A stretch of 31,947 nt of DNA from a virus, in IMG/VR virus record IMGVR_UViG_3300032293_000206, positions 1-31,947 of that record; one strand, given 5' to 3'. Shown here piece by piece: positions 1 through 31,947 of the stretch. Under the pieces are notes generated by a model. It did no database searches. It was given only the letters and a program-made list of their open reading frames with translations, and was not told where the DNA came from. Position numbers and translations under genes: made by a program. Numbering within the stretch: the stretch's first letter is position 1; each line of letters starts with the position of its first letter.

Positions 1-2621
1 CCTGTTCCGTTGACATCTAGCTTATAGCCTGCGTTTGAGCCAGAACCATTTGTTAATAAAAAATTTCCATCATTAAAAATAGTTGCTCTAATATCTGCTC
101 CTGCAATAAATCTTAAAGAATTACTTTCGCTTCTAATTCTTACTGCTCCATTGGTTGTGCCTGAATCTTTTAGCCAAATATCCGCTTTTGCAATTGTGCT
201 TTCAATTTTTAAAACATCGCCATTAACGCTAGAATCATAAATTGTAAATAATGTATTTGATAATGAATTTGTACCAACTCCAGTTCTTGTACCATCATCA
301 AAAATTAAACTATTCCCAATACTTGTTGCCCCTGTAAACTTTGGCAAATAGTTAGTCGTTCCTGTCCCTGTCACAGGGTTAGTCAAAGCGTTCTGCTTGT
401 TGTTAAAGGTTGTCCAATCGGTAGAGGATAGAAATCCGCTCTGAGAGCCGCTTGCTTGCTGAATAGTAATATTTGGAGTAGCACCACCGCTTGAGAACAA
501 TGGACTTGATGCAGTTACATTCGTAACAGTTCCTACATTGTAGGTTCTATTAGCACTAAGGTCTAAAGTAGTTCCGTTAATCGTAATTGTTCTATTACTA
601 GGAACTGCATCTGTAATGCCATAGCCTGCAAGAGTAGTTGGTCTTGATATAATCTTTGACCAATCCAAAGAGGTTATCCAACTTGGATTAGCATAAGAGC
701 CAGTTGTTACAACTCCATTTGTAACGGCAATGCCCCAAGTTCCTCCGTTCTCAAAAACATATCTTTGACTGCTTCCGTTTTTAAGCAAACCATCTGTATC
801 AATTTGAACACGAATTAAACTTGTCTGAGTAAATACGATTGCCTCATTTCCATTATCAGATGTTCCAATTTGCAAGTAGGATTCACCTGTGCCATCACCA
901 ACAGAAATAAACTTTATAGCAGCACCATCTGTGTTTCTTGACCAAGTTAGTCCAACATCATTGGCAGTCCAGTTAATATTTCCTGTCATTGTACCACCTG
1001 CCAAGGCAAGATAAGTACTTGCAGCAGCAGCGGTGGTTAGGTAAGTCGAGTTATCATAGCTAATCGTAGTGCCACTAATCTTTACAAAACCAGTTCCATT
1101 TAACGCATTTTGCTTATTGTTAAATGTACTCCAATCGGTTCCACTCAATGCTCCTGTAACTCCTGCACTTGCTAGACCCAAGCTAAGTTGTTGAGTTGAT
1201 AAACTTAAACCGTTAGCCGTGCCTAATGTAACTGCGTTATGACGAGCAGCGGTATTGGCCGCAACATTTGCATTGGCATTTACCCTAGCCTCTGTGTAAT
1301 ATAAATTAGTCAATTCAGGAACTGCCGCCGTGTTTAGCGTCTGAAAAGTTTTGTCCCCTCTAAAGTACTGAGCAGTAGTCCCAGCAGTAATAGCGTTTTC
1401 CTTGCTATTGAAAGTTGTCCAATCAGTAGATGACAAAGCACCATTCTGTGAGCCACTCGCAAGCTGCAAACTCAACTGTTGAGTTGACAAGCTAAGACCA
1501 TTCGCAGTTCCAAGAGTAACGGCATTGTGTCTTGCTGCCGTGTTCGCAGCGACATTGGCATTTGCGTTTACCCTCGCCTCGGTATAGTATAGGTTAGTTA
1601 ACTCAGGTACAACGCTAGTATTAAGCGTCTGAAAAGTCTTATCGCCTCTGTAATACTGAGCCGTTGTGCCAGCAGTTATTGCATTTTCTTTATTGTTAAA
1701 TGTGGTCCAATCGGACGAGCTTAAAGCGCCTCTATTCGTACCGCTTGCAGTAGGCAAGTTAAACGTATGGGTATCGCTTGCGCTAGAAATTGCAAAGTCC
1801 GTTCCGCTAGTCCCAACCGCAAAGAATTGGACTTGATTTGTTAATCCATTTAATGCAGTCAAACCAGTAGTAAACGTGGTAATAACTTGGCACAAATGTC
1901 CGTTTTCAGTATGTAAAGTAATTGTTCGACCTGACGTGTTAACGTAGTATCTAAGCGCTAATCTATCGGTTAAGGCTAGGACTGTCTCAGGAACGGCAAG
2001 CGTGGTAAAATATGGATTTATGTTTGTGCCAAAAGCAATCAATTCAGGCGTTCCGCTGCTTGTTGCAATTAATGTAAATGTCGTTCCGTTATACTTGTAA
2101 AGCTCTACATAAAAAGTCGGCGAGCCTCCGCCATTATTGGCCGAAAAATAGGTTTCTAAGTTCCAATTTCCAGCTGGAATAAGTAGCTTATTTGGGTCGC
2201 CAGCGTCGGTAATAAAATTGGCAATATAACCGTTTGAACTTGTGCTAATATCAGTTCCAGCGCCAAAAATAGGCGTTCTGTTGACTTCACGATAAGCAAC
2301 GCCACCAATTGTGCCTTGGCTAACCGAACCATTCAAATAGTAACTAACCGAAGAGCCTCCGCCAGTAGTTGCTGGAAAGTCAGCCAAAGAACCATCGCCT
2401 CGAATGTATTGCCCAACCGTGCCAGCGCCACCTAGAACTTGGCTTTCTGTAATAGATAAACCAGTTGCGGCCGTGGCAATGGTTACGGGTAAATGATTCT
2501 GACCGCTTCCACTTGGGTCGACTGGATTTTGTCCCTCGGAAACAACAAAGCCAGGAGAGGCTGGAGTTGAGCCAGCTCTAACAACTTGCGCTCTGTATTT
2601 GCTAATATTTACGTCTTCCAT
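1..2621 (-). CDS. Tail fibre protein, N-terminal part (gene continues across the window end)
   Basis: The ATG at 2621 directly follows the tail-tip stop (TAAATG). The frame stays open for 873 codons to base 3 and runs off the left edge. The protein is rich in Gly, Ser, Thr and Asn. It carries the repeat sentences of Bacteroidota phage fibres: a block around residue 270 with VGTSGTDFAISS and then HTFNLP, and four copies of a motif like DWTTFNNK. The left end reads GYKLDVNGTG, and the phase matches the open frame entering at 31947, so the whole protein would be 1206 aa. Its role is probably host recognition at the tail tip. The fibre assignment is from composition, repeats and position; the receptor cannot be inferred. 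Confidence 0.85.
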   Translation of the reverse strand, partial: MEDVNISKYRAQVVRAGSTPASPGFVVSEGQNPVDPSGSGQNHLPVTIATAATGLSITESQVLGGAGTVGQYIRGDGSLADFPATTGGGSSVSYYLNGSVSQGTIGGVAYREVNRTPIFGAGTDISTSSNGYIANFITDAGDPNKLLIPAGNWNLETYFSANNGGGSPTFYVELYKYNGTTFTLIATSSGTPELIAFGTNINPYFTTLAVPETVLALTDRLALRYYVNTSGRTITLHTENGHLCQVITTFTTGLTALNGLTNQVQFFAVGTSGTDFAISSASDTHTFNLPTASGTNRGALSSSDWTTFNNKENAITAGTTAQYYRGDKTFQTLNTSVVPELTNLYYTEARVNANANVAANTAARHNAVTLGTANGLSLSTQQLSLQLASGSQNGALSSTDWTTFNSKENAITAGTTAQYFRGDKTFQTLNTAAVPELTNLYYTEARVNANANVAANTAARHNAVTLGTANGLSLSTQQLSLGLASAGVTGALSGTDWSTFNNKQNALNGTGFVKISGTTISYDNSTYLTTAAAASTYLALAGGTMTGNINWTANDVGLTWSRNTDGAAIKFISVGDGTGESYLQIGTSDNGNEAIVFTQTSLIRVQIDTDGLLKNGSSQRYVFENGGTWGIAVTNGVVTTGSYANPSWITSLDWSKIISRPTTLAGYGITDAVPSNRTITINGTTLDLSANRTYNVGTVTNVTASSPLFSSGGATPNITIQQASGSQSGFLSSTDWTTFNNKQNALTNPVTGTGTTNYLPKFTGATSIGNSLIFDDGTRTGVGTNSLSNTLFTIYDSSVNGDVLKIESTIAKADIWLKDSGTTNGAVRIRSESNSLRFIAGADIRATIFNDGNFLLTNGSGSNAGYKLDVNGT
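1113..1688 (-). repeat. Two tandem 96-codon repeats in the tail fibre with shuffled synonymous codons
   Basis: Two successive units of exactly 96 codons (fibre residues 312-407 and 408-503) encode nearly the same protein. Over a 48-residue core (1467-1610 and 1179-1322, beginning VPELTNLYYTEARV) the amino acids are identical at every position. By my codon-by-codon count, 35 of the 48 codons differ synonymously. Each unit ends with a DWTTFN-type motif that also occurs singly elsewhere in the gene. Confidence 0.9.
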
Positions 2622-5600
2622 TTATGTCGTTGGTTCTATTCCTAAATCGTAAAGCTCAATTCTCGCCGTTCCTTTTCTGCAATCAAGTTCGTAACTCATT
2701 AGCGCCCAATATCGTCCGTTAAACAAGAAACTTCTAAAAGGGTCGATTGGTCTTCGCTCAATTGTTGCTAAAACTCTGTAATTCGTTCGGCCTTTCAAGT
2801 TAGCTAATTCTTGCACGATTATATCTAACAAAGGTAACTCTTCAACTCCATCTCTAGTCCAATCCGTAGAAACTGCGTTGTCAAAATCTAGCAATCTAAT
2901 TGCCGAAACTGAGTTGCTCGTAATTGCGTCGCCAATGTATGTATTATAGTCGGGATGCACGTTGGCATAAGGTGAGCCAGTAACCGCTTTAACTCCTAAC
3001 TTAGACAAAGATAAGCCGTCTGTTTTCTCAATCTTTAGCGATAGATTTTCATACCTCACAACGTATCTGTTAGCCGTTCCGCCATTGCAAATTAATTGAT
3101 GCAATCTTATCTCAACCTCGCCGTCAACTGGGACTAAAACGTTGTTTATTGCAATGCTATTCCAAACCGAGCCAGCCGTAACCGCGAACTCCATAACCGT
3201 ACTTGTGCCAGTCCAAGCAAATGTTGTTGCTCCGCTTCTTGACAAGTATTGGTTGCCAATCTTAATCATTAGTCCAACGGCATGAGAGCCAGGAGTAATA
3301 GGATAGCTTGTGCTAACTCTTTCGACCATATATTCAAAAGTCAAAGAAATAGTGTTAGCCGTCTCCTCTGCAATTGTAATTGCTCCTCCAGTTGTATTTG
3401 TGCTTGCCGAAATCCAAGATAAGTTAGGGTCTGCAATTCCAGCGGTTGTGGTTGTTGTCCATATTTGCACATACTCACCTCCAGCCGAAACGTACTGCAC
3501 CAATGCAGTTGCTCCACTTGGCACGCTTGACGGCTGGTTAGTCGGGATTGCCTTGTGATAATCCCAAAGCTTTAGTTGGTAAATACCGTTATAAGTTGAG
3601 CCTACTCCGTTTAAATTCCACTCTTCAATCGCAAATTTAGCGTCAAATATTCCGCCTTGGCTATTTGGGTCTAACACTCCAAGATTTAAATAAGAGTTAA
3701 ATTCTGTAAATACTCTTCTTGCTGTCTCTTCAGGAGAGTTAATGTCTGCGTTTAAGTCGTCGCCATTTACAATCGTACTTGTTGCCGTTAAACTTAGGTC
3801 GGGCAAAAATTCGTACATCTTGTAAGATAACTTGCCTAACTCGGTCAATCTTACAACGTAAAACTGATTTTTCCATAAAAACACGCGGCAAAGAAAAGGG
3901 TTAACCATTCTCTCGATTGTGTCTTTTAAATACAACTGTTCGTTTTCAATCCTTACGCCGTTGCTAAATTTAGCGTCTAGTCCATCGGTAAAGATTGCGT
4001 TTTGTGGCACATTAAATTGACGGAAAACGCTTTCGTCTGAGTCCATCCTAGCCTCGTGGATTTCACAACCAATAAAGACTGGTCTTTGCTCAACAAAGGA
4101 TTGATTTAAAGCGCCAACAACTGCCGATAAGGCTTGAGTTCTAGGGTCAGGCCAAGAGGTAAAATTGGAGCGTATTGAATCAAAACCTTTCAATCCATCA
4201 ATTGCAGTAAAAGAGAAAAGCTTAGGGCCGCTCTTAAATTGTGATGTAATAAAGTCAGGGGCAATGTATCCGCTAAAGAAAGGAATTTGACCTTCAAATA
4301 GTAAATAATTTATTCTATTTGTTCCTCCGCTACCAACTGAAACAAATCTATTCTCCCCGAATGCTACACCTTTAAAATTTGATGTATTTGGAGGCGTGTC
4401 AGCTGTCCAATTTATTCCATCAACAGAATATAGGTATTTTATTTCGGTGTCTGTAACGGCCATAAAATAGCCATTCCCGTAAGTTATTTTTACTGGGAAA
4501 TTTGGAGAGCTTGCAGCAATCCATGTTGAGCCATCTGTAGAATAATGCTTGCCAGTTGTAAAAATACCATTAGCATAAAATACTGTTAGGCTAGATATTC
4601 CAGTTGTTTGGTCAGACCAAGTAAAACCATCGTAAGAAATAACCATTGTGCCTGGAGAGCCTGTTTTAGTAGCCACATAAGTACCAGCGCCATAAGTAAC
4701 TCCAGTAAATCCACCACCACCAACACCAACTCTTAAAGTCCATGTAATTCCCTCGGGAGATGTCATAATTCCACCTCCAGCAGTATAAGAGCTAGCAACG
4801 GCAACAAATAAACCGTTACCGTAAGTAATTGCGCTCCAAGTATCATTTGATGCAGCCGTTCTGCTAGTCCAAATAAATCCGTCAGGAGAGGTAAAAACTC
4901 GGCCGCTTCCACCTGAATTAGAAACATTTACAAACAATCCATTACCGAAAACAATTTTTCCGCCAACAAATCCAACTGGGTTAGTTGCATTCCAAGTTAT
5001 TCCGTCATTTGAGTAATGTACTCCGTTTGACCTAGTAGCAACAAAAACTCCATTTCCATAAGCAATATCTATAAAGTTATTGGTATTGGTTACTTGTTGC
5101 CAATTTGTAATATCGTTGTTTGCTCCGATTTGATTTAAAGCAACCTTCCAAGTCCTATTACCACCAACTAGAAATTCGTTAAAATCTCCAGTCTCGCCAG
5201 CAATTGTAAAATCAACCGAGGAGCCTATAATTGTCTCTAATGGGTCGTTTCCAGTATTTCCCCAATTGTAGGTAATATCGTTAATCTGCAAAGGAGTAAC
5301 CGCTCCCGAATAACCAGCTTTAAGTATTTGCAAGTTCCAAACATTACCTCCGTAGTTTGTCGCGTAACCTCCTTCGTATTTTATCCCGTAGTCATTTACA
5401 GGCGCGTTTTGTCCAGTTAAAACAACGTAGGCTTTAACATCCTCACTCGGCATAGTGTAGCTAAAAGACAAGCTAGAAGACAAAAAGGTATTGCCTGGAG
5501 AGCTATACCACATTGCCGTATGATAACCCGACTCGGGTGCAACTGCAATTGTAAGCGAATCGCCTTCGGTGTAATATTCTAAAGGAGCAACGCCGTTAAC

Positions 5601-5657
5601 AGTAATCGTGCCAAGACCTTCTCGAACTGTAAGGAGTAATCTATAATCGTTAGCCAT
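2622..5657 (-). CDS. Tail-tip / baseplate hub-like protein with inserted beta-propeller
   Basis: A 1011-aa protein between tape measure and fibre, the usual place of the distal tail/tail-tip gene. Residues 1-80 resemble a small bacterial beta-domain (EGDSLTIAV, GYHTAMW, YTMPSEDV). Residues about 90-180 look like the start of a tail-hub domain (ILKAGYSGAVTPL). Residues about 183-456 hold seven imperfect repeats of the form YGNGVFVA followed by YSxDGITW, after which the hub-like sequence resumes (FFSGYIAPDF, then FSFTAIDGLKGFDS). The ATG overlaps the tape-measure stop by one base (TAATG). Family assignment is by context and pattern; the propeller insertion is inferred from repeat number and spacing. 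Confidence 0.8.
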   Translation of the reverse strand: MANDYRLLLTVREGLGTITVNGVAPLEYYTEGDSLTIAVAPESGYHTAMWYSSPGNTFLSSSLSFSYTMPSEDVKAYVVLTGQNAPVNDYGIKYEGGYATNYGGNVWNLQILKAGYSGAVTPLQINDITYNWGNTGNDPLETIIGSSVDFTIAGETGDFNEFLVGGNRTWKVALNQIGANNDITNWQQVTNTNNFIDIAYGNGVFVATRSNGVHYSNDGITWNATNPVGFVGGKIVFGNGLFVNVSNSGGSGRVFTSPDGFIWTSRTAASNDTWSAITYGNGLFVAVASSYTAGGGIMTSPEGITWTLRVGVGGGGFTGVTYGAGTYVATKTGSPGTMVISYDGFTWSDQTTGISSLTVFYANGIFTTGKHYSTDGSTWIAASSPNFPVKITYGNGYFMAVTDTEIKYLYSVDGINWTADTPPNTSNFKGVAFGENRFVSVGSGGTNRINYLLFEGQIPFFSGYIAPDFITSQFKSGPKLFSFTAIDGLKGFDSIRSNFTSWPDPRTQALSAVVGALNQSFVEQRPVFIGCEIHEARMDSDESVFRQFNVPQNAIFTDGLDAKFSNGVRIENEQLYLKDTIERMVNPFLCRVFLWKNQFYVVRLTELGKLSYKMYEFLPDLSLTATSTIVNGDDLNADINSPEETARRVFTEFNSYLNLGVLDPNSQGGIFDAKFAIEEWNLNGVGSTYNGIYQLKLWDYHKAIPTNQPSSVPSGATALVQYVSAGGEYVQIWTTTTTAGIADPNLSWISASTNTTGGAITIAEETANTISLTFEYMVERVSTSYPITPGSHAVGLMIKIGNQYLSRSGATTFAWTGTSTVMEFAVTAGSVWNSIAINNVLVPVDGEVEIRLHQLICNGGTANRYVVRYENLSLKIEKTDGLSLSKLGVKAVTGSPYANVHPDYNTYIGDAITSNSVSAIRLLDFDNAVSTDWTRDGVEELPLLDIIVQELANLKGRTNYRVLATIERRPIDPFRSFLFNGRYWALMSYELDCRKGTARIELYDLGIEPTT
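4290..5111 (-). repeat. Seven-fold repeat, predicted beta-propeller inserted in the tail-tip protein
   Basis: Residues about 183-456 of the tail-tip protein contain seven units of 30-45 aa. Each has a hydrophobic-Y/F-G-N-G-x-F-V/A strand. Most also have a later Y/T-S-x-D/E-G-x-x-W turn. The last unit lacks the W strand while a W strand (ITNWQQV) precedes the first, as expected for a circularly closed propeller. Flanking residues look like a continuous hub-domain hairpin, so this is probably a domain insertion. Confidence 0.7.
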
Positions 5658-7480
5658 TAGCCTTTATTTATCCTATTATTAGCTTGGCCAAGCACATAAA
5701 CCAAGTCTTGGCCTCTTACTACAAACTCGCCGCTTACATCTCTGTTTTGTTGAAATAAACCACCTTGAGCGCCTCCTGTAAATGAAGAGCCTCCGCCAAC
5801 TCCTGAGCTTCCAACTGAAGAGCCTCCGCCTCCACCTCCACCACCTCCTCCGCTTGAACCTCCCAGGCTTTTAGCTTTAGACGATACAAAACCAGCCAAA
5901 GCAATTAAGGCAACTCCAGCTCCAATTGCGACCGCTGGGTTAAGCGTTTGCAAAGCCTTTTTAATACCTTCAATTGCTAAACCAGCTCCGATTGCTAATT
6001 GTCCAAGTTGGTTTAATATTCCAGCAAGGCCACCAAGTAAAGAAGCTCCAGCTGCTTTTACTACATTGCCACCACTTGCCAAAGCGTCTCCAATTGAAAA
6101 CGCTACGTCTCCAAGTGTATTTTCTGCGCCTTGCTCTAAAATTTTAAATGTGTCATTTATGAAAGCTTGCGTTTCTCCTAAACTTGTAATAAATGAATCT
6201 AAAGAGGTAAATCCTTCAGCGGCTCCATTTGCAATTGCGGCGTAAAATTGTTGTACACTTAATCCACTATCTTGCAATTGTTGATTTAAAGAATTTAAAG
6301 CATTTATTTGGCTTTGAATGTTATTAGGGTCAAGACCTGGTAAAATTGGTGAAGTAGCACCAAAAGAAACTGCGGGTCTTTTAAATTCTATTTTTTGTAT
6401 TTCTTCAAAACTTCTTTTTAAATCTTCATTTGCAACAACTGCTTTTTTTGTTTCTTCAGTTTTAGTCCTTGTAAAAGAAGCTCCTTGGCTTGATAAGTCA
6501 ACAATTCTTTTTGTTAAATCCTCGTCTTGCTTTTGAACTTTAAGAATTTCATTTCTAATTCCTTCTTGCTCTTTTAAAATATCTCTTACTTTAGCTTCTG
6601 CAATTGCCTTTTCGCTAAATATAGGTTGACCAATTCCGCCTCCAGTTACTGTATTATTAGACGCACTTAAAACGGCAGCTCTTGCCTTTTCAAGTTCAAC
6701 TTGTTTCTCAATTATTTGATTTTCAAATGTTGCTATCTTTAAAGCGTTTTCAGAAATAGCGTTGCTAAATGCTTGAGCTTTAGCCTTTGCGATAATGCTT
6801 TCGGATAATAATTTATAAGACTCACCAACATTTCCATTTAAAATTTGCTCTTGCGTTAAATTTCCCAAATATTCAGGGAAATTTTTCTGTAATTCATTTA
6901 CTGCCTCAATTCGTTTGTTTAAAGGTACATTTGTATTTTCTGCCTGAATTTGAAGTAGTTTAAAATTCTGTATTTCCTTACTTGCGTTTGCTTGGCCTTT
7001 AATTGAAGCTTGAGAAATTGCATCTAAATTTTCTCTATACTCGTCTAACTCTTCATTTAAAGATTTTGCCGCCTCTTCAGATTTAAAGAATCCTTTTTGT
7101 TGTAAAATAGTAAATGCCGTTGTAAGCAAAGAAATACCTAAAATTAAGGCGTTTCCTGAGCTAAAGATTGAGGCAAAGGACTGTTTTAAAGCTGCGCTTG
7201 TTGAGCCAGTAGTATTCTTTAAAGTTTGAAAAGATTGCGCTAGCTGAGTAATGTTGTTACCAATACCAATAATTCCAAAAGGAGCATCTTGTACAATTCG
7301 AGCAAAGTCTACACCAACGGAATTATAACCTTGAGTCGCCTGGGTAAGCTTTTGAACTTGTGGCGCCGTTGTTTGAGCTGCTTTGCCTAATTTGTCAAGT
7401 TGACTGGTTGCAGTATTAACGCCAGTTGTTAAACCAACTACGTTTGCCCCAATCTCAACCTCTATTCTTGGATTTGCCAT
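5657..7480 (-). CDS. Tail tape measure protein
   Basis: 607 aa, located after the frameshift-linked chaperones and before the tail tip. The N-terminal half is helical with Gln/Ala/Leu-rich segments and the segment FARIVQDAPFGIIGIGNN, which is typical of Bacteroidota phage tape measures. Hydrophobic stretches lie near residues 110-127 and 480-535, and a poly-Gly linker lies near 540-550. The protein sets tail length and passes into the cell envelope during DNA ejection. With the usual ~0.15 nm per residue it would give a tail of roughly 90 nm (inference). It overlaps the preceding gene by 26 nt and abuts the next as TAATG. Confidence 0.88.
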   Translation of the reverse strand: MANPRIEVEIGANVVGLTTGVNTATSQLDKLGKAAQTTAPQVQKLTQATQGYNSVGVDFARIVQDAPFGIIGIGNNITQLAQSFQTLKNTTGSTSAALKQSFASIFSSGNALILGISLLTTAFTILQQKGFFKSEEAAKSLNEELDEYRENLDAISQASIKGQANASKEIQNFKLLQIQAENTNVPLNKRIEAVNELQKNFPEYLGNLTQEQILNGNVGESYKLLSESIIAKAKAQAFSNAISENALKIATFENQIIEKQVELEKARAAVLSASNNTVTGGGIGQPIFSEKAIAEAKVRDILKEQEGIRNEILKVQKQDEDLTKRIVDLSSQGASFTRTKTEETKKAVVANEDLKRSFEEIQKIEFKRPAVSFGATSPILPGLDPNNIQSQINALNSLNQQLQDSGLSVQQFYAAIANGAAEGFTSLDSFITSLGETQAFINDTFKILEQGAENTLGDVAFSIGDALASGGNVVKAAGASLLGGLAGILNQLGQLAIGAGLAIEGIKKALQTLNPAVAIGAGVALIALAGFVSSKAKSLGGSSGGGGGGGGGGSSVGSSGVGGGSSFTGGAQGGLFQQNRDVSGEFVVRGQDLVYVLGQANNRINKG

Positions 7481-7772
7481 TTCTTTCTAGTTTACTTGCA
7501 ATTTCTAACAATTTCTTTGCTTTCGCAAAGTCTTGAGGTGTTGACTCTAAATGCTTTGCCGTGTTATCCCAAGGCAATGGCCAAAGTCTTTTGGGGTCTA
7601 GGTTAGCTCCTTTTTTTAAATGAGGATGTAAACCAATTACCGCTTGAACTCTCATTGCCTCAATCATGTCTTTTTGGTCAATCTCGTGGCCTTTTATTAA
7701 TGCCTTTAACTCTTTACGGCTTAAACAAAAAAGTTGCTCATAGGGCACCTTAGTACGTCCTACGAGCAACAT
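7455..7772 (-). CDS. Tail assembly chaperone, downstream (T-like) part of a frameshift pair
   Basis: From the ATG at 7772 this encodes 105 aa (IEAMRVQAVIGLHPHL and a Lys-rich C-terminus). The frame is open upstream all the way to the A-run at 7819-7827 and is exactly the -1 frame of the preceding gene. The product is therefore probably made mainly as a fusion of about 228 aa, as with lambda gpG-T. The ATG at 7772 has no obvious leader, which also argues for frameshift expression. It would bind the tape measure during tail assembly. Confidence 0.7.
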   Translation of the reverse strand: MLLVGRTKVPYEQLFCLSRKELKALIKGHEIDQKDMIEAMRVQAVIGLHPHLKKGANLDPKRLWPLPWDNTAKHLESTPQDFAKAKKLLEIASKLERNGKSKNRG

Positions 7773-7813
7773 TAAATTTTCGCGAGCGGAATACTCTTCG
7801 CTCTCCTCTTCAT

Positions 7814-8140
7814 TTATGTTTTTTTTTCTTGGGTTTCACCAATACCCAACTCCAAAAGCAAGTCGGCCAAAACATCGTTAAATAACTTCATTACATCTTT
7901 CCCTTCAACCCAAACTTTTAACTCATCCAAAGCAACTGGATTTGTTGATTTACGCAAGCAAGCAACTTTGTGACATTCGTGTAATAAAGCGTAAATATAA
8001 TCCAGTTTTGGTATTGCGTTGCCAGTAAATGCTTCAGCAATTCCTAATCCTGTAAAATCCTCAAAGTTTGCCAATGACCCAAGATTTGGGTAAAAGAAAA
8101 TCTCCCCTTCTTTAAAAGGAGCTGAATGGTACTTAGCCAT
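7814..8140 (-). CDS. Tail assembly chaperone, upstream (G-like) part
   Basis: 108 aa, ending ELGIGETQEKKT. It lies directly downstream of the major tail protein and is followed by a -1-frame gene and the tape measure. This is the diagnostic arrangement of the gpG/gpGT chaperone pair. The protein has an N-terminal stretch with aromatic and acidic residues and a helical C-terminal half. No catalytic motif is expected. Assigned by context; sequence similarity alone would not be conclusive. Confidence 0.68.
   Translation of the reverse strand: MAKYHSAPFKEGEIFFYPNLGSLANFEDFTGLGIAEAFTGNAIPKLDYIYALLHECHKVACLRKSTNPVALDELKVWVEGKDVMKLFNDVLADLLLELGIGETQEKKT
7820..7826 (-). promoter_or_regulatory. Predicted -1 programmed frameshift site (A AAA AAA)
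   Basis: Near its end the upstream chaperone gene reads GAA AAA AAA ACA TAA. This contains the canonical slippery heptamer A AAA AAA two codons before the stop. A -1 slip continues with N-I-N-E-E-E and enters the downstream frame with no stop before 7772. Position, direction and gene order match the conserved frameshift of long-tailed phages. Confidence 0.65.
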
Positions 8141-8149
8141 ATATTTTGT

Positions 8150-8566
8150 TTAGGTTGGTATAACGCTAATAACAGGAGCGCCAGCAAAGTCGAAAGTTCC
8201 TGAGAATGAAACTTGAGAGTTTCTTTCCGCAGTAATCTCAATTGAGTTTAATTGCGCGTCAACTGTAATGATTTTGTCGCCTGACTCAGTACCACCAAAA
8301 ACCAACTCAAATACTTTTCCGATGTCTTCCATCAAGTCAAAAGCTGAGAGGTTGGATGCTCCAGTAGATGCAAAATCTAGGTCTCCTGAGAAAGAGAAAG
8401 AACCTGACTTGTCGCCGCCTTCTAGTCTTACGCCATAATCGCCCGTGCAATCGTTTCTAACGGTTACAGACTCATTGGAGATTGAAACAGACGCGGAGGT
8501 TTTACAAACGACTGGAAGATTGTTCCACTCGAAAGTAAAGAAATTGCCTAATTGATATGTTGCCAT
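8150..8566 (-). CDS. Major tail protein
   Basis: 138 aa, beta-rich (alternating hydrophobic and polar residues, SGSFSFSGDLDF and QVSFSGTFDFAG). It lies between the tail completion gene and the chaperones, the fixed position of the tail tube protein. It has its own promoter-like element with TATATTTG 16 nt before the ATG, shared with portal and protease, as expected for a highly expressed structural gene. It would polymerise into the tail tube around the tape measure. Confidence 0.78.
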   Translation of the reverse strand: MATYQLGNFFTFEWNNLPVVCKTSASVSISNESVTVRNDCTGDYGVRLEGGDKSGSFSFSGDLDFASTGASNLSAFDLMEDIGKVFELVFGGTESGDKIITVDAQLNSIEITAERNSQVSFSGTFDFAGAPVISVIPT

Positions 8567-8590
8567 TGCTTATTCGTTTTAACAAATATA
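8567..8590 (-). promoter_or_regulatory. Late promoter/leader element, copy 3 (before major tail protein)
   Basis: On the minus strand a TATATTTG box (8583-8590) is followed by TTAAAACGAATAAGCA and the ATG at 8566. TATATTTG fits the Bacteroidota -7 consensus TAnnTTTG. There is no TTG at a proper -33 distance. Nearly the same 24-nt block precedes the portal and protease genes with the same 16-nt spacing to the ATG. Confidence 0.7.
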
Positions 8591-8606
8591 CATAAATTTT
8601 TATTTA

Positions 8607-9056
8607 CTAAGATACTTGGAAAATATCTAGGGTATAAGACAAGATTTTTTGGTAAGCTATTTGGCTACTTCCTTGCTCAATTTGTGTTCTGCTAAAGTTT
8701 TTTCTAATCTCTAAAACTTGCAAATCATTTGGAAAGGTCAGATAATCCAAAGTCATTTTTAATTGAATGGCATTGGAAATATTTTCCGAAAGCTTTTTAC
8801 CTCCGCTTCCTTGTGGAAACTTTGTCACAATACTAATTTGAATAGTTGCGTTTTGTCTAATTGAGCAATCGTTGTTTGTTGTTTCAGCTTCGTTTTGGTC
8901 TGTTATGAGAACGTAAGCGGCCGAATTTACATAGTTTGCTGGATTAATCGTTGGTGGTAATTCAGTATCGTAAACGGGCAAAGTAACTCCGCTAAGAGTC
9001 AAAGGCGTAATTGCATTAATTACCGCTATTCGTATGTCTGTGGCTATTTCTCTCAT
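8607..9056 (-). CDS. Tail completion / tail terminator protein (DUF3168/gp17-like)
   Basis: 149 aa. It begins with a helix (REIATDIRIAVINAITPL), followed by VPVYDTELP-type residues and beta strands (AAYVLITDQ, ATIQISIVTKF), a pattern found in tail-terminator proteins of HK97-like phages. Its start overlaps the preceding neck gene as ATGA, and it is the last gene before the major tail protein. It would cap the tail tube at the head-proximal end. Assigned mainly from gene order plus overall pattern. Confidence 0.62.
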   Translation of the reverse strand: MREIATDIRIAVINAITPLTLSGVTLPVYDTELPPTINPANYVNSAAYVLITDQNEAETTNNDCSIRQNATIQISIVTKFPQGSGGKKLSENISNAIQLKMTLDYLTFPNDLQVLEIRKNFSRTQIEQGSSQIAYQKILSYTLDIFQVS

Positions 9057-9517
9057 CCTAAATCTTTGTTTATTTCGTTTTCAATATCGGTTACTAAATT
9101 AGCCGTATTCCTAAAAAAGGCTGGCATTAAATAAGGACGACCAATGATACGGCCTTGTCCGTTTCGGTAAAACCTCCTGGCAATGTCTCTAACTTCTTGC
9201 GTGTATTGTGGATTGCTCAAAATTTCTCTTGCACTTAATCCCGTTCCAAATTCCAACCAAGCTTCAATCTCAAATACTGGGTCTCCCGATTGAACGCCAA
9301 CTCTCCAGGCTAAACCGTTATCCTCAACAACCTTGTCAATCCTTTGCTTTATATTTAGTTGCTGGCCTTGCCAACTGCTAGGGGCGTTTCTAATTGCCTC
9401 AATCTCAATATCGGTTGCCGTTCTTGCCAAAATATCTTTTACGGCCTCTATTACAATATCCTCTTGCTTGTCTAAGTCTTTTAAAGCCGCGTCCAAGCCT
9501 TTTACCGTAACCGCCAT
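9053..9517 (-). CDS. HK97 gp10-like tail/neck protein
   Basis: 154 aa. The N-terminus (VTVKGLDAALKDLDK) followed by a long helix and a central WLEFGTG segment, then RPYLMPAFF near the C-terminus, is characteristic of the HK97 gp10/neck family. It is located between the head-closure protein and the tail-completion protein, as in HK97. Start and stop overlap its neighbours (TAATG upstream, ATGA downstream). It would act at the head-tail joint. Confidence 0.78.
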   Translation of the reverse strand: MAVTVKGLDAALKDLDKQEDIVIEAVKDILARTATDIEIEAIRNAPSSWQGQQLNIKQRIDKVVEDNGLAWRVGVQSGDPVFEIEAWLEFGTGLSAREILSNPQYTQEVRDIARRFYRNGQGRIIGRPYLMPAFFRNTANLVTDIENEINKDLG

Positions 9518-9843
9518 TACACTCCAACCATATTAATTATGTACTCTTTGTGTTGCCGTTGCTCATCCAATTGAACGCCAGTAATTTTGTAATATCTGTT
9601 ACGATAATACACCTGGTAATTTTCGCTAGGAATAAAAGAAACTCGATGTTGTATTGCAATTTGCAAAGTGTTTGGCAATACCATTTCGCCAGCCTCTAAA
9701 GCGTTTCCTCCTCTTGTTTGCGTTACAGATGCAAACGTAACTAAAGAGGTTGCTGGACTTATAATAGTTCCGCCAGCGCCGTCGGTGACTGGAGAAAAAG
9801 TTATAAATTCAACCTTTTGGTCGTATTTTCCAAAGTTTATCAT
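9517..9843 (-). CDS. Head-tail adaptor / head closure protein (SPP1 gp16-like)
   Basis: 108 aa. Begins INFGKYDQKVEFITF and contains AGGTI, TQTRGGNALEAGE, IQHRVSFIP and YYRNRYYKITGV. This is the recognisable pattern of head-closure proteins (family of SPP1 gp16 / HK97 gp7), with the RGGNALEAG and R-Y-Y-K-I-x-G segments. It is coupled to the connector gene upstream by an ATGA overlap. It would seal the DNA-filled head and dock the tail. Confidence 0.82.
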   Translation of the reverse strand: MINFGKYDQKVEFITFSPVTDGAGGTIISPATSLVTFASVTQTRGGNALEAGEMVLPNTLQIAIQHRVSFIPSENYQVYYRNRYYKITGVQLDEQRQHKEYIINMVGV

Positions 9844-10307
9844 ACGAATAAGTCCGCTCTATATTTTAACTCGGTTGAAATACTAGCCTTTTGAGCGTAT
9901 TGCTCTTGTACTGTAATTAAGTTTTGTCTAAACGCAAAATCCGTTGCAATTCTTTTAAGCATCGCCACGTGTAAATCTTGAGGCAAAGGATTGGAAGCAT
10001 TAAATCCAGCCGTATAGGTGTAATTGGCTACCTCTGTTTCGTCGGTTGTTACATCCGCCACCCAAGGGCCAATTGGGTAAATTCTTTGGCCAGTTTTATT
10101 ATTTGTTACAACGACATTTCTTTCCACATAAAGCATTCCGCTTGCCTTCTCACTTTCAATTCTAGCCGCTGGGATTAGCTCGTTAGTAATTAATGTGTCC
10201 CAATCTGAGAAATCTATTTGCATCCAGGCCTTAGCCTCTGCCAAAGTAATTGGCTCCGTTGCTACTTGGGTACTGTATCTAATGTCGAGGGGTCTTACTA
10301 CGCTCAT
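9840..10307 (-). CDS. Head-tail connector protein (gp6-like)
   Basis: 155 aa. It begins with EPITLAEAKAWMQIDFSDWD, the N-terminal signature of phage head-tail connectors (HK97 gp6 family), followed by the helix ITNELIPAARIESEKASG, and ends in a helical segment with LHVAMLKRIATDFAF. It overlaps the next gene as ATGA. It forms the ring below the portal. Confident from signature and gene order. Confidence 0.85.
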   Translation of the reverse strand: MSVVRPLDIRYSTQVATEPITLAEAKAWMQIDFSDWDTLITNELIPAARIESEKASGMLYVERNVVVTNNKTGQRIYPIGPWVADVTTDETEVANYTYTAGFNASNPLPQDLHVAMLKRIATDFAFRQNLITVQEQYAQKASISTELKYRADLFV

Positions 10308-10444
10308 TTTTTCTTATAGTCTTGTTTGTCCACTTTAATCCAAACCGCCAAGCCTTTGTCAACCAAATAGGTGTCGTAGGTCTTGCCTACGGTTAATATT
10401 TCGCCTTTCTGAAAGGGTGCCAGGTCAATTAATAATTTTATCAT
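10304..10444 (-). CDS. Small hypothetical protein upstream of connector (46 aa)
   Basis: ATG at 10444, TGA at 10304-10306 overlapping the connector ATG (ATGA). The sequence has IKLLIDLAPFQKGEIL, VGKTYDTYLVDKGLAVWIK and a basic tail DKQDYKKK. Small proteins with this shape (a beta-rich fold around a VxxxxAxxLvxxGxA motif) often precede connectors in Bacteroidota phages, but I do not assign a function. Coupling to the connector gene supports it as real. Confidence 0.65.
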   Translation of the reverse strand: MIKLLIDLAPFQKGEILTVGKTYDTYLVDKGLAVWIKVDKQDYKKK

Positions 10445-10455
10445 AAAGATAGTGT

Positions 10456-10998
10456 TTATTTCATTAAATGTTTTTTCTCATTCCATGGCTCGAAGTCAGT
10501 CCAAGGTCGATAACTATGGAAAACGTAAAGAGAGCGGATTAAACCAATCTTTAAGCCAAGCTCTTTAACTCTCATAGAAAATAATGAATCAAAAGCTAGG
10601 CTATTTTCGACAAACTTAATTTTTTTCCAGGTCTTGTATTGAAAGGCCATAAAAAACCCCGCAATGTACTCGTTAATTTCTTGCACCCCTCCCCCCCCGT
10701 ATGACATGGCGATATTGTAATGATTTCTAATGTTTAAATCGGAGCTAAAGGCTTTTCCATGCAATTGGTGCTTTGACCTTAGCCGATTGGTATAACATCC
10801 AACCAAGCCAAATTTGTCTCCATCTAAAGTTAAAGCATCGTTTATTCTTTTGCCCCAGTCAGGAGTTAGATACAAAATATCGCCGTCCTGTAAAACAATC
10901 CAATCCTCATCGTTTGCATTTATGCTGGCCAAATATTCATTGTAGGCTTTGCCAATGTCTTTCTCTAAACTAAAAGGATTTGAGTAAAATATTCTCAT
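10456..10998 (-). CDS. Glycosyltransferase-like protein (short, third of cassette)
   Basis: 180 aa with the GT-A signature WIVLQDGDILYLTPDWG (D-G-D at residues 38-40). A later loop, EYIAGFFMAF, resembles the acceptor region of family-2 glycosyltransferases. It is shorter than usual and lacks the N-terminal nucleotide-binding strand, so it is either a minimal enzyme or an accessory subunit. The coding strand has a run of eight G (complement of 10692-10699, encoding the Gly run after SY). It is translationally coupled (ATGA) to the preceding glycosyltransferase gene. Confidence 0.68.
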   Translation of the reverse strand: MRIFYSNPFSLEKDIGKAYNEYLASINANDEDWIVLQDGDILYLTPDWGKRINDALTLDGDKFGLVGCYTNRLRSKHQLHGKAFSSDLNIRNHYNIAMSYGGGGVQEINEYIAGFFMAFQYKTWKKIKFVENSLAFDSLFSMRVKELGLKIGLIRSLYVFHSYRPWTDFEPWNEKKHLMK

Positions 10999-11687
10999 TT
11001 GTAGTTTACAAATTCAGGATGTTTTGAGAACTCTTCGTAAAGCTTTAAATTTATTTTACCGCTTTGTCTTCTTTCATTAATTGATAAAGACGAATCGACG
11101 GCAAAACGCCAATCTAAAACATCAAATAAATCAAGACTATTTTTTACATCCATAAATGGTTTAGGAGTTAATCCTAAGTCATGTATTCTTTGGCTGTATT
11201 CGACGTGTTCAAATCCCCACAAGCCAAATTGAGGTCTCATTCCGCCAGCTACCTGAAGACATATATTTTTTAAATAAAGCATACATCCATTAGGAGCGGT
11301 ATATGTCATAAATCCTTCATGTTCACCGTTAAATCTTATTGAAGGACTATAAATGATGTTATTGCTTTTTTTATCAAAGGTCAAGCACAAATGATTGACT
11401 TGAGAATTGATATAAGGCTTAAACCAATCATGTGTTTTAGGTCTTACATCGTCGTCACAAAGGAAAATGTGGTCATATTTTTCCGCTAATTCTAAACACT
11501 TGTTTTTAGCATTAGCTATTCCAACATTTTCCTCAAACCGATAATTAGATTTTACAGGCGTTTTGGATGCATCATCAACTACATAAATAGTAGCATTGCT
11601 TGGTAAATATTTTCCCCATTCAATTAATGTTTCTTCAAATACTTCTTTCCTGTTATGCGTTGTTAAACAGACTGCAATTTTTTCCAT
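10995..11687 (-). CDS. Family 2 glycosyltransferase
   Basis: 230 aa, a complete small GT-A domain. It has the N-terminal strand IAVCLTTHNRKEVFEETL, IYVVDDAS, the motif ENVGIANAKN and the metal-binding FLCDDDVRP (D78-D80). PNGCMLYLKN, GGMRPQFGLWGFEHVEYSQR in the acceptor half and LGL follow. It would transfer a sugar from a nucleotide-activated donor. It overlaps the preceding glycosyltransferase gene by 25 nt and the next one as ATGA. Its place between capsid and connector genes suggests modification of virion proteins or the host surface; substrate unknown. Confidence 0.85.
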   Translation of the reverse strand: MEKIAVCLTTHNRKEVFEETLIEWGKYLPSNATIYVVDDASKTPVKSNYRFEENVGIANAKNKCLELAEKYDHIFLCDDDVRPKTHDWFKPYINSQVNHLCLTFDKKSNNIIYSPSIRFNGEHEGFMTYTAPNGCMLYLKNICLQVAGGMRPQFGLWGFEHVEYSQRIHDLGLTPKPFMDVKNSLDLFDVLDWRFAVDSSLSINERRQSGKINLKLYEEFSKHPEFVNYK

Positions 11688-12982
11688 TCTAAGAATTTTG
11701 GATGCTCTGAAAATAAAGTTTGATTATATTTTTGATTGAATAATTCTAGCTTAGACCACATTAAATCATTTCTATCACTTATGTTTCTTTCTTTTAATGT
11801 TTGGCTACCTAAATGATTTACTTTAGCTGAAACAACCAACATTGGAGGGACATCAATTTTCTTTAATTGCTCAACTAATGAATTGTCAGCAAACCAAAAA
11901 TCAAAATCCTCATCTAATCCGCCAATCTCTTCATATAATGACCTTTTCATCATAAACGCCCAACCTGATAAATTTCTACCACATTGCCAGCCTATTTCAT
12001 TTTCTGTAACATCCTTTTGTCTAAAGTCAGACATTGAAATAGGACTAACAATTGGATAGTCGGCGGCTAATAAACCATGTAGCCAACCATTTTTAAAAAT
12101 CAAATCATTATTACAAAACATTACCCAGGGAGCATTACCACGAACTGCTCCAAAATTTAAAAATTTGTTATAATTGAATTGGGAATGAGGATTGTATGTG
12201 GCTGCATTTTTATAGAATAAATTAGTCTTTTCTTCTATTACAATACAATTGACTTCCAAACCATTTGCCGACTGAATACAACTATCAATTGCATTTTGAG
12301 TCATTTTTGACCCTAGTTTTGAAGCGTTAGAAATAAAAATTACATCTACAATTGGATTCATACTGCTTTTGCGTTTGTTTCTAATGTTGGGGATATATTC
12401 TTGAGCAACGGTTGTTAAATCGCTAAAATCGTAATGATAAAGGACTTTATTTATTTTAAACTCAGACTGTAAATGTGGTTTTAAAATCTTTGCGTAACCA
12501 GCGTCCTCCGCTCTTGGTAAACTTGGAAAAGAAACCTTTGTTGAAACTTCTTTTTTTATTACTGGTATGTGATTTGGCAATCTATAATAAGCCTCCTCAG
12601 TATTGTAGTCGTTAGGAAAATCTTTAGAATAGTAACAAATTTTAGGATTGTTGCCATTTAGTGAAACAGAGACCTCAAAGGTTATACAATCTGCATTTGA
12701 ACTAATTGCCTCTAAAATACTTAAAATGTAATCTGACTCAATACGGTCGTCACAATCAACAAAGGAAATGTATTTGCCACTTGCTAAGCTTACCATAAGA
12801 TTTCTCTTATCTCCTAGCATAATGGTTTTGTTGTCAATTAAATAAATAATCTCAACCTCTTTTTGTTTATCCGCCTCTAAACTTTCTAACTGACCATAAA
12901 GCATTTCTAAAGATTTAGGTAAAAAAGTATTTCTCCTTTCAGATACTGAAGGAACTAGAATTGATAATTTAATATCGCTCAT
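11663..12982 (-). CDS. Two-domain family 2 glycosyltransferase
   Basis: 439 aa with two GT-A-like halves. Residues 1-190 contain SILVPSVSERR, GDKRNLMVSLASGKYISFVDCDDR (D76-x-D-D79 metal site; here given only as key residues) and AEDAGYAKIL. Residues about 211-439 contain VIFISNAS, FLNFGAVRGNAPWVMFCNND (N-N-D at 291-293), SGWAFMMKRSLYEEIGG and FWFADN, the second GT-like domain. It is the first of three adjacent glycosyltransferases. Low GC and location inside the head module suggest an acquired cassette. Confidence 0.82.
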   Translation of the reverse strand: MSDIKLSILVPSVSERRNTFLPKSLEMLYGQLESLEADKQKEVEIIYLIDNKTIMLGDKRNLMVSLASGKYISFVDCDDRIESDYILSILEAISSNADCITFEVSVSLNGNNPKICYYSKDFPNDYNTEEAYYRLPNHIPVIKKEVSTKVSFPSLPRAEDAGYAKILKPHLQSEFKINKVLYHYDFSDLTTVAQEYIPNIRNKRKSSMNPIVDVIFISNASKLGSKMTQNAIDSCIQSANGLEVNCIVIEEKTNLFYKNAATYNPHSQFNYNKFLNFGAVRGNAPWVMFCNNDLIFKNGWLHGLLAADYPIVSPISMSDFRQKDVTENEIGWQCGRNLSGWAFMMKRSLYEEIGGLDEDFDFWFADNSLVEQLKKIDVPPMLVVSAKVNHLGSQTLKERNISDRNDLMWSKLELFNQKYNQTLFSEHPKFLEWKKLQSV

Positions 12983-12994
12983 AAGTTTGCCTAA

Positions 12995-13171
12995 TTAGAT
13001 TTCGCCGCAAGGCCTACAATTTTTCTTAAAGTACATTTCGCAAGCCGTTCCGTCGGGATTGCTTGGCTCCTCATTAAAGTAGATTTGAGCCTCGCTAGGC
13101 TTTGCAGTAAAGCGCTGGCAAGTGTTTTTAAGCTTGCATCTTTGAGGCTTACACATCGTAAATGTTGCCAT
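12995..13171 (-). CDS. Small Cys-rich protein with RFTAKPS motif (58 aa)
   Basis: ATG at 13171, TAA at 12995-12997. It has Cys at 7, 12, 18, 44, 52 and 55 and the core TCQRFTAKPSEAQIYF, then CEMYF. The same core pattern (C-x4-C-x5-C, RFTAKPS, YF, C-x-MY) occurs in the plus-strand gene at 27364-27561, so the two are paralogues. The Cys spacing suggests metal binding. It lies between the capsid terminator and the glycosyltransferases. A longer overlapping frame (12991-13218) has no such features and is rejected. Function unknown. Confidence 0.82.
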   Translation of the reverse strand: MATFTMCKPQRCKLKNTCQRFTAKPSEAQIYFNEEPSNPDGTACEMYFKKNCRPCGEI

Positions 13172-13215
13172 ATCCTATAATTTATTTTAAAGTAAATGAT
13201 TTTGAACGGGTTAAA

Positions 13216-13246
13216 CAAAAAAAGGCTGGAAAAATTCCAGCCTTTT
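13216..13246 (-). terminator. Rho-independent terminator after major capsid gene
   Basis: A 12-bp perfect inverted repeat (13220-13231 and 13235-13246, core GGCTGGAA/TTCCAGCC) with a 3-nt loop. The minus-strand RNA ends in a run of U (complement of the A-run 13217-13223). It is placed 29 nt after the capsid stop codon. It would partly insulate capsid mRNA from the glycosyltransferase/connector genes. Confidence 0.88.
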
Positions 13247-13274
13247 AACCACTAAACTAAACACACACTAAATA

Positions 13275-14546
13275 TTAGGTAGTCTCAAGGATAGCCTTTG
13301 CAGCTGCAAAAGTTCCTTTAACCAATACTGGAGTATCGTTAGCAGAGATAAACTGCACTAAACGCTGCTCAATTCTTACAGTCTTCAAGTTATCGATAAA
13401 GTCATCGCCTGACTCTCCAATAGCTACTTGCAAACCGCTTCTCAAACGTACGTTGATTGTAGAAAGGTCTCCACCTACGAAGTTAGCAGCAGTTCCAGTC
13501 AAAGCGTTTGTTGGGATAATGTTTACACCCCAAGCAGAAATTCCACCTTGTGCGTTAAAAGTAACGCCAGCTGGTAGGATATAATTCTTGTCTGCATCCT
13601 TCTCAGAAAGCATTAGGTGATACTGTCCAGTCTCAACAAATACGCCTGTAGCAGTTCCGTTTGCAGCTCTTACTTGAGCGATGATTCCGTGGATAACATC
13701 CCAGTTAGTAGCAGCCTCAACACCGCCAGCCATTGAACCGCCAGTAAATGTGGTAGATTTAGAAAGCAAACCAGCAAGTTGTGGAGATGTACCGTTACCA
13801 GTAAACAATTGGTTTTCGATTACAGTCTCAACACGCTTAACTCCATTGGATTGGATGTAAGAAGCCAAGTAAGCAGCATCTTCCAACATTTCCATAGAAA
13901 CCTTCATGTGTACACCAATTTTCTCAACCTTAGCTCTCTGCTCTTTGTATTGAACATCAAGTTGAGTTTTCTCAACACCTTCACCAATCATTACTGGAGT
14001 TCCCTCCTGGTCGTACTCTTCAACCCAAACGGCATACTGAGTTCCGATTGCTCCTACGCTTGCGTTAGCAAGGTAAACCAACAAACGCTGACGGATAGGA
14101 GAAACAACACCTGTAAACTCAGAGATTGTTACTTGTCCTGAAGACGCTTCGTTAGCGATTGTAGAAGCTAGAGTAATTGTTCCAACTGCTTTCTCGTTAA
14201 TTTCGAATACCAAAGGAGCCTTTAGACGAGCGTTAGGCTCAGACTTTAGACGCTCGATTTCAGCTTGCACAGGAGCGTAAGCTTTCATGAAAGCGGTTTT
14301 GAAATCTTCGCCGCTTACTTCTTTGTCAACTGCATTTTTCTGCATTGCAATGTCCAACTTATCAAGTTGCTTTTGCATTTCTGCTGCCTCTTCTTTGGTT
14401 ACTACACCAGCAAAAGACTTCAATAGGTTTTCAGCCTTTTCGAAAGCTTCGTTTGCTTTCACCTCTGCATTGCTTGCTTTAGCCTTTAGAGCCTCGCCAG
14501 CTTCTGCGATTACCGCTTTAACGGCATCGATTGTTAAATTTTCCAT
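13275..14546 (-). CDS. Major capsid protein, HK97 fold
   Basis: 423 aa. Residues 1-75 are a charged helical region (AKASNAEVKANEAFEKAENL, KEEAAEMQKQLDKLD) that acts as the delta/scaffold domain and is normally cut off by the prohead protease. The rest follows the HK97 capsid pattern (SPIRQRLLVY, GVHMKVSMEMLEDAAYLASY, NQLFTGNG, ending with VRIEQRLVQFISANDTPVLV and KGTFAAA). The gene overlaps the protease gene by 13 nt and is followed by a strong terminator. It forms the icosahedral shell. Confidence 0.92.
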   Translation of the reverse strand: MENLTIDAVKAVIAEAGEALKAKASNAEVKANEAFEKAENLLKSFAGVVTKEEAAEMQKQLDKLDIAMQKNAVDKEVSGEDFKTAFMKAYAPVQAEIERLKSEPNARLKAPLVFEINEKAVGTITLASTIANEASSGQVTISEFTGVVSPIRQRLLVYLANASVGAIGTQYAVWVEEYDQEGTPVMIGEGVEKTQLDVQYKEQRAKVEKIGVHMKVSMEMLEDAAYLASYIQSNGVKRVETVIENQLFTGNGTSPQLAGLLSKSTTFTGGSMAGGVEAATNWDVIHGIIAQVRAANGTATGVFVETGQYHLMLSEKDADKNYILPAGVTFNAQGGISAWGVNIIPTNALTGTAANFVGGDLSTINVRLRSGLQVAIGESGDDFIDNLKTVRIEQRLVQFISANDTPVLVKGTFAAAKAILETT

Positions 14547-15556
14547 GATTCAAATTGTTTTTTAAGTTCGTTAATTGTTATTATTTCGACTGCTTCGGCT
14601 TCTTTAATTTCCAAAGTAGGCGAGGCTGGCTTTAGAAACTCCAAAAGTGATTTGAGTTGATTTTCTAGTTTTTCAATTGTTTCGTCGGTTGCATCCGATG
14701 TTTTTACAAACTTCTCAAGTCTGCTAAGGTACTCGAATGCATCCTCCTCACTTTTAAGGTCGATAAACGTGGTCTCAGGATTAGCACCCAAGAATTGGAC
14801 TGCGCTACCTTCGTACATCATTACTTCCTTAATTAGGTTCGCTTTGGCCTCCTGGTCAAACTGCTCTTTAATAGTTCTAAAGCCAAAAGAATGCTGGTTA
14901 ATTAGCTCGCTCTCAATCATCTTTTGAAAGTCTTGCCCAGCGGAATGACTACCAATTTTAGCCTCGTAACGCAAGCCTTTATTGTCTTCGTAAAGATTGG
15001 TGATTTTTGCGACAACCTTGTTTTTATCGTGGTCTAGTAAATACTTGATTAACTGCTTCCCTTGTGGGCCACGCTCCATTACAGTCTTGGTAAACGCTCC
15101 TGGCTCGATTACATCGCCGTCTAGGTCTTTGTTACCAAAAACTGCAAAGTAACCCGAAACAATCCCTTGTTTCATGTCACTATCTGTGAAGCCTTGGTTT
15201 AATCCTTTTTTTACAAACCACATATCGTTAGTCTTTTCTAATTCCTTTAATTTATTTCTACTCCAAACTAATGCCTCTTTGCCTCCCCAAGCGTCGTACA
15301 TCAAACGACCGCAACCATCCTCATAAGAGCTAGAGGTTTGTAAATCAACCTCGTGACGGCTTAAATACGAGAACATCCGTTTAATCGTATCTACTGAAAT
15401 AGGCTCGCCGTTTGCAAGCTGGTTGGCTCTTTGCTTACCTACTGGAGTTCCGCAAGGCCCCCAGCCGAACTCATCAACATATTTTAAAACCCTTCTAGCG
15501 TTGTTTTTGACCGCCTCGGGGTAATCGGAATACGTTTGCTCGGCTTTCTCTAGCAT
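14534..15556 (-). CDS. HK97-family prohead protease with N-terminal extra domain
   Basis: 340 aa. Residues about 125-260 carry the protease: GYFAVFGNKDLDGDVIEPGAF, LLDHDKNKVVAKI (H176) and NQHSFGFR (S223), the usual His and Ser of the S78 prohead protease. Residues 1-110 form an additional domain (SDYPEAVKNNARRVLKYVDE, GKQRANQLANGE, YEDGCGRLMYDAWGG) often found fused to it in Bacteroidota phages. The C-terminus is helical and acidic. It would mature the capsid. It starts 16 nt after a TATATTTG box shared with portal and major tail protein. Confidence 0.88.
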   Translation of the reverse strand: MLEKAEQTYSDYPEAVKNNARRVLKYVDEFGWGPCGTPVGKQRANQLANGEPISVDTIKRMFSYLSRHEVDLQTSSSYEDGCGRLMYDAWGGKEALVWSRNKLKELEKTNDMWFVKKGLNQGFTDSDMKQGIVSGYFAVFGNKDLDGDVIEPGAFTKTVMERGPQGKQLIKYLLDHDKNKVVAKITNLYEDNKGLRYEAKIGSHSAGQDFQKMIESELINQHSFGFRTIKEQFDQEAKANLIKEVMMYEGSAVQFLGANPETTFIDLKSEEDAFEYLSRLEKFVKTSDATDETIEKLENQLKSLLEFLKPASPTLEIKEAEAVEIITINELKKQFESWKI

Positions 15557-15580
15557 TGCTTATTCGTTTAGACAAATATA
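15557..15580 (-). promoter_or_regulatory. Late promoter/leader element, copy 2 (before prohead protease)
   Basis: TATATTTG (15573-15580) is followed by TCTAAACGAATAAGCA and the ATG at 15556. A TTTG lies 21 nt upstream of the box on the minus strand. This is the same element as before the portal and major tail genes, with one or two base changes and identical 16-nt spacing. Confidence 0.7.
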
Positions 15581-15617
15581 CAAATAAAAAAAATTAGGAA
15601 ACAAAAGGGGAAAATTC

Positions 15618-15815
15618 CTAACTATCTATCAATTCCAAATCCCCTTCTCTAATTGGCTGAAATACAATTGTATTTGTTTGACCTTTTAAAGGTTGAGAAT
15701 GCTGATTTTGTCCGCTTGTTATTTCATCTGGTATTCCATTAGGAAACGCTAAGCAACCGCCTTGAAACCTACGAAAGTTTCTGCATTTAAAACAAACCAA
15801 ACTAAATGCTTTCAT
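15618..15815 (-). CDS. Small Cys-containing phage protein after MuF (65 aa)
   Basis: Start chosen at the ATG at 15815, five bases after the MuF stop; an upstream in-frame ATG at 15842 would overlap MuF. The sequence is FSLVCFKCRNF, then GGCLAFPNGIPDEITSGQNQH and GQTNTIVFQPI. The C-x2-C...C-x-AFP-x-GIP...H pattern is a recurrent small protein next to MuF or portal genes in many phages. Four potential metal ligands (three Cys, one His). Function unknown, possibly a virion or assembly factor. Confidence 0.72.
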   Translation of the reverse strand: MKAFSLVCFKCRNFRRFQGGCLAFPNGIPDEITSGQNQHSQPLKGQTNTIVFQPIREGDLELIDS

Positions 15816-15819
15816 TTTG

Positions 15820-17352
15820 CTATTTCTTAAAATATTTATCAATCAATTTTCCAACCTCAATTGCATATTTGCTTGGGTTTGAGTTTAATTTATATTCAGT
15901 AAAAGCTTCTGCCATAAATTCGCTTGAATTAGTAGCCGCATAACTACCTAAATAAATATCGTTTAAAGTCGCATAATCTCCATTTATTCCAAGAGACTTT
16001 GTTTCATTTAAATATTTAGACTTAATATTAGCCATTTCGTCCCAAAACAAATTTATTTCTGGGTATTTGTTTGAATGTTTTCGATAATTTTCCATTGAAA
16101 TAACGTGAGCAAACTCGTGAGTTAATCCGTATAAATCATTTTTATCTAAATCAATTTTAGCGTCGCTAGAATATTTTTTTACTCCATTTATAATTTCAAA
16201 CCTATTTATTACTGGTTTAAGCTCAGAACTGCCAAAATTTACCTCAATAATTTGCTCGTTGTTGTGCCTTACAAATCCTAGTTTCTTTGTGGTAGATTTG
16301 TAAGACAGTTTAATTCCTCTTTTATCATTTAATTGAGGTGATAAATTGTATTCTAGCGTTAATTTATTTAAATGCTCATTGTACCTATTTAATTTATCTA
16401 AAGATACTTGCCCGCTAAAAATTGTACTGTCTACCTTTAAAACGGTGTTTTGATTAATTAGGTTTCTAGCTATTAGTTTGGCCTCCTTTAGTGTAGTTGC
16501 ATATTTAAACGTAGATAATTGCTGAGGCAATGCTGGAGTTATAATTGGAGCCGTAAACGGAGCCGCTGGCCTAATTAAAGGCGGTAAACCCACAAATGTA
16601 TTAGGAAAGTTTCGACGCGCGTAAGCCTCGGAAATATAAACCACAACGCAACTGCAATTAATTGTTTGAGCCGCCCCCCCCTTTTGGTCGCCAGGCTTGT
16701 CCATAAATACCTCCACGCCTTTAGTCGTAAAAACAAAAGGTTGGTCTGCTCTTATTGGCTTGTCTTGTGCCTGGATATGCTGAAACCTTGGCTCTCTTGA
16801 GCCTCCATGTATCCACAATTTCCAAAGGGTTGTCCCTGTTTGACTTGCCCAATCCTCGGCGGAACGTTTCTTTCCTTCGTTGTAAGCTCGTGTCGATTCA
16901 GTCCTAGCAATTGCCCTGGCTCTTGCAATGTTTGGTATTTGCTCAAGTAAAAGTTTCTCCAGCTGGAACGGGTTTAAACCTTGCTCAATTCCTTCGCCAA
17001 GTATCTTTTGGATTTGCTCTAACGTATTATCATTTACGCCAGTAATTAGATTTCCAAGGTTTTGCAAAACCCAATCCTTAATCCATTCTCTCCAGGTATT
17101 TAAAAAGAAATCGTCAGGAACGTAAGCCTTTTCGCGGTTGTCTTGTCTTATTCGGTTAAACTCTTGCTTGGCCGACTCAACAAAGACCGTTTGATAAAAC
17201 TTAATGTAAGCCTCTTGCATTGGCAAAGGCGACGGATTTGGCTTGGCTTGTAGCTTTAAAGCCGCGGTAAATAGCTTAATCCCAAGGCGCTCGTATTTCT
17301 TTAGGTCAGATTGTGCCGACCTTCTAACCTTGGAATAATTTATAAGCTTCAT
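15820..17352 (-). CDS. MuF-type minor head protein fused to a zincin-like metallopeptidase domain
   Basis: 510 aa. Residues 1-240 form the MuF head-morphogenesis domain: ARAIARTESTRAYNEGKKRS (147-166), W..WIHGGSREPRFQHIQAQD, PGD (220-222) and the terminal INCSC (231-235). Residues 240-285 are a Pro-rich linker. The C-terminal part (about 300-510) contains LTHEFAHVISM (HExxH, H412-E413-H416) and SSEFMAEAFTEY (E478, E482) as possible third zinc ligand, i.e. a zincin-like domain. MuF proteins enter the host with the DNA, so this may be an injected effector (inference). The coding strand has a G8 run (complement of 16674-16681). Confidence 0.82.
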   Translation of the reverse strand: MKLINYSKVRRSAQSDLKKYERLGIKLFTAALKLQAKPNPSPLPMQEAYIKFYQTVFVESAKQEFNRIRQDNREKAYVPDDFFLNTWREWIKDWVLQNLGNLITGVNDNTLEQIQKILGEGIEQGLNPFQLEKLLLEQIPNIARARAIARTESTRAYNEGKKRSAEDWASQTGTTLWKLWIHGGSREPRFQHIQAQDKPIRADQPFVFTTKGVEVFMDKPGDQKGGAAQTINCSCVVVYISEAYARRNFPNTFVGLPPLIRPAAPFTAPIITPALPQQLSTFKYATTLKEAKLIARNLINQNTVLKVDSTIFSGQVSLDKLNRYNEHLNKLTLEYNLSPQLNDKRGIKLSYKSTTKKLGFVRHNNEQIIEVNFGSSELKPVINRFEIINGVKKYSSDAKIDLDKNDLYGLTHEFAHVISMENYRKHSNKYPEINLFWDEMANIKSKYLNETKSLGINGDYATLNDIYLGSYAATNSSEFMAEAFTEYKLNSNPSKYAIEVGKLIDKYFKK

Positions 17353-17355
17353 TTT

Positions 17356-18738
17356 TTACGCTGGGAAATCGCTAAAATCCGTTGTTGCATTACCTAGAGC
17401 CTCTTCGCTTGGAATCACGTTGCTAGGTATCCAATGCACGTCCATTGCTGGGTCTTCGCTAGCGTGCCAGTTTAGTAGGCTTCTAACTTCGTTTCCTGTA
17501 AAGTACGGAGATTTGCCGTATGTGTCGAGGATAACTTGCACGTCAGGTTGCAACTCACTAAAGCTTGAAATATCGAAATCAATAACGTAATCCATGCCGT
17601 AAGACTTCCCAATCCATTGAGTAAACTTTTCCTCAATCATTTGGAGTTGCGGCATAATTACATCGGTAACCAAAGCCTTTTGTGCGCCTTCCAAATTGGC
17701 ATAGGTTGCGTTAGATGTAAACAAAACAGGGTTAACTCCCCAAAGACCGCAAAGCGTTTGCAAGTCCATGTTTTGAGAGTTTATAATGTCCATCGCAACT
17801 GGAGACAATCCGATTGCATCGTAACGCAAAGGAATAGAAGAGGCAACGATTTTATTAATGTTTTTATTGCCGTTTATCCTCTCGTCTATCCGCTCGTCCA
17901 TTTTAGCTCTTTGGTCAGGTGACGGCCAAAACTCAGGGTTTGTGATATTAGGCGAAATAATGCCTTTGGCTCCTCCGTTTTGGAAAGTCTTTTGCTTGGC
18001 ATAGGTCGCCTCGTTGTTGGCTTGCAATGTGGTTAAACCAGCCAAGAGAGGAGGCATTCCACGCAATTGCGCTCCGTTCAAATCCCAAGTTAAATTTGTT
18101 GTTTTGATGTGTAGTACCTGGTCAGCTGGTATCTCAATATTTTGGTCGCCAATTATCAATTTATAGCCGCGTACTGGCTCGAATAAGCTGCCAGCCACAA
18201 TCTCTACATAGTTAGACGGCAAAACGTACATCTCCTTAATTTTGCCCTTATTAAGGCCTTCAGATGGAGCAAAGCCGTAAACGAAAATCTCTCCGCTAGT
18301 ATTGTACCACGTTAGCATCGAATCAAGAAACTCGCTCCAAGTTTGCATTGGATTAGGGTTTTTGATTAGCTGGTTTACTGGGTCGATATAACTTACATCC
18401 TCAAGCTCCTTCTTTCTAAATGCTATGCTTTGCAATCTGTTAAGTTCTTTGGAGTTGTACTTTCCGCCTCTGTATTTCTTGGATGCTTCGCTCTCTTTGT
18501 AAACGTAAGTAGGGCATTGCTTGCCTTTCTCTGCTATCTTTCGAATTATTGAGTAAACCAGGGCGTTTCCTTTGTATCCCTTGTCGATAAAAGTTTGCTG
18601 GTTTGAGTCATACCAAACAACAAGCGTGGAGGCCGTAAACTGGCCGTAAAGTATCTGATTGAGTAGGTTTACATCGGGGTAAGTCTTTGTCGGCGTTACT
18701 TGTGGCGTGATGTAATTCTGAAGAGCCTTTAATAGCAT
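17356..18738 (-). CDS. Portal protein (HK97 type)
   Basis: 460 aa. It has features of the phage portal family: VYSIIRKIAEKGKQCP near residue 85, NPNPMQTWSEFLDSMLTWYNTSGEIFVYG, VLPSNYVEIV, LHIKTTNLTWDLNGAQLRGMPPLL, LQTLCGLWGVNPVLF and ALVTDVIMPQLQMIEEKFTQWI. It forms the dodecameric DNA channel and docks the terminase. It is followed by MuF after a 3-nt gap, as in many HK97-like phages, and preceded by late element copy 1. Confidence 0.9.
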   Translation of the reverse strand: MLLKALQNYITPQVTPTKTYPDVNLLNQILYGQFTASTLVVWYDSNQQTFIDKGYKGNALVYSIIRKIAEKGKQCPTYVYKESEASKKYRGGKYNSKELNRLQSIAFRKKELEDVSYIDPVNQLIKNPNPMQTWSEFLDSMLTWYNTSGEIFVYGFAPSEGLNKGKIKEMYVLPSNYVEIVAGSLFEPVRGYKLIIGDQNIEIPADQVLHIKTTNLTWDLNGAQLRGMPPLLAGLTTLQANNEATYAKQKTFQNGGAKGIISPNITNPEFWPSPDQRAKMDERIDERINGNKNINKIVASSIPLRYDAIGLSPVAMDIINSQNMDLQTLCGLWGVNPVLFTSNATYANLEGAQKALVTDVIMPQLQMIEEKFTQWIGKSYGMDYVIDFDISSFSELQPDVQVILDTYGKSPYFTGNEVRSLLNWHASEDPAMDVHWIPSNVIPSEEALGNATTDFSDFPA

Positions 18739-18762
18739 AGCATATTCGTTTTAACAAATATA
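18739..18762 (-). promoter_or_regulatory. Late promoter/leader element, copy 1 (before portal)
   Basis: TATATTTG (18755-18762) is followed by TTAAAACGAATATGCT and the ATG at 18738. The box matches the -7 consensus TAnnTTTG; the nearest TTG is 24 nt upstream, which is too far. The element is nearly identical to those at 15557-15580 and 8567-8590. It overlaps the end of the preceding small membrane-protein gene (stop at 18764). Confidence 0.65.
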
Positions 18763-18763
18763 C

Positions 18764-18928
18764 CTATTTATTTTTTTCTAAAAATGCAAGTCCATAAAAC
18801 CAAATTACAACCATAACGACGCGAGCTAACCAATGCCAGGTTAAAGGATTAAAATCCAAGGTCACAAATACGATTAATAGGTAAGTGATAAACATTAGGA
18901 TAAGCGAGGCAATTGTTTCTTTTGTCAT
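18764..18928 (-). CDS. Small two-TM membrane protein between terminase and portal (54 aa)
   Basis: ATG at 18928 overlaps the large terminase TGA (ATGA); TAG at 18764-18766. Two hydrophobic segments lie at about residues 6-24 (ASLILMFITYLLIVFVTL) and 33-50 (VVMVVIWFYGLAFL), with a short polar turn DFNP and a Lys-rich end. It resembles no family I can name. The strict coupling supports expression. Possibly an extra holin-like or membrane-associated protein; function unknown. Confidence 0.62.
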   Translation of the reverse strand: MTKETIASLILMFITYLLIVFVTLDFNPLTWHWLARVVMVVIWFYGLAFLEKNK

Positions 18929-20094
18929 ATTGAGAATTTAAATTCTTGTTTCTTTTTTAACTCCATCATTGCCAAATATCTCAACGCGTCAATCGCGTGG
19001 TTATAATCGTCAATAGGACTATTTAGGCTTTTACCAGTCTTGTCTTTATCCCAGGTATAAGACCGCAATTCCTTTATTAGGTTTGTGCTTTCTTTGGTAA
19101 CTAATAGCTTATGTTCTTGCAAAATCTGAATGCCAAATTTAATCGAGTCGGCTCCTTTTAGGACTGGTTTAATGTTAAATCCTGAGCGGTAAATTTCCTC
19201 AATACTTTTTGGTTCGGCGGAATCTGCATAGATTTTGTCGATTTTATTTATTCCTAATCGGCTCATTTCTCCAATGATGTCAGAGTTTAGCATCCCTTGG
19301 CGGTAAATCTTTTCGTCAACAATTAAACAATCATCGTATTGATAAACTCCAACCAATGTCGTTGGGTCGTTAGTAAATCCAAAGTCCATGCCGTAACCAA
19401 TTATCTTGGCGTTTGCTGGCACCTGGTCGATTGATGACCAATTAGAGAAAATAACACCGTCTAAACTTCCAACCTGACCAAGGCCGTAAACCCTCCACCA
19501 ATTCTCCCAGTACTTAGATGTCTTAGCCTTTTCTTTTGCCTTCTCTATTTCCTTGACAATTGCAGCGTCCAAGGCTTCGTTGTCTTTATAGGTCAATATC
19601 ACAAAGTCCGAGTCTTCGTCTTTTATAAGCTCCGTATGTACCCAAAACTCTTGGGTTGGATTATAATCTAAATAAATAAAATCCCTTGTACGTATTGATA
19701 ATTGATTGTAGGACTCAAAGTCAATATTGTTGCACTCGTTTACGAATAAAACGTGTCTTCTTGCTCCTCTAAGTTTGTCGGGTTGGTCTGCCGAGAAAAA
19801 CTCTATAAATGAGCCGTTTAGAAACTTGTATTTTAGGTCTGACTTATTGAATTGAGCGTCTCGGTAATTGCCAGTCATAACCATTATGTTCAAAAAGTCT
19901 TTAACCGCGCCACGTTTTAAATGTGGGATTGATTCAGCCACAACCGAAATTTCGGTATAAGGAGTCTGCATTGCATGAGTAATGAGCAAAGGCAAAATCG
20001 AAAAGGTTTTGGACGATGAGGTGCCACCTTGTACAATCCTTACTCTTTTTCTCAGCTTTGAGATTTTAGCTTGCGCCGTTGTCTTTTGAAACAT
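18925..20094 (-). CDS. terL: Terminase large subunit
   Basis: 389 aa. The ATPase half has a Walker A variant GGTSSSKT (23-30), Walker B VLFVNE (ending E120) and LDYNP. The nuclease half has GMDFGFTNDPT (D237), YADSAEP (D291) and IDDYNHAIDALRY (D362/D363, D369). These are the motifs of PBSX-like terminases. It cuts and pumps DNA into the prohead through the portal. It overlaps the small subunit by 29 nt. No evidence here distinguishes cos from headful cutting, though the arbitrary-looking genome break inside a gene fits headful packaging. Confidence 0.93.
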   Translation of the reverse strand: MFQKTTAQAKISKLRKRVRIVQGGTSSSKTFSILPLLITHAMQTPYTEISVVAESIPHLKRGAVKDFLNIMVMTGNYRDAQFNKSDLKYKFLNGSFIEFFSADQPDKLRGARRHVLFVNECNNIDFESYNQLSIRTRDFIYLDYNPTQEFWVHTELIKDEDSDFVILTYKDNEALDAAIVKEIEKAKEKAKTSKYWENWWRVYGLGQVGSLDGVIFSNWSSIDQVPANAKIIGYGMDFGFTNDPTTLVGVYQYDDCLIVDEKIYRQGMLNSDIIGEMSRLGINKIDKIYADSAEPKSIEEIYRSGFNIKPVLKGADSIKFGIQILQEHKLLVTKESTNLIKELRSYTWDKDKTGKSLNSPIDDYNHAIDALRYLAMMELKKKQEFKFSI

Positions 20095-20512
20095 TTAGGT
20101 CGATTCCTGTAAATATTGGCGTTTCCAAAATATGAGTTGTTTCTTGCTTGTCGCCGTACTTCTTAGGCATTAGCTTAGACAACTCCCATTTCTTTGCGTC
20201 TATCTTTAATCTTTGCAAGCTTACCCATCCTGGGTCTATCTTTCCAGTTTCAGAGTCTCTTTGTGGCTCCTCGGAATAATCTTGCTCGATGCTTTCAAAC
20301 TTTAACTCCGCTCTAACGGTCATTGCCTTCGCGTATTTGTTACTCATTTCCTCATTTTTAACCACCCAATCTAAAAAAGTCTTGTATGCTGGTAGATTGT
20401 TTTTATCTGAGTCAATTATAGATTTTAGGCTTTTACCTTGGCAAATTTGCTCAATTATAAGGTCAAACGCCTTTTGTTTGTCTTTTTCGTCCCAATGTAA
20501 ATGCTTTTCCAT
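20066..20512 (-). CDS. terS: Terminase small subunit
   Basis: 148 aa. A helical, charged N-terminal region (DLIIEQICQGKSLKSII, TFLDWVVKNEEMSNKYAKAMTVRAE) and C-terminal LSKLMPKKYGDKQ are typical of small terminases that bind the packaging site. It lies directly upstream of, and overlapping, terL. The start at 20512 is preceded by TAAATTTG, a possible -7 box but only 5 nt away, and by the terminator of the regulator unit. It selects viral DNA for packaging. Confidence 0.82.
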   Translation of the reverse strand: MEKHLHWDEKDKQKAFDLIIEQICQGKSLKSIIDSDKNNLPAYKTFLDWVVKNEEMSNKYAKAMTVRAELKFESIEQDYSEEPQRDSETGKIDPGWVSLQRLKIDAKKWELSKLMPKKYGDKQETTHILETPIFTGIDLNVSKDNGAS

Positions 20513-20517
20513 AATTA

Positions 20518-20525
20518 CAAATTTA
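20518..20525 (-). promoter_or_regulatory. Weak candidate promoter -7 box for the terminase operon
   Basis: TAAATTTG fits TAnnTTTG, but it ends only five bases before the terS ATG and its nearest TTG is 25 nt upstream within the terminator. Transcription from here would give a nearly leaderless message. Recorded because the terminase operon needs a promoter downstream of the terminator at 20529-20555. Confidence 0.3.
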
Positions 20526-20528
20526 AGT

Positions 20529-20555
20529 AAAAAAACCTTGCCCGATTGAGCAAGG
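20529..20555 (-). terminator. Strong Rho-independent terminator after the XRE regulator unit
   Basis: The minus-strand RNA folds into an 8-bp stem (CCUUGCUC with GGGCAAGG, one U-G pair) with loop AAUC, at 20536-20555. Seven U follow (complement of the A-run 20529-20535). It separates the regulator pair from the terminase operon. Confidence 0.9.
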
Positions 20556-20584
20556 CTTTCCAGTTAACACTAACCCAAAACTAA

Positions 20585-20833
20585 CTATTTAAGTGTAATG
20601 ACCTCGCCAGTCTTATTGCCAGCAAAGTCGCAAAGGACTCCATTCCATTCAAAGCGTACCTCTTTCTCTCTAAGTTGATAAGCGGCCGCCAGCGTTCTAA
20701 TTTGTCGTTGTACAAGCTCGATGCATTCAAACTTACCTTTTCCTTTGTTAGACCAAGGCGACCATTGGCCGTCTCTTAGTCGGTATCTAATTTCTAACGA
20801 ATAATCGGTTTTAGTTGGCTGGATTCTCGGCAT
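20585..20833 (-). CDS. Hypothetical protein downstream of XRE regulator (82 aa)
   Basis: Overlaps the XRE gene by 23 nt and is the last gene before the terminator. Residues 12-35 (YSLEIRYRLRDGQWSPWSNKGKGKF) look like a small beta-sheet, followed by a helix with ELVQRQIRTLAAAYQ and another strand pair (KEVRFEWNGVLCDF). No known motif or catalytic residues. Co-transcribed with the regulator, so perhaps functionally linked; function unknown. Confidence 0.72.
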   Translation of the reverse strand: MPRIQPTKTDYSLEIRYRLRDGQWSPWSNKGKGKFECIELVQRQIRTLAAAYQLREKEVRFEWNGVLCDFAGNKTGEVITLK

Positions 20834-21029
20834 CTTTTCGTCTAATTATGACCTCTAAGCCAATCTCTTCACAAATCTGTCTAAGTCTGTTTAAACTTAT
20901 AGACTCCCAACCATTTTCAACCTGGTTAATTGGAGCCAGGGACAGTCCGATTTTCTCGGACAACTGCTCTTGCGTATAACCAGCGGCTTTGCGTGCCTTT
21001 CGTATGAGTAACCCTTCGTAAATGCTCAT
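20811..21029 (-). CDS. XRE-family helix-turn-helix regulator (72 aa)
   Basis: The HTH covers residues about 8-58: IRKARKAAGYTQEQLSEKIGL as helices 1-2 and SLAPINQVENGWESISLNRL as the recognition helix region and beyond. It is small, a single DNA-binding domain without an effector domain, as in phage Cro-like or host XRE proteins. It has its own promoter (TTG-N17-TATATTTG) 16 nt before the ATG. It probably represses or switches early/late promoters; the target is unknown. Confidence 0.85.
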   Translation of the reverse strand: MSIYEGLLIRKARKAAGYTQEQLSEKIGLSLAPINQVENGWESISLNRLRQICEEIGLEVIIRRKDAENPAN

Positions 21030-21045
21030 TTGTTTAATCTTTAGG

Positions 21046-21073
21046 CAAATATATCATTCCGATTTGATTCCAA
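21046..21073 (-). promoter_or_regulatory. Promoter of the XRE regulator unit
   Basis: TTG (21071-21073) and TATATTTG (21046-21053) on the minus strand, with 17 nt between and 16 nt from box to ATG. The spacer contains AAATCG, as does the spacer of the sRNA promoter at 23360-23387, and both begin TTGG. It matches the Bacteroidota -33/-7 consensus. Confidence 0.68.
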
Positions 21074-21093
21074 GTTAAAAGCAAGATTTTTGT

Positions 21094-21435
21094 TTAAAAC
21101 GGCACTAATTTATAAATGCCCATGTGTATAAACTCCTCCCCTTTTTTTACCAGGCATTTGCGAACGTTTAACTCAAATACCATTCTATCGTTAAAACCGT
21201 ATTTCTTTTGCGCGATATCTATTAGCAACTTTACTGGATTGTCTAGGTCACTAGCCTTGTTGCTAAAGCCAAAGAAAAACTCAATCCTCAACATTTCTTT
21301 GGGGTCAATTTCGGCTTTTGGCAACATAAACATTATCGTCCGTTCGTAATTCTTATACTCTTCGGTCTTAAAGCGTTTGCCTTGCCAGGCTTCGTTAACG
21401 CTTAGTGGTTTCTCGTTTAATTTAAATTGTATCAT
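21094..21435 (-). CDS. rusA: RusA-family Holliday junction resolvase
   Basis: 113 aa. It has the N-terminal SVNEAWQGKRFKTEEYKNY, the acidic core SDLDNPVKLLIDIAQKK (D63, D65, K69, D73) and FNDRMV (D83). These match the catalytic Asp and Lys pattern of RusA. It would resolve branched DNA before packaging. It is the last gene of the early operon, coupled by ATGA to the two-TM gene upstream. Length is close to the family norm. Confidence 0.87.
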   Translation of the reverse strand: MIQFKLNEKPLSVNEAWQGKRFKTEEYKNYERTIMFMLPKAEIDPKEMLRIEFFFGFSNKASDLDNPVKLLIDIAQKKYGFNDRMVFELNVRKCLVKKGEEFIHMGIYKLVPF

Positions 21436-21581
21436 TTACATTTTTTATAAATCCAAGACCAAGCCAAAGTCCACAAAGCTAAGGCAACCATAAATAGCAG
21501 CAAACTAGAAACCTTTAGCAACGCCAGTAGAGCAATGCCTACTAGCGCCGCAAATATGGCGTACAAATCATTTTTTTTCAT
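21432..21581 (-). CDS. Small two-TM membrane protein in the replication operon (49 aa)
   Basis: ATG at 21581 directly follows the stop of the SSB-like gene (TAAATG); its TGA overlaps the RusA start (ATGA). Nearly the entire length is hydrophobic: about residues 7-22 (YAIFAALVGIALLALL) and 27-44 with several Trp (ALWTLAWSWI), ending YKKCK. No family recognised. Function unknown. Confidence 0.65.
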   Translation of the reverse strand: MKKNDLYAIFAALVGIALLALLKVSSLLLFMVALALWTLAWSWIYKKCK

Positions 21582-21872
21582 TTAGAAAGGTAAGTTATCG
21601 TTTTCGACAATGCGCTTCTCTGTCGGCTTAAAATTGCCCTCATTTTTGTTTGCCACTTGTACGGCCTCTTTTTGCCAAACTTGTAAATAGTGAGTTGGCT
21701 TACCTTCCACAATTTGCGGCTTTTCCTTAATGTCTAGGTTTACCCATTCAGCGTCGTTGTCGTTTAGGTATTGTAAAAGTCCTTCCAAGTCTTTTCTTGA
21801 TTGGCTTACTTTCCAAATTTCTCCAAATTTGGTTTGAACTAGTTTTGCGTTTCCGCCGTAAATTTTTGACAT
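21582..21872 (-). CDS. Putative ssDNA-binding-associated protein with SSB-like C-terminal tip (96 aa)
   Basis: 96 aa; the N-terminal half is beta-like (YGGNAKLVQTKFGEIWKVS), followed by a helix and KPTHYLQVWQKEA. The C-terminus is a charged linker ending VENDNLPF. Bacterial SSB proteins end in an acidic tip of the form D-D-x-P-F that recruits partners; the match of NDNLPF suggests an SSB-like or SSB-mimic role. A full OB-fold is not obvious, so this is inference. It sits between replication genes and rusA. Confidence 0.5.
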   Translation of the reverse strand: MSKIYGGNAKLVQTKFGEIWKVSQSRKDLEGLLQYLNDNDAEWVNLDIKEKPQIVEGKPTHYLQVWQKEAVQVANKNEGNFKPTEKRIVENDNLPF

Positions 21873-21883
21873 AGTTGTTTTGT

Positions 21884-22513
21884 TTAAATTAATTTATCTA
21901 AATTTTTATCGTCCTTAATTGCCTGTAAAATAAACAATTTCCAAATCTTATTCTTTGTCTTGGCGCCAACTGTTGACTCTTCAACGTACCTGGTTGTTAA
22001 CCTCAATTCCTTACGAACGTCGCTTTCTATTTCTTGTACGTTAAACTCCCAAGGTTTTAAAATTCCTTTTTCTTGAAACTTGTTAAACCAGTATATCCCC
22101 CAGTCGGCAAGGTGCTTGCAATGTCCCGTTTCTTTGGCTTCCTGGTAATTGTCTCGAAACGTTTGCTTTCCAACCTCAATCCAATATGCAATCTCTTCGT
22201 TTGTTGGCTCCTTTTCTTTGTTGTTTAAAGCTTGCACCTCCTGGACAATTTGGCTTTGGTGGTGTGCATAGTATTGATTAATCCAAACGCTTACTGTCTT
22301 TTCGTTAACGTGGTAAAAATCGCCGTACTGGCCCCTCATTCCAGCATGGAGAATGTAATTAACTCGGTCCTCAGTCATCCAGCCATAAGAGCCAAATAAC
22401 TTGCTCAGGCATCCAAGCAATTCGTTTGCCTCTTCTTTTTTGTATTCCTTAAATTGTTTAAGTCCGCAGACAAACTCCATTTTTCGGAGGTGCGTTAAAA
22501 TTATCTCATCCAT
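21884..22513 (-). CDS. Hypothetical replication-associated protein (209 aa)
   Basis: Overlaps the replication initiator gene by 8 nt. Helix-rich with many charged and aromatic residues (YGWMTEDRVNYIL, VNEKTVSVWINQYYAHHQSQ, WGIYWFNKFQEKGI). No nucleotide-binding or nuclease motif visible. Its fixed place after a DUF4373 gene suggests a partner such as a helicase-loader-type factor, but nothing in the sequence proves it. Confidence 0.7.
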   Translation of the reverse strand: MDEIILTHLRKMEFVCGLKQFKEYKKEEANELLGCLSKLFGSYGWMTEDRVNYILHAGMRGQYGDFYHVNEKTVSVWINQYYAHHQSQIVQEVQALNNKEKEPTNEEIAYWIEVGKQTFRDNYQEAKETGHCKHLADWGIYWFNKFQEKGILKPWEFNVQEIESDVRKELRLTTRYVEESTVGAKTKNKIWKLFILQAIKDDKNLDKLI

Positions 22514-23258
22514 TTTTTAGTAATTTTTGTTTTTGTAAATCCTCGTAAAGTTCGTCAAATACGTTTTTGCTTTTGCTTTCTTTTTTTGGTACTGGGTTGC
22601 CTCTTTTAACCCAATTAAAAAAATGCTCTTTAGCAAGCTTTTCATTTTCTTTAAAATCAGCTTTCAAAATACATTCTTGCCTAAAGGTATTTAAATGGTC
22701 TTGGACTTCTTTAAAATCTGCCTTCCAAGTTATAGCTAATCCTTCAAGCCAAATCTTATTATTCCATAATTGACGAAAAATTGCATTATGTGAATCCTCA
22801 TTTATTTTACTTTCTTTTCCTTCATTTTCTTTTATTTCTTTTCCTTTCCTTTCCTTTAATTGCATTGCATCAGCATTGCCTTCGCTATGCGTTCGCATTG
22901 CGTTTGCATCATTGTTTTGATTCCAGCGTTTTTTTGCCGATTCCCTAGCCTTTTCGGAGCGCTCTTCTTTTAATTCCATACGTTTTAAAAGGCTTTCAGA
23001 CCAAAAACATTGCTGGTCAATTACAAACAAATCAAAGTCATTAATTAGCTTTTTAATAGTATCCTCTTGCGTTTGCAATGCAAATGCTATGCTTTTGTAA
23101 TGCGTTCGCATACGATAATCGCTTTCGTTTCTTAGCAGTTCTATTAAGGCCCAAAACAATCCGTAACCCTCCCATCCTAATTCCATGCGTAATTGCAAAA
23201 TTTTAGGGTCATCTTTCGCGTTTGAATCATGCGAAAAATAATAAGCTTCTTTCTTCAT
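22506..23258 (-). CDS. Replication initiator/replisome organiser, DUF4373 (Lin1244-like)
   Basis: 250 aa. The N-terminal winged-helix-like DUF4373 domain (residues 1-95) has AYYFSHDSNAKDDPKILQLR, GWEGYGLFWALIELLRNES and TIKKLINDFDLF. A low-complexity charged linker (KESAKKRWNQNN to about 155) follows, and a C-terminal helical domain with HNAIFRQLWNNKIW and FNWVKRG. Proteins with this layout replace DnaD/lambda O-type organisers in Bacteroidota phages. The gene contains origin-like repeats and follows a candidate terminator at 23269-23299, which may regulate it. Confidence 0.83.
   Translation of the reverse strand: MKKEAYYFSHDSNAKDDPKILQLRMELGWEGYGLFWALIELLRNESDYRMRTHYKSIAFALQTQEDTIKKLINDFDLFVIDQQCFWSESLLKRMELKEERSEKARESAKKRWNQNNDANAMRTHSEGNADAMQLKERKGKEIKENEGKESKINEDSHNAIFRQLWNNKIWLEGLAITWKADFKEVQDHLNTFRQECILKADFKENEKLAKEHFFNWVKRGNPVPKKESKSKNVFDELYEDLQKQKLLKNG
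22803..23111. other. Candidate replication origin: iteron-like repeats and purine tract inside the initiator gene
   Basis: Two clusters about 200 nt apart share the 12-mer ATGCGTTCGCAT (22887-22898 and 23100-23111), TTGCGTTTGCA (22898-22908 and 23067-23077) and GCTATGC (22884-22890 and 23086-23092). The 12-mer is itself a hyphenated palindrome (ATGCG/CGCAT). Next to the first cluster lies a strongly asymmetric tract of about 55 nt, almost all pyrimidine on plus (22807-22858). Iterons in the initiator gene followed by a purine-biased, easily melted tract is the layout of lambda ori in gene O. Confidence 0.5.
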
Positions 23259-23268
23259 ATTTGTAAAT

Positions 23269-23299
23269 AAAAAAACCCAACTGGTGGTAGACAGTCGGG
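23269..23299 (-). terminator. Rho-independent terminator/attenuator upstream of the replication initiator
   Basis: Stem CCCGACUG/CAGUUGGG (one G-U pair) at 23276-23283 and 23292-23299 with an 8-nt loop. Seven U (complement of 23269-23275) follow, then A and three more U. It ends 11 nt before the initiator ATG, so the initiator needs read-through. Confidence 0.75.
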
Positions 23300-23354
23300 T
23301 TCAGGTTAAATTTAACCTATGGAATTATTCTAGCTACCACCCTGGAATAATTCG
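23269..23354 (-). ncRNA. Candidate small structured RNA with own promoter and terminator (~86 nt)
   Basis: Three hairpins follow in minus-strand order. Hairpin 1 (23322-23353) has a 9-bp stem GAAUUAUUC/GAAUAAUUC with a 14-nt loop containing GGUGGUAG. Hairpin 2 (23303-23318) is the perfect palindrome AGGTTAAATTTAACCT. Hairpin 3 (23276-23299) is an 8-bp stem with loop UCUACCAC followed by U7. A promoter ends a few bases before hairpin 1, so the predicted transcript starts at about 23354. No start codon with a credible reading frame lies inside. Alternatively it is a structured leader/attenuator of the initiator gene. Confidence 0.55.
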
Positions 23355-23359
23355 ATACA

Positions 23360-23387
23360 CAAATATAAACCTTTTCGATTTAACCAA
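23360..23387 (-). promoter_or_regulatory. Promoter of the candidate small RNA
   Basis: TTG (23385-23387) and TATATTTG (23360-23367), spacer 17 nt, on the minus strand, overlapping the end of the small HTH gene. It starts TTGG and contains AAATCG in the spacer, like the XRE promoter. The expected start point coincides with the base of hairpin 1. Confidence 0.62.
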
Positions 23388-23529
23388 CTAGCGAGCGCTT
23401 CTTTAGTTGAAAATAAATACAACCGTAAGATAATCCCATTTCTTGGGCAATTACCTTTATCTGCTTTCGGTCTTGCCAAGCTTCAAAGATTAATTCTTTT
23501 TCGTATTCTGTTAAACTGCGTCCTCTCAT
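23380..23529 (-). CDS. Small helix-turn-helix protein (49 aa)
   Basis: ATG at 23529 overlaps the upstream stop as ATGA; TAA at 23380-23382. Residues 8-48 read as a homeodomain-like HTH: EYEKELIFEAWQDRKQI (helix 1), KVIAQEMGLS (helix 2), YGCIYFQLKKRSL (recognition helix). It is too small for anything but DNA binding. It ends within the sRNA promoter and could regulate it. Short length lowers certainty, but the coupling and HTH pattern support it. Confidence 0.7.
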   Translation of the reverse strand: MRGRSLTEYEKELIFEAWQDRKQIKVIAQEMGLSYGCIYFQLKKRSLVG

Positions 23530-23885
23530 ACTAAATCTTTTATTTTAACTAATACTCCAATGCTTGTGTTATTGTCTCCTCCTCGAATGTTTGGAATTGC
23601 TTTTTTATCAATTATTAATTGTCTTACAATCTGTATTAATTCCTCGGTTTTAATTACAATTGCTTTGCTTTCAGTAACCTTATAAACCCAGTAATCTGCT
23701 TGCGTTGTTTTAATTCCAGAGGGTTTGCCTCTACTTTCATATTCAATATAAATATTTCCAGTTTTAGCGCTTAATCGGTCTGTTTTAACCTCAAATTTTC
23801 GATTGGAAACTATTTCGTCAAACCAAGTCTCGCCCTCTTGAACTCCAAATTCTAAATCAAATTTAAAGTCGTTATTGTATTTCAT
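23526..23885 (-). CDS. Possible PD-(D/E)XK-type nuclease (119 aa)
   Basis: 119 aa with D10, then F-E32-V-K34-T-D at the end of a strand (the E-x-K of the PD-(D/E)XK core), followed by GNIYIEYESRGKPSGIKTTQADYWVYKV, which resembles small phage resolvase/restriction-like nucleases. A long helix with ELIQIVRQLIIDKK follows. It is coupled by ATGA on both sides in the early operon. Family assignment is a motif-based inference. Confidence 0.55.
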   Translation of the reverse strand: MKYNNDFKFDLEFGVQEGETWFDEIVSNRKFEVKTDRLSAKTGNIYIEYESRGKPSGIKTTQADYWVYKVTESKAIVIKTEELIQIVRQLIIDKKAIPNIRGGDNNTSIGVLVKIKDLV

Positions 23886-24184
23886 AATTCGGCAAGTTTT
23901 TCAATTGCATTTTTAGCCTGGTAATAAGCGGTAAAAAATTCGTCCTCTGTTATTTGTTGTAAAGTCATAACGTCTAATCCGTGCAATAAATCAGTTGAGT
24001 GAACCACAATTTTAGGATATAAATACAAGCTATATTGTGTAAAATCATCTCCGTAATAAACGACATTTATGTAGGTTTTTTCGTCTATTAATTTGTAATA
24101 ATCGCCTGTGCTTCGTAGAAAGTAGCGCGGCATTATAACCGTTGTCGTTGTTGTTTGTCTGATTTTTAAAGCTAGATTTTGCAT
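23882..24184 (-). CDS. Hypothetical early protein (100 aa)
   Basis: Stop overlaps the next gene as ATGA. The ATG at 24184 has a leader AACCAAACACACTT resembling that of other early genes. An internal ATG (24133, PRYFLRSTGDYYKL) is an alternative start. The sequence is rich in Tyr and Asp (NVVYYGDDFTQYSLYLYP), with a C-terminal helix EDEFFTAYYQAKNAIEKLA. No recognised domain. Function unknown. Confidence 0.65.
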   Translation of the reverse strand: MQNLALKIRQTTTTTVIMPRYFLRSTGDYYKLIDEKTYINVVYYGDDFTQYSLYLYPKIVVHSTDLLHGLDVMTLQQITEDEFFTAYYQAKNAIEKLAEL

Positions 24185-24205
24185 AAGTGTGTTTGGTTTT
24201 GGTGT

Positions 24206-24295
24206 TTATAATAATTTTAATCCGAGCATATAACCCAGCGCAAAAATTGGAGACAATGCTACAATCGTGTAAATAATTTTTCCAAGTGTTTTCAT
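24206..24295 (-). CDS. Possible membrane microprotein (29 aa)
   Basis: ATG at 24295 with leader AACCAAAACACAC, similar to that of the next gene (AACCAAACACACTT); TAA at 24206-24208. The sequence starts MKTLGK and is then one hydrophobic segment with IVALSPIFALGYMLGL. It fills an otherwise empty gap in a tightly packed operon. Too short for statistical support, so this is tentative. Confidence 0.45.
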   Translation of the reverse strand: MKTLGKIIYTIVALSPIFALGYMLGLKLL

Positions 24296-24354
24296 GTGTG
24301 TTTTGGTTTAAATGTTTAGCAATATTAAACTTAATCTTAGAAATAAAAAAGAAT

Positions 24355-24687
24355 TTATACTTTTTTTTCAATCATGTTTTTAGCCTGGGCAACGTCAAGC
24401 AGCTTTTTAACCTTGCGGAATTCTAGGTTTTGGTCTTCTGCTATTTCTCGGCAGCAATACCCATAAGTTGCCAAAGTTAGAATCCTACTAATTTGATGGT
24501 CGGTTAAAATCTGAAATATATTTTCGTCCATCAATTTGCGAGGGTAAATCTCGTGAAGCTTCATTTTTGTGTAAAGTAGGTAACCAACTTTTTGGTCATC
24601 TAAGCCGAGCGTTTTGGCTATCTTTTTTCGAGTCAATCCCTCTAGGTAAAGGGATTTAATTTGCTGGGTTATCTCATCAAATTCCAT
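24355..24687 (-). CDS. HTH-containing protein (110 aa)
   Basis: Two HTH-like segments: residues 13-38 (YLEGLTRKKIAKTLGLDDQ, then KVGYLL) and 61-95 (DHQISRILTLATYGYCCREI, AEDQNLEFRKVKKLLD). The paired HTH resembles sigma-70 region 4 or resolvase-type DNA-binding repeats but is unassigned. It overlaps the small upstream gene by 19 nt. Probably a DNA-binding early regulator. Confidence 0.65.
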   Translation of the reverse strand: MEFDEITQQIKSLYLEGLTRKKIAKTLGLDDQKVGYLLYTKMKLHEIYPRKLMDENIFQILTDHQISRILTLATYGYCCREIAEDQNLEFRKVKKLLDVAQAKNMIEKKV

Positions 24688-24806
24688 AGTCTTTCGAATG
24701 TTTCGTTAAAAGGTAATTTCTCTTCGTTAAATGTGGAGGCGACACCTTTTGGCGCTAGGTCTCCAGGGCGTTGTATAAACTTGCCTAAATACAGATAGTT
24801 TCTCAT
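24669..24806 (-). CDS. Small hypothetical protein after Gp157 (45 aa)
   Basis: ATG at 24806 overlaps the Gp157 TGA (ATGA); TAA at 24669-24671. The sequence begins MRNYLYLGKFIQRPGDLAPK and continues FNEEKLPFNETFERLW. It reads as a normal acidic/hydrophobic mix. The position and overlap support it as real. Function unknown. Confidence 0.62.
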   Translation of the reverse strand: MRNYLYLGKFIQRPGDLAPKGVASTFNEEKLPFNETFERLWNLMR

Positions 24807-25285
24807 TTGATTTGTAGATTAAAGTTTTCGATTAGTCTTGCGCCAGTAATATTTTCGCCGCGTTTAATGGCTTCTTTGATTGCGACCTTGTCAGCGGTTA
24901 CCACGTTTTTAATATTTATAAACTGGCTAGGTAAAGCCTCCACAATGTCGACCTCGACAGACTCGCTACGACGCAATGAAAGCTTAAATAAAGGACTTTC
25001 TATCTTGTCGATTGTACTTACTAGCATGGCCTCCCTTACCGCGTCCTTAAGCCTTGTAATGGCTCGGTCCTTGCTTTCCTTCATTGCTTTTAATCGCTTT
25101 ATTTCTTGGTCGATTGCGTCGCTATCGCTTTGAATGTTTGCAATTACCTTGGCATAGTTGCCAGCCTTTGCCTGGAGTTGTTCTTGGTTAATTACCAGCA
25201 TTTGCTCTAGCTCAGGTGTAAGCTCGTCGGTTTCCAATAGAAAGGCTAACTCTTGAGCCTCTCTTGTTATTTCGTATAAGTTCAT
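24803..25285 (-). CDS. Siphovirus Gp157-like protein
   Basis: 160 aa: a long N-terminal coiled coil (YEITREAQELAFLLETDELT to about residue 95, with KAGNYAKVIANIQSDSDAID and KRLKAMKESKDRAITRLKDA). The conserved beta part follows: STIDKIESPLFKLSLRRSES, VEALPSQFINIK and ADKVAIKEAIKRGE with GARLIEN. This is the Gp157 family, found beside annealing proteins and SSBs in many phages. It is coupled to the ERF gene by ATGA. Confidence 0.88.
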   Translation of the reverse strand: MNLYEITREAQELAFLLETDELTPELEQMLVINQEQLQAKAGNYAKVIANIQSDSDAIDQEIKRLKAMKESKDRAITRLKDAVREAMLVSTIDKIESPLFKLSLRRSESVEVDIVEALPSQFINIKNVVTADKVAIKEAIKRGENITGARLIENFNLQIK

Positions 25286-25833
25286 ATTAATCCGTCTAAG
25301 GTGTCTTTTTGTTCTTGGTTTAATTCGTATTTACTCAAAGCCTCTTTGGCTTGCTTTTTTTGTGCATCCGTTCCGTTTAGATATCTAACAATGTAGGCGA
25401 ATTGCTCGTCTGTCGGTTTGGTCTTGGTAACTGCTGGAGCCTGGCGTACTGGTCGTGTTGCAGCCTCTCCGTCATCGTCGCTAATCGCTAGGTTTAGAAT
25501 GCTTGTAATTGCATATCTACGAGCGTAACTAATCGCCGAGCCTTGCGCTTGTGGGTCGTTTTGTCTAACTACCTGAAGCGTGTAAGTTGCCGAAATGTAC
25601 TCGCCAGTCTCGGCGTGTATTAGCATGGTCGTAAGGCCGTCTCCGTTTGGAAACTGGCTAAGGATTAAACCAGCCTTTTCTAGCGGTTCGCTGACCTCTG
25701 TAATGATGTGAGGCAAGCTGGCGTAATTGGACTTAAAAAATGGGTTTTTAGCGTCCTTGCTAATTTTCCCAACCATCGCATGGAACTTGGCTAAGCTTTG
25801 CGTTAGGTTTGTGATACTCTGTGATTTTTCCAT
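25282..25833 (-). CDS. erf: ERF-family single-strand annealing recombinase
   Basis: 183 aa. It has the ERF core: FFKSNYASLPHII (32-44), EPLEKAGLILSQFP and the diagnostic QAQGSAISYARRYAITSIL (95-113) followed by DDDGEAA. The C-terminal 55 residues are a linker plus helical domain. It anneals complementary strands during recombination-dependent replication and end repair. It pairs with Gp157 next to it and RusA later in the operon. Confidence 0.92.
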   Translation of the reverse strand: MEKSQSITNLTQSLAKFHAMVGKISKDAKNPFFKSNYASLPHIITEVSEPLEKAGLILSQFPNGDGLTTMLIHAETGEYISATYTLQVVRQNDPQAQGSAISYARRYAITSILNLAISDDDGEAATRPVRQAPAVTKTKPTDEQFAYIVRYLNGTDAQKKQAKEALSKYELNQEQKDTLDGLI

Positions 25834-25847
25834 AGGTGTTTAAGTGT

Positions 25848-26114
25848 TTAAAGGTTGCGTTCAATTTCTATCTCTAATTCCATTAAAATGCTTGCCGTTG
25901 GGATAACCTCAATTACCTCATCGGTTGAGGGATTAAAATAAAAAAGGCTGGAGGTATGGTCTATTACAATTTCGGTTTCTCCATATCCTGGAGCGTACTC
26001 GCTCTCGTCCTCGGCTGAATTGTTAACCGTGTAGTCGCCTTGCCAAACGTACTCAAAGCCTTCGTAAATAAAATTTACTTGCTGGTCGTAGTGTGTTTCT
26101 GTGTCGTAGTTCAT
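25848..26114 (-). CDS. Hypothetical acidic early protein (88 aa)
   Basis: Tyr/Asp/Glu-rich (YDTETHYDQQVNFIYEGFEY, EDESEYAPGYGETEIVID), predicted beta-rich, with a helical C-terminus (ILMELEIEIERNL). The leader ACACCT before the ATG is also present before the next gene (erf). An early protein without a recognised domain; strong negative charge is compatible with a DNA-mimic or inhibitor role, but nothing proves it. Confidence 0.7.
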   Translation of the reverse strand: MNYDTETHYDQQVNFIYEGFEYVWQGDYTVNNSAEDESEYAPGYGETEIVIDHTSSLFYFNPSTDEVIEVIPTASILMELEIEIERNL

Positions 26115-26129
26115 AGGTGTAGAATTTAT

Positions 26130-26145
26130 GCCCCCTTTCGGGGGC
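26130..26145 (-). promoter_or_regulatory. GNRA-capped GC hairpin between early genes
   Basis: The minus-strand RNA reads GCCCCCGAAAGGGGGC: a 6-bp all-GC stem closed by a GAAA tetraloop, just after the stop of the first early gene. No U-run follows, so it is probably not a simple terminator; it may stop 3' decay, pause transcription or bind a factor. Confidence 0.6.
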
Positions 26146-26152
26146 GTTTGGT

Positions 26153-26614
26153 TTATTTGATTAGATATCTGTAATGTGGTTTTTGAATCTCTCCACTTGC
26201 TACGATTGTGAATGCTCTAACTATTTTCTCTCCATCTGATAGCGTAGTTTCAAAATTTACTCCAACCATTCCGCTTTTAACTTCTAGCTTTTCAATGTTT
26301 AATCCTTTCTTCTCAATTTTTGATGAAAGTTTTAAAATTGAAGATTCATAGTGTTCTAATGCTTCTTTTACTTGCTTTTCTAAAAATTTTTCAACACCTG
26401 AATTTATTATTGAATAACCATTTCTATTAAGAAACTTTAAAGCATTATAATATTCTTGAGTTCTTGCTTTAATAATTCCATCTCTAAGGTCATTTCTCAT
26501 TTTTACAATTGATTCAAATTCTTGTCTTGCCCAATCTGAAATTTGAGCCATATAACTGTTCTTGATTGCTTCGGTTTCTGTTCTAAGTGCGTTTACTAAT
26601 AGTAGATTTGTCAT
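26153..26614 (-). CDS. First gene of the early operon, helical protein of unknown function (153 aa)
   Basis: Largely coiled-coil/helical with charged residues (ISDWARQEFESIVKMRNDLR, EKFLEKQVKEALEHYESSIL). A C-terminal beta-rich part (SGMVGVNFETTLSDGEK, VRAFTIVASGEIQ) follows. Leader: ACACCAAAAC before the ATG. As the first gene behind the early promoter it should be strongly and immediately expressed. No known family recognised. Confidence 0.75.
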   Translation of the reverse strand: MTNLLLVNALRTETEAIKNSYMAQISDWARQEFESIVKMRNDLRDGIIKARTQEYYNALKFLNRNGYSIINSGVEKFLEKQVKEALEHYESSILKLSSKIEKKGLNIEKLEVKSGMVGVNFETTLSDGEKIVRAFTIVASGEIQKPHYRYLIK

Positions 26615-26654
26615 TGTTTTGGTGTTTTGATTGTTGTTGTTCGTATTACTGATT

Positions 26655-26685
26655 CAAATATCTCACAAATAAATTAGATTCCAAA
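26655..26685 (-). promoter_or_regulatory. Probable early promoter
   Basis: On the minus strand TTTG (26682-26685), 19-nt spacer and GATATTTG (26655-26662), one mismatch from TAnnTTTG. It lies about 40 nt upstream of the first early ATG in the divergent intergenic region. A second TATTTG overlaps the spacer. No comparably good plus-strand promoter was found for the divergent genes. Confidence 0.5.
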
Positions 26686-26758
26686 CTATTTGTAAAAATA
26701 TTTTCATCAAAATCGAATATTTTTTTTTCGTCTCGGTTTTTATGCTTTTAAATTGCAT

Positions 26759-27088
26759 ATGGAAGAGGACAAAATTTTAAATCCGTTTGGCTACCTAGAG
26801 GCAACCAAGGTGCTAGACGAAAACAGAAAGCCAGTAGATTGGTGGATGCAATATTTGGAGTTTAACCAGGCAGTCGAGGAAAACGAATTTTACGTTTTGT
26901 TTGCCAATGGATTGCTAGTAAAAAAAGGACGGTCTAAATACAAAAGTAGTCAATACACCTTTGGCGACGATTACAAATCATTTAAGCAATATTATGACGA
27001 GAAAAAGACTTTTAAAAATGACCCCAACGCTAATTGGTATTTTATTGCTCATGGCATTATTGATAAAGATTTGACAATAAATGTGTAA
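26759..27088 (+). CDS. Plus-strand hypothetical protein (109 aa)
   Basis: Start chosen at ATG 26759 (an in-frame TTG at 26753 gives two extra residues). Aromatic- and acidic-rich (FGYLEATKVLDENRKPVDWW, EENEFYVLFANGLLVKKGRS), mixed alpha/beta, ending IDKDLTINV. No family recognised. It is divergent from the early operon, so likely an early or host-takeover gene. Confidence 0.7.
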   Translation: MEEDKILNPFGYLEATKVLDENRKPVDWWMQYLEFNQAVEENEFYVLFANGLLVKKGRSKYKSSQYTFGDDYKSFKQYYDEKKTFKNDPNANWYFIAHGIIDKDLTINV

Positions 27089-27172
27089 TATATTGCACAA
27101 TAACCTCTGTTTTTATATGCAATGTCGTATAAATCAGACAAAAGTGCATTAAAACGCTTAAATACATATAAT

Positions 27173-27367
27173 ATGAAAAAGCAAACAGCAGTAGAATGGT
27201 TATATGAAAGATTTATTTTTGCAGGATATGCAACTCCTGCTGAATGGAAAGAGAAAGCCAAAGAGATGGAGAAGGAGCAGATAATTGAAGCAGCAAAGTC
27301 TTGTAATTATATTGGTGGTGCAACAAATATAGAAGCAGAACAATACTACAAAGAAACCTACGAATGA
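27173..27367 (+). CDS. Plus-strand MKKQTAVEW-family small protein (64 aa)
   Basis: Start chosen at ATG 27173, where the sequence MKKQTAVEWLYERF begins as in relatives common in Bacteroidota and their phages; an upstream ATG at 27122 would add 17 residues. EWKEKAKEMEKEQIIEAAKS and EAEQYYKETYE complete the family pattern (helical, acidic). Stop overlaps the next ATG (ATGA). Function unknown, possibly host-derived. Confidence 0.72.
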   Translation: MKKQTAVEWLYERFIFAGYATPAEWKEKAKEMEKEQIIEAAKSCNYIGGATNIEAEQYYKETYE

Positions 27368-27561
27368 GCCCTGATATCGCAAAATGCCTTGGGACAGGTT
27401 GTCCCTACAAAGAAACTTGTTACCGCTTTACTGCAAAGCCTAGCGATTGGCAAAGCTATTTTTCTGTTCCTCCAATTAAAGATGGCAAATGTGATATGTA
27501 TTGGGGAGACAATACACAGGCTATTTTTAATCAGCTAAAAGATATTGTCAAGCCTAAATAA
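27364..27561 (+). CDS. Plus-strand Cys-rich protein with RFTAKPS motif (65 aa)
   Basis: Cys at 8, 13, 19 and 43 with the core ETCYRFTAKPS, SYF, and KCDMYWG. The C-x4-C-x5-C plus C-x-MY arrangement equals that of the 58-aa gene at 12995-13171 on the other strand. Probably binds metal; paralogous to that protein. Coupled by ATGA to the upstream gene. Function unknown. Confidence 0.8.
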   Translation: MSPDIAKCLGTGCPYKETCYRFTAKPSDWQSYFSVPPIKDGKCDMYWGDNTQAIFNQLKDIVKPK

Positions 27562-27617
27562 TTCGTCACAAATATTGTCAATTTTTGGTACGAATTTATG
27601 TAAAAAGGTAACAAGCA

Positions 27618-27636
27618 ATTCGGAATTTTACCGAAT
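27618..27636. terminator. Hairpin between convergent units (possible bidirectional terminator)
   Basis: ATTCGG (27618-27623) and CCGAAT (27631-27636) form a 6-bp stem with loop AATTTTA. It lies between the plus-strand trio and the end of the lysis operon. No long U-run follows, so it is weak as an intrinsic terminator. Confidence 0.4.
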
Positions 27637-27677
27637 ACAAACCTATAAGTTTACAGATTGGGAACTTTTGTTAACCT

Positions 27678-28226
27678 TTAGAATAACTTTTTAGATACTC
27701 CTATCTGATGAATTCTTTGCATAGGCTGGTACTGATACTGAAAAAGATATTTGTTGTCCAAGTAGGAAACTTTAGCATTTGGCTGAAGCAATGAATTAAC
27801 TCCTGCACCAAGGTAAATTCCCTTCGGTTTTACCACAATTGTCTTGGTTTCTGTGTTCGTAATCGTATTCGTTACCACAGGTATCTTATAGTCGTTCGTA
27901 GCGGTCATTTTTAGCACCTCTCCTAGTACTTCACCGCTTACGTTGGTACTTCCATACTCAAAAGGAAAGGATGCGTTAAACTGGCTAATTTGTGGTTTAA
28001 AATCGATTAGTATTGTATCCCTTAAAACTTGCGTTTTTATCTTTGTTTTAGGGACGTAAACGGTGTCCTTAACTTCGACAATCAAAGTGTCCGTATTTGT
28101 CACGCTTTCAAACTTATATACGGTCTCTTGCTCAGGTCTTGGAAAAATCACAAAAGCCAGCAAAACACCAATTAAAAACGCAATTGTCGCAATTCTTATG
28201 CGTTCGTCGTCTAGTAACTTTCTCAT
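27678..28226 (-). CDS. Membrane-anchored envelope protein, candidate unimolecular spanin (182 aa)
   Basis: Start chosen at ATG 28226, which overlaps the upstream stop (ATGA). A single TM segment lies at residues about 10-27 (IRIATIAFLIGVLLAFVIF). A periplasmic region rich in Thr/Val follows (VEVKDTVYVPKTKIKTQV). The C-terminal 50 residues have a beta-strand pattern (YLGAGVNSLL, KVSYLDNKYLFQYQYQ) ending in Phe, like outer-membrane strands. A protein anchored in the inner membrane with an outer-membrane-like end would fit a spanin, the last gene of the lysis cassette. Not homologous to any spanin I can name. Confidence 0.65.
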   Translation of the reverse strand: MRKLLDDERIRIATIAFLIGVLLAFVIFPRPEQETVYKFESVTNTDTLIVEVKDTVYVPKTKIKTQVLRDTILIDFKPQISQFNASFPFEYGSTNVSGEVLGEVLKMTATNDYKIPVVTNTITNTETKTIVVKPKGIYLGAGVNSLLQPNAKVSYLDNKYLFQYQYQPMQRIHQIGVSKKLF

Positions 28227-28366
28227 TTTTTGCCTCTGAATTGAACGTAACAAATAATTAAACGCTGGTCGATGCGTGGAAATTCCTTTTCCATAACTGG
28301 GTCGGCTACACATCTAGCGACAAAATCGCTTTGGCTTTCGGCTGGCTTTGGCTTTGGTAATGGCAT
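28223..28366 (-). CDS. Small MPLPKP-type phage protein (47 aa)
   Basis: Start at ATG 28366, overlapping the previous stop (TAATG). The sequence MPLPKPKPAESQSDFVARCV, then DPVMEKEFP and RLIICY, is the recurring MPLPKP-x-ES-x-x-FV-x-RC...EFP...CY module found free-standing or fused to capsid proteases and other phage proteins. Function unknown. ATGA overlap with the next gene. Confidence 0.78.
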   Translation of the reverse strand: MPLPKPKPAESQSDFVARCVADPVMEKEFPRIDQRLIICYVQFRGKK

Positions 28367-28587
28367 TATTGTTCGATAAATAAATTGTCTTGCTCTAATA
28401 TTTTTCTCAGCTCCTCTCGACACCATTTATAAGCCTGGTAAGTATCGTCGGATAATTCTTTGTACTTCATTTCAGACCTTAGCAACTGGTCAAAATCCCA
28501 AATGGCGCTCTTATAATTATGGCCATTTATTGCGGATTGGAAATCGTCGTTTTCCTCGGGTAAATAATATTCTAAAATCGCCTTCAT
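28366..28587 (-). CDS. Hypothetical protein (73 aa)
   Basis: MKAILEYYLPEENDDFQSAI and GHNYKSAIWDFDQLLRSEMK: the M-K-A-I-L-E-F-x-L-P-E and W-D-x-D-x-x-L-R pattern recurs in small proteins of many phages. Charged and helical, with REELRKILE at the C-terminus. Coupled to neighbours by ATGA upstream and TAATG downstream. Function unknown. Confidence 0.78.
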   Translation of the reverse strand: MKAILEYYLPEENDDFQSAINGHNYKSAIWDFDQLLRSEMKYKELSDDTYQAYKWCREELRKILEQDNLFIEQ

Positions 28588-29306
28588 AAATCCATCATTA
28601 CGTTAAAGGGTAATCGTCCATAATCTAAAGTTACACCAACGCCAATCGCTGGCTTTTTACCAGCCTTTGCGTAGGCCATAGCGTAACTGTCTTTATCAAT
28701 TCCGCAACCTACTTGCTTGCCAAATATCTTAAAGTTTTTCCCAACTACGAAATTGGTGTAAGCTTCAGTATGTCGGTGACCTTGTACGGTACTAATTAAA
28801 TCGGCCTTTGCTCTTGCAATTGCGCCTCCACCTTCGCCATGGACATACAAAACATCATTTAAAACGTGTTCCTCTGTAAACTCCCACCCTGGAGTCTCTA
28901 ATACTTCTTTATAGCTTTTAATCCACTTTTTCGAAATGCCAGCGGTAAAAGCTTTTCTCATCACTAATCGGTCGTGATTTCCAATTATTACAACCGCCTC
29001 GGGGAAAGCATCTCTCCATTTTTGTATTCTTTCAATTGCAATGTTTAACTCGTCGACGGCGCTTAATCCGTCGGGGTCTGTTTCATGGTAACTAGCGTAA
29101 TGATTGTCGATTACATCGCCCAATAAAACTATCTTATCGCATTTGTATCGGTTCTTTTGCTCAATACAAAACGGCAAATAATCATCCAGGCAAAATGGCT
29201 CGTGCAAGTCGCCAATTTCTAATACCCCACCCCCCCTCTTTGAATTTCTAATACCTCGAATAATTTCCCACTCTTCGCGGTTTAATCTTGGTCTAAATTC
29301 TTCCAT
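28584..29306 (-). CDS. Calcineurin-like metallophosphoesterase
   Basis: 240 aa with all five blocks of the fold: GDLH (D33, H35), GDVID (D64), GNHD (N110, H111), VHGEG (H156) and GHRH (H177, H179). Residues bind two metal ions and the phosphate. Likely substrate: a phosphoester of nucleic acid, nucleotide or protein, not identifiable here. It is located between endolysin and small genes of the lysis cassette. The coding strand contains a G7 run (complement of 29230-29236) within the RGGG segment. Confidence 0.88.
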   Translation of the reverse strand: MEEFRPRLNREEWEIIRGIRNSKRGGGVLEIGDLHEPFCLDDYLPFCIEQKNRYKCDKIVLLGDVIDNHYASYHETDPDGLSAVDELNIAIERIQKWRDAFPEAVVIIGNHDRLVMRKAFTAGISKKWIKSYKEVLETPGWEFTEEHVLNDVLYVHGEGGGAIARAKADLISTVQGHRHTEAYTNFVVGKNFKIFGKQVGCGIDKDSYAMAYAKAGKKPAIGVGVTLDYGRLPFNVMMDL

Positions 29307-29767
29307 TAAATAGGTATATAGTTGGTTTTGCCTCCAGACCTAACGGCCTTAAGCTTTTGCTTTCTATTTCCGCTTTTAACAAAGCTGACATGAACCCAAT
29401 CTGGATTAAAGTCTGTTCCGAACTCCCAAATCAATTGGTCAAAGTCTAGCTTATTTTTTATGAAATCAAATACCATTCTATTGGTTACTTCTCCATTGCC
29501 TCCATCCATATCGATGTCGATGGCTTGACCTTTGCAATGCTGAGATGAAGGACTTCCTTTAATGAAATCATTAAGAGCCTTGCTTCTGTAACCGCTAGAA
29601 ATAAAAATAGGCACTCCAAAGTGGGCACGAATCGGTTCAAATACTCTTTCAGCTAAAACCTTAAAGTTCTCAAGATGCTCAGCTGTAGGAGTATTATCTA
29701 TTCCGTGCCTCTTACCCGTTTCGCTTCTTGTTAATTCAGCTAGATTAAGATTAGGACTGATTTTCAT
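29306..29767 (-). CDS. Endolysin, peptidase M15 (D-Ala-D-Ala carboxypeptidase-like)
   Basis: 153 aa with the zinc motif SSQHCKGQAIDID (H77, D84) and WVHVS (H126), plus ISSGYRSKALN before it. It cuts peptidoglycan peptide cross-links at the end of infection. A single domain with no signal peptide, so it needs the adjacent holin-like proteins. It overlaps the second holin-like gene by 17 nt and the phosphoesterase start as TAATG. Confidence 0.9.
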   Translation of the reverse strand: MKISPNLNLAELTRSETGKRHGIDNTPTAEHLENFKVLAERVFEPIRAHFGVPIFISSGYRSKALNDFIKGSPSSQHCKGQAIDIDMDGGNGEVTNRMVFDFIKNKLDFDQLIWEFGTDFNPDWVHVSFVKSGNRKQKLKAVRSGGKTNYIPI

Positions 29768-29978
29768 TTTTGTCTGTTTTTTTAAATATTTTTTCAGCTG
29801 CGGTAATACCTAAAGCGGCCGCACTTAATGCAGCCACGGAATAAACTAAAGCGTCATTTGGGTTAAAATACAAAGTCCAACACAAGGCAATTGCAGTAAG
29901 GACACCAACAAGTCTTTTGCTAGACGCTTGTCCATGCTCGGATAGAAATCCTTTTGCCCATGTAAAAAATTGTTTCAT
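29751..29978 (-). CDS. Holin-like two-TM protein (75 aa)
   Basis: An amphipathic start (MKQFFTWAKGFLSEHGQASS) is followed by two hydrophobic segments, about residues 22-38 (RLVGVLTAIALCWTLYF) and 43-61 (ALVYSVAALSAAALGIT), then a Lys-rich tail. This matches class-II-like holins in Bacteroidota phages. It is adjacent to the endolysin. Confidence 0.8.
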   Translation of the reverse strand: MKQFFTWAKGFLSEHGQASSKRLVGVLTAIALCWTLYFNPNDALVYSVAALSAAALGITAAEKIFKKTDKNENQS

Positions 29979-30103
29979 CTTCCTTGTCCTCTGTATTTTT
30001 TTGGTTTATTTAATGCTTTAGAATATGCCTTCTTGGCTTTGCCGTTTCGCCTTGTTCCAAAGGTTACCTTTACTGAACTTGTAGCAGCTTTAGCCTTTGC
30101 CAT
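29975..30103 (-). CDS. Small highly basic protein (42 aa)
   Basis: ATG at 30103, TGA at 29975-29977 overlapping the next ATG (ATGA). The sequence MAKAKAATSSVKVTFGTRRN continues GKAKKAYSKALNKPKKY; about a third of residues are Lys or Arg. Its likeness to small basic proteins recurrent in Bacteroidota phages (VKVTFGT-R-K-x-GKAKK) supports it. Probably nucleic-acid binding or a virion component; unknown. Confidence 0.72.
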   Translation of the reverse strand: MAKAKAATSSVKVTFGTRRNGKAKKAYSKALNKPKKYRGQGR

Positions 30104-30278
30104 TGGTTTTCTTTATTTCGTATCGAATTTTATAAACCAAATAAATTATTGATAAAATAGAAATTACCGAAGTAAAAACTACGTTGACCATTTGCAGACC
30201 AGCCATTGCCGTAACATTTGCAAAGAATGCTAGGAAGGTAGACGGTACTCCCAGCTCATCGCTTTTCAATAAATTCAT
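30090..30278 (-). CDS. Holin-like small membrane protein (62 aa)
   Basis: Start chosen at ATG 30278 (a TTG at 30302 would add eight residues). Two hydrophobic segments, about residues 12-30 (PSTFLAFFANVTAMAGLQM) and 31-50 (VNVVFTSVISILSIIYLVY), then a basic tail KIRYEIKKTNGKG. First gene of the lysis cassette, after a terminator and a TATTTTTG box. It overlaps the basic gene by 14 nt. Likely a holin or antiholin; the second holin-like gene is the other partner. Confidence 0.68.
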   Translation of the reverse strand: MNLLKSDELGVPSTFLAFFANVTAMAGLQMVNVVFTSVISILSIIYLVYKIRYEIKKTNGKG

Positions 30279-30299
30279 TTTTAATAACTTTTCGTTTAC

Positions 30300-30307
30300 C
30301 AAAAATA
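30300..30307 (-). promoter_or_regulatory. Candidate promoter -7 box of the lysis operon
   Basis: TATTTTTG fits TAnnTTTG, 21 nt before the chosen ATG, between the tail operon terminator and the first lysis gene. No TTG at the usual distance. Position between two operons is the main support. Confidence 0.45.
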
Positions 30308-30323
30308 AGGCATTTTAAAGCAA

Positions 30324-30350
30324 TAAAAAAAGGGCTAAAATTTAGCCCTT
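30324..30350 (-). terminator. Rho-independent terminator of the tail operon
   Basis: A 9-bp stem AAGGGCTAA/TTAGCCCTT with a 3-nt loop (30330-30350). On the minus strand it is followed by four U and then AUUG (complement of the A-rich 30324-30329). It sits just after the 95-aa gene and before the lysis operon. Confidence 0.85.
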
Positions 30351-30359
30351 GTATTACCA

Positions 30360-30647
30360 TTACTTTTCCTTTAAAGCCTCGTAGAGAGGCCCTAAAACAA
30401 GCACAGTAAAGCCTTTAGCTTTGACCTTCTCTTTGATTAGGTCAGCATCGGATTTACTTACTTCAATCTCTCCTTCGGAGTAGTAGATTTTCTTAGCCAA
30501 CTCGTAAAGACGAATCGGGTCTTCTTTCTCCTCGGCAGCAAACAATGCGTTGCCTACCATTTTAGAAAGGAGCATCTCTTCGCCTTTCTCGTTTTGGATT
30601 GCGTTGCCCTCGATGTCAGTTAGGGCGATTGCTAAATTTACATTCAT
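30360..30647 (-). CDS. Hypothetical protein (95 aa)
   Basis: MNVNLAIALTDIEGNAIQNE, then helices (GNALFAAEEKEDPIRLYELA, ADLIKEKVKAKGFT) and VLGPLYEALKEK. Mixed alpha/beta without a recognised domain. Last gene before the tail operon terminator, coupled to the preceding gene by ATGA. Its position suggests a tail-related or chaperone role. Confidence 0.75.
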   Translation of the reverse strand: MNVNLAIALTDIEGNAIQNEKGEEMLLSKMVGNALFAAEEKEDPIRLYELAKKIYYSEGEIEVSKSDADLIKEKVKAKGFTVLVLGPLYEALKEK

Positions 30648-30928
30648 GGTACAAGTGTAAGGTTTAATTTTTCGGCAATATACTCGAAAGCATAATCATT
30701 GCTTCCGTTCCAAGACAAATAATCTTCTCCACTTAGAGAAATATTGCCTTCGGCAACTGATTGACCAACTGAGATTGGCATTGCCTCTGTTCCATCACCT
30801 CCTGTAAGTAGTTGGTAGTAGAAAGTGCAAGCACTCTCAAGGTTGTCGTTTACGATGATTGCGTTAAGAAGAGAAGCCTCTAGCTGCTCTCCGTTTTTCC
30901 ACACTTGTACTGGTTCGATTTGTTTCAT
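30644..30928 (-). CDS. Hypothetical tail-associated protein (94 aa)
   Basis: KQIEPVQVWKNGEQLEASLL, NDNLESACTFYYQLL, GDGTEAMPISVGQSVAEGNI, SGEDYLSWNGSNDYAFEYIA. Proteins of this pattern follow the tail fibre in Bacteroidota phages. It lies immediately after the fibre gene. No enzyme motif. Possibly a fibre chaperone or adaptor, by position only. Confidence 0.75.
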   Translation of the reverse strand: MKQIEPVQVWKNGEQLEASLLNAIIVNDNLESACTFYYQLLTGGDGTEAMPISVGQSVAEGNISLSGEDYLSWNGSNDYAFEYIAEKLNLTLVP

Positions 30929-30947
30929 TTTATTTTTTGTTTAAAGA

Positions 30948-31947
30948 TTATACTTCCATTGCTCCTATGTAATATTCAATTCCGCCAACGTTTACTCTTA
31001 ATCTACGATTTGGAGTTACTGATGCAATACTTGCTTCGCCAAATCTCCAAGCAATACCTGACCTGTTATCGTTTTGAGGATTCCAAGTCATAATATCATT
31101 TGAAAAGGTAGTGCCATTTACTCTAAATAAATCAGTAGTATTAACCGTTGTTCCAATCGAAAATCTTGCACTTGGTGCATTCCAATAAGAATTTGCTGAA
31201 CTGCTAATTAAAACATTTTGTGAGCCATTTGTATCAACTAAAATCATTTCTCCACTTGAGCCAGAATTTTGAAAAAATCCTCCAAGTGTTAATGTTGAAT
31301 TTGTTTTTTCAAAAGCTATTGCATAGGCATTTGTAGTATTTTTTACTCTTAATTTACCACCATTATCTCCAGCAGAGCCAATCAGCACATTACCGCCTGA
31401 GGTGATGCGCATTCGTTCGGTATTGTTTGTGTATAATGCAATAACATCTGTTCCTCTTCCGCTTACTCCTGTAATTCCTCCAATGTAAAGTTCAGCACTA
31501 GAATTGTCTAAAATTGGCCTTCCATTAATTGACAAACTTCCAGCAACATCAAGTTTTGAATAAGGAACATTTGTCCCAATCCCTACATTTCCGCCTTCTA
31601 ATGCATATAAATTATCTCCAACTCCTGTGCCTAAACTTACATATCCATCTCCAGCAGAATTTCTTCCGCCACGAACTCTTCCATAAATAGTTGCTCCATT
31701 ATTATTTGTAAAATTTAAAGCACCAATTATTGCATTAGTTCCAACAGTATCTCTTTCAATACGGATTACTCCTTCACTTCCAGCACCATCAGAAATAAAA
31801 GATGTTGCCGTCACCGAAGAGGAGAAGGTAGCTGCGCCTGTGGAGGCTAACTTAAATACAATTGTTGAGTTTGCGTAGCTATACCAATTTAATGCAGTAT
31901 CATTATTAGCAGTATAGTTTTCCCATTTATTGCCTCCACCTACTTGA
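30948..31947 (-). CDS. Tail fibre protein, C-terminal part (enters from the window end)
   Basis: The frame is open from the right edge. Its first whole codons read QVGGGNKWENYTAN, and the odd base at 31947 completes the Gly codon left over at bases 1-2, so it is the continuation of the gene at 1-2621. Residues typical of phage fibre ends: ATFSSSV, GNVGIGTNVPYSKLDVAGSL, MRITSGGNVLIGSAG, and the C-terminus RLRVNVGGIEYYIG. No intramolecular chaperone domain seen. Stop at 30948-30950. The whole fibre has 1206 aa. Confidence 0.85.
   Translation of the reverse strand, partial: QVGGGNKWENYTANNDTALNWYSYANSTIVFKLASTGAATFSSSVTATSFISDGAGSEGVIRIERDTVGTNAIIGALNFTNNNGATIYGRVRGGRNSAGDGYVSLGTGVGDNLYALEGGNVGIGTNVPYSKLDVAGSLSINGRPILDNSSAELYIGGITGVSGRGTDVIALYTNNTERMRITSGGNVLIGSAGDNGGKLRVKNTTNAYAIAFEKTNSTLTLGGFFQNSGSSGEMILVDTNGSQNVLISSSANSYWNAPSARFSIGTTVNTTDLFRVNGTTFSNDIMTWNPQNDNRSGIAWRFGEASIASVTPNRRLRVNVGGIEYYIGAMEV

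Follow-up and report, generated by a model that had tools for sequence, protein, structure and literature searches.

Antisense control of copy number in ColE1 (RNAI/RNAII) and R1 (CopA/CopT) proceeds through kissing hairpins whose partners come from opposite strands, their complementarity being automatic, and phi29 has a small packaging RNA in which two hairpin loops are complementary to each other. As described in one account, the CI RNA of phage P4 is a leader RNA that causes premature termination before the replication genes, and IsrK of the Salmonella prophage Gifsy-1 is a short RNA made from a phage promoter; it ends at a terminator, past which transcription can continue into the following mRNA, and it is able to act in trans on this read-through form (PMC4825925). 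Here, we describe a leader in a 31,947-nucleotide viral DNA (IMG/VR virus record IMGVR_UViG_3300032293_000206, analyzed at full length and called the window below) in which the loop of the 5′ hairpin is the exact complement of the loop of the predicted terminator. Many related phages keep this pairing with altered letters, which points to a real and apparently undescribed genetic control element.

The leader and its locus

The element lies on the minus strand, on which all of its features are numbered here. Its putative promoter is of the Bacteroidota type, with a −33 element TTGG at 23384–23387 and a −7 element TATATTTG at 23360–23367, as the initial annotation had read it (TTG-N17-TATATTTG); the −33 element overlaps the last codons of a 49-residue HTH-like ORF (23380–23529, same strand) that has no PHROG match and serves here as context only. 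The 9-bp hairpin claimed at the expected transcription start is likewise found at 23322–23353 (H1), extended by two inner pairs and closed by an 8-nt loop, and both folding and covariation support it. Within H1, the loop GGUGGUAG (kissing loop 1; GGTGGTAG as DNA) occupies 23334–23341. The 16-bp perfect palindrome, AGGTTAAATTTAACCT, could be located at 23303–23318, where folding gives a small hairpin (H2) that is kept in homologues. The candidate intrinsic terminator hairpin (H3, 23273–23302; folding and covariation) had been described as an 8-bp stem with U7: the U7 tract is there (23269–23275), and the stem is 11 bp long and closed by an 8-nt loop. This loop, CUACCACC (kissing loop 3; CTACCACC as DNA), lies at 23283–23290 and is the exact reverse complement of the H1 loop; in the window, the sites for CTACCACC and GGTGGTAG are the two loops only. 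Ten nucleotides past the U tract, at 23258, is the ATG of a gene (22506–23258, minus strand) whose product carries Lin1244_N at its N terminus (Pfam PF14297, E = 2e-13) and matches PHROG 2562, “replication initiation protein” (E = 5e-27). Both the loop-loop complementarity and the 10-nt distance to the ATG had escaped the first reading. The 88-nt RNA folds at −30.3 kcal/mol, compared with −16.4 ± 2.96 kcal/mol for dinucleotide shuffles (z = −4.7, 0/200).

Neither the window nor any of seven homologous loci matches a family of Rfam 15 at gathering thresholds (0 matches); at E values up to 10, the search returned chance-level matches far under the gathering scores, with c4 (RF01695) absent from them. 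A tRNA/tmRNA search of the sequence found none. In the literature on kissing terminators, HNH leader RNAs, and Flavobacterium phage sRNAs, we found no description of such an element, and the earlier statement that no RNA of this form has been described thus stands. The window phage appears to be of Flavobacterium type, with the leader placed just before the gene for the start of replication; the closest isolated relatives of its terminase (55% identity) infect Flavobacterium. Its early operon also holds adjacent genes for an ERF recombinase and a Mu Gam-like end-protection protein (25282–25833 and 24803–25285).

Homologues and covariation

A protein search with the downstream gene as query gave 78 viral loci, and nearly all close relatives with a complete gene 5′ end carry the same element directly upstream, with different loop sequences and with TATATTTG or a close form of it, H1, H2, H3, and the U tract retained. 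A DNA scan in which the loop centre was left free (pattern CCCGRCWGNCTNNNACCWGTTGGGNTTTTT) found 104 stretches of viral contigs, corresponding to 62 unique elements (family A). Most homologues show the TTGG-N-TATATTTG layout, nearly all homologues have TATATTTG, TATATTCG, or TATCTTTG at the same site, and the distance from U tract to start codon stays at about 5–15 nt across the family. The gene that follows is one of three N-terminal types, i.e., Lin1244_N (PHROG “replication initiation protein”), DUF6291-type, or DnaD-like helicase loader.

Because the MAFFT alignment of these elements (A2) separates 8-nt from 10-nt loop forms, loop-loop pairs were counted on the extracted loops. In 61 of the 61 distinct family A sequences in the A2 set, the seven-base loop cores pair perfectly by Watson-Crick rules; positions 3, 4, and 5 of the loop pair vary as GC/AT/CG, GC/AT, and TA/GC/AT, respectively, with one-sided changes in none of the 61. 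When loop 3 was reassigned at random, a mean of 15 sequences and a maximum of 29 matched (2000 trials). Across the same 61 sequences, two-sided changes are seen in 5 of 11 pairs of the H1 stem (99.0% of cells paired) and in 4 of 10 pairs of the H3 stem (96.2%), i.e., in 9 of 21 pairs together, with a covariation score of 0.282 compared with 0.124 for shuffled alignments and ≤0.06 when the partners are slid. The initial annotation had named compensatory changes in homologues as the observation whose absence would count against it; they are abundant, and the homologues strongly support its claim of a conserved structured RNA that extends from the promoter to the terminator. The conserved columns of A2 fall in the stems, in the terminator, and at the ends of the paired loops, which do not vary. 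At the H2 site, minimum free energy folding predicts a hairpin with 5 or more base pairs in 58/61 homologues, formed by different sequences. G-U pairs are frequent on the minus strand (e.g., a conserved H3 pair is G-U in 55/61), and since they make sense on this strand only, we take it to be the RNA strand.

Related leaders and their distribution

A search with a distant relative of the downstream gene (L073) led to a second scaffold, family B (L073, L074, and L203–L207), which has a different H1 and a long terminator, with the pairing kept in its loops (GGUCUCAC/GUGAGACC, CGUCUCAC/GUGAGACG, and CCUCUCAC/GUGAGAGG). Family B precedes replication genes with several exchanged N-terminal domain types. 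Such N termini are exchangeable more widely, with Lin1244_N, DUF6291-type, and DnaD-like forms among the replication genes of the window (22506–23258), L082, L129, L134, and L203–L207, and with DUF1376-like, HTH_36, and other N termini in family B; the C terminus remains related among them (e.g., ...NVFDELYEDLQKQKLLKNG). The family B loops resemble the family A type GUGAGAG/CUCUCAC with the loop order reversed.

A generic detector, which requires a TAnnTTTG promoter, two hairpins whose 7-nt loops are complementary, and a U-rich tail, found the same architecture, with other scaffolds and loops, before genes for NUMOD4-HNH endonucleases; this architecture also stands before a small number of other phage genes. 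Upstream of HNH genes, a version of this detector matched at 20 of 195 loci and in 8 of 1940 dinucleotide-shuffled upstream regions; a few of the 20 look like chance matches (e.g., L301 and L475). In 333 kb of phage contigs, there were 11 matches (10 distinct) with a following ORF, compared with 2 in 1 Mb of shuffled sequence in which no ORF was required, a rate that is not unbiased because the 333-kb set consists of the window, contigs already known to carry leaders, and Fpv5. In 800 kb from two Bacteroidota chromosomes, the detector gave 0 matches. Four of the HNH proteins were tested; they are 161–179 residues long, with NUMOD4 and HNH_3 and no RuvC match, and we therefore rejected an IscB/HEARO omega-RNA as an identity for the HNH-associated members.

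Several features recur among these leaders. The HNH leader of L434/L480 and the replication leader of L073 and L204–L207 have identical loops (GGUCUCAC/GUGAGACC) on different scaffolds. The terminators of L398, L414, L203, and L073 contain, on either side of the stem, an internal loop like the sarcin-ricin/bulged-G motif (AGUA/GAA), and in an HNH set (L035, L315, L426, and L446) the internal loop is GGAU/UGAA, where tandem G-A pairs may form. Upstream of the HNH genes of L283 and L316, there is a related leader of greater complexity, whose H1 could pair through its 3′ arm (UGCAAUA or UGCUAUG) with a complementary UAUUGCA or CAUAGCA inside the terminator. At position 2615 (plus strand) of L487, a kissing leader (CCATCAC/GTGATGG) precedes a gene that encodes TSPPYN, a motif characteristic of DNA methyltransferases; the 55-residue fragment has no Pfam match. 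A further long hairpin (GGTGGTAGGG...CCCTACCACC), unrelated to these and bearing a U8 tract, is seen in L081, L084, L089, L090, L092, L105, and L106 and stands outside the kissing class; it is near-identical in several contigs and is flanked by repeated ATGCATATGCATAAGCAT.

Among isolated phages, candidates are present in Flavobacterium phage 11b (near 33612–33724, ahead of the replication gene cluster, with loops CGGGCAGG/CCTGCCCG of 8 bp), in Polaribacter phage Danklef_1 (28564–28654, before a GIY-YIG gene), in Cellulophaga phage phi19:3 (23493–23613, before a YopX gene), and in Flavobacterium phage elemoA_7-9A (10304–10198, minus strand), where the family A covariance model gives a weak independent match at the same place (E = 0.13). 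A match in filifjonk9-1 and a minus-strand match in phi19:3 fold weakly, and we do not count them as established members. In Fpv5, whose terminase is a close isolate relative, no member was found, and a BLASTN search with the element against phage isolates gave no match. The firmly supported members are thus family A, family B, and the HNH set, each isolate candidate being a single sequence. The exact element pattern has 0 matches in 84,980 bacterial and archaeal genomes, and the covariance model 0 in 297 genomes drawn through L350 from a single phylum, the latter being weak evidence given strict filters and no positive control; because of these two results, the element appears to be confined to phage contigs.

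Proposed mechanism and comparison with known systems

Because the element ends 5–15 nt before a start codon, we regard it as a 5′ leader or attenuator rather than as a free-standing small RNA gene, and it has the layout of an attenuator, with a terminator between the promoter and the start codon of the predicted regulated gene. On the reading that we judge probable, it is the 5′ leader of the replication initiator gene, and loop-loop pairing controls termination into that gene. Transcription would start at about 23353–23356, and H1 would be made first, then H2, and then H3, whose loop could form 8 bp with the H1 loop. Kissing as H3 leaves RNA polymerase, together with the terminator itself, would set the share of transcription that ends here and releases an RNA of about 88 nt; the remainder would read through into the replication gene 10 nt downstream. 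Expression of the gene, whether from the leader promoter or from promoters further upstream, would require passage through the terminator. The released short RNA may also be active in trans, since any second copy of the leader carries matching loops. Kissing is proposed to set the efficiency of termination (in cis, in trans, or both) because the only strongly selected tertiary feature joins H1 to the terminator loop. The structure, its strand, the conserved and co-evolving pairing, the constant place ahead of a start codon, and the occurrence of this design before other phage genes are shown by the sequences; firing of the promoter, function of the terminator, tuning of termination by kissing, and the sign of that effect are inferred.

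Two observations count against this reading. No alternative antiterminator stem was found in the leader, so that secondary structure alone leaves an effect of kissing on termination unexplained, and the few, recurrently swapped loop types described below are not what a purely cis-acting device predicts. The geometry of family A also counts against it where pairing is in cis: by a rough A-form estimate (i.e., not a 3D model), about 31 stacked bp would span ∼85 Å, against ∼45 Å for the short linker (a few nucleotides plus the base of H2). This suggests that cis kissing would be strained with H1, H2, and H3 all formed, and that H2 opens, the stems bend, or the pairing takes place between two molecules. 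In other families, linkers of 13–19 nt would permit pairing in cis.

It is also possible, though we hold it to be distinctly less probable, that the terminated leader acts in trans, binding nascent leaders of the same type through its loops and altering their termination. Its targets would be the phage's own genome copies and co-infecting relatives, and the outcome would be loop-type-specific copy-number control or superinfection exclusion, similar to the role of P4 CI RNA in P4 immunity. The distribution of loops is what speaks for it. Among the 62 unique elements, the loop centres fall into just four of the 64 types that the pattern allows, each found before two to three kinds of gene, with a fifth type in divergent members, and loop type has changed repeatedly on the gene trees (at least 17 times among 53 Lin1244 genes, 10 times among 33 DUF6291-type genes, and 5 times among 13 DnaD-like genes). 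Between some close relatives, the ∼80-bp element is the main difference and appears exchanged whole: L177 and L192 are 99.3% identical downstream, 93% upstream, and 78.5% within the element, and L042 and L043 97.7%, 90.3%, and 73.4%, respectively. Calculated duplexes are worth −10 to −18 kcal/mol within a loop type and are mostly weaker than −10 kcal/mol between types, and contig L487 carries three leaders with three different loops. A small number of discrete loop types, swapped as a cassette of ∼80 bp, suggests self/non-self selection, and the pattern resembles selection for specificity types; plain recombination without such selection might also produce it. Moreover, both loops reside in one molecule, so that cis pairing is expected to compete, and some between-type pairings are calculated to be strong (A1 × C1, −15.3 kcal/mol; B1, B2, and B3 mutually, −9 to −12 kcal/mol). 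Taken to its full extent, which we would put forward only tentatively, this would amount to a phage-borne, RNA-only self/non-self system, in which loop-typed leader RNAs recognize identical leaders in trans, at either their terminator or their 5′ hairpin. Expression of the replication (and homing-endonuclease) genes would thereby be set by copy number, co-infecting phages that share the type would be excluded, and diversifying selection would drive the cassette swapping.

A free-standing, trans-acting small RNA that targets mRNAs of the host or the phage is improbable; on this reading, upstream promoters would serve the next gene, and its adjoining start codon would be incidental. The promoter is matched to a terminator, and the fold is compact and stable, as such a gene would have it; yet the spacing to the start codon is held constant across scaffolds and genes, and the loops are complementary to each other, change together, and find no other complementary site in the window. 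Of the small RNA gene originally proposed, the structured RNA has held up, and the description as a free-standing unit fits less well, given that the terminator abuts the next start codon in the homologues inspected. We consider it very unlikely that the locus is an ordinary terminator accompanied by DNA palindromes that serve as operators (e.g., for the small HTH protein), with RNA structure being incidental: at the DNA level, the 16-nt palindrome forms a perfect dyad as well, and GGTTAAAT recurs in the promoter spacer, but the occurrence of GGTTAAAT in the window is not above chance (38/100 shuffles), H2 is retained as a hairpin with different sequences, and the two-sided changes and many G-U pairs point to RNA rather than DNA. 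A ligand-sensing riboswitch, to which the leader position before a gene and the overlapping terminator would be suited, is hardly credible and was rejected, as alignment A2 has no conserved unpaired ligand-binding core besides the pairing partners, the architecture is the sole feature common to the different scaffolds, and there is no Rfam match.

What our preferred reading of a leader with a kissing terminator adds is a covariation-supported RNA architecture, a 5′ hairpin predicted to kiss the terminator loop, which is in no RNA family library searched and which is found repeatedly in Bacteroidota phages, upstream of genes for replication initiators and homing endonucleases. Small constructs could address whether loop-loop pairing can determine how efficiently an intrinsic terminator works, and whether interchangeable RNA loop types allow phages to distinguish their own leaders from those of their relatives; the loop types may also be usable as parts for RNA regulators.

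With the ColE1 and R1 antisense systems, the leader shares 7–8-nt loops, kissing recognition, replication control (predicted here), and diverging specificity types; in contrast to those systems, its two loops belong to one transcript and must co-evolve. As in the phi29 packaging RNA, there are two mutually complementary hairpin loops, but the leader adjoins a replication gene and has no link to packaging, and we rejected a phi29-type packaging RNA since the window encodes an ordinary Terminase_3 large subunit (18925–20094). The order of promoter, short RNA, terminator, and predicted regulated frame, which is that of IsrK, is seen here in the sequence layout and is constant in homologues, whereas IsrK acts on translation via alternative long helices, with no kissing to a terminator described in the excerpted account (PMC4825925). 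The leader has no covariance-model match to RF01695, even at E ≤ 10, and is not assigned to the P4 CI/c4 RNAs: it has no seqA/seqB/seqC layout and no Rfam match, it is found in phage contigs rather than in the bacterial genomes tested, and the pairing partner is the loop of a terminator hairpin within one unit of ∼88 nt directly before the ATG. Like P4 CI and the c4 antisense RNA of P1 and P7, it is encoded in the leader of a phage operon, whether for replication or for an antirepressor; complementary sequences lie in the same leader, and the action, predicted in the present case, is at premature transcription termination (for P4, as summarized in PMC4825925). Filed as a member of neither group, the leader is closest in logic to P4 CI RNA and Gifsy-1 IsrK.
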